Source: Chloroflexota bacterium (GTDB lineage: Bacteria; Chloroflexota; Chloroflexia; Chloroflexales; Roseiflexaceae). From it: a stretch of DNA of 64,000 bases. The DNA lies in contig JACAEQ010000108.1 of NCBI GenBank assembly GCA_013388755.1, positions 1 to 64,000 of the forward strand, in the 5' to 3' direction. The notes beneath the pieces are model-generated. The model was not told the DNA's origin. It searched no databases and saw nothing but the letters and a program-made list of their open reading frames with translations. The position numbers and the translations under genes were made by a program. The stretch's first letter is position 1. The number at the start of each line of letters is the position of its first letter. Shown one piece after another: positions 1-64,000 of this stretch.

Positions 1-188
1 GGCGTCTGTTTCCTTGCGGAACTGCTGCACGTCGCCAATCGCCTTCCGCACATTGGCTTCGCCCAGCCAGTCGCCAATCTCGCGGAAGAGGGCGAGCGCC
101 TGCTGATAGCTGGCGAGCGCGGCGTCTGTTTCCTTGCGGAACTGCTGCACGTCGCCAATCGCCTTCCGCACATTGGCTTCGCCCAGCC
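1..188 (-). repeat. Exact 120-bp tandem repeat coding TPR units
   Basis: Bases 1-68 are identical to 121-188, giving a period of 120 bp (40 codons). The second unit diverges after 188. Nucleotide identity over 68 bases, including synonymous positions, points to recent duplication or gene conversion of TPR units inside the CHAT/NB-ARC gene. More units may follow outside the window. Confidence 0.9.
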
Positions 189-2196
189 GGTCGCCAATTC
201 GGCGTGCTGCGGACAGAGCGCGCTGTAATTGCTTCCTGGTTTCCTCACGACCGCGTGCAGCAATGGTTGTCCAATAGTTGCCGAGTTGCGCCGTTGCGCG
301 CGCCGCCTGGCTGATCTGGTCAATTCCTGCTTCGCGGTCATATCCCCATTCCAGGAATTGCGCAAGATTGGGTTGTTCAAGGGTGATCCATAGCCTGCCC
401 TCAACAATCTGGCCTTCCGTTATGGCACGGTCGCCGGCTGCAACTACAGCTGCATAATGCCTGAGAGCCTTTGGCGCATAGATCTCCAGCGCATCGTCAT
501 CCATCCGAGCCTCGGCATAGCGGCGCGCCGGCTCCGGCAAGGCAAACCGCTGGTATCCAGCCTCATCGCGCCACTCAGCCATCCCATGCTGTACGAGGGT
601 TTCCAGCGCAACTTCGCTCTCAGCCCCGATGATCTCACGAGCCGCCCAGCGGGTGACGCCGGCCGGAAACAATGCCAGCAACGGGAAAACCGCTCTGGCG
701 GGCGCCGGCAGACTATCATATGAAAGATCGAGCGTTGCCGCGAGACTTGTGTCGCGATCCTCCGTATCGCCCTGGTAGCGAAATGTACCTTTCGGGTTCT
801 CTTTGAGGTTCCGCAGCAATTCGCGCAGACCACGGCGAGTGCTTACCATGTAGCTGGCGGCAAGCCGGATTGGAAAGGGGTATCCATCGAGGAACTTCGT
901 CAACTCGAACAGATCAGCCGGATCCCACGTTCCCCACTCGGCAATTGGCGGCGCATAACGCTGGAAGGCGACGATGGTGTCACGCTGCGAGAGCCTGGAC
1001 AATTCGACACGCTGATGGTCGACTCGTCCAGGCAGATCTCTTCGTGACGTGGTGATCAGCTTCAATCGATGCGTGCCAAGCAACGCGCGCAATAATTCGA
1101 CGACGGCGGCCTGGTCGTTTTGCAGCAGCACGTCGAGGTCGTCAAGCACTATCAGGCTGCGCCGCTTTCCTAACTCCGCGGCGAGTGTGTCGTCACTCTC
1201 ACCTGCTGCGGGATCCAGTTTGAGTGCAAGTGCAATCTGGGCGCGCGCGTGTGCTGTGGTCGCAACATTGCGCAACGGAACTTCCCAGACCCCGTCGGGC
1301 CAGCGGTCACGTTCGCGCTGCCAGCGGACGGCTGCTCGGGCCAGGGCGGTCTTTCCAAAACCACCGAAACCATGGATTGCGACACAGCGGGCATTGCGGA
1401 GCTTAACGGCGATATCATGCAATTCGCTGGCGCGCCCAACGAATGGGTCAGCGCTGACGGGAGTAAGGTTTGTGCGATTCCATGGCTCGCGGCTGAAAAC
1501 GACCGCACCAGCGGGAGGCGACGAAATGAACGGCTGCAGGTGGGCCGGGGCGTCGTCTGGCAATAGGCGGAACTTCAGTTCTTCCTGCAGGCTGTATGGC
1601 AGGAGGGTCGCCGGGTCGCGCAGCGAGCGCAGCATATCATTGGACGCAACCGCGGCGCGGGCAGCCTCAAAAGCAGTCGCAACTGCCCGGCCGGATAACA
1701 ACGCCTGGTAAAAGCGTTCGGCGAAGGTTCTGGCGGCGATGTCGAGTACCGGGTCGGCGGCACTGATGGCGACAACATGGCGCGCGCCGGCATCGAGGAG
1801 CGCCCGGGCGAGTCCTTCCGAGTGGCAGGCGCTCAGAAAAGCAAGGCGAGGTGGGCGTTCGCCAATCAGACGGCGAAGCTCGGCGGCGCCCATAGGGCGA
1901 ACCGTGCCGACTTCGTCCTCCAGCGCGAGCACCACGTCACCGTCAGCTTCCTGGCTGCCATGACCGGTGAAGTGCAGTATATCGAATGGCGCGCGGGTGG
2001 TCGCGAACACCCGGCCGATACTATCGGCGGTCGCGATCTCAGCGCGGATTTCGAGGGCAACGGGCGGAACAAGTCGTTCACACGCATCGACGAGCGCCGC
2101 AAGCTCTTCTTGCGCAGGCAGGAGCGTGATCGGCTGCTTGTTGTTGCTAACCAGCGGCCCGGCGATGAGTATCAGCAGTCGCACTGGCGTTGTCAT
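1..2196 (-). CDS. CHAT protease - NB-ARC ATPase - TPR protein (C-terminus beyond window)
   Basis: The frame is open for 732 codons from ATG 2196 to the window edge. Residues 1-190 form a CHAT (caspase-like) domain: the catalytic His is in HFTGHGS (H79) and the Cys in LSACHS (C124). Residues about 250-560 form an NB-ARC/STAND ATPase with Walker A GFGGFGKT (about 277-284), Walker B LIVLDD and a sensor-like LITTSR. The end carries TPR-like repeats of 40 residues. CHAT-STAND-TPR proteins are predicted or shown conflict/programmed-cell-death proteases in which the repeats sense a trigger and the ATPase oligomerises. The start codon overlaps the stop of the upstream small gene by ATGA, so the two are translationally coupled. 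Domain calls are firm; the trigger and the substrate cannot be read. Confidence 0.88.
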   Translation of the reverse strand, partial: MTTPVRLLILIAGPLVSNNKQPITLLPAQEELAALVDACERLVPPVALEIRAEIATADSIGRVFATTRAPFDILHFTGHGSQEADGDVVLALEDEVGTVRPMGAAELRRLIGERPPRLAFLSACHSEGLARALLDAGARHVVAISAADPVLDIAARTFAERFYQALLSGRAVATAFEAARAAVASNDMLRSLRDPATLLPYSLQEELKFRLLPDDAPAHLQPFISSPPAGAVVFSREPWNRTNLTPVSADPFVGRASELHDIAVKLRNARCVAIHGFGGFGKTALARAAVRWQRERDRWPDGVWEVPLRNVATTAHARAQIALALKLDPAAGESDDTLAAELGKRRSLIVLDDLDVLLQNDQAAVVELLRALLGTHRLKLITTSRRDLPGRVDHQRVELSRLSQRDTIVAFQRYAPPIAEWGTWDPADLFELTKFLDGYPFPIRLAASYMVSTRRGLRELLRNLKENPKGTFRYQGDTEDRDTSLAATLDLSYDSLPAPARAVFPLLALFPAGVTRWAAREIIGAESEVALETLVQHGMAEWRDEAGYQRFALPEPARRYAEARMDDDALEIYAPKALRHYAAVVAAGDRAITEGQIVEGRLWITLEQPNLAQFLEWGYDREAGIDQISQAARATAQLGNYWTTIAARGREETRKQLQRALSAARRIGDRLGEANVRKAIGDVQQFRKETDAALASYQQALALFREIGDWLGEANVRKAIGDVQQFRKETDA

Positions 2197-2537
2197 TTCA
2201 CCGGCGGTGTTGCGATCAGCCACTCCAGCACCTCCTGGTCGGTAGCAGTTGCGAGGTCGAGCGTCGGCTGGCCGGGTCGCTTGAGCCTTCCTTCTGGCGT
2301 CCGGCCCTGCTGACGAAGAGCCTTCCTCCAGGCATTGAGTTTTTCCGCGAGGATCATGACTGCGGTGATGCCGCCGGCGACTTTGCCGACACCTTCCATT
2401 ATGACGACTACGGTCTGCCAGTCGAGCTCTTTGGAAGGAGCAATTTGAACATCGGCAGCTACGTCGCGAAGGATGGGCAGAAGCGTCTCAATTTGATCGG
2501 CCGGCACATTAACAGAAAAACTCAAGTCGTCAATCAT
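2193..2537 (-). CDS. Small EACC1-like partner of the CHAT/NB-ARC protein
   Basis: A 114-residue protein with an N-terminal beta-alpha-beta-like stretch (1-38), a long hydrophobic helix (about 42-70, containing TVVVIMEG and VAGGITAVMILAEKL) followed by basic residues, and a C-terminal strand/helix (LDLATATDQEVLEWL). This layout resembles the 'effector-associated constant component' EACC1 described beside CHAT, TIR and other effector genes in NTP-dependent conflict systems. The stop overlaps the CHAT gene's ATG, so the pair is one operon. The EACC1 link rests on architecture and context only. It could instead be a lineage-specific membrane or adaptor peptide. Confidence 0.6.
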   Translation of the reverse strand: MIDDLSFSVNVPADQIETLLPILRDVAADVQIAPSKELDWQTVVVIMEGVGKVAGGITAVMILAEKLNAWRKALRQQGRTPEGRLKRPGQPTLDLATATDQEVLEWLIATPPVK

Positions 2538-2821
2538 GGCGCCTCCTCGGCCGTTCAGTCAGATGTACGGCGGCGTACGCTGAGTATAGCATAGCTCCGA
2601 GCTTCTTAGGGTGCGAATGTGCGTATCAGTGGAGGTCTCGCGCTCTTGCGCTTGCGAGTGAAGTGGTTGTGGGTGCGAGGAATCTGCATTTCGGTATGCC
2701 AGACCCTGGCGAGTTGCGCCCTGCGGCGTACTATCGGCGCGCCTCAGGATGAGCCGCTCCGCGCTGTGTCCCCGAAACCGAAGCCCGCTCCTGGTCATCA
2801 ATTGCTGCGGAACAATTGTGT

Positions 2822-2837
2822 TACACTGAGTTCTATG
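2822..2837 (+). promoter_or_regulatory. Extended -10 placing the start site at the priA ATG
   Basis: TGT-TACACT (hexamer 2822-2827) ends 7 nt before the ATG at 2835, so transcription would begin at or next to the A of the start codon. No ribosome-binding site precedes this ATG. The -35 is weak. This suggests a leaderless mRNA. Confidence 0.45.
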
Positions 2838-5459
2838 ACGACCGATTTCCTCGCCGATATTGCCGTAGGCGCCGCTGGCGCGCATGCCGTGTTCACCTAC
2901 CGGGTACCGGAGGCGTTGCATGCGGTGGTTCGCATCGGCCAGCTGGTGTGGGCGCCGCTGCGCCAGCGGCGCGTGCAGGGTGTGGTGGTCGATCTCTATG
3001 GGCGCGATGCCGCCGGGCACGATCATGAGCCGGGCGCGCCATTGCCCCCTGATGTCTACGCGGATGCCAACCTCCGCGCTCCGGAGCTCCGCGATCTGCT
3101 CGATGTCGCCGATCCGGAGGCGGCGCTGACGCCAGCGCAGATCCGGCTGGCGCGCTGGATCGCGGTGCGCTATCGAACGACGCTGTTTGAGGCGCTTTCA
3201 TTGATGCTGCCGCCTGGCGTGACCCAGGAAGCCGAGACGACCTGGCGCGCGACGACCGAGGGACGCGGCGCGGATCTCGGCGCGCTGCCGCCCGGCGAGC
3301 GTGAGGTGCTCTACCTGTTGCGCCGCAGCGGCGAGGTGAGCGAAGCCGAATTGCGCCGGCGTTTACGCGGTAGCGACGCCGAGCTCCAGTCCATTTATGC
3401 GGCATTGCACGAACGCGGCCTGGCCGTGCGAGGTATGGCCCTGACCCGCGCGCGCGCCCGCCCGCGCATGGAACGTACCGTGCGCCTGGCTCGCTCCGCC
3501 GCCGAGATCCGCGCCGCGCTGGAAAGCCTGGCGCGCGCGCCGAAGCAACGCCGGCTGGCGGAATACCTGCTTGAGTCCACCGACCAGGGCGGCGAACGTC
3601 TACCGGTTGCGGCGGCGCTGGCCGGCGCGGATGTGGATCATGCGGCGCTGCGCGCACTGGAGCGGCGTGGCCTGGTAGAGCTTGATGCGCGCGAGGTGCG
3701 GCGCGATCCGCTGGCCAGTGCTACCGTCGCGCCTGATACGCCGCCGCCATTGAGCCGGGCGCAGGAACTGGTCTGGAACATGGTGCGCGAAGCGCTCGAT
3801 CGGCCCACCGCTCCTGCCGTCGGCGAAGCTGCGCCGGTCCCGTTTCTGCTTCATGGCGTCACCGGTAGCGGGAAGACCGAAGTCTATCTGCGGGCGATTG
3901 CGCGCGCCTTGCGCCAGGGACGCCAGGCGCTGGTGCTGGTGCCGGAAATCGCACTGACGACGCAACTGGTGCGGCGTTTCGCGGCGCGTTTCCCCGGCCA
4001 GATTGCGGTGTTGCATAGCGAACTGGCGCCTGGCGAACGTTATGACGAATGGCGGCGCCTGCGCCGGGGCGAGGCCGGCGTCGCTATCGGTTCGCGTTCG
4101 GCAGTCTTTGCACCGCTGCCCGGCCTGGGCCTGGTGATTGTTGACGAAGAACATGAACCATCGTATAAGCACGACGCCGCGCCGCGCTACCATGCGCGCG
4201 ATGTGGCGCGCCGGCTTGCCGCGCTGACCAGGAGCGTCCTGATTCTGGGTAGCGCGACCCCCTCGGTTGAGAGTTACGCCGCCGCGCGCGCGGGACGAAT
4301 GACCTTGCTGGAATTGCCGGAACGCGTCACGTCTGCGGTCAGCGCCGATGGCCTGCCACGCACGCGCGCGCTGCCCTTACCACAGGTCACGATTGTTGAC
4401 ATGCGCCGTGAACTGGAGGAGGGCAATCGTTCGATCTTTAGCCGCACGCTGCAGGAAGCCCTGACCAGTACGCTCGAACGCCGCGAACAGGCGATCCTGT
4501 TCCTCAATCGGCGTGGCGCGGCATCGTTCTTCATGTGTCGCGATTGTGGCTATGTCGTGGCCTGCCCGAACTGCTCGTCGCCCTTGACGTTGCATCACGC
4601 CGATCATGGCATAGCCCGCGAAGCGCCGCCGCCGGGCGCGGCTCCGCTTCCAGACACGCCAGATCTGCTCGTCTGCCATACCTGCAACCACCGCGAATTG
4701 CCGCCGGCCATCTGCCCGCAATGCTGGAGCGCGCGCATCAAATCATTTGGCATCGGCACACAGCGGGTAGTTGAGGAAGTTGAGGCGTTGTTTCCCCAGG
4801 CACGCGCAATCCGCTGGGATCGCGATAGTATCGGGCGTAAGGGCGATCACGAACGCTTACTGGATCGTTTTCTGCGGCACGAAGCGGATGTGCTGGTTGG
4901 TACCCAGATGATCGCCAAAGGTCTTGACCTGCCGCTGGTCGCAGTCGTGGGGGTCGTGACTGCCGATACCGGGTTGAACCTGCCGGATTTCCGCGCTGGC
5001 GAGCGGGCATTTCAGTTGTTGACGCAGGTTGCCGGGCGAGCGGGCCGGCGCGAAGCGGGTGCGCGTGTGGTGATTCAGACATATGCGCCTGATCACTATG
5101 CGATTCGTGCAGCTCAGGAGCATGATTATGCCGCATTTTATGAGCAGGAGATCGCGTTCCGGCAGCAGACCGGCTATCCGCCGTTCAGCCGCCTCGTGCG
5201 TTTCATCTATGCCGCTGGTAGCGATACCCGCGCTCGCCGTGCTGCCGAGGCGCTGGCCGCCGAGATTCGCCGGCTGGCGACGCTCCACTTGCCGGAAGGA
5301 TGGGGCATGATCGGCCCGGCGCCGGCATTCTTCCACGTGCAGCGAGGCCGCTATCGCTGGCATCTGCTCCTGCGCAGCGTCGATCCGCAACCGTTGCTTG
5401 ATGTGCTGCGGCTGCCGCCAGGGTGGGCGGTGGATGTCGACCCGGTGAATGTGTTGTGA
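2835..5459 (+). CDS. priA: Primosomal replication restart helicase PriA
   Basis: 874 residues. PriA is the 3'-5' superfamily 2 helicase that recognises stalled forks and reloads the replisome. Visible features: N-terminal 3'-DNA-end binding region (residues 1-100), Walker A GVTGSGKT (341-348), DEEH box (437-440), the inserted zinc-binding module beginning C568-x2-C571 and C577-x2-C580 and continuing with CHTC and CPQC pairs, and the motif V/VI region with GTQMIAKGLD and QVAGRAGR. The frame is open upstream of ATG 2835, but the preceding 72 codons have no PriA similarity. ATG 2835 fits the family N-terminus and lies 7 nt after an extended -10. It is divergent from the CHAT operon. Length is slightly above E. 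coli PriA. Confidence 0.95.
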   Translation: MTTDFLADIAVGAAGAHAVFTYRVPEALHAVVRIGQLVWAPLRQRRVQGVVVDLYGRDAAGHDHEPGAPLPPDVYADANLRAPELRDLLDVADPEAALTPAQIRLARWIAVRYRTTLFEALSLMLPPGVTQEAETTWRATTEGRGADLGALPPGEREVLYLLRRSGEVSEAELRRRLRGSDAELQSIYAALHERGLAVRGMALTRARARPRMERTVRLARSAAEIRAALESLARAPKQRRLAEYLLESTDQGGERLPVAAALAGADVDHAALRALERRGLVELDAREVRRDPLASATVAPDTPPPLSRAQELVWNMVREALDRPTAPAVGEAAPVPFLLHGVTGSGKTEVYLRAIARALRQGRQALVLVPEIALTTQLVRRFAARFPGQIAVLHSELAPGERYDEWRRLRRGEAGVAIGSRSAVFAPLPGLGLVIVDEEHEPSYKHDAAPRYHARDVARRLAALTRSVLILGSATPSVESYAAARAGRMTLLELPERVTSAVSADGLPRTRALPLPQVTIVDMRRELEEGNRSIFSRTLQEALTSTLERREQAILFLNRRGAASFFMCRDCGYVVACPNCSSPLTLHHADHGIAREAPPPGAAPLPDTPDLLVCHTCNHRELPPAICPQCWSARIKSFGIGTQRVVEEVEALFPQARAIRWDRDSIGRKGDHERLLDRFLRHEADVLVGTQMIAKGLDLPLVAVVGVVTADTGLNLPDFRAGERAFQLLTQVAGRAGRREAGARVVIQTYAPDHYAIRAAQEHDYAAFYEQEIAFRQQTGYPPFSRLVRFIYAAGSDTRARRAAEALAAEIRRLATLHLPEGWGMIGPAPAFFHVQRGRYRWHLLLRSVDPQPLLDVLRLPPGWAVDVDPVNVL

Positions 5460-5460
5460 G

Positions 5461-5503
5461 TGACGGGGAATGGGGAATGGGGAACGTGCAACGTGCAACG
5501 TGT
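5461..5503. repeat. Short direct repeats after priA
   Basis: The gap between the convergent priA and GNAT genes holds tandem GGGGAAT units followed by tandem GTGCAAC units. Sequence of similar composition occurs as in-frame insertions in the ABC gene (about 43850) and the methyltransferase (about 62600), so this looks like a spreading simple repeat. Confidence 0.5.
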
Positions 5504-6016
5504 TCACCAGCACATCCAGAACGCGCTGCCACGACCAATCGGTGGATCGGCAGGTTGATCGGTGCGACGGAACCCCTGGAGTTCGAGGAAGCTGATTCCC
5601 TCGTCATTGTTCGTGGCAATGGCACACAGGGTGGTCACCATGCCAGGAATGAGCCACGATTCCAGCAATGCCATACACTCCTGGCCATACCCCTGGCGCT
5701 GAAAGCCGCCCCAGATCAGCAGCCACACGGTGGCAGCCTCCGGGCGCGGGATGCCAACCTGAACATCGGCGGCGCCGATGAGCAAGCCCGTAACCGGATG
5801 ATACACTCCCAGCAACACCCGGTCTGGCGCATCGTGCGCAGCCTGCCACTGTGCGCGCACATCGGCGAGCGTCAGGCGGTCGGCGCGATCGCCCAGGCCG
5901 TCGAAGTAGAGTGGTGTACCCTGGTAGACTTTCAATAGCTGCGGCAGGTCGGTTTCCGGAAGTACGCGCAGTTCAAGATAGTCGCCAGTCAGCGTTGGAG
6001 ATTCGATCTGTCGCAT
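5504..6016 (-). CDS. GNAT family N-acetyltransferase
   Basis: 170 residues, the usual size of a single-domain GNAT. The N-terminal strand-helix (LELRVLPETDLPQLLKVY), the central strands (VLLGVYHPVTGLLIGAADV) and the acetyl-CoA loop with GGFQRQGYGQECM (a Q/R-x-x-G-x-G/A-type motif) are visible, followed by the C-terminal ISFLELQGFRR element typical of RimJ-like acetyltransferases. The substrate cannot be predicted; many relatives acetylate small amines or protein N-termini. It is last in a minus-strand run, 26 bp after the tandem GNAT gene, and probably co-transcribed with it. Confidence 0.85.
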   Translation of the reverse strand: MRQIESPTLTGDYLELRVLPETDLPQLLKVYQGTPLYFDGLGDRADRLTLADVRAQWQAAHDAPDRVLLGVYHPVTGLLIGAADVQVGIPRPEAATVWLLIWGGFQRQGYGQECMALLESWLIPGMVTTLCAIATNNDEGISFLELQGFRRTDQPADPPIGRGSAFWMCW

Positions 6017-6042
6017 GTCCCCATCTCACGTTGCCGGCCATC

Positions 6043-6942
6043 TCAGGTTCCAAACCGGCGCGCATAGCCGACGGTGCGCAACCGGGTACGAAATCCAAGC
6101 GCGTCGCAGAGCGCGCGCGCGCCTTCATCGCCTTCGTAGCGATCGATCACGGCCAGTGTGGCGCCGTGCGCCTGCAGACGCCATAACCCATCCAGCAGTA
6201 CCGCCCGGCCCAGCCCGTACCCTGCAAAATCGGGATGGACGCCCAGTGGTTCGATGTACCCTTCGCCACATACCGGCCCGAGCCAGCACATGCAGAACGC
6301 TGCCAGCCGGCCATCGGGCGCTTCGGCAACCACATCGAGCTCCGGGATGTACTGCGGCGCGCGCAATGTGCGCCTGCGCCATTCGATCGTCATGTCGGCG
6401 GCGCCGAATGCCGCGCGATGGAGCACGACATAGTCACGCAATTCGCGCATGCCGTCAATCGGGCGCAGAACGAACCCCTCAGGCAGGTGTGGCTGAGGTA
6501 AGACATCCTCCAGGGAGCGTACCATCCGGATCATCGCCGACTGGTCCGGCACAAAACCGTAGGCCGCCAGCAGCGTGAGCTGCTCCGCGTCGTGCTCAAA
6601 CGCATCAACATACAGTGTCAACGGTTGCCCGCTCTCATCCGCGATCTCCTGGGCACGCTCGGTTGCCCAGACGAGCATGAGCCGTTCGATGCCGGCGTCG
6701 CGCGCCGCAGGATGGGCGCACGTATCGAGTGAACGCCACGGCAACTGAATAATGGCAAAGCCCAGGAGATCGCCCGCTTCGTCTTCCCACAAACAGACGT
6801 TATGTGGATTATCGAGCGCCCATGATGCCAGGCGGTACGGCAAATCCACCGAGCGCAGATACTGGTCGGGGAACGCATATGCCAGCGCGATCATTCGTTC
6901 GATGTCGGAGGCGCCGGTAAACGGGCGCATGGTAATGATCAT
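6043..6942 (-). CDS. Tandem-domain GNAT acetyltransferase
   Basis: 299 residues with two GNAT-like halves, similar in layout to mycothiol synthase-type tandem acetyltransferases. The N-terminal half (1-150) is degenerate. The C-terminal half (about 155-299) holds the acetyl-CoA signature in YIEPLGVHPDFAGYGLGRAVL (shown here only as a landmark, near residue 232) and ends with a GFRTRLRTVGYARR strand. Its ATG overlaps the stop of the upstream dehydrogenase by 4 bp, so the two are translationally coupled. The substrate is unknown. Mycothiol synthesis is not implied, since no msh partner genes are near. Confidence 0.8.
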   Translation of the reverse strand: MIITMRPFTGASDIERMIALAYAFPDQYLRSVDLPYRLASWALDNPHNVCLWEDEAGDLLGFAIIQLPWRSLDTCAHPAARDAGIERLMLVWATERAQEIADESGQPLTLYVDAFEHDAEQLTLLAAYGFVPDQSAMIRMVRSLEDVLPQPHLPEGFVLRPIDGMRELRDYVVLHRAAFGAADMTIEWRRRTLRAPQYIPELDVVAEAPDGRLAAFCMCWLGPVCGEGYIEPLGVHPDFAGYGLGRAVLLDGLWRLQAHGATLAVIDRYEGDEGARALCDALGFRTRLRTVGYARRFGT

Positions 6943-7847
6943 GGCTCGCCCAGAGTAAACGCGACGCGCGCGGTGCGATGCGCCAGGTCAGCCAGATATT
7001 CCACCAGGAATGCAAGATCGCGCTTGCCGTATCCTGCGGCTGTTGCGGCAGCAAAGTGTGCCAGCGCCGCCGACGCGACCGGCGCCGGTACGCCAGCGTC
7101 CTGTGCCGTGGCAACCATGGCCAGCAGATCCTTGCGCACGCCGGTGACATCGAACGCGACCTCCTGCTCTTCGCCAAGCAGCAACGGTGCTTTGCCACGC
7201 AGCGCGGGCAGCGCAACCGGCGAGTCGAGATAGACATCGAGCATGGTTGCCAGATCAATACCGAATTGCTGCCCGACCGCCAGTGACTCTGCCAGCGCGC
7301 CCCAGAAGCATGCCATGGTCATATTGAGTACCAGCTTCATGGTGGTACCCGCACCCTGCCCACCGATGTGAATAATGCGCCGGCTGAACGTCTCCAGCGC
7401 CGGGCGGGCGCGTTCCAGGTCAGTTGTCCGCCCGCCGGCGAGCACCAGGAGCTGGCCGGCACGCGCCGGTGCGACCGTGCCAGAAACGGGCGCATCGAGC
7501 AGGCGTGCGCCACGCTGCTCAACGGCGCCGGCCAGCGCGAGGATTGTCGCGGTCCGGATCGTGCTCATCTCAATGAACAACCGGCCGGGTACATCGGCTG
7601 TCAGCAAACCGGACGGGCCGCGGAACACCTGCTCAACCGCCGCATCGTCGGTAAGGATCGTGAAGATGATATCACTACGCGCTGCCAGTTCAGCAGGAGT
7701 TGCGGCCCAGGCCGCTCCGCCATCCAGCAGCGCGTCAGCGCGCGACGGCGTACGGTTGTACACCGTCAGCGGGAACCCTGCCGCCAGCAACCGCCCGGCC
7801 ATCGCCTGGCCCATGCGCCCGAGACCAGCAAAACCGATACGCTCCAT
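6939..7847 (-). CDS. NAD(P)-dependent beta-hydroxyacid dehydrogenase (3-hydroxyisobutyrate dehydrogenase family)
   Basis: 302 residues, full length for the family that includes 3-hydroxyisobutyrate dehydrogenase, tartronate semialdehyde reductase and glyoxylate/succinic semialdehyde reductases. The N-terminal Rossmann motif is GFAGLGRMG (residues 5-13), the substrate-binding motif is DAPVSGTV, and the catalytic lysine is in GAGTTMKLVLN. The exact substrate cannot be called. Neighbouring LarA-like and uronate isomerase genes hint at a hydroxy- or sugar-acid role. A possible extended -10 (TATGAT) and a GGCG-type leader lie upstream. It is coupled by ATGA to the tandem GNAT. Confidence 0.88.
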   Translation of the reverse strand: MERIGFAGLGRMGQAMAGRLLAAGFPLTVYNRTPSRADALLDGGAAWAATPAELAARSDIIFTILTDDAAVEQVFRGPSGLLTADVPGRLFIEMSTIRTATILALAGAVEQRGARLLDAPVSGTVAPARAGQLLVLAGGRTTDLERARPALETFSRRIIHIGGQGAGTTMKLVLNMTMACFWGALAESLAVGQQFGIDLATMLDVYLDSPVALPALRGKAPLLLGEEQEVAFDVTGVRKDLLAMVATAQDAGVPAPVASAALAHFAAATAAGYGKRDLAFLVEYLADLAHRTARVAFTLGEP

Positions 7848-7941
7848 GGAACGCCTTTACTGCACTGCCATGTCTTGCCTGTATCATACCATGTGCGCCG
7901 GTCGCCTACCGCGCATTCGCTCGCGCAGACACAGGACGCCA

Positions 7942-9879
7942 TCATAGATTCTCGATCACCAGCGGCTCAACCGGTTCTGCAAGATCGAAACCAAGGATGC
8001 GTGAGTAGAAGTACAACTCGGCCTCCAGCGCCCGGATGATCGTGTCCGCTTTGCGGAACCCGTGCTGCTCACCCGCGAACGCCAGGTATGCCACCGGTAC
8101 GCCCTTCACGCGCAGGGCCGCCACCATCGTTTCCGACTGGCCGGGTGGTACGACTTTGTCTTCCAATCCTTGCAGGAAGATCACCGGGCGATTGAGCTGC
8201 TCGACATGGTGGATCGGCGAGCGCGCGTGATAGATGTCTACGCGCTCAGGATACGGCCCGACCAGTCGGTCGAGATACCGCGACTCGAACTTGTGTGTGT
8301 CACGAACCAGCGCCTCCAGGTCGCCGACGCCGTAATAACTGGCGCCGGCCTGGAAGACATCGCGAAATGTAAGCGCTGCCAGCGTCGTGTAGCCGCCCGC
8401 GCTGCCGCCGGCAATGATCAGCCGCTGCGGGTCGGCCAGGCCCTGCGCCACCAGATAGCGCGCGGCATTGCAGCAATCGTCAACGTCCACCATACCCCAG
8501 GCACCGTCGAGTCGCTGGCGATAGGCGCGACCAGAACCAGTGCTGCCGCCATAATTCACATCCACGACCGCAATGCCCCGGCTGGTCCAGAACTGGATGC
8601 CCAGGTCGAAGGCCGCCGACGTCGCGCCGGTTGGCCCGCCGTGGCTCAACACCAGCAATGGCGGCACGTCGCCTGCCGGTGCGTTGAAATCACGGTTATG
8701 CGGCGGATAGTAGAACGCAAACGCTGTCAGGTCGCCTGCGGTGGGAAACTCGATCACGCGTGGTGTTGAGATGTAGCCGGGATCAACCGCAATGTCGCTC
8801 GACCGGCGGATCGTCGTCAGCGCGCCGCTCGCCAGGTCAAGCAGCATCAGCGTGTGCGGCGTGGCGGGAGAAGCGCCGATAAAGGCCACCCTGCCATTGG
8901 CGGCGCGCGGGCCGGAGAAGCCCAGATCGCTGAAGGGCAGGTCGAGCGGCGCCAGCACGCCGCTGGCGACATCAAGCGTCGCAAGCCTGGTTTCGCCGCG
9001 CGTTATGTAGCTGCATACCAGCCGCTCCGCCGACTCGACAGCATATGTGCCGGCGCTGAACACCCACATCGGCAGACCAAACTCGGCCTCCATGGGACAG
9101 AGTGGCTCGACCACACCATTGCGCCAGCGGTAGAGGTTCCACCAGCCGGTGCGCTCCGCGACGAAGTACAGTGTGCCATCCGGCCCCCATTGCGGCTGGA
9201 ACACGGCATCCTCGGCCCCGCCCGCAATACGCTGCGCGATGCCGGGTGCGCCATCGCTCAATACTGGTGCAACCCACAGCTCGGCCGCGTCCCACGGCAT
9301 ATCTGGATGGTTCCAGCTCAACCAGGCCAGGTTCCTGCCGTCAGGGCTCAATCGCGGGCTGGCGTAGAAGTCGGCGCCGGCGACGAGGACGCGTTGCTCG
9401 CCCAACCCGTCGAGGGGGATAGCAGCGATCGTATTCACCGCCTCACCGCTACCGCTGTGGTCCTCGCGTACACAGATCAGCCGGTTGTGCCCGTGGTCAA
9501 CCACCGCATCGGCATACCGCAGCGGCGCCTCAGGAGTGATCGGTTGCGGCGCAGCACCCGGTGCCTGGCGATAGAGTCGCTGGTCGGCAAAATTGCTGAA
9601 GTAGACCGTGCCTCTATCGACGACATACGGCGCGCCGCCATACTCGTGCACACGGGTACGGGCATTGAAGCCCGGCGGCGTGATATCTACAATCGTCCCA
9701 TCGGCGCCACGACGCACCACCACCACCCGGCCCTGTTCGGCGGGGCGGCCCTCCAGCCAGTAGATATCGTCGCCATCGAGCGCGATGTCATTCAACGAGA
9801 CGCCCGCGGTTGCCACCAGCACCGCACTGATCGGTGAACGCCAGGAACCGTAGGGAGCGATTTCTGTCTTCTGGTCCAT
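7942..9879 (-). CDS. S9 family prolyl oligopeptidase-type peptidase
   Basis: 645 residues. An N-terminal beta-propeller (about 15-370, with repeated SPDGRNLAWLSWN-like and WGPDGTLYFV blades) precedes an alpha/beta-hydrolase domain. The catalytic triad is Ser493 in GGSAGGY, Asp574 in GLEDKVVPP and His606 in GEQHGF, the order and spacing of acylaminoacyl peptidases and dipeptidyl peptidases of clan SC. No signal peptide is seen, so it is likely a cytoplasmic oligopeptidase. The start ATG is preceded by AGGAAGTG. It begins 6 bp after the LarA-like stop and is followed by a 94-bp gap. Confidence 0.92.
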   Translation of the reverse strand: MDQKTEIAPYGSWRSPISAVLVATAGVSLNDIALDGDDIYWLEGRPAEQGRVVVVRRGADGTIVDITPPGFNARTRVHEYGGAPYVVDRGTVYFSNFADQRLYRQAPGAAPQPITPEAPLRYADAVVDHGHNRLICVREDHSGSGEAVNTIAAIPLDGLGEQRVLVAGADFYASPRLSPDGRNLAWLSWNHPDMPWDAAELWVAPVLSDGAPGIAQRIAGGAEDAVFQPQWGPDGTLYFVAERTGWWNLYRWRNGVVEPLCPMEAEFGLPMWVFSAGTYAVESAERLVCSYITRGETRLATLDVASGVLAPLDLPFSDLGFSGPRAANGRVAFIGASPATPHTLMLLDLASGALTTIRRSSDIAVDPGYISTPRVIEFPTAGDLTAFAFYYPPHNRDFNAPAGDVPPLLVLSHGGPTGATSAAFDLGIQFWTSRGIAVVDVNYGGSTGSGRAYRQRLDGAWGMVDVDDCCNAARYLVAQGLADPQRLIIAGGSAGGYTTLAALTFRDVFQAGASYYGVGDLEALVRDTHKFESRYLDRLVGPYPERVDIYHARSPIHHVEQLNRPVIFLQGLEDKVVPPGQSETMVAALRVKGVPVAYLAFAGEQHGFRKADTIIRALEAELYFYSRILGFDLAEPVEPLVIENL

Positions 9880-9885
9880 ATCACG

Positions 9886-11145
9886 TCACTTCCTGAGCCG
9901 ATACAATATCTCGCCCGCTTTCGGTACGAGCAGAATCCCCTCTTCCTCACGGCCTGCCCAGGCCGCCGGATCAATCGTCGCCGGGTCACAGTAGCCGACA
10001 TTGTGCGCAGCGCAGCGCTCGGGCGATATGCCGGTCGCCAGGGTCACCCGGATGCGTGGCCGTTCACCAGACTGCGGATCGTACTCGCCAGCGCCGGCAA
10101 GATGGGTGCTGTGCGCCAGAACGCTCCACGGATGGTGCTTGAAGCGTTCCCATTGCTTCACAAAATAGTCGCGTACATGGTACCCGATAGCCGCAAGATC
10201 CGTGCCATGGGTCACGCTGAACTCGGTAATATGCGGCGCATAGATGATCAACTCGCCACCGTCGGCCACCACCGGCTCGAGTTTGTACATCCCCTTGGCA
10301 GCGGTCCAGATGTCCTGGTACATCGGCGGCATCACCGAGAGCACCCGCTGAAACGGGCGATCGACATAGCGCACATGCACCCGGGCCGAAAGGTCCGCGG
10401 CAGCCTGCCAGGCATCCTCGGGTGTGCTGATATAGATCCCGTTCAGTTGCCCGTTCCCCGGGGCAACAACCATTGCCACACAACTCTTCGGCGTCGGCAC
10501 CAGCGACGCCGCGCGGTCGATCAGCCGGCGCACCGGCGTCACCCCCGGCGTCCCGATGATGGCGTAGCAGGTGATGAGTGCGCCGAGCCAGTGCGAGACA
10601 TCAATCACCTCACGACCGCTGACACCGGGGAACAGGTATTTGGTGCCACCCGAAAAACCGACCACCTCGTGTGGAAATACCGGACCGCAGATCAGCAGCC
10701 GATCGTATTCCAGCACCAGCCGGTTGATCCGTACATCCACTGGCTGGCACAACATTCCTTCACTGATCTGGCTGACCTCATCGGCACTGATCGTCCCCAT
10801 GTGCGCAAATGTCGCCGGATCCTCCCAGCGATGGTTGAACACGCGCACACCACGAAAGGTCGTGGCCCATTCGTCTGGCTGAACGCCAAAGTGGCGATCG
10901 ATCTGGGCAGCGCTCATCGGCTGATGCGTCCCGAGTGCAATCAGCGCATCGAGTGCCGCAACACGCGGCGCAAGCGTGGCATGCACCAGGCGGAACAGTT
11001 GCGGCAGGGGCGCGGTGCGCGTGCCGTCAGGAACGATCAGCAAGACGCGCCTGCCATCAACCTCAAGCTGCGCCAGCCCGTCACGCACAATTGCTTCAAC
11101 TTCGGCATCGGAGAGGGTCCTGGCGGGGTCGCCAAATCCATGCAT
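9886..11145 (-). CDS. LarA-like nickel-pincer hydroxyacid racemase/epimerase (DUF2088)
   Basis: 419 residues, typical LarA length. The N-terminal domain has VPDGTRTAP and ALGTHQPMS, where the histidine matches a LarA active-site position; a later stretch, GPVFPHEVVGFSGGTKYLF, contains the H and K expected to coordinate and tether the nickel-pincer cofactor (around residues 160-180). LarA interconverts lactate isomers, and paralogues epimerise other 2-hydroxyacids. No larB, larC or larE is in view, so the cofactor would have to come from elsewhere in the genome. The gene sits 17 bp after uronate isomerase, suggesting a sugar-acid substrate (inference). AAGGATT precedes the ATG. Confidence 0.82.
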   Translation of the reverse strand: MHGFGDPARTLSDAEVEAIVRDGLAQLEVDGRRVLLIVPDGTRTAPLPQLFRLVHATLAPRVAALDALIALGTHQPMSAAQIDRHFGVQPDEWATTFRGVRVFNHRWEDPATFAHMGTISADEVSQISEGMLCQPVDVRINRLVLEYDRLLICGPVFPHEVVGFSGGTKYLFPGVSGREVIDVSHWLGALITCYAIIGTPGVTPVRRLIDRAASLVPTPKSCVAMVVAPGNGQLNGIYISTPEDAWQAAADLSARVHVRYVDRPFQRVLSVMPPMYQDIWTAAKGMYKLEPVVADGGELIIYAPHITEFSVTHGTDLAAIGYHVRDYFVKQWERFKHHPWSVLAHSTHLAGAGEYDPQSGERPRIRVTLATGISPERCAAHNVGYCDPATIDPAAWAGREEEGILLVPKAGEILYRLRK

Positions 11146-11162
11146 GGCACCAATCCTTGCTG

Positions 11163-12593
11163 CTACGCGCCCGACCCGAGGTTATATGCCTTGCGCGCCA
11201 GGCGCACCGCACAGTCGAGCGCCATCTCGTGCGCGTCATCCTCGTCAATCAGCCCTTCGAGCATCAGGCCGGCGATCCAGTCGCAACTGACGCGCCGCCA
11301 GACATCGTGGCGCGCCGGAATGGACGCAAAGGCGCGGGTATCATCGTTGAATCCGGCGGTGTTGTGCAATCCGGCCGTTTCGACAACCGTCTCGAAATAG
11401 CGACGCATGCCGTTCACACTGTCGAAGAACCACCATGGCGGGCCGAGCAACACGGCAGGATAGTGCCCCGCAAGCGGCGCCAGTTCACGGCTGTAGGTGC
11501 TTTCATCAAGGGTGAACAGAATGAGCCGGAAGCGCGGATCGGCGCCATAGGCGTTCAGAAGTGGGCGCAGATTGCGCGTCCATTCCGTCGCCAGGGGAAC
11601 ATCCGCGCCCCTGTCGGGCCCGAAACGGCTGAACAGTGCGTCGTTGTGGTTCCGCAGGCTGCCGGCGTGGAGCTGCATCACGAGCCCATCCTCCACGCTC
11701 ATACGGGCAAACTCGATCAACATGTGCCCGGTAAAGGCGGCTGCATCCGTGGCCGTCGCCGTACCACGCAACGCCGCGGTAAAGATCCGTTCGGCCTCGG
11801 TAGCCGAGAGGCGCGCGGTATAGGGCGTCTCGGCGGCATGGTCGGTTGCGGTGGCGCCAAGCTCCTTAAAGTAGGCGCGGCGCTGCTCCAGCGCGCGAAT
11901 GAACTGCGCGTAGCCTGTTATGTCAATATCACTTAACGCACCCAGGTGCTCGACGCTGGCGCGCCACCCCTCGGCATGCAGGTTGACCACCGCGTCCGGG
12001 CGGAAGGTTGGCCGCACGCGGTTCTCCCAGCCATCGGCGCGTAGCGTGCGGTGGTGATCGAGGCGGTCGGTTGCAGCGTCGGTGGTGCAGAGTGTTTCGA
12101 TCCGAAAGCGCTCGAACAGCCTGCGCGGGGTGTAGTCTTCGTGCGCCAGGCATGCAACCAGGTGGTCGTAGATTCGATCGGCGCTCTCGGCTGATGGCTT
12201 CTCGGTGACGCCAAAGAGCTCCACCAGTTCGGCGGCCAGCCAGAGGCCGGTGGGCGTCGCACGAAACAGGTGGAAGTGTTCGCAGAAACGCCGCCAGATC
12301 GCGCGAGGATCCGTTTCGACGACGGTTCCATCACGCGCCGGCACCCCCAGCGCCTCAAGCGGTACGCCCTGGCTGTAGAGCATTCGGAAGACGTAATGAT
12401 CGGGAATGATGAAGAGTTCTGCCGGCGATCCCGGCGTCGCGCCTGGTTCGGCCAGCAACGCCGGATCAACATGCCCGTGCGGGCAGACGAGCGGCAGGTT
12501 GCGCACTTCGGCATACAGGCGCACCGCAACCGCACGACGCGCCGGGTCCGCATCGAAACAGCGCTCGGGCGAAAGGCGCCAGGGTTCGGTCAT
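11163..12593 (-). CDS. uxaC: Uronate (glucuronate/galacturonate) isomerase
   Basis: 476 residues, standard for UxaC of the amidohydrolase superfamily, which converts D-glucuronate to D-fructuronate and D-galacturonate to D-tagaturonate. Diagnostic segments include the metal-binding CPHGHVDP near the N-terminus, HYVFRMLYSQG, HLGALSDIDITG, MQLHAGSLRNHN and GWWF-like PPWWFFDSVNGM in the C-terminal third. A TTG lies in frame 12 bp upstream, but ATG 12593 is preceded by GGAG at a 6-nt spacing. The downstream pathway genes (uxaB, uxuA, kdgK) are not in this window; the next gene is LarA-like. Confidence 0.93.
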   Translation of the reverse strand: MTEPWRLSPERCFDADPARRAVAVRLYAEVRNLPLVCPHGHVDPALLAEPGATPGSPAELFIIPDHYVFRMLYSQGVPLEALGVPARDGTVVETDPRAIWRRFCEHFHLFRATPTGLWLAAELVELFGVTEKPSAESADRIYDHLVACLAHEDYTPRRLFERFRIETLCTTDAATDRLDHHRTLRADGWENRVRPTFRPDAVVNLHAEGWRASVEHLGALSDIDITGYAQFIRALEQRRAYFKELGATATDHAAETPYTARLSATEAERIFTAALRGTATATDAAAFTGHMLIEFARMSVEDGLVMQLHAGSLRNHNDALFSRFGPDRGADVPLATEWTRNLRPLLNAYGADPRFRLILFTLDESTYSRELAPLAGHYPAVLLGPPWWFFDSVNGMRRYFETVVETAGLHNTAGFNDDTRAFASIPARHDVWRRVSCDWIAGLMLEGLIDEDDAHEMALDCAVRLARKAYNLGSGA

Positions 12594-12662
12594 GGTATGC
12601 TCCAATCATGCACACGAGGCGCGTATAGCATACCGCGACTGTCGCCAGCGGGCAACCGGTTG

Positions 12663-14675
12663 TCACGTTCGGCGCACCAGCGGCAGCCAGACAACGCGCG
12701 CGCCGACGATCACCATCGCGCGCAGGTCGGCTGTGTACCCACCTTCGAGCCGCCCGTTGATGAAGAGCACGACCGGCGTCGCAAGCCCGGCGTCAATCCG
12801 CGCACGGAACGTGAGCGTCACGGTCTGGCCGGCGACGACGGTCCCGTTCCAGGTCACGGTCTGCCCGCTGACGCCGGCCATGCCGTGTGATGCGACCAGA
12901 CCGCCATCATAGCTCAGGCCGGCGGGCAGTGTGGTACTGAACTGCATTGCTGCCAGCGATGCGCCGCCGACATTGTTCAGTTCCAGACGCATCGTAATCA
13001 CGTCGCCCGGTTGTGGCAGAGCGCCGAGCGCGGTGTAGGTCGCGCGCAACGGGTTGGGCGGCGCTGCGCCGGTACGCAGGAAGCTGCCACGCCCGGTGCC
13101 CCAGAGCACCCGCGCATTCGCCGTCCCCGGCAGATCATAGGCCACCATGCCGCTCCCTACCGTTCCGACGACCAGTTCGAGATCGGCGTCGGTGTCAATG
13201 TTCGCCAGCGTTGGCGCGGCCAGCGCGCCGTTCCATGCGTTGGCGTCGCTGCTGCGCGGGGCTGGCAGGGCGAACTGCTGCAGCACGTTCCCCTGCCAGT
13301 CGGCGACGATGATTCTGCCGACGCGCCGCCCGCCATTGCGTGGCCATGTGCCCAGGATCACCTCGGCTTTGCCGTCATTGTCCACATCAACGACTACCGG
13401 CTCAGAGGCGAATGACCACTCGCCGGCAAGCGCAGTAACATCGAGTGGCCAGGAGCCACGCTGAGTTTTGTCCATCCAGAACGCGTGCAACGTGCCATCG
13501 TACGAAGCGTACAGGATCTCGCGCACGCCGTCGCCATCGAGATCGGCGACAACCGGGTTCGGCAGGGCGCTCTGGATGACGTTGTAATCCTCGGAGAGCG
13601 GCGCGCCGGTACTGCTCAACGGAGGAATCGCCGTCCAGTCGAAGCTGCCGGCGGCCCAGCGCGACCGGTCGGGATGAAAGATGAAAGGTAACTGGCGCAG
13701 GCTGCTGTATGGACTGGTGCCACAGTTATAGACATTGCCGACAGCGATCACTTCAAGCGCGCCATTGCCGTCCATGTCGGCGATCACGGGCGCGCTGTCG
13801 GCCCAGTTCGGCCGGTGCTCAACGCCGCAGTTTGCGTAGCCCCGCAGGTCCACCGCATCATCGACATGGACGCCAACCTGGCTCCAGACCTTCGGACCCC
13901 GGGGATTTGAGGCATTGTAGCGCGCATTGGCCCCGATCTGGCTGCCATCGTCATTGAAGGCGCTGATATAATGCACGTCGGACGGGCCGATGATCTCGCC
14001 GCGACCATCGCCATCAATATCGGCGATGGCGATATTCTGGTTGTACGCGCCAGCCGCATAACCGGTGCCGCCAGGCGCGATCTGCGGCCAGCCGGGGCGT
14101 GTCGTTCCATCGAACTGTAACACCGTCCACACACCGCTGCCACCACTCGCCCGCGCGACAACAATCTCCATACGCCCATCACCATCAAGATCAGCCACGG
14201 CCAGCGAGCGTATCTCGGCAGTGAACGGCTGGCGCGGCCATCCTGGTTTGAAGGAGCCATTCCCGTCGTAGACGCCAACCCATCCGCCGCTATGCGCCGT
14301 CACCAGTTCCAGGGGGCCATCACCGTCAATATCGGCGACCGCAATGCCTGGCCAGGTGCGGCCAACGTCGCTGCTGCCGGTGTAACTGCGATCATGGCCG
14401 GAGCGTACCGTCCAGAGCGGAGCACCGGTTGCGCCATCCACCACGTCAATTTTGTAGGCCGACCAGATCACCTCGGCATCGCCATCGCCGTCCAGGTCGG
14501 CGACCGCCGGTGACGAATACCAGCCAGTCTGGCACCATGAACTGAAACACCCGGCATACTGCCATTTTGGTGTCGGCGTGATGATGGTTGCGGCAGGCAC
14601 GCCCTGCGCCGGAACAGGTGCCGCTGGCGCCAGCATGGCCAGCGCAAAGAGCAGGAAGAGGCCAGGACGGGTCAT
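12663..14675 (-). CDS. Secreted FG-GAP/VCBS repeat protein with DUF11-like C-terminus
   Basis: 670 residues from ATG 14675, which starts directly at a signal peptide (MTRPGLFLLFALAMLAPAAP). The frame upstream of this ATG is open but lacks a plausible N-terminus. At least eight calcium-binding FG-GAP blades are visible (ADLDGDGDAEVIWSA, ADIDGDGPLELVTA, ADLDGDGRMEIVVA, ADIDGDGRGEIIG, ADMDGNGALEVIAV, ADLDGDGVREILYA, VDVDNDGKAEVILG, ANIDTDADLELVVG), forming an integrin-like beta-propeller. Residues about 560-670 form a conserved-repeat (DUF11-like) beta-sandwich ending WLPLVRRT. It is an exported surface or matrix protein of unknown ligand. Confidence 0.85.
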   Translation of the reverse strand: MTRPGLFLLFALAMLAPAAPVPAQGVPAATIITPTPKWQYAGCFSSWCQTGWYSSPAVADLDGDGDAEVIWSAYKIDVVDGATGAPLWTVRSGHDRSYTGSSDVGRTWPGIAVADIDGDGPLELVTAHSGGWVGVYDGNGSFKPGWPRQPFTAEIRSLAVADLDGDGRMEIVVARASGGSGVWTVLQFDGTTRPGWPQIAPGGTGYAAGAYNQNIAIADIDGDGRGEIIGPSDVHYISAFNDDGSQIGANARYNASNPRGPKVWSQVGVHVDDAVDLRGYANCGVEHRPNWADSAPVIADMDGNGALEVIAVGNVYNCGTSPYSSLRQLPFIFHPDRSRWAAGSFDWTAIPPLSSTGAPLSEDYNVIQSALPNPVVADLDGDGVREILYASYDGTLHAFWMDKTQRGSWPLDVTALAGEWSFASEPVVVDVDNDGKAEVILGTWPRNGGRRVGRIIVADWQGNVLQQFALPAPRSSDANAWNGALAAPTLANIDTDADLELVVGTVGSGMVAYDLPGTANARVLWGTGRGSFLRTGAAPPNPLRATYTALGALPQPGDVITMRLELNNVGGASLAAMQFSTTLPAGLSYDGGLVASHGMAGVSGQTVTWNGTVVAGQTVTLTFRARIDAGLATPVVLFINGRLEGGYTADLRAMVIVGARVVWLPLVRRT

Positions 14676-14741
14676 CGTGTCGCTCGCTTCACTCGGCTGC
14701 CGTAACGGCGCATGATCGCCCATTGACGCGTGTGCGCCGGT

Positions 14742-15365
14742 ATGGCATGCTACGGTATCAGGCCGACTCTACACGATGATACTGGTACAGAGCATGACAA
14801 TTGGATCGCAAGTCAGGAGCAATACGATTTGCAGCCCGGTGAACTCCCATCCTGGCTTCAAGAGCGCCTGCCCGCCGAACTATGCAATGAGCCGCCGCAC
14901 GTCGCCGTGTATGATGATGAAATTGTCATCACGTTGACTGCGGTTGATGTGCCGGACGCCGGTGTGGACAGCGCTGAACGCCGCGTCGCCGAGCAGGCGG
15001 CGATTGCCCGGTTGCGTGAGGCAAGTCGCCCGCTCCGCATAACGCTGGCGCGTGAGATCCAGCGCGCCGCTGGCCTGCCGGTAGCCTGGGCGCTCCGTGT
15101 CGGCGCAAGCGAAATACTCTTCACCAGCCGCACGGCGCCGGTGATGACGCGCCTCAACCGGCGCGAGCGCGAGGTGCTCGACACGCTGGTGGCTGTCGGT
15201 ATCGCTGAGACGCGCAGCGCCGCGCTGGCATACGTCGTGCGCGCGTTTGCCGCCGAGTACGCCGCCTGGATGGAGGAGGCGCGCCAGGCGTTGCGTGGCG
15301 TCGAAGCGGTGCGCGCGCGGCTCAGGCACGCACCACGGGAGAGAAAACCGGAGATTGATGAATGA
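14742..15365 (+). CDS. Conserved hypothetical protein with helix-rich C-terminus
   Basis: 207 residues from ATG 14742 (a GTG lies 12 bp further up). Residues about 40-125 are of mixed strand/helix character with no motif I recognise. Residues about 130-165 (LNRREREVLDTLVAVGIAE and following) are compatible with a ribbon-helix-helix or winged-helix-like DNA-binding segment, and the last 40 residues form an Arg-rich amphipathic helix. It is divergent from the FG-GAP gene and 49 bp upstream of the histidine kinase. A regulatory role is possible but unproven. Confidence 0.6.
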   Translation: MACYGIRPTLHDDTGTEHDNWIASQEQYDLQPGELPSWLQERLPAELCNEPPHVAVYDDEIVITLTAVDVPDAGVDSAERRVAEQAAIARLREASRPLRITLAREIQRAAGLPVAWALRVGASEILFTSRTAPVMTRLNRREREVLDTLVAVGIAETRSAALAYVVRAFAAEYAAWMEEARQALRGVEAVRARLRHAPRERKPEIDE

Positions 15366-15377
15366 GGCCGCGCTCTC

Positions 15378-15406
15378 ATGGCAACCAGTGCGCGAGATGT
15401 TATAAT
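15378..15406 (+). promoter_or_regulatory. Extended -10 promoter directly at the histidine kinase ATG
   Basis: TGT-TATAAT (hexamer 15401-15406) has an ATGGCA -35-like box 17 nt upstream (15378-15383) and ends exactly 7 nt before the ATG at 15414. The spacing matches priA. The mRNA would start at or beside the start codon, and no Shine-Dalgarno sequence is present. Confidence 0.6.
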
Positions 15407-15413
15407 CCATGGC

Positions 15414-16931
15414 ATGTCAATCGGCACGCGCCTGACAATTTCATATGTTGGCTTTTTCGCCGCAGCGCTGCTGGCTCTGCACATCGGGCTGTATATGATC
15501 GTGCGGAGTTCGCTGATCGGCAGCGTCGACAGCGAACTGCGGCTCGGTGTCGAGGTGTTGCGGCGTGGCTTTGCCGAGAGCAACGAGACGCCCTACGGGT
15601 TCTTTCGCGACGATCAGTTACGCGCCATTCTGTTGCGCCAGCCGCCGCTCCGCGACTTCGAGGCGACCAGTCTGTACGTGCAGTTTTTCGATGTCCGGGG
15701 TAAGCTCGTGGGCCGCTCGCCGAATATTGGCGACGGCGAGCTTGCAACTGCGCTCGCACTCGATCCACAGCAGTTTGCCAGGGCGATTGACGGGGCCGAC
15801 CAGCTCGATACGCTGGAACGGGGCGAGATCCGGATGCGCGTCCTGACGGTACCGCTCACGTTCACCAACCCAGTGACCCGGCGCGATGAAGTCGTTGGCG
15901 TCCTCCAGGTTGCGCGATCGATGGCTGAAACCGAGCACGCGCTGCGCTTGCTGTTCTACGCGCTCGCTGGCGGTGGCATCGTCGTACTGCTCGCTGCTGC
16001 TCGCGGCGGCACATGGTTGACCCGCGCCGCGTTTCGCCCGATTGATGAAATCACCCAGACGGCACAGAGCATTGTGCGCGCCGAAGACCTGAGTCGCCGC
16101 GTGCCGGTGCCGCCCGCCGCTGATGAATTACAGCGCCTGACGGTCACAATCAATGAGCTGCTGGCGCGCCTCGAAGAGTTGTTTACTACCCAGCGCCGTT
16201 TCATTGCGGATGTCTCGCACGAATTGCGCACGCCATTGACGGCCATGCAGGGCAACCTGGAGGTTCTGGCGCGCGGCGCCGTGAACGACCGGCAACTCCT
16301 CGACGAGTCGCTTGACGATATGCGGCGCGAAGTTGCCCGCCTGATCCGGATGGTGAATGATCTGTTGCTGCTGGCTCGTAGCGATTCCGGGGTGGAGATC
16401 CGCCGCGAGCCGGTCGAACTTGATACGCTGTTGCTGGAACTGCATCGCGAATTGCGACCGCTGGCAGGTCGCGTCACGCTTCGCATCGGTGAAGAGGACC
16501 AGGCCATCGTGATCGGTGACCGCGACCGGATCAAGCAGGCGCTGCTGAACCTGGGCGTCAACGCGTTGCAGCATACCCCGCCCGGCGGTGTGGTGACGTT
16601 GAGCCTGACGGTTCGTGATGGGTATGCCGCACTCTGCGTCGCCGACACTGGTTATGGCATCGCCAGCCATGATCTACCGCATATTTTCGAACGCTTCTAC
16701 CGCGCCGATCGCTCGCGTAGCCGTAATGTCGGCGGTGCGGGGCTTGGCCTCTCGATCGTGCGCTCGGTAGTGGAAGCCCATGGCGGCCAGGTGACAGTCA
16801 CGAGTGAACCGGGCCAGGGAAGCCGCTTTACAATTCTGTTGCCGCTCGCCTCACTAGCCGCAGGTGAACCGCCGATCACAACGGACGAGACCGCCGAACA
16901 GCACGATGCGCCAGTGATCAGCGCCTTGTGA
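15414..16931 (+). CDS. Membrane sensor histidine kinase (orphan)
   Basis: 505 residues. First transmembrane helix about 8-32, an extracytoplasmic sensor of roughly 140 residues, a second helix about 175-195, a HAMP domain (about 200-255), a HisKA box with phospho-acceptor H269 in DVSHELRTPL, and a HATPase_c domain with the N box (NLGVNALQHTP), G1 (DTGYGI), F box (FERFYRADRSRSR) and G2 (GGAGLGLSIV). This is a complete OmpR-partner type kinase. No response-regulator gene is adjacent. The following locus is decayed, so a former partner could have been lost, but nothing in the remnants shows one. Confidence 0.92.
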   Translation: MSIGTRLTISYVGFFAAALLALHIGLYMIVRSSLIGSVDSELRLGVEVLRRGFAESNETPYGFFRDDQLRAILLRQPPLRDFEATSLYVQFFDVRGKLVGRSPNIGDGELATALALDPQQFARAIDGADQLDTLERGEIRMRVLTVPLTFTNPVTRRDEVVGVLQVARSMAETEHALRLLFYALAGGGIVVLLAAARGGTWLTRAAFRPIDEITQTAQSIVRAEDLSRRVPVPPAADELQRLTVTINELLARLEELFTTQRRFIADVSHELRTPLTAMQGNLEVLARGAVNDRQLLDESLDDMRREVARLIRMVNDLLLLARSDSGVEIRREPVELDTLLLELHRELRPLAGRVTLRIGEEDQAIVIGDRDRIKQALLNLGVNALQHTPPGGVVTLSLTVRDGYAALCVADTGYGIASHDLPHIFERFYRADRSRSRNVGGAGLGLSIVRSVVEAHGGQVTVTSEPGQGSRFTILLPLASLAAGEPPITTDETAEQHDAPVISAL

Positions 16932-16938
16932 CGGCAAC

Positions 16939-17079
16939 ATGAACGTCGATATGCTCCTCGTCTCTGGTCTGCTGGCGTTGACCGTGGTCCTGTTTGCCAG
17001 CGAGCGGTTACGTCTGGATGTCGTGGCGCTGCTGGCGCTGCTGGCGTTGATGTTGACGGGAATACTCACGCCTCGATGA
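16939..17079 (+). pseudogene. N-terminal remnant of an SLC13/ArsB-type permease
   Basis: From ATG 16939, 8 bp after the histidine kinase stop, 46 codons encode two hydrophobic helices separated by SERLRLDVVALLALLALML, which is the characteristic N-terminus of divalent anion:sodium symporter (SLC13-like) permeases of about 590 residues. Coding then stops at TGA 17077, immediately after GILTP, where intact relatives continue with E-A-L-x-G-F. The rest of the permease is absent. It is read as the truncated 5' end of a gene cut by a deletion. Confidence 0.7.
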
Positions 17080-17218
17080 CCCGACCACACCTGGCGTGCT
17101 CGATGATGCGGTTGACGAAATCATTACCGTCGTGCTTGAGAAAGATGCGCGCGTGGTCTTTGTTGAGAATGGCGCGCTGGCGCCACACCAGCGTATCGCG
17201 CTGATTCTGCGCTACTGA
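17057..17218 (+). pseudogene. C-terminal remnant of a baeRF-like protein
   Basis: In the +1-shifted frame relative to the permease remnant, about 50 codons encode VDEIITVVLEKDARVVFVENG and then ALAPHQRIALILRY before TGA 17216. This matches the C-terminal eL30e-like end of bacterial archaeo-eukaryotic release factor (baeRF) family proteins, which typically finish with a similar A-L-I-L-R-Y. No start codon or N-terminal domains are present; the frame opens after TGA 17054. It is the 3' end of a second gene joined to the permease fragment by one deletion. Family assignment is from memory of the motif. Confidence 0.55.
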
Positions 17219-17249
17219 CCGGCCAGGGCCGCGCCGAGCGGACAAGCGC

Positions 17250-17900
17250 ATGCAGTATCTGACCGTCAGTGATGAGATCGTTCCAGCGATCTACAGCCTG
17301 AACATCAAGCAGCGGTTCACCAGTGTAGGTTGCGTGCTGAGTTGTGGCGACCTGCCGTATTATTACCTCGAATTCATTGTCACGATGCTCTGCGTGCCGT
17401 GCTATTACGTGCTGGGCAACCACGACACGTCCGAGCAGATGGAGACCGGTGAGGTCCTGACTGCGCCGCGCGGCTGTCTCACACTTGAGGCGACGTCAAC
17501 AATGCACGAGGGATTGCTGATCGCCGGGCTGGGGGGCTGTGTACGGTACAATCAGGAGCCGGGGCCGCAATATACCGAGCTTGAGATGCTGTTGCATATC
17601 TGGCGCCTTGCGCCACGGCTGGTGGTCAATCGTCTGCGCTACGGGCGCTATCTCGACGTTCTGCTGACCCATGCGCCGCCGTATGGCATCCATAACGGGC
17701 CTGATCGACCACACCGCGGGTTTCGCGCGTTTCTCATGTTCATGGATCTGTTTGCGCCACGTTACCTCATCCACGGTCACGTCCACCGCTCATACGGCAT
17801 ACGCGGCCCGTGGGAGTCGCGTTACCGGCGAACCGTGGTGATCAATACCGCCGGCTATCGCCTGTTGTCATTTGACCCGGCGGAGGGAATCGCGCCATGA
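17250..17900 (+). CDS. Calcineurin-like metallophosphoesterase
   Basis: 216 residues. Metal-binding motifs in order are VSD near the N-terminus, GDLPYYY, GNHD, THAPPYG and GHVH, the five-motif set of class III (YfcE/MPP-like) phosphoesterases; the usual first D-x-H is reduced to SD. The substrate is unknown. The stop overlaps the start of the next gene by ATGA, so the two are translationally coupled and presumably act together. It lies 31 bp downstream of the gene-remnant region. Confidence 0.85.
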   Translation: MQYLTVSDEIVPAIYSLNIKQRFTSVGCVLSCGDLPYYYLEFIVTMLCVPCYYVLGNHDTSEQMETGEVLTAPRGCLTLEATSTMHEGLLIAGLGGCVRYNQEPGPQYTELEMLLHIWRLAPRLVVNRLRYGRYLDVLLTHAPPYGIHNGPDRPHRGFRAFLMFMDLFAPRYLIHGHVHRSYGIRGPWESRYRRTVVINTAGYRLLSFDPAEGIAP

Positions 17901-18823
17901 GTGATCGTTCACCCTACATCCAGCAGCAGGCGCGCCACCAGTTCGACGAAGCGCGGCGCAAAGCGTTTATTGCCGGCATCTTTGACGTCTTGCTACGCCA
18001 GCCCAGCGATATGCTCTCGCTCGAAGAAGTGCGCGCCCGGTTGAAAGTACGTGGCCAGCGCTATCTTGGGCATCAGACCGTGCCGGTTGACCGGATTATC
18101 GGCAGTGAAGGGCGATACCTCGATTTTGACCGCCGTTTCCTGCCGCGATCGGGAAAACTCAAGGAGCGCTGGGCCAGGATCAACGCCCTGTCGCTGCAAC
18201 TGGTGAATCTGCCGCCGGTTGACCTGTACAAGATCGGCGATGTCTATTTTGTGCGCGATGGTAACCACCGCGTCTCGGTCGCGCGTCAGCATGGCCAGCA
18301 CGAGATCGACGCCGTCGTCACCGAACTCCTGACCGATGTGCCGCTTGCGCCTGACGATTCGGTGCGCGATCTGTTGCTCAAAGAGGAGTACAGCGATTTT
18401 CTGGAATGGACCGAACTGCACCTGCTGCGTCCTGATCAGCGGATCGAGTTCAGCGAGCCGGGCGGCTACCTTGACCTGGTGCGGCACATCAATGGACATC
18501 GCTACGTTATGGGCCTGCAGCAGCAACGTGAGATCACGCGCGAGGAAGCGGTCGCCGACTGGTATGACTCCGTCTATCTGCCCATGGTGCATGCCATCCG
18601 CCGCCATCGCCTACTCGAACACTTCCCCGGTCGCACCGAAGCCGACCTGTACCGCTGGATCGCTGAGCACCGCTGGTCGGTGCTGCAACGAACCGGCAGC
18701 GACCCCGGGCCGGAAGGCGCCGTCAGCGACTACCTGGACCAGCATCGCCGTGCACACCCTCTTGAGACGTTACAGGGTGCGTTCCACGGTTTGCTCGAAC
18801 AGCTCGGCATCGAACGCGCGTGA
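17897..18823 (+). CDS. ParB/sulfiredoxin-like domain protein (DUF4032 type)
   Basis: 308 residues. Residues about 60-140 contain a ParB-like N-terminal fold: VPVDRIIGSEGRYLDFDRRF, then LPPVDLYKIGDVYFVRDGN with the signature DGNHRVSVAR. The C-terminal half is helical, with HLLRPDQRIEFSEPGGYLDL and a W-D-S motif region resembling DUF4032 proteins. Such proteins are found as stand-alone predicted kinases or transcription-related factors; no activity is established here. It is translationally coupled to the metallophosphoesterase. Confidence 0.75.
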   Translation: MSDRSPYIQQQARHQFDEARRKAFIAGIFDVLLRQPSDMLSLEEVRARLKVRGQRYLGHQTVPVDRIIGSEGRYLDFDRRFLPRSGKLKERWARINALSLQLVNLPPVDLYKIGDVYFVRDGNHRVSVARQHGQHEIDAVVTELLTDVPLAPDDSVRDLLLKEEYSDFLEWTELHLLRPDQRIEFSEPGGYLDLVRHINGHRYVMGLQQQREITREEAVADWYDSVYLPMVHAIRRHRLLEHFPGRTEADLYRWIAEHRWSVLQRTGSDPGPEGAVSDYLDQHRRAHPLETLQGAFHGLLEQLGIERA

Positions 18824-19008
18824 GTCCAGGGGCTACGTCTGGGCGGGCACGGCGCATCTGGATACGGCCGCGGTATCATGCTCTATCATTCGCGTCTCAC
18901 GTTCGCCTCAGCAGATGGTAACGATGCCGTAAACATGGATCATTCCACCAGACGCCCCGGCTTGCTACAGTGTTAGCAGGATACGACCGTAGCTCGTAGG
19001 GGAAACCA

Positions 19009-21570
19009 ATGGCGATTGAGATCCGTTCCATTGCACCACGCCTGGCCGCCTTGCGTGGCTTCACCGCCCTGCCCGGGTGGCTGGCGGCCACGCTGGTATA
19101 TCTCGTGCTGGTCGCTGTGTTCTTCTGGCCGACGATTGTGGCGGGCGAGGCGCCACTGCCGCTGATGAATACCTATGCGCAGGGAGACGCGGCCTGGAGC
19201 GCCTATGCACCGGGCGCGATTGTGCGCGGCACGAACCTTCTGCTTGGCGATGTCAGCGGGTTCTATTACCCCTATGTCGTGTTCAGTATTGAGCGGCTAC
19301 GCGCAGGTGATATCCCGCTGTGGAACCCGCATATCTTCGGTGGTGTGCCGTACTTCGCGGCCAACCAGGCTGCACTGCTGTACCCGGTCAATCTGATCGC
19401 GTTCTCATTCGGGGCAGTCAACTACTGGTTCGTTGCGGCGTCGTTGCGGTTGCTGATCGCTGGCCTGGGGATGTATTTGCTGGTGCGGCGCCTCGACACC
19501 GGCGTACCCGGCGCGATCCTGGCGGGCGCCGTCTACATGTTCGCCGATTTCAATGTCGTCTGGCTACATTTTGCGATCCATAACGTCGCTGCGCTCCTGC
19601 CGCTGGCACTCTGGCTGATCGCACGTCTGGCAGGGCGCCCCTCGCGCGGCACGACCCTGGCGCTGGCCGGCGTCATCGCGGCGCAGATGCTCGGCGGGCA
19701 CCCGGAGATGTCGCTCTTCTTCATGGTCGTGTGCGCACTGTTCGCGGCGGCCTGGATGGTTGATCTCAAGGAGGGAACGGCGTCGTTGCTCCGCCGCTTC
19801 AGCATCCGCTATCGCAGCCTCGGCGCGGTCATCGTGGCCTGTGCGCTCGGTCTGGGCCTTTCAGCGGTACAGTGGCTGCCGACTGCCATGCTGATTCGTG
19901 GCAGCTATACGTTCGAGGAGCGGAGCTTTGCGGCGGCGACCGGGAACGATCCAGCCTCGGATTATGCGCCGCTTGGCGGGGTGCAACGCGCGAACTGGAA
20001 CAACCTGCGGCACTGGATGCTGCTGGTGCAGCCGCAATTCTGGGGAACGCCGCGCGGCGAAGCGATCCGCACCTGGCTTCCGGAGAAAACGAACTATAAC
20101 GAGATGACGCCCTATGTCGGCGCCGCGGCGCTGGCGCTGGCCCTTACCGGCATACTGTTCGGTCGTCATCGCCGCGCCGCGCGCTTCTCCGGCGCGCTCT
20201 TCCTGACCTCCCTGCTTTTGCTGTATCCGCTGCCAGGACCGCACCGGATTGGATTCCTGCCGCTGCTCGACATCGCCTACGGCTTCCGCTTTGGCCTGGG
20301 CATTGCGCTTGCGGCGGCTGTGCTGGCCGGCATGGGTCTCGATGCGCTGCTGGAGCGATGCACCGAACGCCGTGAACGGCCACTTCGGAGAACCGCGCAT
20401 GACGCAGGATTGCGGCGACTGGTGACCATGCCGGCTGATCCCGTGAACCTGACGATCGGCAGCGCGTTCCTGTTTGCGGCATTGAGCCTGGCGATCACTG
20501 GAGCGCTCTGGACCGGCCGCGGTGCCACCTGGCTGGCGGGTCTCGCGCTGGACGAAACACAACGCGCACAGATCGCCACCGTCTTCCAGCCCGGCAACTG
20601 GCGCCTGTGGCTCCTGTCATTCGCCACTCTGGCGCTAGCACTCTCTGTGGGCAGCCTGGCGCGCCGGCGCGCACTGGCGGTGTGGAGCATTGTCGCGATC
20701 GCCACGGGTGAACTGGTAGCGTATGGCTCCGGCTACAATGGCTGGAGCCGGCCTGATGCAATCTACCCGGTAACCCGCGCCATCGCGCATATGAAGGGCG
20801 ACGATACAATGTTTCGTATCATGCCGCTCGACGACACCCTGTGGGCCAACAGCGCCATGGTTCACGGCCTGCAGGTCACCAGCGGGATGGATGACCTTAA
20901 GCCCGCCGATCAGGGGCGATTTCTCAAGCGCGGCATGGCCGGCATTGCCGAATCCGGTGACCGGATCGTCGTTATGGATTGGGGCCGGCGTTTGCTGGAC
21001 CTGATGAACGTGCGGTACATCGCCACACGGCGACCGCTGGAGAGTGGTATGGGTCTGGCGCCGCTCACGTTGGAACTGCGTGACGGCGACCTGGCACTCT
21101 ACGGTAACGACCAGGCATTACCGCGCGCCTACACGGCCAGCGCCTATGTCCCGGCCACACGCCGGACCGCCGAGGATGCGACGTTTGCTGCCGGGTTCGA
21201 TCCACAACGCGCGGTCGTCCTGGAAGGTGACCCGGGATTCGCCAGCGACACACCCGCGCCGATCACGGCAGCGACGATCGTGGCATACGAACCGGACCGG
21301 GTCATTCTGGAAACGCACGTGACGCGCCCGGCGATTCTAGTGCTTGCCGACGCCTACGACCCTGACTGGCAGGTGACCGTCAACGGCGCCCCGGCACAGT
21401 TGCTCCGCGCCAATGCCATGTTCCGCGCCGTCGCCGTGCCCGCCGGGCAGAGCCAGGTCGCCTTCGTCTACCGTCCGCGCCAGGTGGTGTGGGGCGCGGG
21501 AGTCAGCCTGGCAAGCCTGATGATCGTCGTCGCCGCGCTTGCCACCAGGCTGATCAGACCGCTTCGATAA
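19009..21570 (+). CDS. YfhO-type multi-pass membrane protein
   Basis: 853 residues. An N-terminal helix (about 28-46) is followed by an extracytoplasmic loop with [14 protein letters not shown] and [14 protein letters not shown], the signature of YfhO/GT-C-like membrane proteins that act in glycosylation of lipoteichoic acid or other surface glycans. At least ten further hydrophobic helices run to about 560, followed by a globular domain and a final helix near the C-terminus. AGGGGA precedes the ATG. The last 17 bp overlap the convergent thiolase gene. Donor and acceptor are unknown. Confidence 0.82.
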
Positions 21571-22759
21571 TGGTCGCGATCCCCTGCCCGACGCCGATGC
21601 ACATCGTGGCCAGGCCATAGCGACCACCGCGCCGGTGCAGTTCGTGCACCAGTGTGGTAAGAATCCGCGCGCCACTGGCGCCAAGCGGATGGCCCAGCGC
21701 AATCGCGCCGCCATTCACATTGACTCGCTCGGGATCGAACCGGAGTTCGCGGATGCAGGCCAGCGCCTGGGCGGCAAACGCCTCGTTCAGTTCAACCAGG
21801 TCGAGATCGCCGGTGCGCAGGCCAGCACGCTCCAGGGCGCGGCGAGTCGCGGGTATCGGGCCAAGTCCCATGATGTCCGGCTCGACGCCAGCAACGGCCA
21901 TGCTGACCATGCGCGCCAGCGGCGTCAGGCGATAACGATCGAGCGCCGCAGGTGTCGCCAGCAGCACCACGGCGGCGCCATCATTGACGCCACTGGAATT
22001 ACCGGCAGTGACACTGCCGCTGGCCTTGAACACCGGGCGGAGCCGGGCCAGCGCCTCAAGGGTCGTCTCAGGGCGAGGATGCTCGTCAACGGCAACAATT
22101 GCCGGCGGCTGGCCTTTGCGTGGCGGTGGAACCGTCACCGGTACGATCTCGGCATCGAAGCGACCTGCCGCCTGCGCCGCCGCCGCGCGCCGCTGGCTCT
22201 CCAGCGCAAACCGATCCTGCTCCTCGCGGCTGATCCTGTAGCGCTCGGCCACGACCTCAGCCGTTTCCCCCAGCGCCAGGGTGTAACCCGGCGCCTCCAT
22301 CCGCGGGTTCGTGAAGCGCCAGCCAATCGTACTGTCGTAGACCTGCGGCGGCGTACGATCAAAAGCGGCGCTGCTCTTGGCGAACACAAACGGCGCGCGG
22401 GTCATACTCTCGACACCGCCGGCAATAAACAGGTCGCCGTCACCCAGCAGCGCCGCGCGCGCGGCCTGGTTTACCGCCTCCAGGCCACTGCCGCACAGGC
22501 GATTGACGGTCACGCCCGGTACACTGGCCGGCATCCCGGCCAGCAGCACAGCCATGCGCGCCACGTCGCGGTTATCCTCGCCGGCCTGGTTGGTGCACCC
22601 CAGAAAAACGTCGGCAATCTCCGCCGGTTCGACCCCGGTGCGATCGAGCAGGGCGCGGATGAGATCAGCAGCCAGGTCATCAGGTCGTACATCACGCAAC
22701 GCGCCACCATAGCGCCCGACCGGGGTGCGAAGCGCTGCCGCAATATAGACTTCCGCCAT
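21554..22759 (-). CDS. Acetyl-CoA acetyltransferase / beta-ketoadipyl-CoA thiolase family
   Basis: 401 residues. Nucleophilic Cys89 in [12 protein letters not shown], His in [14 protein letters not shown] and the second Cys in [10 protein letters not shown] form the thiolase catalytic set; NEAFAAQ is also present. The stretch [20 protein letters not shown] is reminiscent of PcaF-type thiolases. With the two CoA-transferase subunits just upstream (13-bp gap), the operon would activate a 3-oxoacid to its CoA ester and cleave it, as in the end of the beta-ketoadipate or a related pathway. The start chosen is [15 protein letters not shown]; 27 upstream codons in frame are not family-like. Confidence 0.9.
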
Positions 22760-22772
22760 GCTCCAGGGCCTT

Positions 22773-23546
22773 TCATACAGGTTCGCGCCCGCGGTATGTT
22801 CCCTCGGGATCAAGCTCCTCGCGCACGATGCGCAGTTCATCGGCGGTTGGTGCCGGCGTCTCCGTCACATGGCTGGCAAGGCGCAGATCCCACGCGATCT
22901 CGGCGCACACCTGATCGACCGATACGCCCGGATGGGTGGCGATCAGCTGCATCTCACGCTCCGGGTTGTCAAAGTCGAACAACGCCAGGTCGGTGATGAC
23001 CAGCGCCGGGCCACCGCCAGGCAACCCGAGTCGCTGCCGGCTCGCGCCGCCCTCCAGATGACCGGGGCTGGTGACAAAATCGAGCGCGTTGACAAACGCG
23101 CGGCGCTTGAGCCGCATGATCATGAAGGTACGTCGCGCATTGGCGGCGATTTCACATGCGCCGCCACTCCCTGGCAGGCGTACCTTCGGCCGCGTATAGT
23201 CGCCAATCACGGTCGTGTTCAGGTTGCCGAACCGATCGATCTGCGCGCCCCCCAGCAACGCCACATCCACCAGCCCGCCCTGCAAATACAGGCCGAACAG
23301 GTCAGCCTGCGAGACGACCGCCGTCGCGCCGGTCACCAGAGTCGGATCGCCGATCGAGAGCGGCAGGCGCGCCGGGCGCGCACCATAGACCCCGGCCTCA
23401 TAGATCAATTCCAGATCGGGCGCAACGGTGCGGCGGGCCAGGTTGCATGCGATATTTGGCAGCCCCACGCCAACGAACACCGTGCGCGTGCCGGCCAGGG
23501 CGCGGGCCGCGGCCACGATCATCAGCTCAGACGCGGTATAACTCAT
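22773..23546 (-). CDS. CoA-transferase subunit B (3-oxoacid/glutaconate CoA-transferase family)
   Basis: 257 residues, family I CoA-transferase beta subunit. The expected active-site glutamate is E50 in LIYEAGVYG, and the [14 protein letters not shown] and [12 protein letters not shown] motifs follow. It starts within the stop of subunit A (4-bp overlap) and is followed 13 bp later by the thiolase, so a three-gene operon is clear. Substrate candidates are 3-oxoadipate, glutaconate-like acids or steroid-ring degradation intermediates (the IpdAB group); sequence alone does not separate these. Confidence 0.88.
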
Positions 23547-24460
23547 TGGTATGCTCCATAGTCCACAACGCCGGCCGGTGCAGGCGCCGGTTTGAGCTGC
23601 GCCAGGCGTGCAGCACCGAGCTTCTCCAGGTAGGCGGCGCGGTCAGGCACACCATAGACCCACGCGTCAAGCCAGGCCACAATGCGCTCGTGCTCTTGCG
23701 AGAGTTCTTCCCAGGCCAGGTAGAACTGGTTATCACGGTCGTAATATCCCTGGGCATAGGAAGGGTGCGCGCCATACGGCTCATGGACCACCGCATCAAC
23801 AATCAGACCGGGGATCAGTGTCCGGTTCGGATCGGCGCGGATCACCGCCTCGTCAACGATCTCCTCGACCACCACAATCCGGCGTCGCGCGGCGAAGGCA
23901 ACCTCTTTCTGCGAACCAATCAGACCCCAGAGCTGGGTGTTGCCCGAGACATCGGCCCGCTGCGCATGGATGACCGCCACGTCCGGGTTCAGCGGTGGAA
24001 CGACGGCGATCGGTGCACCACCATACGGATCCTCGACCATACGGATAAGGGGGTTGGCGCGTGGCATATCGCTCCCCAGGTAGGAACGCAGCGGGAAGAA
24101 GGGCAGGCGCGTCGCGCCGGCAATATAGCGCCCGACCATGCCATAGTGCGAGTATTCCTCAAGTTCCAGTGGCGCAGGCACGCCATGTTCGACCGCGCGC
24201 CGGATGGCATTGAGCGAACCGACGCCCGGGTTGCCCAGGTAGCTGAAGATCATCTTGCTCGCCACACCGGCAGCCACCATCTGGTCATAGATCAGATCCG
24301 GCGTCATACGAATCAGGGTCAGGTTACGCCGGCGCTGGCGAATGATTTCGTGGCCGGCGGCAAAGCAGATACAGGCAGTGAAGCCTTCGATCGCCACCGA
24401 CATGCCATCGTGAACATAACGCGCAATCGCCTCGCGCATCGAACATCGTTTGTCGGTCAT
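23543..24460 (-). CDS. CoA-transferase subunit A
   Basis: 305 residues from ATG 24460, preceded by AAAGGGTG; the frame extends 23 codons further without a family-like sequence. The glycine-rich loop MSVAIEGFTACICFAAGHEI near the N-terminus binds CoA, and DVAVIHAQRADVSGNTQLWG is the conserved alpha-subunit element. Subunits A and B overlap by 4 bp and together form the heteromeric enzyme that moves CoA from succinyl- or acetyl-CoA to an acyl acid. An extended -10 promoter for this operon is at 24557-24562. Confidence 0.88.
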   Translation of the reverse strand: MTDKRCSMREAIARYVHDGMSVAIEGFTACICFAAGHEIIRQRRRNLTLIRMTPDLIYDQMVAAGVASKMIFSYLGNPGVGSLNAIRRAVEHGVPAPLELEEYSHYGMVGRYIAGATRLPFFPLRSYLGSDMPRANPLIRMVEDPYGGAPIAVVPPLNPDVAVIHAQRADVSGNTQLWGLIGSQKEVAFAARRRIVVVEEIVDEAVIRADPNRTLIPGLIVDAVVHEPYGAHPSYAQGYYDRDNQFYLAWEELSQEHERIVAWLDAWVYGVPDRAAYLEKLGAARLAQLKPAPAPAGVVDYGAYQ

Positions 24461-24556
24461 GCGACGGCACCCTTTAGTCGACGCCCGTCGAACCATGCGG
24501 GCAATAGAACGGAGACTGCGCACCCGCACAGCACTGGCTACATTCAGTGGCCAGTC

Positions 24557-24565
24557 ATTGTATCA
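24557..24565 (-). promoter_or_regulatory. Extended -10 promoter of the CoA-transferase/thiolase operon
   Basis: On the minus strand TGA-TACAAT (hexamer 24557-24562) lies about 97 nt upstream of the subunit A start. The -35 is poor, as expected for an extended -10. It faces away from the rightward promoter at 24712. Confidence 0.45.
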
Positions 24566-24711
24566 TGCAGGCGCTCGCATCTGCGATGAGATTGTCTGGC
24601 GATCGCTCGCAATCACCGGTCCGGCGGGTGGATCGATGCCCTCTCGCTGATCGCGCGGCAATGCTCCGGACATGTTGTGCGACCCATGCCCTGTGATGCC
24701 GGGTAAACCTC

Positions 24712-24762
24712 TTGACATGCAGCGAAAAACCACTACAATTCCTATCTGGTGAATCATTCACC
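24712..24762 (+). promoter_or_regulatory. Consensus sigma-70 promoter with perfect palindromic operator
   Basis: TTGACA (24712-24717), 16 bp, TACAAT (24734-24739). A perfect 15-bp palindrome, GGTGAATCATTCACC (24748-24762), covers the predicted start site, so a dimeric repressor bound there should block transcription. The core TGAAT-n-ATTCA resembles operators of TetR-type fatty-acid and acyl-CoA regulators, but the regulator is not in the window. It drives the leader of the decarboxylase gene. Confidence 0.75.
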
Positions 24763-25141
24763 ACGTTGTATTCGCGCTCTCCGGCACAGATCGGTACGCC
24801 TGCGCGGCGCCCGGCACCTGTGCATCCAGCGCCGTGGCCGGTGCCTTTCCGCAACGGCGAATGGTTCCGGTTGAGCTTTCTGCGATGTTGTATGGACGGT
24901 AAGGCCAACTTACGTTGCCGCGACCTGTCGCGCCTGGCGCTGACGCAGCACCTGGCGTGTGGTTCGGCGCCTGCCGTTCCGGCGCGTCACCCCTGACGCG
25001 CCCGTGCTGCGCGCGCCCCCGCACCCGGGTGGTGCGGGGTTTTTTGTGCCCTTCAGCTGCTGCGGCGCACCCGGTCGCCCCGACTGGATTCGTCGTGCCG
25101 GTGATTCTGCCGGCCAACTGCAGACTGGAGGTTCACTCAAA
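24763..25141 (+). other. Long structured leader of the decarboxylase gene
   Basis: About 380 nt without a convincing gene. It contains a GGCACC/GGTGCC hairpin (about 24810-24846), a possible 34-codon leader frame from ATG 24892 to TGA 24994-24996, two adjacent strong hairpins (24981-25045), and then a GGAGG ribosome-binding site at 25127. I could not match it to a known riboswitch family. Confidence 0.55.
24981..25045 (+). terminator. Stacked hairpins with intrinsic terminator (attenuator)
   Basis: Hairpin 1 pairs GGCGCGTCA (24981-24989) with TGACGCGCC (24994-25002) around a CCCC loop. Hairpin 2 pairs CCCCGCACC (25017-25025) with GGTGCGGGG (25031-25039) and runs into six T (25040-25045), a textbook rho-independent terminator. 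It stands about 97 nt before the decarboxylase start and after the promoter, which makes attenuation of that gene likely. The stop codon of the possible leader peptide sits inside hairpin 1. Confidence 0.85.
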
Positions 25142-26707
25142 TTGAATGGGCAGACCTACGCCGATGTACTCACCGACCGCTATGGTGTCGGCCCCGAAGG
25201 AACACTCAACGATTTTATCAGCCGTCGCGACGCACGCCTGCTGCTGGCGGACCAGATCGACCTGAATGCCATGGTGGCGCGCTACGGCGCGCCGCTGGAA
25301 GTGGCATACTGCCCGCAGATTACGCTCCAGGTCGAGCGCATGCTGGGCTGGGCCGCCGAGGCTCGCGCGCGCAGCGGATATGCCGGCGAGTTTCTCTATG
25401 CCTATGCCACAAAAGCGAACTTCGCCGAGGAGGTCGTGCGCACGGCGATCAGCGCCGGCGCGCATTACGAAACATCGGCCGCCGCAGACGTTGTGATCGC
25501 GCAGCGTCTCTGGCGTCAGGGCGTGCTGCCGTCCGATCGCTATATCTTCTGTAACGGTTCGAAGGATGCCGCATACATCGCAGCCATCGTCGCGTTGCGT
25601 ACCGCCGGCTTCACACGTGTCGTTCCGGTGCTCGATGATATGGAGGAGCTTGAGGCATTGCTGGCGGCGTGTGATCTGCCGCTCCTGCTGGGGGTGCGTG
25701 AGCGCCACGATCCCGGTGATGTTGATGTGCGCCACCCGGGCGGAGAACGTTTCGGCCTGACGCCGGTTGAGATCGAACGTGTTGTGGAGCGACTGCGTCA
25801 AACGCCGCACCAGCTGGTCATGTATCACGCGATGGTCGGCAGCCAGATCGAGGACGCGGCTCACTGGAACACGCGACTGGCGCGATCGGCCGGGGCGTAT
25901 GCGCGGTTGCGCCAGGCAGCCCCGTCGCTGGCGTTGTTTAACTTTGGCGGCGGCATGCCGACGTCGGCATACTCGCTTGGCTTTGATTTTGACTATACCG
26001 GGTTCCTTCAGCGCCTGATGCAGACGCTGGCCGCAACGTGCGTGGCGCACGAGGTGCCGCAACCGGGGCTGGTTGGGGAGTTCGGTCGCTACACGGTTGC
26101 GGCGCACAATGTGTTCATCCTGGAAGTGGGTCGTGTCAAACACGGCCAGGACCGTGCGCCCGACTGGCTCCTGCTCAACGGTAGCTTGATGGTCTCCCTG
26201 CCCGACAGCCTGATCGTTCCGGGGCAGGAATTCATCATTCTGCCACTCGATGGCTGGGATCGCCCGGCACGCCAGGTGCGTCTCGGCGGACGCGCCACCT
26301 GTGACAGCGATGATTTCTTCCCGCGACCGGGCAGCCAGCCGCTGTTCCTGCCCGCGCCGTACGAGGGGCAGATGATCGCCGTCTTCGGTGTTGGCGCGTA
26401 CCAGCAAATGATCGCGGGCCGGGGCGGCGCGCACCACTGTCTGACACCAGAAATGCGGCGCATCATCATCGAACGCGATGAGGATGCACTGGTCGTGCGC
26501 GAAATCGAGCCACAGAGCCTGGGGCAGATCATGGGGTTGCTCGGGTACGCCGACGTCATGCTGGAACTGCCGGCACAGCGACCGACACGTGTGCCCGTTG
26601 AGCGGCGTACCACGCGTGACTCGCAGCGGCCAGCACGGCCGGCACGCCGCCGTGGCGCGGCGCGCATCCCACAGCAGGCGCGCTATGGCGCCAGCGCGCG
26701 ATCATGA
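25142..26707 (+). CDS. Group IV PLP-dependent decarboxylase, arginine decarboxylase-like
   Basis: 521 residues from TTG 25142, which has GGAGG 10 nt upstream; no in-frame ATG lies near. The alanine-racemase-fold barrel carries the PLP lysine K91 in YATKANF. ICFC-like FCNGSKDAAYI, YHAMVGSQI, FNFGGGMP and VGEFGRYTV are the counterparts of the SpeA and LysA motifs NGYKD, HLGSQI and GGGLG. The CNGSKD element favours an arginine-decarboxylase-like enzyme over diaminopimelate decarboxylase, but the usual SpeA insertions are missing and the C-terminus is an Arg/Pro-rich tail of about 40 residues. Expression probably passes the upstream attenuator. Confidence 0.75.
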   Translation: MNGQTYADVLTDRYGVGPEGTLNDFISRRDARLLLADQIDLNAMVARYGAPLEVAYCPQITLQVERMLGWAAEARARSGYAGEFLYAYATKANFAEEVVRTAISAGAHYETSAAADVVIAQRLWRQGVLPSDRYIFCNGSKDAAYIAAIVALRTAGFTRVVPVLDDMEELEALLAACDLPLLLGVRERHDPGDVDVRHPGGERFGLTPVEIERVVERLRQTPHQLVMYHAMVGSQIEDAAHWNTRLARSAGAYARLRQAAPSLALFNFGGGMPTSAYSLGFDFDYTGFLQRLMQTLAATCVAHEVPQPGLVGEFGRYTVAAHNVFILEVGRVKHGQDRAPDWLLLNGSLMVSLPDSLIVPGQEFIILPLDGWDRPARQVRLGGRATCDSDDFFPRPGSQPLFLPAPYEGQMIAVFGVGAYQQMIAGRGGAHHCLTPEMRRIIIERDEDALVVREIEPQSLGQIMGLLGYADVMLELPAQRPTRVPVERRTTRDSQRPARPARRRGAARIPQQARYGASARS

Positions 26708-26730
26708 CGGATCACGCGCCGGGGAGCAAC

Positions 26731-26758
26731 GGCGGGAGGAACGCGCGTCCCTCCCGCC
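26731..26758. terminator. Hairpin between convergent genes
   Basis: GGCGGGAGG (26731-26739) pairs with CCTCCCGCC (26750-26758) across a 10-nt loop. There is no T-run on either side, so it may act as a weak or factor-assisted bidirectional terminator for the decarboxylase and aldo/keto reductase genes. Confidence 0.5.
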
Positions 26759-26773
26759 ATAGTGCATCTCCTG

Positions 26774-27631
26774 CTACACGAACAGCGGCTCCATATGGCG
26801 TTGTGCTACGAGCCGCTCCATTGCTTCATCGTCTGGCCGGGCGCTGAAGCGACTGGCGGCATCAAGTACCCGTGGCAGGAGCGTGATATCGCCAACGGTG
26901 TTAAGGAACGCCTCCGGTCGCCCCAGCACCCAATGAACGGCCAGGTCAATATCCGCCTGATCCTCAAGCGGCGCATACCAGGTGGCATAGACACGATCGC
27001 GTTCACCCCATGGCGCCTGCGTGATCGACTTGATGGTCTGCAACGCCACGCCACGCTCGCGGCAGACCGTCGCCAGCGCTTCGAAATCAGCGGCATACTG
27101 CGGGTTGTGCATCAGCACATAACTGTACGGCAACAATACCGAGTCGAACGGGAAGCGTTCAAGGGCGCGCCGGTGCTGGGCCGCAACCGTGACGCCATGG
27201 CCTGTGACACCGATGAAGCGCACCAGCCCTTGCTCGCGCGCCTCGACCGCCGCTTCGAGCGCACCGCCAGGCGCGAGCGCCTGTTCCCATTCGTGCGGAT
27301 CCACCAGGTTGTGCAGCTGGATCAGATCCACCGAGTCGACGCGCAGGCGCTCGAGTGAACGCCGGATTTCATCGCGCGCCTGCTGGTAGGTGCGTTCCCC
27401 TGTCTTGGTGGCGAGAAAGAAACGCGAGCGATGTTCGGCCATCCATGGGCCGATGCGTAACTCGCTGTCACCATAGCTGGCAGCGGTGTCAATGTGATTG
27501 ATGCCGTACTGCAGGAGTAGTTCGAGGGTGCGGTCAGCTTCTTCCTGCGTGACACGGCTGAGCGCCGCGGCGCCGAAGATGGCGCGAGTACTGTTGTGGC
27601 CGGTGCGACCAAAGGGGGCAGTGGCAATCAT
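26774..27631 (-). CDS. Aldo/keto reductase
   Basis: 285 residues. The catalytic tetrad is visible: Asp and Tyr in [10 protein letters not shown], Lys in LATKTGER and His in IGVTGHG. The N-terminal sequence [19 protein letters not shown] is typical of the bacterial YdhF/YghZ-like AKR group that reduces small aldehydes or ketones with NADPH. ATG 27631 is preceded by AAGGAG and by a good promoter (27666-27693) that overlaps the stop codon of the VWA gene, so it can be transcribed on its own. The substrate is unknown. Confidence 0.9.
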
Positions 27632-27665
27632 GGCGAGGCTCCTTCTGTGGTCAGGCTGTGCGATC

Positions 27666-27693
27666 ACAGTACCACAACCGGGGCGCTTGTCAA
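27666..27693 (-). promoter_or_regulatory. Sigma-70 promoter for the aldo/keto reductase
   Basis: Minus-strand TTGACA (27688-27693), 16-bp spacer, TACTGT (27666-27671), about 35 nt before the start codon. The -35 box overlaps the stop codon of the upstream VWA gene. Confidence 0.6.
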
Positions 27694-28877
27694 GATTGCG
27701 GTGCGCCGCACCTGGCGCAATACCTCGCGCCCGGACGCGCCGGGTGGCCACATTCCGAGCAGAACGTTCGCGGCGGCGCCAGAAGGATCGTCGGGCCCAC
27801 GGCGACCCGGCGCAACGGGATGATGTCGCGTGACTGGCGGCGTGCCACGGCTCCCGCAGCGACACCAATCGCCGCCAGCGCCGCTGCGATTACCAGCCAT
27901 GGTTCGACCAGCGGCACCGTTGCAGCAGCGAGCGTGATCTGTATGTCACGCGGGCGATTGTCGCCAGCGGCGCGCGGGCTGTGATACGTGATTGCCGTCT
28001 CTGCGCGGATGGATGGCACAACCCTGCGCGCTGCCGGTTCGAGCACATCACTGTCGCCGGCACCAAGGAATGCGCCGCCACTGCCTTCGGCCAGCGAGCG
28101 CAACGCATCTATTCCCCGTCCGCCAGGAGATGCGGCGACACCGAGGGCATAAATCGGCGTTCCGGCGCGCGCCGCCGCATCGGCAACACCAGCGAGTGAA
28201 GACCGGCTGCCGAATCGATCCGGGCAGACTGCGTCATCACGGCAGTCACGCCCATCGGCAATCAACATCAGCGCGCGCCGTCCAGGCGTATCACGCAGCA
28301 GTGTAACCCCGGCGGCAACCGCGTCGTACAGGGCCGTACCCCCTTCGGGGCGCAGGCGACGCAACACCGGCACGATCGAAGCCGGGTCGTCACTCAACGG
28401 CTGCATGAGAACAGGGCGGGCGCCGAACGCAATCAGCGCCGCGCGGTCGCCAGGGTGCAGGCTCGACAGAAATGTCGTTGCCGCTGCCACCGCCGCTGCC
28501 CGCCGCCCCGGATCGGCCATGCTGGCTGAACTGTCGATCACCAGAACCACGGTCAGCGGGCCAGATCCGTGCGCCAGATCAACGACTTGAACGAGCCGGC
28601 CATCCTCACGAACCTGCAGGGTCTCCAGGCTGGCTTGAGCAAGCGCATCACCCGTCGCATACACCGTGACCTGTGGGGCGCGGGTGGTGTCAACCTGTGT
28701 GATCTGCCCTAGCGGCGCGGCGGCATGCACCGGCGCGGCACCGATCAGCAGCAAAAGCACAATCAGAGCAACGTGCAACAATCTTGCACCGCGGTGGTGG
28801 GCGCGGCGCGCAGGAATGGCGGCGCCGCCACGGATCATGGTTGCTGCGCGCCGCCGGAGCAACAGCGCACGGTTCAT
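27690..28877 (-). CDS. VWA-domain membrane protein with C-terminal zinc ribbon
   Basis: 395 residues from ATG 28877, preceded by GAGGAGGAAG. A signal-like hydrophobic segment (about 34-50), a beta-rich stretch, then a von Willebrand A domain with [19 protein letters not shown] and the [10 protein letters not shown] element (about 118-290). A transmembrane helix follows ([20 protein letters not shown]), and the C-terminus is a double-CxxC ribbon CSECGHP...CARCG on the other side of the membrane. This layout suggests an extracellular metal-dependent adhesion domain linked to a cytoplasmic zinc module. The ligand is unknown. Confidence 0.82.
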
Positions 28878-28953
28878 TGCCGTCTTCCTCCTCAAGCATG
28901 GATGGTCATCTGCTGAGAAAGACGGCGCGTACCGCACGATGGTTCCCATACCG

Positions 28954-30963
28954 TCAGGGCTGAAGCACGGCAACCTCGAAGTGCATCCCGTCCAGTCGTG
29001 AGAAATGCCCGCCCCAGTAGAAACCGAAGTTGCCGGCAATGGCCGCCAGTTCGCGCACCGAGCCGCGCTGGCCAACCAGGGCTGGAGTGGCATTCAGCCC
29101 GTTCAGATTGCTTGCCGGATCAAAGTTGATATCGAATGCCGTACCAAACGCATGGTTACTCAGGCTGTCGGCAGTCGTATCCTTGTGACCACGGATAAAA
29201 CGCGGGTTGTACGCGCCATTCCAGATAATGACCCGGTCAAGCACACCTGCCTCCTCCCAGGCCTTCCACAGGCGCAAGAGCTGATTCACCGCCAGCCGAT
29301 GCCAGCGGATGGCGCCATTCGCCGGCGCGCCGCGAATGCCACGACCAATCAACTGCGGAATCTGGACCGTGACGATCTGTTCCTGCTCCCAGGAGCCCAG
29401 AATCTTGATGCCGTCCTTATCGCGGCTGGCATCCGGCACAAACTCGTAGGCACCGAACATTGCCTGGCGTTGCGCGGCACTCACCAGCGGCTTGAGCGTT
29501 GCCGGCGGCGGCGGCCAGGCCGCGCTCTGCCTGTCGCCGGGTGGCATGGGAAAACCTCCGGCCGGTACGGTGACACTCCTGGTCACCGGCGACTCGATGA
29601 CCGGCGGTGGCGTGGCTGGCTTCGGGGTCCACTGAGCGACCGGGGGTGGCAGGGCGAGCTGGCTCTGGCGCTTCACCGGCCCACCCGGCATCTGATAGAG
29701 CGTGTCGAGGGCAAACACCTGGATCGTAAGGGTGATCCCCTCGTATACTTTCTGAACTGCGGCGGACAGTGGTGCCCCGATCCTGGCGGCAGCCGCCGCC
29801 TGCTGAAATGGCGACGCGGCATTATAGGCGGAACCGCACGGTTTATACGTTTCGATCCAGAGTTGCTCACGCAGCGGCCCTTCCGGTGTTGTGCTCAACA
29901 GGCGCACATCGCTCCAGTCAGTCTTTGTTTCGGGATTCGCGACCGGCGTATACAGCGTATCGCCACAAAAGACCTGTAATGAGTACTGGCTACCGGCCAC
30001 CGTTATCCGGTAACTGCCGCTGAGCGGTGCTCCGAGACGCTGTTCAGCCGCCAGCCGATGGAACGACCAGCCGGGATGAAACTGGATGTTGCCGGTGGTT
30101 GGCTTACTCCCACTGATTCCGGCAGCATAGCTCGACTTCAGTAACTCAAACTCGACAGTGCCTGGCGCGGGGAAGTTACCCGAAATCAGCGTGCTGAGCG
30201 TCTGCACCTCGGACCACTTCTCACCCTCGTTGAATGCGGTATCACGAGCAAAATGCTGGTAGTTATACTGCCGACCGTTCACCATCAGCCACGCAGAACG
30301 TGGCGAGCTTGCCGCAAGTGGTGCGCCGAAACCATGCCTGGCAGCATGCAGGTGAAACGCCGCGCCAATGTTGAACCCGCCGCCGCGCAACGCCGCTTCA
30401 TTCTGGAGAAAGGTCCAGAGCGCCTGTTGCTTTTGCGGTGTGTCGTCAACAGAGAGCAACGCAGCCGGCGGCCCGAGCACCATCGGTGTCGGTGGTGCAG
30501 CTTCTTCTGGCAGGGTGAACGGTGTGAGCGCACCGTATGCCGCGCCACGCCGCGGCGGTGACCAGCGGAGCAATGCTGCATCGGCCAGCAGACCATGGCG
30601 CTGTTGCACAGCAAGCGTCAGACGGCGGAGCGCGACCGTCTGCATGTGGGACAGTTCGCTTCCAGGTGCGCCTTCAACCGTGATCCCGATACTGATACGA
30701 TCAATGTTGCGCAATCGCCCGAGTTTTGCCAGGCCGCTGTGGCGCGCCGCGCGCGTTTCGTCAACCAGCTGCGTGATTGTTCCATCGGCAGCAACATGGT
30801 AATGTGGAGCACGGGTATTCGCGGGCGCGGTATAACGCGCAATTGCATGCCCGGCTGGCGCCGGGTCGCGGTGAAAGACAAGCACCGCAATCGCCGCGCC
30901 GCGCCGCGTCTCGCTGGCGGAACGTGGCGCCGGTTGCTGGTGTATCACCAGTCGCTCGCTCAT
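28954..30963 (-). CDS. Two-domain peptidoglycan hydrolase: amidase_2-like plus M15 peptidase
   Basis: 669 residues without a signal peptide. Residues about 15-170 resemble N-acetylmuramoyl-L-alanine amidase_2, with HYHVAADGTITQLV and ARHSG supplying two zinc ligands, but the third ligand region (normally H-S-D...K-x-D-P-G) reads ALLRWSPPRRG, so activity is doubtful. Three LGFP-like repeats follow (FGAPLAAS, LGAPLSGS, IGAPLSAA). Residues about 545-669 are an M15/VanY-like peptidase with the zinc set SNHAFGTAFDINFD and DGMHFEV. AGAGGAG precedes ATG 30963, and a MITE-like repeat lies 15 bp upstream. It is probably released by lysis or a non-Sec route, like an endolysin (inference). Confidence 0.8.
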   Translation of the reverse strand: MSERLVIHQQPAPRSASETRRGAAIAVLVFHRDPAPAGHAIARYTAPANTRAPHYHVAADGTITQLVDETRAARHSGLAKLGRLRNIDRISIGITVEGAPGSELSHMQTVALRRLTLAVQQRHGLLADAALLRWSPPRRGAAYGALTPFTLPEEAAPPTPMVLGPPAALLSVDDTPQKQQALWTFLQNEAALRGGGFNIGAAFHLHAARHGFGAPLAASSPRSAWLMVNGRQYNYQHFARDTAFNEGEKWSEVQTLSTLISGNFPAPGTVEFELLKSSYAAGISGSKPTTGNIQFHPGWSFHRLAAEQRLGAPLSGSYRITVAGSQYSLQVFCGDTLYTPVANPETKTDWSDVRLLSTTPEGPLREQLWIETYKPCGSAYNAASPFQQAAAAARIGAPLSAAVQKVYEGITLTIQVFALDTLYQMPGGPVKRQSQLALPPPVAQWTPKPATPPPVIESPVTRSVTVPAGGFPMPPGDRQSAAWPPPPATLKPLVSAAQRQAMFGAYEFVPDASRDKDGIKILGSWEQEQIVTVQIPQLIGRGIRGAPANGAIRWHRLAVNQLLRLWKAWEEAGVLDRVIIWNGAYNPRFIRGHKDTTADSLSNHAFGTAFDINFDPASNLNGLNATPALVGQRGSVRELAAIAGNFGFYWGGHFSRLDGMHFEVAVLQP

Positions 30964-30977
30964 GGTCGCTCCTCTTT

Positions 30978-31169
30978 CTGTCACAAACACGACGTACGCG
31001 GTGGCGTACCGGCAGGATGGCCTGGCGGGCGGCACGCCCTCCAGGGTCAATCATCCGGCGGCGGGAAGGCGGTCGCAACGCGGAAAAGAACGCCGTCCCG
31101 CCGGCGGACAGGCATTGGATTCTCCCGGCTGGCCGATTGCGCGCGTGACCGCGTCACTCCTGTCACAAA
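30978..31169 (+). mobile_element. MITE-like repeat, copy A
   Basis: An element of about 172 bp (30988-31159) flanked by a 10-bp direct repeat CTGTCACAAA (30978-30987 and 31160-31169). The ends are imperfect inverted repeats with ACGCGGT at the left and ACCGCGT at the right. Its outer parts match copy B at 55147-55243 (about 50 of 53 bases at the left end, 36 of 37 at the right), while the middle 88 bp is private and forms its own GC-rich hairpin. It separates the peptidoglycan hydrolase gene from upstream DNA. Confidence 0.75.
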
Positions 31170-31262
31170 GGAGCATCAACCGCTCAGGATGTGGGGCCGA
31201 CGCCCATCGAAGGTTGCAAGGTCAGCGCATTGTAGCATGTTCCTGTGTGGTCCACCGTATGG

Positions 31263-31268
31263 TATAAT
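31263..31268 (+). promoter_or_regulatory. Extended -10 promoter of the B12 importer operon
   Basis: TGG-TATAAT, with a weak TTCCTG 17 bp upstream. Transcription would start near 31275, about 30 nt before the riboswitch. Confidence 0.65.
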
Positions 31269-31303
31269 CTGGCAACCTGACAGGTACATTCACAATGTTG
31301 CTC

Positions 31304-31424
31304 TCGAGGCGACCCGTTAGCCCGGATGCTAGGGCGTGAAGGTGGAAGCTGGTGCAAGTCCAGCGCTGTGCCGCAACTGTAAGCTGCCGCTCATTTCGGC
31401 AGCAAGCCAGGACGCCTGCCTCGA
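31304..31424 (+). promoter_or_regulatory. Cobalamin riboswitch
   Basis: Closing stem TCGAGGC (31304-31310) with GCCTCGA (31418-31424). Between them are the conserved cobalamin elements GAAGCTGGTGCAAGTCCAGC, GCCGCAACTGT and AAGCCAGGACGCCTGCC in the right order. It precedes a lipoprotein/permease/ATPase set that fits B12 uptake. A terminator follows at 31513-31543, so ligand binding probably stops transcription. Confidence 0.92.
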
Positions 31425-31461
31425 ATGCGTCGGTGCCCTTCTCGTGACAAGGAGGTGACGC

Positions 31462-31479
31462 ATGCAGCCGCCAACCTGA
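31462..31479 (+). CDS. Possible 5-residue leader peptide in the riboswitch platform
   Basis: A strong Shine-Dalgarno AAGGAGGTG (31449-31457) is followed at normal spacing by ATG, four codons (Gln-Pro-Pro-Thr) and TGA, between the aptamer and the terminator. Two prolines next to each other can pause ribosomes. It may be real or a by-product of an anti-Shine-Dalgarno pairing sequence. Confidence 0.35.
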   Translation: MQPPT

Positions 31480-31512
31480 TCGTTTACCGGTCTGGACGCC
31501 TGCTTTCGCTCA

Positions 31513-31543
31513 CCCGATCCCACGAAGGAGATCGGGCTTTTTT
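31513..31543 (+). terminator. Intrinsic terminator of the cobalamin riboswitch
   Basis: CCCGATC (31513-31519) pairs with GATCGGG (31530-31536), followed by C and six T. It lies 67 nt before the btuF start codon. Confidence 0.88.
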
Positions 31544-31609
31544 ATGCCTGGTTCGATGGATTGAACCGCCCGCCTGCGATGTCACGTTGTTGCTCTAGTG
31601 GGAACCATT

Positions 31610-32662
31610 ATGATACGCCTGAACATATTGCGCCGTGTCGCGCTTGTATTCCTTCTACTGACCCTGGCTGCCTGCGGCGCGACAACGACCGCGCCGACGA
31701 CCGTTCCGCAACCGACCAGCACGCCGGCAGCCACGCCGACGACCGTTCCGCAACCGACCGACACGCCGGCAGCCACGCCGACGACCGTTCCGCAACCGAC
31801 CAGCACGCCGGCAGCCGCGCCCGTCGTGGTGCTGACCGATAGTGCTGGCCGCGAGGTGGCGCTGGAGGCGCTGCCACAGACGTTTGTCTCACTCGCGCCA
31901 AGCACCACCGAGATCCTGTTTGCCCTCGGGTTGGGCCAGCAGGTTATCGCGATTGACGATTTCTCGAATTACCCGGCTGAAGCCGAATCACTGCCCAGGA
32001 TTGGGGGGACCGACTTCAGCTACAACTATGAACAGATTGCAGTGCTGCAACCCGACCTGGTTCTGGCAGCCGGAATCACGTCACCCGAGGCAGTGGAGAA
32101 GATCGAGTCGCTCGGTATTCCAGTGGCGATCCTTGGAACACCGGAGACAACGCTCGATGGCGTGTTTGCCGATATCGAACTGGCCGGCGCGTTGACCGGG
32201 CGATCGGAGCAGGCGCGTCTGATCACCACCGCCATGCGCGCGCGCCTGGATGAAATCAAGGCCCGTATTGCACCCGTCACCGAGCGTCCACGCGTGTTCT
32301 GGGAGCTCGATGCCACCGATCCAGCAAAACCTTTCACCGTCGGGCCCGGGAACTTTATCAGCGACCTGCTGAACATAGCCGGTGGCGAGAACATCTTTGC
32401 CACGGCCGACTCGCCGTTTCCACAGGTTAGCGCCGAGCAGATCGTCGCTGCCGATCCGCAGATCATTCTGCTTGCCGATGCGCAATACGGCATTACGGTC
32501 GAGTCGGTGCTGGCGCGCCCCGGCTGGGAGACGATCACGGCGATCAAAGAGAAGCGAGTATATCCGATCAACGACGATCTCGTCAGCCGGCCCGGTCCGC
32601 GCATCATCGAGGGCCTCGAGTCAATCGCCAGGTTGCTGCATCCGGATCTGTTCGGGGGTTGA
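31610..32662 (+). CDS. btuF: Cobalamin ABC importer, substrate-binding lipoprotein
   Basis: 350 residues. Lipoprotein signal with lipobox LAAC (Cys22), then a Thr/Pro linker made of three copies of a 14-residue unit (42-bp tandem repeat, 31694-31819), then a class III periplasmic-binding fold (about 70-350) with RVVS-like FVSLAPSTTEILFALGLG, GTDFSYNYEQIAVLQPDLVL and PRIIEGLESIARLLHP. This fold binds cobalamin, siderophores or haem; the B12 riboswitch upstream assigns cobalamin. ATG 31610 is preferred to GTG 31598 because it begins the signal peptide. Confidence 0.9.
   Translation: MIRLNILRRVALVFLLLTLAACGATTTAPTTVPQPTSTPAATPTTVPQPTDTPAATPTTVPQPTSTPAAAPVVVLTDSAGREVALEALPQTFVSLAPSTTEILFALGLGQQVIAIDDFSNYPAEAESLPRIGGTDFSYNYEQIAVLQPDLVLAAGITSPEAVEKIESLGIPVAILGTPETTLDGVFADIELAGALTGRSEQARLITTAMRARLDEIKARIAPVTERPRVFWELDATDPAKPFTVGPGNFISDLLNIAGGENIFATADSPFPQVSAEQIVAADPQIILLADAQYGITVESVLARPGWETITAIKEKRVYPINDDLVSRPGPRIIEGLESIARLLHPDLFGG
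31694..31819 (+). repeat. Three 42-bp tandem repeats in btuF
   Basis: Three near-identical 42-bp units encode PTTVPQPTSTPAAT-type segments, a flexible tether between the lipid anchor and the binding domain. The second unit has Asp in place of Ser. Confidence 0.9.
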
Positions 32663-32802
32663 TAGGTGAACGTATCTCCTCACGATTGGGGAAACGCGGT
32701 CCGCCACCCACCCGATACGGAGGTTCGTGGGAAAGCGCCGGTGTGGAAAGGCATTATTCCCTGGAGAAGCATAAACACTTCCTGTCAAACAAGGAACATG
32801 GC

Positions 32803-33879
32803 GTGTGGAACAGTTCCACCCACCAGCGGGACGCGACCGGCGTTGATACGTCGTGGCCAGCCGCACGCCGGCGCGGCTTGCTCGGCGGCGCATTGTTGGC
32901 GACGTTGATCATTGCGCTGTTGAGCATCGGCGTGGGCAGCATCGCCATCCCGCCAGTCACGACGCTGAGAATACTCCTGGCGCGTTTGCCGCTGGCGATC
33001 ACACCAGACTGGCCGGCAGCCTACGAATCGATCTTGATCGACATCCGCCTGCCACGTGTGGCCCTGGTCGCCTTGAGCGGGGCCGCACTGGCATGTTCCG
33101 GTGCCGCATATCAGGGCCTGTTTCGCAACCCGCTGGCCGATCCGTACCTGATCGGCGTGGCCGCCGGCGCAGGGCTTGGCGTCGTTCTGGTACTGCCGCT
33201 GCGACCATTCGTGCCACAACTTGGCACCACGCTCGTTCCGCTGGGCGCATTCAGTGGCGCACTCACAACTGTGGCGCTGGTCTACATGCTCGGGCGTTCG
33301 GCTGGCGGTTCACCCGTCACATCGCTGGTGCTGGCAGGCGTCGCCGTTGGATCCATGGCTGGCGCGATCATGACCTTCCTCCTGCTACGCAGTGGCGCAC
33401 AATCAGGGCGCGTCCTGGCGTTCCTGCTGGGCGGCTATGGTGGCGCCGGGTGGGATGCGGTGCTGGTCACCGCGCCGCTGGTGCTGCTGGGCAGCCTCGC
33501 GCTGTATGCGTTCGCCCGACCGCTCAACGTGCTGCTGCTGGATGAGGAGCAGGCGCGACAGATCGGCGTCAACGCACCACGGATACGGCGCATGGTGATC
33601 ATTGCCGCAACACTGACAACGGCGGCGGCGGTGGCATTCAGCGGCCTGATCGGGTTTGTCGGCTTGATCGTGCCACATGTCGCCCGCCTCATTGGCGGAG
33701 CGGACCATCGCCGCCTGATACCACTCGCGACCGTTGGCGGGGCAGGTTTCTTAATGCTGGCCGATCTTATCGCACGCACGGCGATCACGCCGCAGGAGCT
33801 TCCGCTTGGTGTTGTCACCGCACTGGCGGGCGCGCCCTACTTTCTCTACCTGTTGCGCCGCGCGAGCAACCAGTCGTGA
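32803..33879 (+). CDS. btuC: Cobalamin ABC importer, permease
   Basis: 358 residues from GTG 32803 (AAGGA 7 nt upstream). Open codons reach back to 32659 but are not FecCD-like. About ten transmembrane helices, typical of BtuC/FhuB permeases, with the family's YQGLFRNPLADPYLIGVAAGAGLG and the late motif GLIVPHVARLIGG that contacts the ATPase. It follows btuF by 140 bp with no obvious separate promoter. Part of the riboswitch-controlled operon. Confidence 0.9.
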   Translation: MWNSSTHQRDATGVDTSWPAARRRGLLGGALLATLIIALLSIGVGSIAIPPVTTLRILLARLPLAITPDWPAAYESILIDIRLPRVALVALSGAALACSGAAYQGLFRNPLADPYLIGVAAGAGLGVVLVLPLRPFVPQLGTTLVPLGAFSGALTTVALVYMLGRSAGGSPVTSLVLAGVAVGSMAGAIMTFLLLRSGAQSGRVLAFLLGGYGGAGWDAVLVTAPLVLLGSLALYAFARPLNVLLLDEEQARQIGVNAPRIRRMVIIAATLTTAAAVAFSGLIGFVGLIVPHVARLIGGADHRRLIPLATVGGAGFLMLADLIARTAITPQELPLGVVTALAGAPYFLYLLRRASNQS

Positions 33880-33960
33880 CATCAGCCGGCAGATGACAAC
33901 AGCACAGGGATCGTGCGCTATCGGCTATCGGTGTTTCACATCAGCCGGAGCCGTGCAGGT

Positions 33961-34773
33961 ATGATGGAGCTGGTGGTTGATTCGATTGTAGCAGGTTACC
34001 CGGGGCGCGATGTCTTGCGTCACGTGAGCCTGCGCGCGCGCGCCGGCGAACTCCTCGCGCTGATCGGGCCGAATGGTGCAGGGAAGACCACCCTGCTCCG
34101 CACCATCGGCGGCACGATCCGGCCACGCACCGGAAGCGTGCGCCTTGACGGGCGCGATCTGCTGCGTCTCAGCCCGCGCGAACGCGCCCGGCTCGTAGCG
34201 ACAGCGCCACAGGGCGCAACCTTTCCCGCCGGATTCAATGTGGCGGAGACCGTCATGCTCGGGCGCCATCCGCATCTGCCGCTCTTCGGCGGCGAGCGTC
34301 GCCGCGATTTCGAAGCGGCGCGCACCGCGATGGTGCGCACCGGCGTCTGGTTCCTGGCCGGCAGACGGGTCGAGTCGCTCTCCGGCGGCGAACAGCAACG
34401 CGTCTTGATCGCGCGGGCGCTGGCGCAGGAACCGCGTGTTCTATTGCTCGACGAGGCCACGGCGCACCTCGATCTGCGTTACCAGGCCCAGGTGCTGCGC
34501 CTGGTGCGCGCGCTGGCGCGCGACGGCCTGGTCACGATTGCGACGCTGCACGACCTGAACCTCGCAGCCCTCTATGCCGACCGGCTGGCGCTCCTGGACG
34601 ACGGCGAGATCACTGCATACGGCACACCTGCAGACGTCCTGCAGCCGGAACTCCTGAGCCGGGTCTACGGAGTGCACCTGTCCGTCACACGGCATCCTTC
34701 CCGCCACACACCGCTGGTCACCCTGGCTGATGACGAAGCACAGGCACCTGATCCAGCGACCTGCGGCGCCTGA
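33961..34773 (+). CDS. btuD: Cobalamin ABC importer, ATPase
   Basis: 270 residues. Walker A GPNGAGKTT, Q-loop ATAPQGAT, signature LSGGEQQRV, Walker B RVLLLDEATAHLD and H-loop TLHDLNLA are all present, as in BtuD/FhuC importers. The start is placed at ATG 33961; a GTG 48 bp upstream is possible but lacks homology. It completes the btuFCD set. A palindromic hairpin follows at 34776. Confidence 0.92.
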   Translation: MMELVVDSIVAGYPGRDVLRHVSLRARAGELLALIGPNGAGKTTLLRTIGGTIRPRTGSVRLDGRDLLRLSPRERARLVATAPQGATFPAGFNVAETVMLGRHPHLPLFGGERRRDFEAARTAMVRTGVWFLAGRRVESLSGGEQQRVLIARALAQEPRVLLLDEATAHLDLRYQAQVLRLVRALARDGLVTIATLHDLNLAALYADRLALLDDGEITAYGTPADVLQPELLSRVYGVHLSVTRHPSRHTPLVTLADDEAQAPDPATCGA

Positions 34774-34775
34774 CT

Positions 34776-34804
34776 CGCATGCCGCACCCATCTGGCATGC
34801 GGCA
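34776..34804. terminator. Palindromic hairpin after btuD
   Basis: CGCATGCC (34776-34783) pairs with GGCATGCG (34794-34801); ATGCCGC/GCGGCAT can form instead. There is no T-run. It separates btuD from the convergent gene at 34805. Confidence 0.5.
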
Positions 34805-35332
34805 TCAACCCCCACCGGGCATGGCTCCCCATGCCCGCCGTTGTGCACCGCTGTGGCGCGCATTCACCCCCGCCGCCCACACATCGCCCCATTCCGCCTC
34901 CTGATCCAGCGGCGATTGCCACAATTCGGTAACATCGCTGGCGCGCAACAACTGGCCAAAGGTCGTCGGGATGAACGTCACACGGCGCAGATGCCGGCTC
35001 GGTACCGCAAGCGGCAACTGAAGCAATGGGCCGAGTGTAAAGCGGTAGTAGCGCTCACCGGCGCGCGGATGATGCGGCTGATCGGGTAGCAGTTCGCGGC
35101 GCAGCATGATCTGCACCGCGCGCACCGCCGCCAGGTAGCGCACTGCCCAGCGCTCGGCACCATACGCCGCCGTCTGGTAGAACGCCAGGTAGTCGGCGAT
35201 CAGGGTCGCTGGCGCATGCGCCACTGGCACTCGATACCATCCTTCGACGCGAACTCGTTCCAGATCTGCCGGCCGTGGTACCACACACACCATGACCGGC
35301 GCGCCCCACGGGATGTCGTCAAGCCTGTGCAT
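34805..35332 (-). CDS. Conserved hypothetical protein downstream of uvdE
   Basis: 175 residues from ATG 35332 (GAAGGAT 6 nt upstream); a GTG at 35359 overlaps the uvdE stop by 4 bp and is the alternative start. It contains an aromatic and Arg-rich segment (FYQTAAYGAERWAVRYLAA, then MLRRELLPDQPHHP, ERYYRFTLGPLLQLP and FIPTTFGQLLRASDV). I recognise no domain. Its coupling to uvdE suggests a DNA-repair-linked role, which is only a contextual inference. Confidence 0.65.
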   Translation of the reverse strand: MHRLDDIPWGAPVMVCVVPRPADLERVRVEGWYRVPVAHAPATLIADYLAFYQTAAYGAERWAVRYLAAVRAVQIMLRRELLPDQPHHPRAGERYYRFTLGPLLQLPLAVPSRHLRRVTFIPTTFGQLLRASDVTELWQSPLDQEAEWGDVWAAGVNARHSGAQRRAWGAMPGGG

Positions 35333-35355
35333 GGGCCCATCCTTCTCGCGGCGCG

Positions 35356-36294
35356 TCACTGAACGCGCGACGCCAGTTCTGGCGCATACCGTTGCAGATC
35401 GGTGCGTAGCCGCAACAACGCAAGATCAGCGGCTTTGGCTTCGAGCATAATATCGAATGGCGGCAACCCGCGCGCGGCGTTGAGCAGGGCGATGAATTCG
35501 AAGGGGTTCAAATAATCGCTATGCTGGCCGGGCCGCGGTGCGAGCACATGGGGCGCGCCGCGGGATTGCGGCTGCATGTGCGCTTCGGTGCGCTGCGTGC
35601 TGAAGTGTACCTCTGGGCGCACACCTGGCGGCCAGGTTGCCAGCGCCAGACTGAGCGCTTCCGCCAGGCCGATCCGTTCCGGATTATGCAGCTGCAAATG
35701 CAGCGCATCGAACACAACGGGTACACCGGTGATCCGGTGGAGACGCAGGACGTCGAACAGGCCGAACCGTGTATCATCGTGTTCTACGGCCATGCGCCGC
35801 CGTACGGCAGGTGCCAGGCGCTCGAATCGCGCCGCAAACCGCTCGATCGCTGCCGCCCTGTCATCGCTGGCACCCCCGACGTGCAGCACGACAACACTCT
35901 CCGCGCCGACGCCGAGTGCATCGAGGAGCGCAGCCTGAAGCCCAACCACCTGCCCGGCACGCGCCGCGACGTCTGGAGCCGCAGTTCCAAGCGCGGATGA
36001 AAGCGCCGAATGGACGGTCAGCCGGATGGCGGCGCTTCGCGCCAGCGCACCGGCTTCGCCAAACATGTCGGCAGCGGCGCGCTGTGCCAGCATCACCCCG
36101 GCGCTGTCTTCGGCTGCCAGAAGATCCTCCGGTAGACGATAGAAGCCGATATGGTGCGCCTGTAAGTAGCGCAGCACCTCGCATACCCGGAGCAACCGCA
36201 GGCTTACATGCGTGCCCGCCTCGGCCTGGTGTACGCCGGCGTTGCGAAGCCGGTCGTGGCCCAGTATTCTGGTGGCGACTCCCAGGCGTAGCAT
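35356..36294 (-). CDS. uvsE: UV damage endonuclease (UvdE/UvsE family)
   Basis: 312 residues from ATG 36294. This TIM-barrel nuclease family nicks 5' of UV photoproducts in an alternative excision pathway. Visible family elements are RLGVATRI at the start, the histidine in RLTVHSAL, VVLHVGGASDDRAAAIERF, VEHDDTRFGLFDVL, PVVFDALHLQLHNP, VHFSTQRTEAHM, HSDYLNPFEF and the C-terminal DIMLEAKAADLALLRL. Metal-binding His, Glu and Asp residues and the DIMLEAK lysine are retained. A near-perfect promoter with a tandem direct repeat lies upstream. It is the first gene of a two-gene unit. Confidence 0.88.
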   Translation of the reverse strand: MLRLGVATRILGHDRLRNAGVHQAEAGTHVSLRLLRVCEVLRYLQAHHIGFYRLPEDLLAAEDSAGVMLAQRAAADMFGEAGALARSAAIRLTVHSALSSALGTAAPDVAARAGQVVGLQAALLDALGVGAESVVVLHVGGASDDRAAAIERFAARFERLAPAVRRRMAVEHDDTRFGLFDVLRLHRITGVPVVFDALHLQLHNPERIGLAEALSLALATWPPGVRPEVHFSTQRTEAHMQPQSRGAPHVLAPRPGQHSDYLNPFEFIALLNAARGLPPFDIMLEAKAADLALLRLRTDLQRYAPELASRVQ

Positions 36295-36337
36295 CAGACG
36301 ATCACCTTGATTGTGGCATTCAGGGAAGATGATTACA

Positions 36338-36377
36338 CGGTTTCGTATAGTATATTCCGGTTTCGTGTATCTGTCAA
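36338..36377 (-). promoter_or_regulatory. uvdE promoter with 20-bp-spaced direct repeats
   Basis: Minus-strand TTGACA (36372-36377), 17-bp spacer, TATACT (36349-36354). Two copies of CGGTTTCGT (plus strand, 36338-36346 and 36358-36366) are spaced exactly 20 bp apart, one in the spacer and one just after the -10, so a regulator could bind both on the same DNA face. Confidence 0.75.
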
Positions 36378-36402
36378 GTGCCGGGATCATGGATCTACAT
36401 GG

Positions 36403-37440
36403 TCACGATCGGACATACACCGGGTTGGTATACAACCATGGCATGCCGCGCCGGTACCCTTCGAGACGATACACTCCCGGGTACATGACCGAATGGCGCA
36501 GGATCTGGATGCCGCGCGCCAGGATCCGGCCGTTGTAGATGAGGTGCAGTTCGGCGTCGCGCCCGGTATCGGCGACGAATGTCAGCGGGCCGCCCTTCAG
36601 GCTGGCATCATCACCTGGATGCCAGCGCTCGGCGCCACGCGCTGCATGAAACGTCAGCGCCGGGCAGTCGCCGTCGAGCCGGTTGACAAAATAGGAATGC
36701 CCGGCAGCGAGCGCGTCGAGGATGGTGCGTGTCGCTGCACGCGGATCGGCCGGGAGACGATCCGGCAACAGGATATAGTTCGTCAGTGTGCCAAACATCC
36801 AGCGGTAGGGAAAGACCGCGACTCTGCCCCAGGGCGCCTGGCGAATGAAGGCATGGGCGTCCACGCCGCCAACACCGTAGGTGCGCCTGCCGGCCATGTT
36901 CAGCCGGTCCCACCAGGCGAGCGTCTCGGGCGTGGGGCCGCTGATGCCCAGGCGCGGGAAGAAATAGAGTAACTCTTTCGTACGCGGTGTCAGGTGCTCG
37001 CCCCAGTCGCTCATGATGTTCCATACTTCAAGCCCGACGCTCCGGCCATCGCGGTTGCGCGGGCCGTCGATCCCCCAGTCATCCCAGCGATAGATCTCCT
37101 TGAAGTCATTCTTCACCCGTTCGTCGGGATGTGCAATGATGCCGGAACCGCCGGCAGCATAGACCTCGTCAATAAATGCCTGCGGCGGGAGGTGGTGATC
37201 GACCAGGCGATCGATGCCGAGCACGAGAAAATGGTTGCGCGGCGGTGTAATCTCATACCCGGCAATGACGAGCACATCATGCAGCCACCCTTCCCAGGCT
37301 TTTGCCCGCAGATCGTCATGGTCGGTGATGATGATCCAGCGCAACCCGGCATCGCGCGCGGCGATCGCCAGATCCTCAACGCTGCCGCTACCATCGGAGA
37401 AATGGGTATGCATGTGGAGCGCGCCGGGATATGCGTGCAT
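36403..37440 (-). CDS. PHP-domain metal-dependent phosphoesterase
   Basis: 345 residues from ATG 37440, preceded by GGAGG at 8 nt. The N-terminal PHP motifs are LHMHTHFSDGSGSVEDL, ITDHDD and GYEITPP, followed by IIAHPDE and the DAHAF motif (GVGGVDAHAF), giving a full trinuclear metal set. Residues about 250-345 form a beta-sandwich extension. PHP stand-alone enzymes hydrolyse nucleotide or sugar phosphates; the substrate is unknown. It is separated from uvdE by the uvdE promoter. Confidence 0.85.
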   Translation of the reverse strand: MHAYPGALHMHTHFSDGSGSVEDLAIAARDAGLRWIIITDHDDLRAKAWEGWLHDVLVIAGYEITPPRNHFLVLGIDRLVDHHLPPQAFIDEVYAAGGSGIIAHPDERVKNDFKEIYRWDDWGIDGPRNRDGRSVGLEVWNIMSDWGEHLTPRTKELLYFFPRLGISGPTPETLAWWDRLNMAGRRTYGVGGVDAHAFIRQAPWGRVAVFPYRWMFGTLTNYILLPDRLPADPRAATRTILDALAAGHSYFVNRLDGDCPALTFHAARGAERWHPGDDASLKGGPLTFVADTGRDAELHLIYNGRILARGIQILRHSVMYPGVYRLEGYRRGMPWLYTNPVYVRS

Positions 37441-37594
37441 ATGCTCTGCCTCCAGCCGCCGCGTCAACCATACCACCGGATGCTGCGCACGGCGATCGGT
37501 ATTGTAGCACCTGGGAAAATGGTATACTGCTCATTAATGGCGGATCTTTTGCGATCATGCGCTCCCGCCACGATAACCGCGCACCCCCGTATCA

Positions 37595-40564
37595 ATGAGC
37601 CATCACGACCATACCATACGTGCGCTGTGCGTACTTGCCTGCCTGATCCTGTTCTGTATGCTGCCCGGTGCGCATGCGGCGGCGCACCCCGGCCCGAACC
37701 TGCTGAGCAATGGTGGCCTCGCGCGCGGAAGCGTGACATTCGATACCTTCGCTCTGCTCCGACCAGCCGCGAACCAGGCGCCGACCATCAACCCGGCTGC
37801 GAGTGTCACCGGCGGGGCAGCGCCGTTGCGTGTCCGCTTTGCGGCACGTGCCGCCGATGCTGACGGCACGATCAGCACCTACCAGTGGCTCTTCGGCGAT
37901 GGTACGGAAGCGCGCATCGCCAACCCGACGCACACCTATCAGGCGCGCGGTAACTATCAGGTCACCCTGAATGTCTGGGATAACGACGGCGCCATACGCT
38001 CTGCGCAGCTCCGTATTGGCGTCACGGATGACACGTCACCCACCATTGATATCGTCACGCCATCCGGCACCACGACCCACACCACGCGCGCGGTAACGCT
38101 GGTGCTTGCCGGTATTGCGGCGACCACTACAGGCGTGATTGACTCCGTATACTGGGATAACCTGCGCACCGGGCAATCCGGCACCGTTACCGTCATGGCT
38201 GCCGCGCGCCTGAACTGGACCACACCGCCGATCGAACTGGCGCCCGGGCGTAACGAGATCCTGATGACGGTCATTGATAATCGCGGGCGCGCCGCAACTG
38301 ATCGACTGATCATGATGCGGCACGTCAGTGGCCCGCAGATCAGCGCGGTGCGCGTGGCAACCACCCGCGTGCGCCAGTATGAGCGCTACCAGGTTGATTT
38401 TCAGGTGGCGACCGTGTCGGCCCATCCGCTTTTCACGTATGACGAGAAGCCGCCGCCGGGTGTCATGCCCGGTATCGGCATCACGGTCGAGGGTGTGATC
38501 ACCACCCCCTCGGGGCGCATTGTGCGCCAGCCGGCGTTCTATCGCGAAGATGCGACACGGGAGACGAGAGGAGACGAGACCTATTATGCCCCGGCAGGCG
38601 CAACCGGCTGGAGCCTGCGCTATGCGCCTGTTGAACCTGGCGAGCATCGCGTGGCGTTGCACGCCCGTGATGCCAGCGGCAGTACCAGCGTCGTTGCCGG
38701 GCGCTTCACGGCCCTGCCGCCGGAGCGCAAAGGGTTCATTGGCGTCAGTGCGCACGACTCGCGCTACTTTACATTCAGCAACGGCGAGATCTTCTGGCCA
38801 ATCGGCCCGGCCTGGGCAGGCGATCCGGAAGACGGGCAGGGCTTCAACTTCGACCGGCCCTGGCTGGCCGGGTCTGGAATCTATAGCAGCAACTGGGCAC
38901 GCTGGAAATCAACCGCCGAGCAGCTCGGCAACGAAGGTTTCTCATCACGGCTGAGCTTCCAGGAGCACTACCCCGGCCATGAACTCTCACAGGAACTGTT
39001 CTATCCCGATGGCTACCGCATGTGGCTGGGCAGCTTCATTGATGATGCATTCGCGCCCCGGCTCATGCCCGATACCGACTACCAGATCAGTATACGGCTC
39101 AAGACCGTTGATCTGGCCGGCCCACGCGACAAAGGGCAGCCTTACGGCCTGGTGGTGAAGCTACACGACTGGCCCGAGGAACCGGGCTTCGAGCGAGCGA
39201 ACCGCGCAAACCACTCGCTCATCCCGCGCATCAGCGTGAACCGCGACTGGCATACCGTTGTTGCAACCTATCGTACTGGCGATGACGAGGGCGCCGGCCA
39301 GCCACGCGCCGACCTGAGCATCTACCTGGAGAACGTCACGGCCGGCAGAGCCTACATTGACGCCTTCTCGGTGCGCGAAATCCTGCCCGGCGGCCGCCTC
39401 GGCCCGGAACTGATCCGCAACCCGCGCGCCGATCTCCACACGTATGTCGAACAGCGACCGGCGGCCGCGATTGATGACCATCTGGCGCAGGCCGAGCGCG
39501 CCGGGATCTTCTTCAAAGTTGTGGTCCATGACAAGAATGACTGGATCCAGAATCACCTGCTGGCGCAGGGCATCTTCGCCGACACCGGCGACGGGTACTA
39601 TCAGCCGCGCGGCACGAAGGCCCGCTGGTTGCTCGAGCAGTGGTGGCGCTACATCATTGCTCGCTGGGGATATTCCACCGCGGTCCATTCCTGGGAGCTG
39701 AACAATGAAGGTCCACCCGATGACGGCAGCGGTGACCATGCCTGGATGGCGCAGGAGTTTGCACGCTTCATGGACGAGCATGACGCCCACCCGCACATGG
39801 CCACGACCTCGTTCTGGTGCTGCTGGCAACCAGCCTTCTGGGGTGATCGCGCCCGCTTTCCGAACATTGACTATGCCGACATCCACGAATACCCGCAGGC
39901 TGACACCCGTTTCGCCGATGGGACGCCGGTCGCCTACGACGTCGCGCGCTTTCAGGCCGAGAGCAGCCTCGCCTACGCCGCCGGCGGCGTCGGGATGCCG
40001 ATTATGCGTGGCGAGGTCGGCTTCCTGTACGAGCCGGTATACAGTTACCTGGCGCGACCCAATCCCGGCGTCTGGTTCCATAACCTGCTCTGGGCGCAAC
40101 TCAATGCCGGCGCTCTGTTCGACCCGGGGTACTGGGATCGCGCGCATATGGAAGCATTCGACGCCGCCAGCGTCGCCGCCGCCTTCGCACGCTTTGTTGA
40201 CACGCTCGATGACCTGCCGCGCGGGGGATATGGTGACGCAGCGCCCGGAGTGAGTAACCGTAACCTGCGGGTCTATGGGCAGACGAACCCGGCCACCGGT
40301 CGGGCGCACCTCTGGGTTCAGAATACGCAACATACATGGCGCAACGTGATGGGCGTCGAGGAACCGCAGGCAGTGACACCGCAGAGCGGTACGGTGACTG
40401 TCGCCATGGGCGCGGTGGGAACGTATACCGTCGAATGGTGGGACACAGCCACGGGTACGGTTCGTCGCAGCGAAGCGCTGAGGACCGACTCACAGGGCCG
40501 GCTCACACTGCGGATCAATGCCCTGCGGAGCGATCTGGCGCTGAAGATCCGCCGCGTGCCGTAA
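37595..40564 (+). CDS. Secreted multidomain glycoside hydrolase (PKD, DUF5060-like, TIM barrel)
   Basis: 989 residues with a signal peptide (about 1-29). A PKD domain (about 50-150, with YQWLFGDGTEARIANPTHTY) is followed by an Ig-like region, a DUF5060-type beta-sandwich (about 255-385), and a jelly-roll-like carbohydrate-binding stretch (about 420-600). The catalytic barrel has a probable acid/base E705 in SWELNNEG and a nucleophile E807 in MRGEVGF, the clan A arrangement. A C-terminal beta domain ends the protein. It is probably an extracellular polysaccharide hydrolase; the polymer cannot be named. Confidence 0.78.
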   Translation: MSHHDHTIRALCVLACLILFCMLPGAHAAAHPGPNLLSNGGLARGSVTFDTFALLRPAANQAPTINPAASVTGGAAPLRVRFAARAADADGTISTYQWLFGDGTEARIANPTHTYQARGNYQVTLNVWDNDGAIRSAQLRIGVTDDTSPTIDIVTPSGTTTHTTRAVTLVLAGIAATTTGVIDSVYWDNLRTGQSGTVTVMAAARLNWTTPPIELAPGRNEILMTVIDNRGRAATDRLIMMRHVSGPQISAVRVATTRVRQYERYQVDFQVATVSAHPLFTYDEKPPPGVMPGIGITVEGVITTPSGRIVRQPAFYREDATRETRGDETYYAPAGATGWSLRYAPVEPGEHRVALHARDASGSTSVVAGRFTALPPERKGFIGVSAHDSRYFTFSNGEIFWPIGPAWAGDPEDGQGFNFDRPWLAGSGIYSSNWARWKSTAEQLGNEGFSSRLSFQEHYPGHELSQELFYPDGYRMWLGSFIDDAFAPRLMPDTDYQISIRLKTVDLAGPRDKGQPYGLVVKLHDWPEEPGFERANRANHSLIPRISVNRDWHTVVATYRTGDDEGAGQPRADLSIYLENVTAGRAYIDAFSVREILPGGRLGPELIRNPRADLHTYVEQRPAAAIDDHLAQAERAGIFFKVVVHDKNDWIQNHLLAQGIFADTGDGYYQPRGTKARWLLEQWWRYIIARWGYSTAVHSWELNNEGPPDDGSGDHAWMAQEFARFMDEHDAHPHMATTSFWCCWQPAFWGDRARFPNIDYADIHEYPQADTRFADGTPVAYDVARFQAESSLAYAAGGVGMPIMRGEVGFLYEPVYSYLARPNPGVWFHNLLWAQLNAGALFDPGYWDRAHMEAFDAASVAAAFARFVDTLDDLPRGGYGDAAPGVSNRNLRVYGQTNPATGRAHLWVQNTQHTWRNVMGVEEPQAVTPQSGTVTVAMGAVGTYTVEWWDTATGTVRRSEALRTDSQGRLTLRINALRSDLALKIRRVP

Positions 40565-40634
40565 CGGGAATCCTGGTACACTACGCGATACTCACGGATT
40601 ATGACAGTTGTAGCTACCGGTAGGGAGATGAGGC

Positions 40635-41981
40635 ATGGACAGCTTTAATGCTCACATCGAGGCCAGCAAGGGTCGCTATTTCGACGAACTCTGTACGTTG
40701 CTGCGTCAGCCCTCGATTGCCGCACAGGGCGTTGGTATCGAGGAGACTGCTCTGCTTGTCGCACAGCGGCTGGAACGAGCCGGCGCCAGGGTGCAGGTCT
40801 TTCGTATGCCCGGTGCCGCGCCGGTGGTGTATGGCAGTATCGGCGCCGGCCCGCGTACGCTGCTGATCTATGATCACTACGATGTTCAACCCCCCGAACC
40901 GCTCGACCTGTGGCACTCGCCGCCGTTTGAGCCCGCGCTGCGCGACGGCAAACTATATGCGCGCGGCGTCGCCGACAACAAAGGCAACCTGATGCTGCGC
41001 ATCCAGGCGATCGAGTCGTGGCTGGCCGCAACGGGCGATCTCCCGTGCCGGATCAACTTCCTGATCGAGGGTGAAGAAGAGATCGGCTCGGTCAACCTGG
41101 AGGCCTTCTGCCATCATCATCGCGACCTGCTCCGCGCCGACGGCTGCCTCTGGGAAACCGGCGGCGTCAACGCCCTCGAACAGCCGACTATCATGTGCGG
41201 TGCCAAAGGCATCTGTTATGTCGAGCTTGTGGCGCGCGGCGCAAGCTATGATCTGCATTCTGCCAACGCCACCATGGTTCCCAATCCGGCCTGGCGGCTC
41301 ACCTGGGCGCTGGCAACGCTCAAGGCGCCTGACGAGCGAGTCCTCATCCCCGGCTTCTACGACCGGGTGCGCCCGCCGTCAGCAGCCGATATGGCGGCGC
41401 TGGCAAGCATTCCGCTCGATGATGACGCGTTGCTGGCCGACTTCGGCATTCCGCGGTTCCTCGGCGGCATGCATGGTCTCGAACGCCTCAAGACGCACCT
41501 GTTCAGCCCGACATGCACGATCTGCGGCATGGTTGCGGGGTATACCGGCGAAGGCTCAAAGACGGTCCTGCCATCCGAGGCGCGCGCCAAGATTGACTTC
41601 CGTCTGGTGCCCGACATGGACCCGGCCGAGGTTGTCGCGGCGTTACGTCGGCACCTTGATGACCACGGCTTCGATGACATCGCCATTCTTGAGCACGGCC
41701 ACGAGAAGCCGGGCCGCTCCGATCCTGACTCCCACGTCGCCCGGGCAATGGCAACGGCCATCCGCCAGACATACGGTCAGGAGCCGGTCGTCTACCCGAC
41801 GATGGCCGGTACCGGCCCGGTCTACCCGGTCTGCATCGAACCGGGTACGCCGATGACCTCGGGATGTGGCACAGGTTACCAGGGTACGCTCATCCACGCG
41901 CCGGATGAAAACATCCGCCTGGATGACTACTGGACTGCGATGCGCTGCATGGGGGCATTTATCGCCGCGTTCGCTGCATAG
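40635..41981 (+). CDS. M20 family metallopeptidase (dipeptidase-like)
   Basis: 448 residues, the usual length of M20 dipeptidases and deacylases. Zinc-site motifs in order are YDHYDVQPP (His and Asp), ARGVADNKGN, EGEEEIGS (general base Glu) and, later, the dimerisation lid and YPTMAGTGPVYPV with the C-terminal His in GTLIHAPDEN. GGGAG precedes the ATG. The enzyme is cytoplasmic and hydrolyses dipeptides or N-acyl amino acids. It is a single gene, 70 bp after the glycoside hydrolase. Confidence 0.92.
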   Translation: MDSFNAHIEASKGRYFDELCTLLRQPSIAAQGVGIEETALLVAQRLERAGARVQVFRMPGAAPVVYGSIGAGPRTLLIYDHYDVQPPEPLDLWHSPPFEPALRDGKLYARGVADNKGNLMLRIQAIESWLAATGDLPCRINFLIEGEEEIGSVNLEAFCHHHRDLLRADGCLWETGGVNALEQPTIMCGAKGICYVELVARGASYDLHSANATMVPNPAWRLTWALATLKAPDERVLIPGFYDRVRPPSAADMAALASIPLDDDALLADFGIPRFLGGMHGLERLKTHLFSPTCTICGMVAGYTGEGSKTVLPSEARAKIDFRLVPDMDPAEVVAALRRHLDDHGFDDIAILEHGHEKPGRSDPDSHVARAMATAIRQTYGQEPVVYPTMAGTGPVYPVCIEPGTPMTSGCGTGYQGTLIHAPDENIRLDDYWTAMRCMGAFIAAFAA

Positions 41982-42060
41982 CCGTTGAACGCATCCGGCA
42001 CGCAGGAACGACCAGCGAGACCACGCGGTGTGCGGCGATATCTGGTGCAGTGTACGAGGG

Positions 42061-42684
42061 CTACCGCTCTACGTGCCGTAATCCGTTGACGAACAGGCGG
42101 CGCATTGCCGCAGCAATCCGCTCGCTGCTGTACAAAAGATCCTGGCGTTCGAAACTGTAGAGTTGTGGCGAGGTTGCAGCCAGAATGACGTCGGCAACAA
42201 TCGGCCCGTCAATTGTATCAACCTCGCCACAGGCAACCGCTTCGGCAAGCAGCGCGACGATCGTCTCGTGCAACCATGCATGAAACGGCCCACGAAAACC
42301 CTTCTTGCGCCGCGCACCGGTCGCGGCATCCTCAATTGCGGCAAACATCGGTAGATGCGACTCGGTCAACTCGATTTTTTCGGCGATCAGGACGTCGAGT
42401 CGTGCCAGTGGCGACGGCGTCGTTACAGTATCGCTGACCAGCGCGCCGACACGCTCCTGAAACGCCGCCAGATCCTCTTTGATCAGCGCGCGGCAGAGTT
42501 CACCCTTGTCGGCAAAGTGCCGGTAGAGCGTTCCCTGGCCGACACCCGCCGAGCGCGCGATCTCGTGCATGCTGGTGCGATCAACCCCCTGCCCGGCAAA
42601 CAGGCGCTTGGCCGCTGCCAGAATCTGTTGCCGGTTCTCACGCGCGTCGCGCCGTTGCCGGCGTTGTGTCTGCTCCACGTCCAC
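42061..42684 (-). CDS. TetR-family repressor of the adjacent ABC exporter
   Basis: 207 residues. The N-terminal helix-turn-helix includes ILAAAKRLFAGQGVDRTSMHEIARSAGVGQGTLYRHF, broken here as the standard TetR region (residues about 20-56), with a divergent helical C-terminal ligand domain. It is transcribed away from the ABC exporter genes, and two CGGA...TCCG palindromes lie in the shared promoter region. This is the typical layout of a drug-sensing exporter repressor that also represses itself. Confidence 0.9.
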   Translation of the reverse strand: MDVEQTQRRQRRDARENRQQILAAAKRLFAGQGVDRTSMHEIARSAGVGQGTLYRHFADKGELCRALIKEDLAAFQERVGALVSDTVTTPSPLARLDVLIAEKIELTESHLPMFAAIEDAATGARRKKGFRGPFHAWLHETIVALLAEAVACGEVDTIDGPIVADVILAATSPQLYSFERQDLLYSSERIAAAMRRLFVNGLRHVER

Positions 42685-42708
42685 GAGTGATGTCTCCGTT
42701 CGCTCCTC

Positions 42709-42770
42709 TTGACAAACGGATACCTGTCCGCTATAATCCTCTAAACGGACAATCGTCCGCTTAGATTATA
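42709..42770 (+). promoter_or_regulatory. ABC exporter promoter with two TetR-type operators
   Basis: TTGACA (42709-42714), 17 bp, TATAAT (42732-42737). Operator 1, CGGATACCTGTCCG (42717-42730), fills the spacer; operator 2, CGGACAATCGTCCG (42746-42759), is 29 bp further on and covers the start region. A minus-strand TATAAT at 42765-42770 may serve the repressor gene. The arrangement predicts repression of both directions by the TetR protein. Confidence 0.85.
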
Positions 42771-42798
42771 CAACAGCCGTCAAGCATGCACGACTCCC

Positions 42799-44589
42799 AT
42801 GCACGCTACTCGTAAACTGGCGCGCTATCTCGCGCCCTACCGTCTCCAGGCGATTCTTGCACCATTGCTGATGGCGCTTGAAGTCGCGATGGACCTGATG
42901 CAACCACGGCTCGTGCAGCACATCATTGACGACGGGATCGCGCGTGGCGATATGGCAGTTGTGTTCACCACCGGCGGATGGATGGTCGGCGCAGCGCTGA
43001 TCGGCCTGGTCGGCGGGATGGGATGCACGATCTTTGCCATTCTGGCAGGCCAGCATTTTGGCGCGGATCTGCGCGGCGACCTGTTTCGCAAGGTACAGTC
43101 GTTCTCGTTCGGTAATCTCGATCGCCTCGACACTGGCGCGCTGATCACGCGCCTGACCAATGATGTCACCCAGGTCGTCGAGATCGTGATGATGCTGTTG
43201 CGTATTATGGTACGCGTCCCGCTGCTGCTGGTCGGCAGCCTGATCATGGCGGTGATCACGAGTCCGCGGCTGGCACTGATCTTCCTGGTCCTGGTTCCAC
43301 TGGTGCTGGCTGCGCTGAACTGGATCATCAATAAGACCTTCCCCATGTTTGGCGACGTGCAACGGCGGCTCGACACAATCAACACCATCCTGCAGGAAAA
43401 CCTGGCCGGTGTGCGTGTCGTCAAGGCATTCGCTCGTTCCGGTCACGAGCAGCAGCGTTTCCACGGTGCAAACGATCGTCTGATGGATCAGAACATTCTG
43501 GCCATGCGCACCAGCGCCGTCACGATGCCTCTGATGATGCTGGCGATGAATGGTGGCGTCGTGGCGGCGATCTGGTTTGGTGGGATCAGTATCACCACCG
43601 GCGACCTGCACGTCGGTCAACTGGTGGCATTTATCAACTATCTCACGCAAACGCTGATGTCGCTGATGATGATCAGCATGCTGGTCATACGCATCGCGCG
43701 CGCGGAAGCATCGGCCGGGCGCATTCACGAGGTGCTGGAGAGTGAGCCGGAAGTTCGACCGGTGCCCGGCGCGCGTACAGCCTTTGCACCACAGGGGCGT
43801 GTGGCCTTTGAAAACGTCTGGTTCAGCTACGATGGCGCGAGCGAGGCGAATGGTGAACGTTCAACCTTCAACGTTCAACCGTCGCCGTACGACTACGCGC
43901 TCAAAGACGTATCCTTCGTCGCCGAACCAGGCCAGACTGTCGCAATCCTTGGCGCGACCGGTTCAGGTAAGTCCAGCCTGGTGAACCTGATCCCCCGGTT
44001 CTACGATGTCACTTCAGGGCGCGTCACGCTTGACGGCATTGACGTTCGCGACATTGACGAGGCCGCGCTACGCCGGGCGGTTGGCGTTGCACTGCAGGAG
44101 ACCGTTCTGTTCAGCGGCACGATCCGCGACAATATTCGCTACGGCCGGCCCGATGCCAGCGACGATGAGGTGATTACCGCAGCCAGGATCGCCCAGGCGC
44201 ATGCGTTCATCATGCGTTTCCCCGACGGCTATGATTCGCCTGTCGGGCAACGTGGCGTCAACCTCTCTGGAGGGCAGAAGCAACGCATTGCCATCGCCCG
44301 TGCGTTACTGGCCGAACCGATGATCCTGATCCTCGACGACAGCACCAGCGCCGTGGATGTCGCCACCGAAGCGCAGATCCAGGCCGCGCTCAGGAGTATG
44401 GCGCAGCGCCAGACGCGTATCATCGTGGCGCAGCGTATCAGCGCGGTGCTGGGCGCCGATATGATCCTGGTGCTGGATGATGGGCGAGTTGTTGGGCGCG
44501 GGACGCACACTGAATTGCTTGAGAACAGTCCGATCTATCGCGAAATCTACGAGTCGCAACTGGCAAACGGAGTACTGTCGCATGACTGA
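42799..44589 (+). CDS. Heterodimeric ABC exporter subunit 1
   Basis: 596 residues: six transmembrane helices (about 1-310), then an ATPase with Walker A GATGSGKSS, signature NLSGGQKQRIA and Walker B MILILDDSTSAVD. The residue after the Walker B aspartate is Asp rather than Glu, as is common in the degenerate site of heterodimeric exporters. Just before the Walker A strand there is an unusual insert of about 18 residues (EANGERSTFNVQPSPYDY). It overlaps the second subunit by 8 bp. Substrate unknown; drug or lipid export under TetR control is likely. Confidence 0.92.
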   Translation: MHATRKLARYLAPYRLQAILAPLLMALEVAMDLMQPRLVQHIIDDGIARGDMAVVFTTGGWMVGAALIGLVGGMGCTIFAILAGQHFGADLRGDLFRKVQSFSFGNLDRLDTGALITRLTNDVTQVVEIVMMLLRIMVRVPLLLVGSLIMAVITSPRLALIFLVLVPLVLAALNWIINKTFPMFGDVQRRLDTINTILQENLAGVRVVKAFARSGHEQQRFHGANDRLMDQNILAMRTSAVTMPLMMLAMNGGVVAAIWFGGISITTGDLHVGQLVAFINYLTQTLMSLMMISMLVIRIARAEASAGRIHEVLESEPEVRPVPGARTAFAPQGRVAFENVWFSYDGASEANGERSTFNVQPSPYDYALKDVSFVAEPGQTVAILGATGSGKSSLVNLIPRFYDVTSGRVTLDGIDVRDIDEAALRRAVGVALQETVLFSGTIRDNIRYGRPDASDDEVITAARIAQAHAFIMRFPDGYDSPVGQRGVNLSGGQKQRIAIARALLAEPMILILDDSTSAVDVATEAQIQAALRSMAQRQTRIIVAQRISAVLGADMILVLDDGRVVGRGTHTELLENSPIYREIYESQLANGVLSHD

Positions 44590-46462
44590 GGAACGCGCCG
44601 GCCGGCCACAGACGAACGCTGAACCGCCACCGCTGTTTGGCCGTTTCGGGCCCGGCCCACGCATGATGGGCAAGACGGAACGCGCGAAAAATGTGCGCGG
44701 TACGGTGCGGCGCCTGTGGGGATATCTTCGCCGCCAGCGCGGCGCGCTGATCATCACCAGCGCACTGGTGGCAGGAACCACCGTGCTCAATGTCATCAGC
44801 CCGTACCTGCTCACGCAGGCAATTGACCGGTATATTCTTCCCGGCGACCTGCCCGGCCTGCTACTCATCAGCCTGGTGATGCTGGGCGCCTTTGCCCTCA
44901 ACTCGCTGCTGACGTGGCTGCAAGTCTTTGTGATGGCCGGTGCGGCGCAACGCACGGTGCGCGACATTCGGAACGATCTATTCGATCGCCTGCAGGTACT
45001 ACCATTGCGCTTCTTCGACAAACGGGCGCACGGCGATCTCATGAGTCGTTTGACGAACGATGTTGAAAATGTCAACCAGGTGCTTGCCGACGGGATCATT
45101 CAGATCGTGTCCGGCGCGTTGAGCATGGTCGGTGTTGCCGCGGCAATGCTCTGGATCAACCCGCAGCTTGCAGCCGTCAGCATCGTAGCGGTCGTGACCA
45201 TGACGCTGGGGCTCAACCGCTGGGTGGCGCCACGGACGCGCACCGGCTTCCGGCAGCAGCAGGCGGCGCTTGGTGCGCTCAACGGGCTGATCGAGGAGAC
45301 GGTCACCGGCCAGCGCGTGGTGAAAGCGTATCATCGCGAGCCAGTGGTACTTACCCGGTTCGATGCCGCCAATGTCGAATTGCGCCGGGCGGCATCGCGG
45401 GCGCAGATCTTCGCCGGGTTCGTCGGGCCGCTGATGAACATGGTCAGCCATCTCGGCCTGGCAGTTGTAGCAGGGGTTGGCGGCTGGATGGCGCTGCTTG
45501 GCATGACCACGGTCGGCACAATCGCCGGGTTCATCAATTATGCTCGCCAGTTTGGCCGCCCGCTGAACGAACTGGCAACCCTGTACAACGCCATTCAATC
45601 CGCCATCGCCGGTGCCGAGCGGGTGTTTGCGATTATTGACGAGCCTGCCGAGGCGGACGCGCCTGGCGCGGTGCGGCCGGAACGCATCCGCGGCGAGGTC
45701 ATCTTCGACGATGTGAACTTCGCCTATGAGACGGGCGTACCGGTACTCAAGCACGTCAGCCTGCGCGCGGCACCGGGCCAGACGATTGCGCTCGTCGGCC
45801 CCACAGGGGCGGGCAAGACCACGATCGTCAACCTGCTGACCCGCTTTTATGAGATTGACGAGGGGCGGATCACGATTGACGGGCAAGATATTCGTGCGAT
45901 CAACAAGAACGAACTACGCCGCCAGCTTGGTATCGTGCTGCAGGACACCTTCCTCTTCAGCGGCACGGTCAAGGACAACATCCGTTATGGCCGGCTTGAT
46001 GCCACCGACGAGGAAATCGTTGCCGCCGCGACACTTGCCAACGCCGACCAGTTCATCCACCGCCTGCCGCATGGCTACGATACCATGCTCTCGGAGCGCG
46101 CCAGCAATCTGAGCCAGGGGCAACGCCAGCTCCTCGCGATTGCGCGCGCCATCCTGGCCGATCCTGCCGTGTTGATCCTCGACGAAGCAACAAGCAGTGT
46201 GGATACGCGCACCGAGCAACATATTCAGGAGGCGATGTTACGCCTGATGACCGGACGTACCAGTTTCGTCATCGCCCACCGGCTCAGCACCGTGCGCAAT
46301 GCTGACGAGATCCTGGTGATCAATCGTGGCGAGATCATCGAGCGTGGAACCCATGCTGACCTGCTGGCGCAGGACGGGTTCTATGCAGCGCTCTACGCCA
46401 GTCAGTTCCGCGGCACAGCGCTGCATGCCGGAAGCGTTCCAGCATTGATGGAGACCGCGTAA
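44582..46462 (+). CDS. Heterodimeric ABC exporter subunit 2
   Basis: 626 residues from ATG 44582; 35 upstream open codons lie in the partner gene and are not used. Membrane domain (about 50-345), then ATPase with Walker A GPTGAGKTT, signature NLSQGQRQLLA and Walker B AVLILDEATSSVD with the catalytic Glu retained. Subunit 1 lacks this Glu, so the pair should have one consensus and one degenerate ATP site, like BmrCD- or TM287/288-type exporters. Co-transcribed and translationally coupled to subunit 1. Confidence 0.93.
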   Translation: MTEERAGRPQTNAEPPPLFGRFGPGPRMMGKTERAKNVRGTVRRLWGYLRRQRGALIITSALVAGTTVLNVISPYLLTQAIDRYILPGDLPGLLLISLVMLGAFALNSLLTWLQVFVMAGAAQRTVRDIRNDLFDRLQVLPLRFFDKRAHGDLMSRLTNDVENVNQVLADGIIQIVSGALSMVGVAAAMLWINPQLAAVSIVAVVTMTLGLNRWVAPRTRTGFRQQQAALGALNGLIEETVTGQRVVKAYHREPVVLTRFDAANVELRRAASRAQIFAGFVGPLMNMVSHLGLAVVAGVGGWMALLGMTTVGTIAGFINYARQFGRPLNELATLYNAIQSAIAGAERVFAIIDEPAEADAPGAVRPERIRGEVIFDDVNFAYETGVPVLKHVSLRAAPGQTIALVGPTGAGKTTIVNLLTRFYEIDEGRITIDGQDIRAINKNELRRQLGIVLQDTFLFSGTVKDNIRYGRLDATDEEIVAAATLANADQFIHRLPHGYDTMLSERASNLSQGQRQLLAIARAILADPAVLILDEATSSVDTRTEQHIQEAMLRLMTGRTSFVIAHRLSTVRNADEILVINRGEIIERGTHADLLAQDGFYAALYASQFRGTALHAGSVPALMETA

Positions 46463-46536
46463 CCTGAAGGGGCAGAAGCAACTGCGGAGCATCCCACGCT
46501 CATTCCATAAGGTGCTGCATATGGGAACGAAGCGCT

Positions 46537-47793
46537 ATGAAGATCATCATTCTGGGTGCTGGAGCGTCCGGCATTGCCACTGCGCGCCGCCTGCACGACG
46601 CAGGCGTTGCGGTTCAGGTGCTCGAAGCGCGTGACCGTATCGGTGGGCGAATCTGGACCGATTGCGATTTTGCGTCGTTCCCGGTCGAACTGGGCGCCGA
46701 GTTCATTCACGGCGAGCACGCCGTCACTCACCAGCTGGTCGCTGCTGCCGGCATGGCGCCCGTCCCGGTCGATCGTTACGGGAAGCTACGCTGGAGCGAC
46801 GGTGGGCCGGCACTGTTGCTCGATATGCTGCCGTCCGAGCGACGCCGCATGATCGTCGCCCTGTTCCGCGCGCTCGATGCGCTGCGCGATATCCCGGAGC
46901 CTGCTGACCGTTCGCTGGCGGCATACCTGCGCGCGCATGGCTTCGACACCGGCGCGCTGGAAGTCGCGGACGTGCTGCTGGCGCAGACATGCTGTGCGCC
47001 AATCGAAACGCTCAGCTGCGCCGACCTGGCGCGCGAACTGCGCGCCGACCGCGCCGGCAAGCGCGAGTATCGCCTGCGTGAAGGGTATACTGCGCTGCTC
47101 ACCTGGTATGCTCGCGACCTCGACATTCGCTGCGGCGCGGCGGCGCGCCTGGTGCGTCACTCATCAGGCGGCGTCATTGTCGAGACCGATGCAGGCGTGT
47201 TTCATGCCGATCGTTGCGTTGTCACCTTGCCGGTCGGCGTATTGCAGGCCGGAACGCCTCGCTTCGAGCCACCACTCGGCGCCGGCAAACAATGGGCGAT
47301 TGGCGCGCTCCGTGTCGAACCGGGCACCAGACTGCTCTACCGCTTCGATGAACCGCTCTGGGATCGCGACCTGACCTTTATGGCGCACGCCGGCGTCGCT
47401 GCGCGCTGGTGGACGCCAGGCTACCCTGCAGAAGATGCGGCGGTTATCGTCTGTTACGCGACCGCAGATCGCGCCCGGATGCTCGATGCACTCGACGCAC
47501 ACGATGCGCTGCAGGCTGGCCTGCGGGAATTGCAGACCCTCCTTGGCCGCGACGATCTGGCGCAGCGCTGCATCGCCGCGACGCGTGTCGCCTGGGGCGC
47601 CGATCCGTATGCGTGTGGTGGTTACGCCCACGTGCCGCCCGGCGCCGCCGCCGCTCGCCCGGTACTGGCTGAATCGGAAGGTGTGCTGCACTTCGCCGGC
47701 GAGGCGACAGCCTTCGACAGCAACCCGCAGACGGTGCATGGCGCAATCGAGAGCGGCTGGCGCGCGGCAGATGAGGTGCTTACCTGTCAGTGA
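46537..47793 (+). CDS. Flavin-dependent amine oxidase family protein
   Basis: 418 residues. FAD-binding motif GAGASGIATARRLHDAG near the N-terminus, then RDRIGGRIWTD, ELGAEFIHG, and the C-terminal FAD element LHFAGEATAFDSNPQTVHGAIESG. This layout matches monoamine/polyamine oxidases. The substrate is unknown. It lies 74 bp after the ABC exporter and may be independent. A MITE-like fragment begins at its stop codon (direct repeat TCAGTGAT at 47787-47794). Confidence 0.85.
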   Translation: MKIIILGAGASGIATARRLHDAGVAVQVLEARDRIGGRIWTDCDFASFPVELGAEFIHGEHAVTHQLVAAAGMAPVPVDRYGKLRWSDGGPALLLDMLPSERRRMIVALFRALDALRDIPEPADRSLAAYLRAHGFDTGALEVADVLLAQTCCAPIETLSCADLARELRADRAGKREYRLREGYTALLTWYARDLDIRCGAAARLVRHSSGGVIVETDAGVFHADRCVVTLPVGVLQAGTPRFEPPLGAGKQWAIGALRVEPGTRLLYRFDEPLWDRDLTFMAHAGVAARWWTPGYPAEDAAVIVCYATADRARMLDALDAHDALQAGLRELQTLLGRDDLAQRCIAATRVAWGADPYACGGYAHVPPGAAAARPVLAESEGVLHFAGEATAFDSNPQTVHGAIESGWRAADEVLTCQ

Positions 47794-47852
47794 TACGACA
47801 TACGCGGTGGCACGTATCCGGGCTTCGCCATAGCCTGCGGCAGATCAGTGAT
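47787..47852 (+). mobile_element. MITE-like repeat, short copy D at a stop codon
   Basis: TCAGTGAT at 47787-47794 and 47845-47852 flanks a 50-bp segment that begins with ACGACATACGCGGTGG, the left end shared with the other copies. The right end is degraded. The left direct repeat includes the TGA stop of the amine oxidase gene. Confidence 0.6.
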
Positions 47853-48235
47853 GGAACGGAGCAACAAATGCGAGAGCTGCCACTGTACAATCGCCGCCAC
47901 CGGAACTCAGTAGAGACGATGCCGTATGGCTTGACGCGCATCTGCGCGCGCGCGGCTTGCGCGTGTGATCATTGCTTCGGGAACCACCACATAGGGATCG
48001 CTATGCTGCGCAATCCCTGGCCCCTGGTGCCCCCGAATGTGAAATAGCCAGCGATTGTGCTGCAATAGAGAAACACCATGCCGAGGAATCTTATTCCGAT
48101 CCTATGACATGCATGTTGACAATGTATCCCCCTGTACGATATTATACCTGGCAAGTGATAGTCGCATTCATTTGCGACACAGACTGACCGCCGCATGGCG
48201 ACCAGCACCAGTGTTCAGTACAAGGACAGGCACCC
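47853..48235. other. Gene-poor leader region of the cold-shock-like gene
   Basis: About 380 bp with no convincing gene on either strand; open frames are short and lack coding character. The distal part holds the promoter and leader hairpin of the gene at 48236. Confidence 0.5.
48116..48178 (+). promoter_or_regulatory. Promoter and leader hairpin of the cold-shock-like gene
   Basis: TTGACA (48116-48121), 18 bp, TATTAT (48140-48145), start near 48152. An inverted repeat GTCGCA-6-TGCGAC (48161-48178) lies in the first 30 nt of the mRNA. The 5' leader of about 84 nt fits structure-based or cold-responsive control. Confidence 0.6.
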
Positions 48236-48805
48236 ATGAACTACAAGGACAAAACGATACCGTGTCGGGATTGCGGCGGCGAGTTCAGCTTCACTGCCGG
48301 CGAACAGGAGTTCTATGCGCAGAAGGGATTCACCAACGAACCGACGCGTTGCCCGGCGGGGCGACGTGCGCGCAAGGAGGGGCGGAGCCTGATTGATATC
48401 GCTGGTGGGCGCGAATGCCCGAACGACATCTCCGGTCGTGGGCGCATTACCGATGAAGCGGCCGAAGCGACCAGTGCGCCCCGCTCACGCCGTTCCGACG
48501 ACTGGTCGAGGTCGTACGATCGACCACGCGGCGATACGCGTGGTTGGAGCGACGATCGCCCACGGCGCAACCGTGAGACCTACACCGGGCAGTTGCCGTC
48601 TGGCACGGTGCACGCCACGATCGTGCGCATCGATCCGGCGGGACGCTTCTTGTTCGCGCGCGTTGCTGAACCACAATTCGATGTCTATGTCCATAGCTCA
48701 TTGTTCAGCCGGGTGGTGCGCTCCCTCCAGGAAGGCGATCGGGTGACACTGACCGTCGAACCGAGCGATCGCGGTCCGCGCGCCAGAACCTTTGAGCTGG
48801 CCTGA
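48236..48805 (+). CDS. Zinc-ribbon plus cold-shock-like domain protein
   Basis: 189 residues. The N-terminus (1-60) is the short zinc-ribbon found in many bacteria (DKTIPCRDCGGEFSF, EFYAQKGF, PTRCPAG); here the fourth ligand is Gly instead of Cys. A disordered Arg/Asp-rich linker (about 75-118) leads to a C-terminal OB/cold-shock-like domain (GTVHATIVRIDPAGRFLFAR, DVYVHSSLF). Nucleic-acid binding is likely, perhaps as an RNA chaperone. AAGGACAGG precedes the ATG. Confidence 0.82.
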   Translation: MNYKDKTIPCRDCGGEFSFTAGEQEFYAQKGFTNEPTRCPAGRRARKEGRSLIDIAGGRECPNDISGRGRITDEAAEATSAPRSRRSDDWSRSYDRPRGDTRGWSDDRPRRNRETYTGQLPSGTVHATIVRIDPAGRFLFARVAEPQFDVYVHSSLFSRVVRSLQEGDRVTLTVEPSDRGPRARTFELA

Positions 48806-48840
48806 TTACGTCGGTACAACATGCGTTCAGCGTGGAACGC

Positions 48841-48997
48841 GTCAATGAGACGAGTTACGCGGTCGCCCGAGTGGGCGACTCGCGTCACCGATCGTCTTGC
48901 CTTCGGCAGAGTGGACGTATCTTCTCTGGTGGTGAATACCATGCTGCCGCAGGCTCTGGCGGAGCCAGGAAGACGCCACCGCGTACGTCGTGTCAAT
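48841..48997 (-). mobile_element. MITE-like repeat, copy C (inverted orientation)
   Basis: An element of about 145 bp flanked by GTCAAT (48841-48846 and 48992-48997; 8 of 9 bases match if extended). The right end reads ACGACGTACGCGGTGGCGTC on the minus strand and the left end GAGACGAGTTACGCGGTCGC on the plus strand, so both terminal inverted repeats are clear. It abuts the stop codon of the thioredoxin-like gene. Confidence 0.72.
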
Positions 48998-49890
48998 TAG
49001 AACATCAGATTCGCCAGGTTGCGCCGGCCCTGCACCGTGAGTGGATGTTGATCGCCAAGCGCATCGAACAGCGCCAGCAATGTTTTGCGCGCGCCATCGC
49101 TGCGGAAGGCGCGGTTACGCATCACAATCGCCAGCAGCGACTCGATGGCGTCGGCATAGCGCCGGCCACGGATCTGGTGCGCCGCCAGTTGCCAGCGCGC
49201 TTCGACATCTGCCGGGTCGTGTTCGATCCGTTCGCGCAACGCTGCCGGGTTGCTTTCCTCTGCACCGGTAAACATCTCCGCCAGCGCCAGCCACGCCTGT
49301 GCCTGCTTCCGCTGCGGCGCATCGGCCGGAACTTTCTTGAGCCACTCGGCGCCCGCCGGATCACCGGCAATCACCATCAATCGGCCCAGGCCAAAAAGGC
49401 TCGCGGCATGCGCCGGATCCAGTTTCAGTGCGCTTTCATAGCGCGCCACCGCACCCAGTGGATCGCGCTCTTCGATCGCGGCAGCCTCGTCTGCCAGCCG
49501 GTCGGCGGGTGCCGCCGGGGCAGCCGGGCCAAGACGCTTGATCCAGGCGCGCACCTGCGACTCGGGCAGCGCCCCGGTGAACTCATCAACAACGCGGCCA
49601 TCGCGAAACGCTTTGACAGCCGGGATGCCCTGCACCTGGAACATCTGCGCCAGACGCGGATTTTCATCAACATTGAGTTTGGCCAGGATCCAGCCGCCCT
49701 TTGCCTCGGTGGCCAGCTTTTCCAGCACCGGGCCGAGTACCCGGCACGGGCCGCACCAGGGCGCCCAGAAGTCAACCACAACCGGGACGTCGCGCGAGCG
49801 TTCGAGTACCTCCTGGCGAAAGGTGCGCTCATTGACATCAATAACAGCACCGTTCGCGCTGCCGCCTGCGCGCATGTTTGATATAGTCAC
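48997..49890 (-). CDS. CnoX/YbbN-like thioredoxin with TPR region
   Basis: 297 residues from GTG 49890, which has GGGGAGG 8 nt upstream. Residues about 15-125 are a thioredoxin fold with an intact redox motif WAPWCGPC; E. coli CnoX has SQHC and lacks redox activity, so this version may be an active reductase as well as a holdase. TPR repeats (about 130-297) follow. It acts in the cytoplasm, protecting proteins from oxidative aggregation. It ends in the SppA/PurK/PurE minus-strand run. Confidence 0.87.
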   Translation of the reverse strand: MTISNMRAGGSANGAVIDVNERTFRQEVLERSRDVPVVVDFWAPWCGPCRVLGPVLEKLATEAKGGWILAKLNVDENPRLAQMFQVQGIPAVKAFRDGRVVDEFTGALPESQVRAWIKRLGPAAPAAPADRLADEAAAIEERDPLGAVARYESALKLDPAHAASLFGLGRLMVIAGDPAGAEWLKKVPADAPQRKQAQAWLALAEMFTGAEESNPAALRERIEHDPADVEARWQLAAHQIRGRRYADAIESLLAIVMRNRAFRSDGARKTLLALFDALGDQHPLTVQGRRNLANLMF

Positions 49891-49934
49891 AGCCTGTTCC
49901 TCCCCAGGGAATCAACAGCAGCACATTGTTCCAC

Positions 49935-51656
49935 CTATTGTACCACGCTGCTCTGCTCACTGAACGGTAACACGGCCCATACCTGTGGCCGGCGCAGTTC
50001 TGCAAGCACCCTGGCCACTACGGCGGATGGATCGGCAGGAAATGGTTGCGGCTGTAACCGGCTGCGTCCACCACCCAGCAGCACGAGTGGCGCGTCCCGG
50101 TCGCGTGGTATACCTGCAAGCTCCTGTGCCTTGAGTAACGCCTCCGGTACGCCGCCAGGCTCGTCAACCAGGCCGTGCTCGCGCGCCTCACTGCCGCTCC
50201 AGACGCGCCCGCCCGCCAGTGATTCCAGTTCGTCTATTTCCAGCTTCCGGCCTGCACTGACCCGTTGCTTGAACGTAGCATAGGTATCGTTCATCAACTG
50301 ATGCGTGGCAGCACGCTCATACTCGTTCGGCTCGCTGCCAGCGAAGAAGGCGCTGTTTGCGCCCCGCCCGATCGCCACTGTATGCACACCAGCCTGGTCA
50401 AGCAGGCCAGCAATGACCGGCCGGACAATCAGCACGCCAATGCTCCCGGTCAACGCGCCTGGCTGTGCGACAATCGCGCGCGCGGCAGTAGCGACATAGT
50501 ATCCGCCTGATGTAGCGACGTCGCCCATTGCGACGACCACCGGCTTGCGCCGATCCAGTCGGGCAATCTCGCGCCAGATACGATCGGCATCGAAGGCGCT
50601 GCCGCCGGGCGAATTGACATACACGACGACCGCGGCAATGCGCGGGTGGCGTTCTGCCTGCCGCACCGCCTGAATGACACTATCGCTCCCGGCAATCTGG
50701 CCACCGATCAACGGCAACGGTAGCGGAACGGTGCGGCTGGAACCGGCGGCAATCGTGCCTTCAATCAGCACCATGCCAACCAGCGATCGGCGGGGCCTTG
50801 CCAGCGGCAGGCGCAAGGCGCGCCGGGCCTGCGCCCATTCAGCAACTGCCGGCGGCGATGCCGCGGCACGACGGATGGCGGCAGGTGGCGTGGTGAGTTG
50901 ATCCAGGTATGCCGGTAACTCATCCTCGTAGAGAAGCGCGTCAAGCAGCCCGGCGTCACGCGCGCGCGCAGCGCTCAACGGCGCCGCGTCGATCAAGGTG
51001 CGCACCTCATCCTCCGATTTGCCGCGCGCAGCAGCGATCATTGCCACCATCTCCGCATATCGCAGGTCAAGCAGATGGTTCAGTTGCTCACGGTGCTCCG
51101 GTGACATGTCGGAACGGGCGAGTGCGTCGCCTGCCGATTTGTAGGGTGAAACCGCTGTCACTTCCACCGCCAGGCCAACCCGCTCCAGTGCTTCTTTGAG
51201 AAACTGGACCTCGGTGTACACTCCGGTGATACTCAACAACCCGGTTGGCGGTGCGACAATCACGCCGGCAGCACAGGCCGCGAGATACCCCTTCGTGTCA
51301 GGGTTGGCAACGACGGCAACGGCAATCTTGCCGCTATTGCGGAACCGGCGTACCTCGTCGTGGAAGCTGCGCAGCGTGGCCCAGCCACAGGTGACAACCC
51401 CGATATCCAGCACAACGCTGCGTGTGGAGGGATCCGCCGCAATCCGGCGAAGCCGGTAACGAATCTCCGAGAGGCTCACGACGGGTTGCACGCCGGTGAT
51501 GCGCTGCAACCACCAGGGGGGCGCCGGCGCAAACTCCGGCAGGTCCCCGCTCAACGCGATCCGCACATGCGCGACGCGCCGCCGCAACAATCGCCGCCAC
51601 AGGTTGCGCGTGCGGCGCGAAAGATTCACCAGCCAGACGGAGAGTATCGTGACCAT
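49935..51656 (-). CDS. sppA: Signal peptide peptidase SppA (tandem S49)
   Basis: 573 residues from ATG 51656, preceded by AAGGAT. Two S49 protease repeats: the N-terminal half supplies the catalytic Lys173 (SPYKSAGDAL) and the C-terminal half the nucleophile Ser383 (MGDVATSGGYYVA), the arrangement of the long E. coli-type SppA that degrades cleaved signal peptides in the membrane. The N-terminus is only weakly hydrophobic, so membrane attachment may be peripheral. It starts 17 bp after purK. Confidence 0.9.
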   Translation of the reverse strand: MVTILSVWLVNLSRRTRNLWRRLLRRRVAHVRIALSGDLPEFAPAPPWWLQRITGVQPVVSLSEIRYRLRRIAADPSTRSVVLDIGVVTCGWATLRSFHDEVRRFRNSGKIAVAVVANPDTKGYLAACAAGVIVAPPTGLLSITGVYTEVQFLKEALERVGLAVEVTAVSPYKSAGDALARSDMSPEHREQLNHLLDLRYAEMVAMIAAARGKSEDEVRTLIDAAPLSAARARDAGLLDALLYEDELPAYLDQLTTPPAAIRRAAASPPAVAEWAQARRALRLPLARPRRSLVGMVLIEGTIAAGSSRTVPLPLPLIGGQIAGSDSVIQAVRQAERHPRIAAVVVYVNSPGGSAFDADRIWREIARLDRRKPVVVAMGDVATSGGYYVATAARAIVAQPGALTGSIGVLIVRPVIAGLLDQAGVHTVAIGRGANSAFFAGSEPNEYERAATHQLMNDTYATFKQRVSAGRKLEIDELESLAGGRVWSGSEAREHGLVDEPGGVPEALLKAQELAGIPRDRDAPLVLLGGGRSRLQPQPFPADPSAVVARVLAELRRPQVWAVLPFSEQSSVVQ

Positions 51657-51673
51657 GGTTCGAAGATCCTTGC

Positions 51674-52816
51674 TTATTGTTCCACGATCTCTTCCACTCG
51701 CGCCAGACGCCCGGCGAGTTCCTCGCGGGTATCGGCGCATACGGTGACATGTCCGATCTTCCGCCCGGGACGCGCTGCTTTGCCATAGAGGTGCAGGTGG
51801 GTATGCGGAAGCGCCAGGAGCGCTGCAACATCCGGCAACTCGCCGATGATATTGACCATTGCGGCATACCCGCAGGCGTCGGTAATGCCGAGTGGCACGC
51901 CGCTGATTGCGCGAAGATGATTTTCGAACTGGCTCGTGACCGCGCCCTCAATTGTCCAGTGCCCTGAATTGTGGACGCGCGGCGCCATTTCACTGGCCAT
52001 GAGTCGTGGTTGTGTCGCCTGCCCCTCCATGTCGCGTGGTGGATGCTTGATTTCGAAGAGCTCAATCGCCAGCACGCCGATATACTTGAGCGCCTCGAGG
52101 ATGCGACGCGCATAGGTTTCGGCCAGCGCCTGTACTTCCGGATCAAGAGCAGGCGCCGGAGCGATTGAGCGGCGCAGAATACCGCCCCGATGCAGATTCT
52201 CAACCAGCGGGTAGCAGGCAATGGCGCCGTCGTGCCCGCGCACGGCCAGCACCGAGAGCTCGCGCGCGAACGCGACGTACCCCTCAAGGATCAGCGGCTG
52301 CCCACCAAGTTCGTTCCACGCCGTTTTAGCAGCCGTAGCATCGTGAAGGAACGCCTGGCCCTTACCGTCGTACCCCAGGCGACGCGTTTTCAAAACGGCG
52401 GGCAAGCCAATCTGCGCGAGTGCGGCCTCAAACGATACACGGTCATCAACCGGTGCAAACGGTGCAGTTGGGATGCCGAGTGTCTGAAAAAAGCGCTTCT
52501 CAACCAGGCGATCTTGTGCGGCTTCCAGTGCCGTCGGTGGTGGAAGGACCGGCACAAAGCGTTCCAGCGCCCTGGCAGTCATCACCGGCACATTCTCAAA
52601 CTCATAGGTCACGACGTCCACGCATGCGCCAAAATGCTCCAGCGCCGCCATGTCATCATACGGAGCAGCGATATGTTCTGCCAGATGGCCCGCCGGCGCA
52701 TCGGGTGCCGGATCGTAGATGTGAAAACGTAACCCGAGCGGATAACCGGCGAGCGCCAGCATGCGGCCAAGTTGCCCGCCGCCAAGAATACCGATTGTCG
52801 AGATGGTCATGGTCAT
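51674..52816 (-). CDS. purK: N5-carboxyaminoimidazole ribonucleotide synthase
   Basis: 380 residues, an ATP-grasp enzyme that carboxylates AIR to N5-CAIR in purine synthesis. GILGGGQLGRMLALAG begins the N-terminal domain, TYEFENVP and KTRRLGYDGKGQ are typical PurK motifs, and EMAPRVHNSGHWTIEGA closes the active site. The start is ATG 52816 (a second ATG follows two codons later). It lies 61 bp after purE and 17 bp before sppA. Confidence 0.95.
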   Translation of the reverse strand: MTMTISTIGILGGGQLGRMLALAGYPLGLRFHIYDPAPDAPAGHLAEHIAAPYDDMAALEHFGACVDVVTYEFENVPVMTARALERFVPVLPPPTALEAAQDRLVEKRFFQTLGIPTAPFAPVDDRVSFEAALAQIGLPAVLKTRRLGYDGKGQAFLHDATAAKTAWNELGGQPLILEGYVAFARELSVLAVRGHDGAIACYPLVENLHRGGILRRSIAPAPALDPEVQALAETYARRILEALKYIGVLAIELFEIKHPPRDMEGQATQPRLMASEMAPRVHNSGHWTIEGAVTSQFENHLRAISGVPLGITDACGYAAMVNIIGELPDVAALLALPHTHLHLYGKAARPGRKIGHVTVCADTREELAGRLARVEEIVEQ

Positions 52817-52877
52817 GCAGACGCCACGGTGTGGATACCCTGGCACATTGGCGATTGATACTGGCAACCGGTGCAGC

Positions 52878-53372
52878 CTACGGTGTGCTCTGCGGGTCAG
52901 GCCGTTCCAGCACGCGCGCCGTTTGCTGCTCGCGGAACCGATGGAGTGCGGCGCGAATAGCGGGGTAATGCGTGCCCAGAATGGCGGCGGCCAGTAACGC
53001 AGCATTTACCGCGCCGGCGCGGCCAATCGCCAGCGTACCCACCGGCACGCCTGCCGGCATTTGCACGATCGACAGCAGCGAGTCCAGGCCGCGCAAGGCA
53101 TGCGATTCGACCGGGACCCCCAGCACCGGCACCACCGTCTTTGCGGCTGCCATCCCCGGCAGGTGGGCAGCGCCGCCGGCGCCGGCGATCAGAACCTCGA
53201 TGCCGCGCGCCTCGACTGAGGCAGCGTACGCGAAGAGCAGATCAGGCGTGCGGTGCGCCGAGACGATCCGCGTCTCGAACGGGACACCAAGCGTCTCGAG
53301 GGTCTGCGCTGCATGGCGCATCGTCTCCCAGTCGGATTGAGAGCCCATGATGATGCCGACGAGCGGCTGCAT
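52878..53372 (-). CDS. purE: N5-carboxyaminoimidazole ribonucleotide mutase
   Basis: 164 residues. [13 protein letters not shown] and VSAHRTPD at the N-terminus and [12 protein letters not shown] in the middle are the class I PurE signatures (mutase acting with PurK). GGGAG lies 9 nt upstream. It forms an operon with purK, sppA and cnoX-like genes downstream, and probably with the hydrolase at 53401 upstream. Confidence 0.95.
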
Positions 53373-53400
53373 ACGTCATTTCTCCCGGACAGGCTGGCGT

Positions 53401-54141
53401 TCAGCGGGCAGCGTGGGCGACGAACCCCGCAAACAGGCGCGCCCAGCGTGGCTCGGCACGCAGCCACAGTTCTTCAGGGTGGCACTGCACGCCGATGATG
53501 AAGGTACTGCCGGTGCCTTCAACGGCTTCAACAACCCCATCGGGCGCCTGCCCGATCACACGCAATCCTGGCGCAATATCACGCAACGCCTGATGATGCA
53601 GCGTATTTGCCGCGATCTCGGTCGTATCCAGGATGCGCGCGAGCCAGGAATCATCGCTCAATGCCACCGGGTGTGCCAGGTACGCTCGTTCGCCGCGCAA
53701 CGCCGATTCGCGGTGATCGGCGGCAGTGGGCAATTCAGCGCCAATATCCTGGTAGAGTGTACCGCCAAGCGCGACATTCAGCAACTGCACGCCACGACAG
53801 ATACCGAGCAGCGGCATGCCGTCAGTGGCCGCGCGCCGCGCCAGCGCGAGTTCCACCTCGTCGCGCACGTCTTCGACCTCGCCAAGCTTCGGGTGCGGTG
53901 CCTGGCCGTAATGGTGCGGCGCGATATCCCCCCCGCCGCAGAACAGCAATCCATCACACCGCTGATAATGCGCGTTCAGAACCTCCTGATCACGGGTGAG
54001 ATGGATCAACAACGGTATGCCGCCAGCGCCTTCGATCGCCGCCAGGTACGGCGATCCAATGCCGCTGATCGGCATTGCGCCCGCGCGACTGAACCATGCG
54101 CCGACAACGCCGATCACCGGTCGCTGTGTTGTGTGTGTCAT
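53401..54141 (-). CDS. Class I amidotransferase-like peptidase C26 (gamma-glutamyl-GABA hydrolase type)
   Basis: 246 residues from ATG 54141. The nucleophile Cys is in GICRGVQLLNVALGG, with the oxyanion stretch LLFCGGGDIAPHHYG before it and the catalytic HPE in GVQCHPEELW near the end, as in PuuD. The upstream frame is open for 93 codons but is made of dispersed repeats, so it is excluded. It likely hydrolyses gamma-glutamyl linkages. Leads the purE operon. Confidence 0.88.
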   Translation of the reverse strand: MTHTTQRPVIGVVGAWFSRAGAMPISGIGSPYLAAIEGAGGIPLLIHLTRDQEVLNAHYQRCDGLLFCGGGDIAPHHYGQAPHPKLGEVEDVRDEVELALARRAATDGMPLLGICRGVQLLNVALGGTLYQDIGAELPTAADHRESALRGERAYLAHPVALSDDSWLARILDTTEIAANTLHHQALRDIAPGLRVIGQAPDGVVEAVEGTGSTFIIGVQCHPEELWLRAEPRWARLFAGFVAHAAR

Positions 54142-54164
54142 AGGGCTATGGTACTTTCTGCTGA

Positions 54165-54445
54165 CACAATCTCCGCGGCCGCTCGATTGCGTCGCGTCAC
54201 TCGCAATGACATCCGTCCATCCGTTATCGGATAGGCACTGAGTGCCTCTCCGCACACCCATGGGCATGCGGTCATTGCGCGGAGCGCCAGCGACCGCGTG
54301 CAGCGAGCGCAGCGTGGCTGAAGCAATCGACCGGCGCGAGGGGAGATTGCTTCGCTCGCGCTCGCAATGACCCGGAAGATGGGAGATTGCTTCGCGCGTG
54401 CTCGCCATGACAATGACCATCTGGTGTTCGGATAGGCACTCAACC
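54165..54445. repeat. Cluster of GATTGC...GCAATGAC palindromic repeats
   Basis: Four units of the type GATTGCTTCGCTCGC...GCGCAATGAC (54185-54212, 54272-54330 inverted, 54344-54371, 54383-54415) with a shared TTCGGATAGGCACT flank. Each unit can fold back on itself. An inverted relative lies at 62818-62900. Confidence 0.8.
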
Positions 54446-54530
54446 GCATGTTACTGATCGTGCGCATCGCGCATCACCCGGCACATACCGCGCTCTGGAT
54501 CGGCATCGGCAGAAATCGGCAAGCAACGCG

Positions 54531-54983
54531 TCAACCATACCAGCGACGAATGATGGACGCAGCCGCCGCCAGCGCGATCCCGAATCCAACCCCTAGCGCT
54601 ACTGCCTGAGGTGTTGTCAGTAAGACGCGTGAATGCCCGGAAAAGGTCAGGTGCCGGGCGATCGCCAGTGGAACCGTTGCATCCTCGACGTGGGCGGACC
54701 GCGCGAACAGGACGCCGCCACCGCCACCATAGAGCTCAAGCCGGTTCCCCGCAGCGACAACCATGCCGCCGCTGCTGGTCAGCGATGCATCATTGCCTGC
54801 CACCAGCGCACCGGCAAACCCCTGTGACATGGCCACATTTGTCGCAGCCCGCACCATGCCTGCCCCGCTGCCGGCCAGAAGAGCATCGCTGGTGCGGGCA
54901 ATACCGACGATACCGTGGCGCACCTGGAGATGGTGCGCCTTGACGGCGCGCAACAGGGCGAATCGCAGCTCGCCACGTGACAT
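54531..54983 (-). CDS. Hypothetical protein with C-terminal membrane helix
   Basis: 150 residues from ATG 54983, with AGAAGG 8 nt upstream. Residues about 25-115 repeat short hydrophobic/Gly/Ala/Asn turns (GAGMVRAATNVAMSQGF, GALVAGNDASLTSSGGM), suggesting a small right-handed beta-helix or bactofilin-like stack. The C-terminus is a hydrophobic helix ending with basic residues (LGVGFGIALAAAASIIRRWYG). No family is recognised. Probably a cytoplasmic scaffold anchored in the membrane (inference). Confidence 0.6.
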   Translation of the reverse strand: MSRGELRFALLRAVKAHHLQVRHGIVGIARTSDALLAGSGAGMVRAATNVAMSQGFAGALVAGNDASLTSSGGMVVAAGNRLELYGGGGGVLFARSAHVEDATVPLAIARHLTFSGHSRVLLTTPQAVALGVGFGIALAAAASIIRRWYG

Positions 54984-55138
54984 ACGCGACACCTTCTGAG
55001 CGTATTGATGCGGAATTGCATAGAGCCGAACTCAGAATAGCACGCGTGTCAACGTACTGATGCGTCCATCCGCGACCGGGTGTCGTAATGTGCCAGGCTC
55101 TGACCTGCCTTCGGCACATTCGCACCCTCACATAACGA

Positions 55139-55251
55139 TGAATAACACGACGTACGCGGTGGCGTACCAGCAGGGTGGCCTGGCGGGCAGCACGCCGGCA
55201 TGCGTCTGGCTGGCCGATTGCGCGCGTGACCGCGTCACTCCAGTGAATAAC
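55139..55251 (+). mobile_element. MITE-like repeat, copy B
   Basis: An element of about 97 bp (55147-55243) flanked by the direct repeat TGAATAAC (55139-55146 and 55244-55251). Its left 53 bases and right 37 bases match copy A nearly exactly, with an 11-bp middle instead of 88 bp. It ends 9 bp before the stop of the FHA gene. Confidence 0.78.
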
Positions 55252-55259
55252 GCGTGATC

Positions 55260-57305
55260 TCAGCGCCGGACCATCACAACATCGGCGCTAGCCTGTTCTC
55301 CTTCGCCTGTAAGAACAAAACCGCCGGTCATACGATCCTGCCCATCCAGGCGCAGATTGAACACTAGCGAGGCATCTGCCGGCGCGCTGCTGCCCTCCGG
55401 CGGACGCAGATCGATGATGTAGTGATCGCCGCGAGCCGTGCAGGTGCCGCGCGCGAAATCGCTGCGCTCGCCGCCTTCGACTAGCTGCACCAGCGTTTCC
55501 TGACCGTTGATCTGAAACCCTAAGATCGCATTGTCAATGGAGCCGATCTCATCCTGCAGTTCCGGATCGGTTGATGAACGCAACGTCGCCGTCATGTCCC
55601 AGTCGCCATTCATCGTTGTGGGGCACGTGCCTTGCGACGCAACCGGAGTTTGATCTGGCGGTGGCGCGGGTTCTCCTTCAGCAAGCGTTCCGGTACAGGT
55701 ACGTGTGTCGAAGCTGGAATACCGTGTAACACCGGGAGTGCCGATTGCAAACCCTTCAAAACGTACGGTCTCGCCCGGCTTCAGAACAACCTGTTGCGCT
55801 GGCAGCGCCCAGTAGCCGGTGCAGGGCGAGTAATCAATGGAGCCGGGATTGATCTCGGTCATGTAGATGTAATGCACGACCGTAAACGTTCCGGCCGGCG
55901 CCCAGGCCTTCAGTGGCTCATACCGTACCGTGGCATCCCGTCGCGGACCCCGCGCCAGCAGGTTACTGCCCGGGCTCAACCAGAACGCCTCAAGGCCCGG
56001 GTTCGTGAGTGTGTAACCGCTGATACACACGTTCACGTACAACTCACGCGGCAGTTCGCGGCACCCTGGATAATTGTGGTCGCCTACCAGCGAGCGATTC
56101 TCTACCACGAACCAGCCGCCATTGGCGCGGTTCCACTCCTCAGGGTCGTTACCAGTGTAGCTGTAGATGCCGTAGGGCGAGAAGTGGATCACTTCTGCGC
56201 TGACCGTGCGCGCCGATGCGTCCACGATCCCGCGCACCGCGGTCCACGCGCCGCTCTGCGCATCGCGCGTCACCAGGCCCATAACGCGCTCCGGATCGGC
56301 ATCGGCAGGGAGCGGCAGCGTGATCCGCACCGGTGTTGCGAACGTTACCCCTTCCGGCTCAAGCTGGTACAGTGGTCCGTTCAGCGCCAGGTCCTCGGGC
56401 AGGTCAACGACCTGGTTATCTGCCGGCCGGATGGCAAACGTCAACGTAGCAGGGCTCCCGTCTGCTCTCGGCGGGACTGCGCCAGGTGGCACCTGGATCA
56501 TCGCGCCATTGGGCATGGCCACACCGCCTGACTGGCCGCTACCGATGGTTGCGCTCCCCGGGAAGGAAGCCCCGGGCGCCGTTGTCGGCTTGAGCGCAAT
56601 CGGCAGGTCACCCAGGTCAACCGGTAGTCCGCCGACCAGGCTGCCGACACGGTCGCGCAGCAGGGCTGCGCCGGCCACCCCACCGATGCACACCAGCGCC
56701 AGCAGGGCGACCACGACCAGCAGGCAGGTGCGCCCGCCTGAACCGGCGCGTGGCCGGGCAGCCGGCGGCGGTTGATAGGCCGGCGCCGGTGGTAGCTGAT
56801 AGCCCTGAGGGGGCGGTTGATAGACCGGAGGTGGCGGTTGATAGGCCGGAGGGGGCGGCGGTGTCACCTGAGGCGGCAGTTGATAGGCCGGCGCCGGTGG
56901 TAGCTGATAGCCCTGAGGGGGCGGTTGATAGCCCTGAGGGGGCAGCGTCACCTGCGGTGGCAGACGCTGCTGGTAACCTGATGACGGCGCCCCCAGCACC
57001 GTCGCATCCTGCTGCGGTTCGGCCTCCACGCGAAACGCTTCTTCGCCAATCTCGACCAGGTCGCCTGGCCGCAGCACCGCGCGCTGGACCCGCTGGCCAT
57101 TGACCAGTGTTCCATTGGAACTGCCAAGATCATAGAGGACGATCATACCGTTTTCGAGGCGTACCTGCGCGTGGTGGCGCGATGCGCGCTCGCTGGTGAT
57201 CACCACCTGGTTATCCGCCGCGCGGCCAAGCGTCAACGGCTGACTTCCGACCGGGAAACGCCGACCCGTCAGTGGCCCATGAACTCCAAGAAGTTGTGGC
57301 GCCAT
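55260..57305 (-). CDS. FHA-domain transmembrane protein with extracellular ZU5-like domain
   Basis: 681 residues from ATG 57305. Cytoplasmic FHA domain (1-95; LGRAADNQVV, SRHHAQV, GSSNGTLVNG) for phosphothreonine recognition, a Pro/Gln/Tyr-rich tandem repeat linker (about 105-185), one transmembrane helix (TCLLVVVALLALVCIGGVAG, about 190-212), and an extracytoplasmic region with a ZU5-like domain (about 245-380; GGVAMPNGAMIQVPPGAVP, LEPEGVTFATPV) and beta-rich C-terminus. It is likely a phospho-signalling-linked surface protein. Its Ser/Thr kinase partner is not in the window. Confidence 0.82.
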   Translation of the reverse strand: MAPQLLGVHGPLTGRRFPVGSQPLTLGRAADNQVVITSERASRHHAQVRLENGMIVLYDLGSSNGTLVNGQRVQRAVLRPGDLVEIGEEAFRVEAEPQQDATVLGAPSSGYQQRLPPQVTLPPQGYQPPPQGYQLPPAPAYQLPPQVTPPPPPAYQPPPPVYQPPPQGYQLPPAPAYQPPPAARPRAGSGGRTCLLVVVALLALVCIGGVAGAALLRDRVGSLVGGLPVDLGDLPIALKPTTAPGASFPGSATIGSGQSGGVAMPNGAMIQVPPGAVPPRADGSPATLTFAIRPADNQVVDLPEDLALNGPLYQLEPEGVTFATPVRITLPLPADADPERVMGLVTRDAQSGAWTAVRGIVDASARTVSAEVIHFSPYGIYSYTGNDPEEWNRANGGWFVVENRSLVGDHNYPGCRELPRELYVNVCISGYTLTNPGLEAFWLSPGSNLLARGPRRDATVRYEPLKAWAPAGTFTVVHYIYMTEINPGSIDYSPCTGYWALPAQQVVLKPGETVRFEGFAIGTPGVTRYSSFDTRTCTGTLAEGEPAPPPDQTPVASQGTCPTTMNGDWDMTATLRSSTDPELQDEIGSIDNAILGFQINGQETLVQLVEGGERSDFARGTCTARGDHYIIDLRPPEGSSAPADASLVFNLRLDGQDRMTGGFVLTGEGEQASADVVMVRR
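56755..56985 (-). repeat. Pro/Tyr-rich low-complexity repeats in the FHA protein
   Basis: Repeated 18-30-bp units encode QGYQLPPAPAYQ and related motifs. This is a flexible linker between the FHA domain and the membrane helix, and the repeats may vary in number between strains. Confidence 0.75.
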
Positions 57306-57312
57306 TGTGGCC

Positions 57313-57501
57313 TCACTTTCGCTGCGGCTGCACCACCGCGCGCCAGAACAGCAACTCAGCCAGCGCGCCGCCCACCGAGCGGCGCCCTGTATTGTCAGGA
57401 TCGAGTGTACCCATAGCGCGCCGTTTTCGATGGAGCAGTTCGTGGGCGAAACAGTAGAAAAGCCGCAATAGTGGCACAGGTATGACGACACCATACCGCA
57501 C
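57313..57501 (-). CDS. Possible small protein upstream of the FHA gene
   Basis: A 62-codon frame starting FVIPVPLLRLFYCFAHELL-like (exact start uncertain; a 34-codon version from an internal ATG is also possible) ends 8 bp before the FHA start, and its last codons contain that gene's GAGG. It has plausible amphipathic character but no recognised family. It may be a translational leader rather than a gene. Confidence 0.3.
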   Translation of the reverse strand: MRYGVVIPVPLLRLFYCFAHELLHRKRRAMGTLDPDNTGRRSVGGALAELLFWRAVVQPQRK

Positions 57502-57524
57502 AGCGTGGCAGCCGGTAGTGCGTG

Positions 57525-58889
57525 CTACAGGCCCAGGAGAATCTTTGCGATCAGCAGATAGATCGTGAGCCCGCTGGCATCCACCAGGGTTGTAATCAGC
57601 GGCGCAGAGACCAGCGCCGGGTCGACGCCCAGACGCCGGGCAATGATCGGCACCAGGGCGCCGATCACATTGGCCCAGACACAGATCGCCAGCACGGATA
57701 ACGCAACCGTCAGGGCCAGATTCGGTAGCGACACTTCGAGAAATGCCCGCCCGAACGCAATGACACCCAGCAGCAGACCAAGAATGAAGCCAACCAGCAA
57801 TTCACGCCCGAGCACGCGCCAGACATCGCGCAGACGCACCTCATTCAGCGCCATCGCGCGAATGAGTGTTGAGACCGTTTGCGCGCCCGTATTGCCGCCT
57901 GTACCGATCAAGAGTGGAATAAAGAAGGCGAGTGCCACCACCTGTTGCAGTTCGGCCTCAAACACCTCGAGCACGTTGGCGGTGATCGAACCGGCGACAA
58001 AGAGAAACAGCAACCAGACGATACGGCGCTGTACCGACGTCGTCACCGGAACGGTGAAATATGTTTCGTCAGCCTGACCCTGGGCGACTGCGCCAAACTT
58101 CAGCACATCCTCGGTACCCTCTTCGACCAGAATATCAATCACATCGTCAACCGTTACGACGCCAAGCATGCGGCCTTCCTCGGTTACCACCGGCACTGCT
58201 GCCAGGTCGTAGCGCGCAACGACTCGGGCAACCTCTTCCTGATCACTTTCGGGATGAACCGTAATTGGCGCAGGGCGCATCAGGTCGGCAATCCGACGTT
58301 CCGGAGGTTCAACCAGCAACCGGCGCAGGCTGACTGTGCCAATCAGGCGATCGGCGTCATCCAGGACGTAGAGATAGACGATAATCGCCGAGTCATGGAC
58401 GATACGGCGCAGGCGCTCCATTGCTTCTGCCGCGGTATGACTTTCGTGAAGCGCCACGAACTGATCATTGAGCAGGCGCCCGGCGCTTTGTGGCGGATAG
58501 CGCAGCAACTCACGAACATCGGCGGCCTCTTGCGGCGCCATCGCTGCCAGCAACTCCTGCTGGCGCTCAGGCACATCTTCGGTAAGAATGGCCGCCGCGT
58601 CGTCGCTATCAAGTTCCTCAAGAATATCGGCGGCCTGCTCTGCCGGAAGCTGGTTGATAAGCTCGCGCGTCGCATCAATGCTCGTCTCGTCGAGCACATC
58701 GGCGGCCTGTTCGGTCTCGAGCAGGCTGAACACGCGCACCTGATCCTCGTCATCGAGGCGGTCAATAATGTCGGCCAGATCGGGAGGATAGATCTGAGCC
58801 ACCAGCTGGCGCAATGCGTCGACATCATCGGCTGCGAGCGCGGCACGCACCTGTGACTCGAGCAGATCCAGGTCGAGCGGGGTGGTCAT
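57525..58889 (-). CDS. mgtE: Magnesium transporter MgtE
   Basis: 454 residues. The acidic helical N domain (about 1-130; repeats such as PPDLADIIDRLDDEDQ and AADILEELDSDDAA), two CBS domains (about 135-255) that sense Mg2+, a connecting helix, and five transmembrane helices (about 285-454) with the pore motif GTGGNTGAQ and the C-terminal Asp region DASGLTIYLL. The start overlaps the alpha/beta hydrolase stop by ATGA, so the two are translated together. No M-box is seen. Confidence 0.95.
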   Translation of the reverse strand: MTTPLDLDLLESQVRAALAADDVDALRQLVAQIYPPDLADIIDRLDDEDQVRVFSLLETEQAADVLDETSIDATRELINQLPAEQAADILEELDSDDAAAILTEDVPERQQELLAAMAPQEAADVRELLRYPPQSAGRLLNDQFVALHESHTAAEAMERLRRIVHDSAIIVYLYVLDDADRLIGTVSLRRLLVEPPERRIADLMRPAPITVHPESDQEEVARVVARYDLAAVPVVTEEGRMLGVVTVDDVIDILVEEGTEDVLKFGAVAQGQADETYFTVPVTTSVQRRIVWLLFLFVAGSITANVLEVFEAELQQVVALAFFIPLLIGTGGNTGAQTVSTLIRAMALNEVRLRDVWRVLGRELLVGFILGLLLGVIAFGRAFLEVSLPNLALTVALSVLAICVWANVIGALVPIIARRLGVDPALVSAPLITTLVDASGLTIYLLIAKILLGL

Positions 58890-59617
58890 ACAGCGCACTC
58901 CAGCCGTGCAAGCCACGACGACAGCAGGTCGGCGAGCGCCATCCCATGCGTGTGCAGCAGGCGAGGGCCACCGCCAGCCAGCACTGCCAGTTCGCTGTAA
59001 CGTAGCATCTGTGCAATCTCGCGCGCGTTGTGCGGTGTGGAAACCGGATCATCGCTGCCGGTTACGACCAGCGCCGGCGCACCAATGGCACGCAGCTGGG
59101 TATGGCAATCGACTTGCTGCAACAGGCGCTGGCAGGCATGTTCGTCATGGGCGCCGGCGTACCCATTGCGCCCGAAGAGTGCCGCCAGCCCGTGGCGCAG
59201 GTGTGACACGATTGGCTTGCGCCTGGACGTCGACAGCTGCGGTGGTGAAATGAGCGCCAGCCCGCGGACACTCGCTGGATAATCGGCCGCGAGCTGCGCC
59301 GCAACCACCGCTCCACCGGCGTGGCCAAGCACAAATGCCGGCTCAACGTCCAGCAAGTCAAGCAGTTCGTGAAGATCAGCGGACAGACGATCGATACTGT
59401 CGGCGAGCGGGAGCCGCTGGCTCTGGCCATGCCCGCGCAGATCGGGCACGATTGTCTGGTAGCGGGCAGCGAACTGCAGCGCGAGTGGTTGCATGCTTTC
59501 GCCGCAGGCGCCGAACCCATGGATCAACAGCACCGGAACACCGCGTCCATACGTCACGCAATAGAGCGCGGAAGCACGCCGAGCTGCCGGAATGGCGCGT
59601 ACAGTGAGCGCAGTCAT
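58886..59617 (-). CDS. Alpha/beta hydrolase lacking the nucleophilic serine
   Basis: 243 residues from ATG 59617, preceded by GGAGGAT. The fold is clear (LLIHGFGACGESM oxyanion region, DLRGHGQS, GSDDPVS with the acid residue, HTHG with the His), but the nucleophile elbow reads GHAGGAV where GHSxGG is expected, so Ser is Ala. The gene may encode a non-hydrolytic binding protein or a member that uses another mechanism. It is translationally coupled to mgtE. Confidence 0.82.
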   Translation of the reverse strand: MTALTVRAIPAARRASALYCVTYGRGVPVLLIHGFGACGESMQPLALQFAARYQTIVPDLRGHGQSQRLPLADSIDRLSADLHELLDLLDVEPAFVLGHAGGAVVAAQLAADYPASVRGLALISPPQLSTSRRKPIVSHLRHGLAALFGRNGYAGAHDEHACQRLLQQVDCHTQLRAIGAPALVVTGSDDPVSTPHNAREIAQMLRYSELAVLAGGGPRLLHTHGMALADLLSSWLARLECAV

Positions 59618-59740
59618 GGCGATCCTCCGTGAACAGGTTGTAACGGCAGGCGCGGCAGGCGGCAATCATACCCATTGCCGGTGCGCATGGCGTGCCGCCA
59701 ACCTGAGCAGGAGGCGAGGAGCGCCGAGGCGCGCTCCATG

Positions 59741-59772
59741 AAAACACCCCCGCAGCCTCACGCTACGGGGGT
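59741..59772 (-). terminator. Intrinsic terminator of the candidate ncRNA
   Basis: Minus strand: ACCCCCG (59772-59766) pairs with CGGGGGT (59752-59746), followed by GTTTT. The inner CAGC/GCTA arm adds pairs. It faces the alpha/beta hydrolase promoter region. Confidence 0.75.
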
Positions 59773-60146
59773 ACAGAGCCAGGAGGCGCCATCATCAGCG
59801 ACGGCAAGAACTGGCGTCGTGGTCCCGAACGAAGCGTGAGCTGGCTGGCGTGCACGGATCAGAGCGATGCCGCGCACAACTATGACCCGGCTTAGCGTCC
59901 ATATCCCTTCAATAGAACGCCCCCTCGGGCGCGCCCGGGGAGGCAGGCGAAGCGCTTGCTCCTCCCCTGCTTGGGCTTTGGCACCATACAGCGTAGCACC
60001 CCTGCAGTCGCTTTAAGGCGAGCCTTAGCTCGGGTCGCCCTGGTCCACCCCTGAGCGTCTTTCGACGGGCCGGGGCAACGACTTCTGTCTGTACGGACGC
60101 CGCACCTAACGAGAGAGCACGACTATCTGGCCGGCAATACCGGCTA
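59741..60146 (-). ncRNA. Candidate structured noncoding RNA, about 406 nt
   Basis: Minus-strand transcript from a consensus promoter at 60153-60181 to an intrinsic terminator at 59741-59772. Many local stems are visible: GCCGG/CCGGC near the 5' end, CGTC-GAAA-GACG inside a CCCC/GGGG helix (about 60043-60079), CGAGC-TAAG-GCTCG (about 60020-60033), and a long GGGGAGG/CCTCCCC hairpin near 59938-59966 followed by a near-palindrome around 59919-59944. Searches by eye for RNase P (GAGGAAAGTCC), tmRNA, SRP (GGAAGGNAGCAGCC) and 6S signatures failed. Confidence 0.6.
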
Positions 60147-60152
60147 CTATGC

Positions 60153-60181
60153 AGTATACACGGCCTGACAGGGTGCGTCAA
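60153..60181 (-). promoter_or_regulatory. Consensus promoter of the candidate ncRNA
   Basis: Minus-strand TTGACG (60176-60181), 17-bp spacer, TATACT (60153-60158); predicted start near 60146. Confidence 0.72.
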
Positions 60182-60288
60182 GCCGGCATCGTGGAGGGGG
60201 GTAGGGTTCTCGAACGTGTCACGACCGTATGCCCCGATGCGGCGCGCGGCGCGCCGGAACGACGGCGCACGCTGGGCAGGCAAGGCCA

Positions 60289-60325
60289 GCGCGGCAGGCG
60301 GTGGCACAACCGCCTCCTGCCGCGC
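60289..60325. terminator. Strong GC-rich hairpin
   Basis: GCGCGGCAGG (60289-60298) pairs with CCTGCCGCGC (60316-60325), with an inner CGGT/ACCG arm. There is no T-run on either side. It lies between the GNAT stop and the ncRNA promoter and may insulate the two. Confidence 0.45.
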
Positions 60326-60441
60326 CACATATCACCCCTTTCCCACACACGGGGTGTCGCCACAGACTCCAGGCAATCACGAATCACGACCCATCCGCAA
60401 CCACGTGAGGACCCGATGGCATGACCGGGATCAGCACGCGA

Positions 60442-61473
60442 TCAGGTAAGATCCTGGCGATAGACTACCAGCCCGGGATGGCGCGTAAAGCCAAGGCGCT
60501 CGCTGATAGCCAGCATACTGGTGTTGGTCGATTCGATCCATGTGCTGATCCGATCATAGCCATGGGTTTGCGCATACTCGATCGTCAACACCTTGAGCGC
60601 CATCGCAATACCACGCCCACGATAATCGCGCAGCACACCGGTCATACGCTGGTTGAGCGTGCCTGGCTGCCCTTCCGCCGGATGCATGAAGCTCTCACCC
60701 ACGTAGCGCTCGCCGTCAACGGCGACAAAGAACGCCGCCGGGCAAACCAGAGCAAAGCGCGCGAACCATTCACGAGTAATGTTGGGCGCGTCAGGAAGCG
60801 GCACGTCACGGTTGAGCAGGCGATGCAACTCATGCAGCTTTGGCAACCAGTCAGGGTCAGAAGCGCGCAGTGCGTCGAGCGACACCAATCGAATGCCCGT
60901 AGCTTCGGCCCGTCCAACATACCGTCGCAGCGGCGTAACATCCACCGTGCGCGTATCGAGGCGCAACTCCCAGCTGCGCATCGTTTCAAGAAAGCCCGTC
61001 TGTGCAGCAAAATCGGTGGCATCAGCCAGTTGTTCCCGCACTTCCGAGAGCGCGAACAACCCACCGGCGGCATGCGCCTCACCGAGTGCACGGGCAAGCA
61101 ACTGGCGCCCGATCGTCAGCCGGCGGTATGGTGCAGTAACGCGTGTTGCCGCCCAGAAGCCGCCCGGCTCTGCAATCCACGTCGTGGGGAACGTATGCGC
61201 ATACCCGACAATCGCACCGTCGGGGGCGACGGCAACGTAGCGGCGCGGGAGATGGTCGGGATCAAAACCCGCATCGAATGCGCGGAGATCAGCGGGGTGG
61301 CCGTACTCAAAATCACACAATTCATCAACAGGCGCGCGGGCCACGATCGCTGCGACTGCTGCATACTCTTCGTCCGTCTGCCGGAACGGCCGGATGCGCA
61401 CACCAATGCATCCTTTGATGGACCGTCGCCTCGGCTGGACGCGGACGCCTTCGTCCTTCCACACATGTAACAT
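60442..61473 (-). CDS. Tandem GNAT family acetyltransferase
   Basis: 343 residues from ATG 61473; an in-frame GTG at 61401 with AAGGAT upstream fits the start of the first GNAT domain (VRIRPFRQTDEEY) and is an alternative. The N-terminal GNAT half contains TAPYRRLTIGRQLL and the C-terminal half LRDYRGRGIAMALKV, the acetyl-CoA-binding signature, then STWIESTNTSMLAISERLGF. The C-terminal half is the better conserved and likely the active one. Substrate unknown. Confidence 0.82.
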   Translation of the reverse strand: MLHVWKDEGVRVQPRRRSIKGCIGVRIRPFRQTDEEYAAVAAIVARAPVDELCDFEYGHPADLRAFDAGFDPDHLPRRYVAVAPDGAIVGYAHTFPTTWIAEPGGFWAATRVTAPYRRLTIGRQLLARALGEAHAAGGLFALSEVREQLADATDFAAQTGFLETMRSWELRLDTRTVDVTPLRRYVGRAEATGIRLVSLDALRASDPDWLPKLHELHRLLNRDVPLPDAPNITREWFARFALVCPAAFFVAVDGERYVGESFMHPAEGQPGTLNQRMTGVLRDYRGRGIAMALKVLTIEYAQTHGYDRISTWIESTNTSMLAISERLGFTRHPGLVVYRQDLT

Positions 61474-61745
61474 AGGCCCTCGCTTACTACCTCTCGTGCC
61501 TTCCGCACCCGGTTCTCGCGCAAGAACAGGGCCTCCGCCGAGCATACCAGCGGCGAAGCATGGCGCACAGCCACCACGGGCCGTGCATTCCGCGGTCAGC
61601 GCTGCCGCGGGCGAACGACACCAGATCTCACGTAACATTTGCGCAGGCGCCGACATGGTGGTATGCTCAGGCGCGCCGTGCCGTTCCATTGTAGCCGAGG
61701 ATCCGGGGAGCGCGCAAGCCCCGGATTTGCACGTGTGTCATCAGG

Positions 61746-62816
61746 ATGATCCCATACGATCTGTACCGCCTGCTCCAGTGCCCTACCTGCGGTTCACGCA
61801 ACCTGGTCGTCACTGAAGCAGGGGTTGCCTGCATCGCCTGCCATTCGAACTATCCGCGCCACGACGGGTACATTGATTTCATGCCGCGAGGCGTTCGCTT
61901 TGAGTATGTTTCAAAGTACGTCAGCGAAGAGGAAGAGCTGGCCGGCGAGCTTGACTACCGCGAACTGGCACCGCCGTTGCTGGCAGCCGGCGTGCGGAAC
62001 CGCGCGCTCGTTCGCTTACTTGAACTGGGACCCGGCGACACCGTGCTTGATAGTGGCTGCGGGACAGCCAAGTTTGCCGCATGGAACGTTGACCGGGTAC
62101 GACTGATGGTTGGCGCGGACCCGGCGACCATGTTTGCCGACGCTGCCATCGAACGAGTGGCGCTGACGCAGGCGGACGCGCGTTGCCTGCCATTTGCCGA
62201 CAACAGCTTTGACAAGGCATTCTCCATTGATGTGCTCGAGCACTTTCCACGCGATGTCATTGATGCCTATCTCACGGAAACGGCGCGGGTGTTGCGCCCT
62301 GGTGGCCGATTTCTCGCGTTCTCGAATACACGCGATCCGTCCAGCCTGCAGCCGCTGGTGAATGCCAGCCGCTGGCTAGGACGCCAGTTCGTACACGCCG
62401 GTGTCTATGATTTCGAGCGCGAAGCGCGGCGCAAGTCGGATCATGTCAAAGCGCTGGCGACATGGAACGACGTGCTCGATGCCATGCAGCGCGCCGGGCT
62501 GCGCCCGGTTCGCGTCGTGTTCTGGAACAGTGTTTTCACCAGCTTTGTCGAACATGTGCTGATGAAGCTTGGTGAAGCAGCGCTGGGGAGACGCGGCGAT
62601 AGAAAAACGGGGAACCAGGGGAACGGCAAGGTAAGAGACGGCACGGCACGCGAGATTCGGGCGCGCCGGAGAATGCGCGGATACCTCGAGAGTCGTGGGC
62701 TGGTGTACTATGCGCTGCTTGCCGTGACACTGTTGATGGAGCTCGATCTGTGGCTCTTCGGTCGTCTGCGCTCGGGCAGTTATTTTATTGTCGTTGAGAA
62801 ACCGGTTGAAGATTGA
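61746..62816 (+). CDS. Class I methyltransferase with N-terminal Trm112-like zinc domain
   Basis: 356 residues. The first 45 residues form a Trm112-like module with CPTCGS and CIACHSNYP zinc ligands, followed by a SAM-binding Rossmann domain (VLDSGCGTAKF, ADARCLPFADNSFD, SIDVLEHF, RVLRPGGRF; about 95-230). A low-complexity insert GRRGDRKTGNQGNGKVRDG (about 280-300) precedes a C-terminal transmembrane-like helix (YALLAVTLLMELDLWLF). Probably a glycan or lipid methyltransferase acting with the adjacent glycosyltransferase. Confidence 0.85.
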   Translation: MIPYDLYRLLQCPTCGSRNLVVTEAGVACIACHSNYPRHDGYIDFMPRGVRFEYVSKYVSEEEELAGELDYRELAPPLLAAGVRNRALVRLLELGPGDTVLDSGCGTAKFAAWNVDRVRLMVGADPATMFADAAIERVALTQADARCLPFADNSFDKAFSIDVLEHFPRDVIDAYLTETARVLRPGGRFLAFSNTRDPSSLQPLVNASRWLGRQFVHAGVYDFEREARRKSDHVKALATWNDVLDAMQRAGLRPVRVVFWNSVFTSFVEHVLMKLGEAALGRRGDRKTGNQGNGKVRDGTAREIRARRRMRGYLESRGLVYYALLAVTLLMELDLWLFGRLRSGSYFIVVEKPVED

Positions 62817-62817
62817 G

Positions 62818-62900
62818 AGCCTATCCGAATAACGGATGGTTGGGTGGCATTGCGAGCGAAGCGAAGCAATCCAGCGGCGCGAGCGGAGAATGTGAACAAA
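62818..62900 (-). repeat. Dispersed GCAATC-type repeat after the methyltransferase
   Basis: In the opposite orientation it resembles 54170-54236, sharing CCTATCCGA, TAACGGATGG and GCATTGCGAGCG...AAGCAATC. It begins 2 bp after the methyltransferase stop codon. Confidence 0.75.
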
Positions 62901-62925
62901 TACGTATCTATTGCGTTCCTCCGGT

Positions 62926-63972
62926 ATGATTCGTCCACTCTACATTTCGCCAGTTGGCCGCGGCGGGGTCGATTTCGGCATTCAGAATATCACCCGCTCG
63001 GTTCGGCGCTATGGCGCGCCACGCGCCGAGTTGTTGCGCCTGCCGGAAATCTACAATTTCCTTCCCGCGCTCATTCCTCGTGGCCTGCCCCGCGGGTGGT
63101 GGAAAGGGTTTGATGTCATTCAGGGGCGTTCGCGCGTTGCATTTGCATTGCGCGCACCTGGTCGCCCGCTGGTAACGACCGTTCACCACCTGACCACCGA
63201 CCCGGATCTGCAACCATATAGCACGCCGGCACAACGCCTCTTCTACCGCCTCGTCGAAGCGCGTTACGACTGGTGGTCAATCAGCTCCGCCGATGCCGTC
63301 GTCTGCGTCTCACGCTATACACAGCAGCAGGTCGCCCGTACCTACGGGTTTACCAATACCAGCATCATCTATGATGGGATCGATACCGACGCCTTTGTAC
63401 CAACCCCCGATATGCAGCGGCGAACCGACGGACTGCCCGAGAAAGGCGGGCGAATCCGGCTCCTGTTTGTCGGAAACCGGACGCGACGCAAGGGGTTTGA
63501 TTTGCTGCCACGGATTCTTGATCTGCTGCCGGACGATTACCTCCTCTACTATACCAGCGGGTTTCAGGGCGCCATAGATCGCCCACCCCATCCACGCATG
63601 ATCCCGATCGGTGCGCCCGATCGCGTGGGCCTCGTCGCAGCCTACCAGTCGTGCGACATGCTCCTGGCACCGTCGCGGCTCGAAGGATTTGGCATCGTCC
63701 AGGCCGAGGCGCTGGCATGCGGTCGTCCGGTGGTCACAACCCGGGTGTCTGCGCTGCCTGAAGTGGTTGACCACGAAATGAGCGGCCTGCTCTGCGAGCG
63801 GGACAATGTGGCCGAGTATGCCAGGGCAGTGCGGCGGCTCGGCGAGGATGCGGCGTTACGCCGCCACTTTGGCGAGTTCGGGCGCGACAAGATCGTACGC
63901 CACTTCAGCTTCGAACAACTCGGACGCGGCTTTGTCGAGCTGTATGAGCGATTGGCCCGACACCACATATGA
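62926..63972 (+). CDS. GT4-family glycosyltransferase
   Basis: 348 residues from ATG 62926. GT-B fold: N-terminal domain with an acceptor region (1-165), then the donor-binding half with LLFVGNRTRRKGFDLL, and the signature around SRLEGFGIVQAEALACGRPVV with the catalytic E-x7-E motif. It probably adds a sugar to a cell-surface glycan or lipid. Its stop overlaps the next gene by ATGA. Confidence 0.9.
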   Translation: MIRPLYISPVGRGGVDFGIQNITRSVRRYGAPRAELLRLPEIYNFLPALIPRGLPRGWWKGFDVIQGRSRVAFALRAPGRPLVTTVHHLTTDPDLQPYSTPAQRLFYRLVEARYDWWSISSADAVVCVSRYTQQQVARTYGFTNTSIIYDGIDTDAFVPTPDMQRRTDGLPEKGGRIRLLFVGNRTRRKGFDLLPRILDLLPDDYLLYYTSGFQGAIDRPPHPRMIPIGAPDRVGLVAAYQSCDMLLAPSRLEGFGIVQAEALACGRPVVTTRVSALPEVVDHEMSGLLCERDNVAEYARAVRRLGEDAALRRHFGEFGRDKIVRHFSFEQLGRGFVELYERLARHHI

Positions 63973-64000
63973 GTCTTTCTTCTCTGGCGATCGCGGGAAT
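63969..64000 (+). CDS. Start of a further gene (partial)
   Basis: ATG 63969 overlaps the glycosyltransferase stop by 4 bp and is open to the window end (MSLSSLAIAG). Only 10 codons are visible, so no function can be given; a membrane protein of the same surface-glycan locus is likely from context. Confidence 0.4.
   Translation, partial: MSLSSLAIAG

Follow-up and report, generated by a model that had tools for sequence, protein, structure and literature searches.

A conserved decarboxylase leader in Chloroflexales is probably an undescribed RNA switch

The leader of a decarboxylase gene in Chloroflexales is probably an undescribed RNA switch that sets transcription of this polyamine-pathway gene. 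We analyzed it in a window, i.e., the whole 64,000-nucleotide stretch of Roseiflexaceae DNA, and in the upstream regions of related genes. The same plan recurs in 65 of 70 decarboxylase upstream regions, spread over four Chloroflexales families, and 62 of the 65 leaders are distinct. From 5′ to 3′, the plan comprises a strong promoter, a short hairpin (P0), a usually two-armed domain closed by a helix (P1), a Shine-Dalgarno site, a uORF, a hairpin at the uORF stop codon, a terminator, and the gene (Table 1). The uORF opens with ATG-RACG and runs for 22 to 42 codons. In the minimum-energy fold of the whole window leader, P0 and P1 are both present and the 3′ part takes the terminator form. Comparison of the sequences shows the promoter, P0, P1, the architecture of Shine-Dalgarno site, ATG, and stop, the stop hairpin, the terminator, and the exclusive linkage to the gene.

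Table 1. Features of the decarboxylase leader and gene, in window coordinates
Feature	Position	Strand	Basis or remark
Sigma-70-type promoter, TTGACA-16-TACAAT	24712..24739	+	Sole promoter-like site in 24500-25200; shuffled sequences give 0.1 +/- 0.3
P0, 5′-terminal RNA hairpin	24747..24763	+	Window fold; covariation in relatives
P1, 5′ strand (GCTC.CCGG)	24776..24785	+	Window fold; pairing in relatives
P1 domain interior; the sequence varies, and relatives mostly have two arms (three-way junction)	24786..24866	+	One arm predicted in the window
P1, 3′ strand (CCGG..GAGC)	24867..24876	+	Permutation z -9.6; double-sided changes
Conserved flank; relatives have their Shine-Dalgarno AGG here (-7 to -5)	24877..24891	+	Degenerate in the window genome
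uORF, 34 codons, MDGKANLRCRDLSRLALTQHLACGSAPAVPARHP	24892..24996	+	Length kept in relatives
Left arm of the proposed antiterminator (uORF codons about 20-24)	24949..24962	+	Window fold; weak in relatives
Stop-codon hairpin, GGCGCGTCA-CCCC-TGACGCGCC	24981..25002	+	TGA at 24994-24996 opens the 3′ arm
Intrinsic terminator	25017..25045	+	Hairpin at 25017-25039 plus T-tract; strong
Main-gene Shine-Dalgarno site (GGAGG)	25127..25131	+	Mean Shine-Dalgarno energy of -10.5 kcal/mol in relatives
SpeA-like PLP decarboxylase (alanine-racemase fold), TTG start	25142..26707	+	PF02784; TCDSD motif

Distribution of the leader

A search of 158 class genomes for the decarboxylase protein found it in 81, and up to 700 nt were read upstream of 70 of the genes. 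Five regions lack the core: two lie too near a contig end, two come from outside Chloroflexales, and one (G028) carries a one-base variant of the same uORF start (ATGGACAG). With zero mismatches allowed, the core pattern matched in 39 of the 158 genomes, a single time in each, and a control pattern matched once. All but one of these matches (38/39) lie immediately upstream of a decarboxylase match. Among 301 genomes sampled across the phylum, the core pattern gave only two matches outside Chloroflexales, equal to the control's total. Because the matches are single, adjacent to the gene, and confined to the order, the leader is a cis-acting element, present once per genome, of a single gene in a single order.

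The original prediction had been made from the window's letters alone, and the leader it described is kept, beyond what chance would give, across Roseiflexaceae and the rest of Chloroflexales. It stands before the same gene, and neither of the two outcomes named in advance as refuting the prediction was seen. A DNA search found it in other Roseiflexaceae, with Roseiflexus and Kouleothrix assemblies among the closest leader-bearing relatives, and in the alignment of this family the promoter, the 34-codon frame, and the terminator are retained, as are the region of the palindrome and several motifs. The sample consists largely of draft and metagenome assemblies; representatives were thinned at 80% identity, and the statistics given below take no account of the tree.

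A match in Spirosoma (L023) was discarded as a chance match within a coding frame. A second leader copy in a Roseiflexus metagenome-assembled genome (G012, contig C63; L018/L025) lies on a small contig of far lower coverage and probably represents a second strain rather than a duplication.

Promoter and 5′ hairpin

The predicted promoter is present, and most leaders of Chloroflexales have the same -35 and -10 elements at a spacing of 16 to 17 nt. The perfect 15-bp palindrome noted on the start site is there as well (an odd palindrome, GGTGAATCATTCACC, at 24748-24762). It had been read as an operator, giving double control by a repressor at the start and a termination decision in the leader. 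The relatives speak for something else. Nearly all leaders have a short hairpin directly past the -10 box, and its sequence differs from one to another, with arm pairs such as GGTGAA..TTCACC, GGTTGA..TCAACC, GGCTGG..CCAGCC, GCGGTT..AACCGC, GGTCAAT..ATTGACC, and GGTAGT..ACTACT. Among 19 arm pairs that differ in sequence, 98.9% of cells are paired, versus 66% after shuffling, and 27 cells show double-sided changes, versus 7, where the arms were chosen as pairing segments and the shuffle control preserves column composition, not relatedness. The covariation score is 0.90, compared with 0.21 for shuffled columns, and all slid registers collapse. Individual P0 hairpins are often no better than shuffled sequence, so the weight of P0 comes from its recurrence at one site with changing letters and not from the stability of any single hairpin.

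Could an operator produce the same pattern? Covariation alone is indecisive, because a symmetric operator would covary as well. Two other features separate the possibilities: G-U pairs make up about 10% of the pairs in relatives, and the loop varies from about 3 to 9 nt. Because of these, P0 behaves as an RNA stem rather than as an operator with fixed spacing. A palindromic repressor site would keep its half-sites and their spacing and would recur at other members of a regulon; P0 keeps neither, and a genome-wide search for the palindrome returned no other exact copy. The model of a repressor at the palindrome combined with an attenuator would explain why a perfect palindrome stands on the start site, but it is highly improbable given the G-U pairs and variable loop length of its covarying counterparts, the single exact site in the genome, and the unconserved neighboring genes. 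Of the proposed double control, the termination decision is likely, while the repressor and its operator find no support.

The divergent CoA-transferase operon had been suggested to share the regulator. The gene 5′ of the leader differs between genomes, and the CoA-transferase genes are not conserved neighbors. Since the palindrome is unique and the 5′ gene varies, a common regulator is unsupported, and we rejected common control with the divergent CoA-transferase/thiolase genes.

The P1 domain

P1 is formed by a segment 80 to 170 nt upstream of the uORF start and a segment just upstream of the uORF Shine-Dalgarno site. Strand pairs in other genomes include GCTCATCTGG/CCAGATGAGC, GCTTATCTGG/CCAGATAAGC, and GTTCATCTGG/CCAGGTGAAC, as well as ACCCACTCGA/TCGAGTGGGT and GCCCGTTCGG/CCGAATCGGGC. 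Native arms pair with a mean energy of -16.3 kcal/mol, compared with -11.2 kcal/mol for arms swapped between genomes, a difference reached in none of 10,000 permutations. In ten contiguous examples, both sides have changed at 9 of 10 pairs and 96% of cells are paired, a percentage inflated because pairing energy helped locate the left arm; slid registers reach at most 49%. The double-sided changes, flanked as they are by conserved sequence, are the stronger evidence for P1. Folded alone, all 34 representatives have the domain closed by P1, versus 160 of 680 shuffled sequences, and 25 of the 34 folds show two inner arms (mean folding z of -2.5). With P0 and P1, the leader has the conserved, covarying 5′ secondary structure that is expected of a riboswitch.

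How such a domain might control ribosome entry was approached by further covariation tests. No signal was found for a pseudoknot between the P0-P1 linker and the Shine-Dalgarno flank, for sequestration of the Shine-Dalgarno site by the P1 interior, or for pairing of the P1 strands with the uORF, and no pairing among those tested explains control of ribosome entry. Sequence conservation is concentrated at P0, at the P1 base, and in the Shine-Dalgarno flank, not in a large junction core. Such a distribution would suit recognition of the leader by an RNA-binding protein, perhaps an autoregulator, rather than by a small molecule. We nonetheless judge this distinctly unlikely, since there is no candidate protein and the leader occurs once per genome, in linkage to one enzyme gene.

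In leaders of the Chloroflexaceae type (e.g., L086 and L093), the P1 interior has a common segment around TTCCGGGAAGGCACCCGGCAC and GCAACACGCAACACCGAAC. This segment resembles a repeated element, one that could be a competitor of P1.

The uORF

The 34-codon leader frame, originally put forward as a possibility, proves to be real, and its length is what relatives maintain. In all 36 representatives, frame 0 stays within 22 to 42 codons (standard deviation, 4.3). The other two frames from the conserved ATG range from 0 to 131 codons (standard deviation, about 28), and of the remaining ATGs in these regions, only 19% open frames of 22 to 42 codons. The ribosome site is retained too. Most leaders have AGG at -7 to -5, and the anti-Shine-Dalgarno energy has a median of -5.65 kcal/mol at the uORF compared with -1.8 kcal/mol at other ATGs (p, 4e-12). 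The clearest local exception is the window genome itself, where the site is degenerate (-0.2 kcal/mol); it is strong in nearly all relatives. As a family, then, the leaders have the Shine-Dalgarno site, the start, and the in-frame stop before the main gene that characterize a uORF-coupled attenuator, with the Shine-Dalgarno site degenerate in the window. The uORF appears to be translated.

The encoded peptide tells a different story. Synonymous changes are not favored (0.33 in frame versus 0.26 and 0.37 in the other two frames), no coding signature is visible in the codon-position entropy, and past the first codons the peptides are unrelated between families. Arginine is not enriched, at 12.9% versus 12.0% in the other frames. 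Because the start, the ribosome site, and the length are constrained and the peptide and its arginine content are not, translation is the likely input, and selection seems to act on translation itself rather than on its product. A stalling peptide like SpeFL, or an attenuator based on arginine codons, might be suspected from the resemblance to E. coli speFL, both in the length of 34 codons and in the polyamine-pathway gene, and from the MDGxxNL start and GSxPA-like tail common to the Roseiflexaceae peptides. However, the leaders have neither the conserved peptide of arrest-peptide leaders (SpeFL/TnaC type) nor the codon enrichment of an arginine attenuator, and with peptides unrelated between families and no excess of synonymous change in frame 0, both forms of this explanation are improbable.

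The start of the uORF is more conserved than translation would require. ATGRACG is nearly invariant, with GAC and never GAT, partly because the search pattern selected it, and its letters are not absolutely required, as the G028 variant illustrates. Such tightness could mean that the segment serves as RNA, either in addition to being translated or in place of it. Pairing between the uORF start and tail is modest (Stouffer Z of -2.9) and clearest in Roseiflexaceae. In the most direct form of an RNA role, a metabolite riboswitch would act on the terminator itself, with ATGRACG within the aptamer and the uORF incidental. The nucleotide-level invariance of UAUGRACG (in part a product of pattern selection), the covariation of the junction domain, and a spacing from GACG to a conserved ACAAY that seems to differ between lineages by non-multiples of three would all fit. 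Against this, frame 0 is the one frame kept at its length in every representative, the Shine-Dalgarno sites are retained, and all three stop codons are in use (TAG in 14, TAA in 12, and TGA in 10 of the 36 representatives). We therefore consider a direct riboswitch unlikely.

Terminator, antiterminator, and proposed mechanism

Two adjacent hairpins, the second a terminator 97 nt before the gene, had been predicted, and both are found, with the 97 nt counted to the TTG start. The hairpin at the uORF stop recurs in relatives (Stouffer Z of -8.8), and 32 of the 36 representatives have a terminator 13 to 64 nt past the uORF stop, so that the intrinsic terminator 3′ of the uORF seen in uORF-coupled attenuators is present as well. 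A strong terminator might also end a stand-alone small RNA, with the gene served by another promoter. The window has no promoter-like site between terminator and gene, and the linkage to the gene is kept across Chloroflexales, which leaves this explanation next to no probability. In relatives, a second GGAGG-like site often lies between the terminator and the gene, followed by a possible second short frame (L040, L041, L045, and L046-L049). This frame starts with AUG in one genus, where the peptides end in VVRxRQRG; elsewhere, the start is apparently AUA or AUC.

The last 98 nt of the window leader fold as an antiterminator, not as the terminator. In this fold, uORF codons about 20 to 24 pair with the 5′ arm of the terminator, and the stop hairpin is nested within. 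In relatives, the best partner of the terminator 5′ arm is often at codons 19 to 23, a weak signal (173 of 5,000 permutations) that is marginally better than chance across the set (Stouffer Z of -1.86, versus +0.76 for the uORF head). We take an antiterminator that overlaps the uORF, distinct in the window fold and weakly supported in relatives, to be likely.

Taken together, we favor a cis-acting RNA attenuator of transcription that operates by way of a uORF, irrespective of the encoded peptide, a model to which we give about even credence. P0, P1, and the inner arms end where ribosomes bind to enter the uORF, and would set how often they do so. The folded domain may respond to a metabolite of the polyamine or arginine pathway. 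A ribosome that reaches the uORF stop would sit on the stop-codon hairpin and clear the antiterminator strand (codons about 20 to 24); the terminator would then fold and the decarboxylase would not be made. When the ribosome is absent, the antiterminator would form and transcription would continue into the gene. We infer the antiterminator, the direction of the effect, the control of initiation, and any ligand, which are parts of the model beyond the comparison. More specifically, the leader might represent a novel class of riboswitch with a compound of the polyamine pathway (agmatine, putrescine, spermidine, or arginine) as its ligand. Its aptamer would gate entry into the uORF, whatever the peptide, and the ribosome would set termination; we advance this only tentatively.

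The decarboxylase gene

The gene had been called arginine-decarboxylase-like, in agreement with its closest PDB relatives, which are biosynthetic arginine decarboxylases (diaminopimelate decarboxylase is about 40 to 50 bits behind), and with the TCD[ST]D motif of the arginine decarboxylase group, kept in all homologs checked. The score for the SpeA equivalog (biosynthetic arginine decarboxylase) is 133.8 bits, far below the NCBIfam cut-off of 369. Another member of the fold, with a better score, is encoded separately in the genome, which also has ureohydrolase-family genes. Arginine decarboxylation is our best guess for the enzyme, judging from sequence. Most Chloroflexales homologs start with TTG behind a very strong Shine-Dalgarno site.

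Elsewhere in the window are a cobalamin riboswitch (31290-31437, + strand), upstream of an apparent periplasmic binding protein and permease pair, and an M-box (magnesium) riboswitch (59957-60120, - strand).

Comparison with known systems

No known riboswitch had been recognized in the leader at the outset, and a scan with Rfam 15 (including riboswitches, T-box, Chloroflexi-1 RF01698, and SAM-I) gave the same answer, with nothing above the gathering cut-off in the leader or in the loci of 15 relatives. Text searches of the open-licence literature turned up no previous description of the leader in Chloroflexales.

Several systems resemble it in part. uORF attenuators precede biosynthetic genes in Corynebacterium, as the ilvB-II motif (PMC10272879), and, as a candidate, in Streptococcus, before fthC (PMC11109978). 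Like these, the Chloroflexales leader is conserved before one biosynthetic gene and has a Shine-Dalgarno site, start and stop codons, and hairpins; ilvB-II also has an antiterminator and an intrinsic terminator. In ilvB-II, the amino acids under regulation are overrepresented in the peptides; here, by contrast, the peptide is unconstrained, and a covarying P0/P1 domain lies 5′ of the uORF. In Mycobacterium tuberculosis, uORFs accompany B12 riboswitches, which are known cobalamin aptamers that act as translational off switches (PMC11260477). There, as we propose here, the gene is controlled jointly by a folded sensor and a translated uORF, but the Chloroflexales leader has no known aptamer and places an intrinsic terminator 3′ of the uORF.

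Two systems concern polyamines directly. E. coli speFL relies on ornithine-dependent ribosome stalling on a uORF (cited in PMC7815308), and like our leader it puts a short frame before a polyamine decarboxylase gene. Its stalling takes place within a specific peptide, and Rho is involved, whereas here the peptide is unconserved and the terminator is intrinsic. In Gram-positive bacteria, polyamine genes are under a spermidine riboswitch derived from SAM-I (PMC10853860), with RNA control and premature termination ahead of them of the sort that we propose; unlike that switch of Gram-positive genera, the present leader has no SAM-I match in Rfam. The anatomy of the Chloroflexales leader is matched by none of these compared systems.

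The leader adds an undescribed, order-wide cis-regulatory RNA to a phylum in which few are known. Because it is tied to a single polyamine-pathway gene, the question of its ligand is directly testable. If the proposed relay is true, the uORF is a pure ribosome-driven lever that links an RNA fold to the termination of transcription, and its peptide is uninformative. The leader would then be a second, unrelated RNA route to the control of polyamine synthesis, besides the SAM-I-derived spermidine switches.
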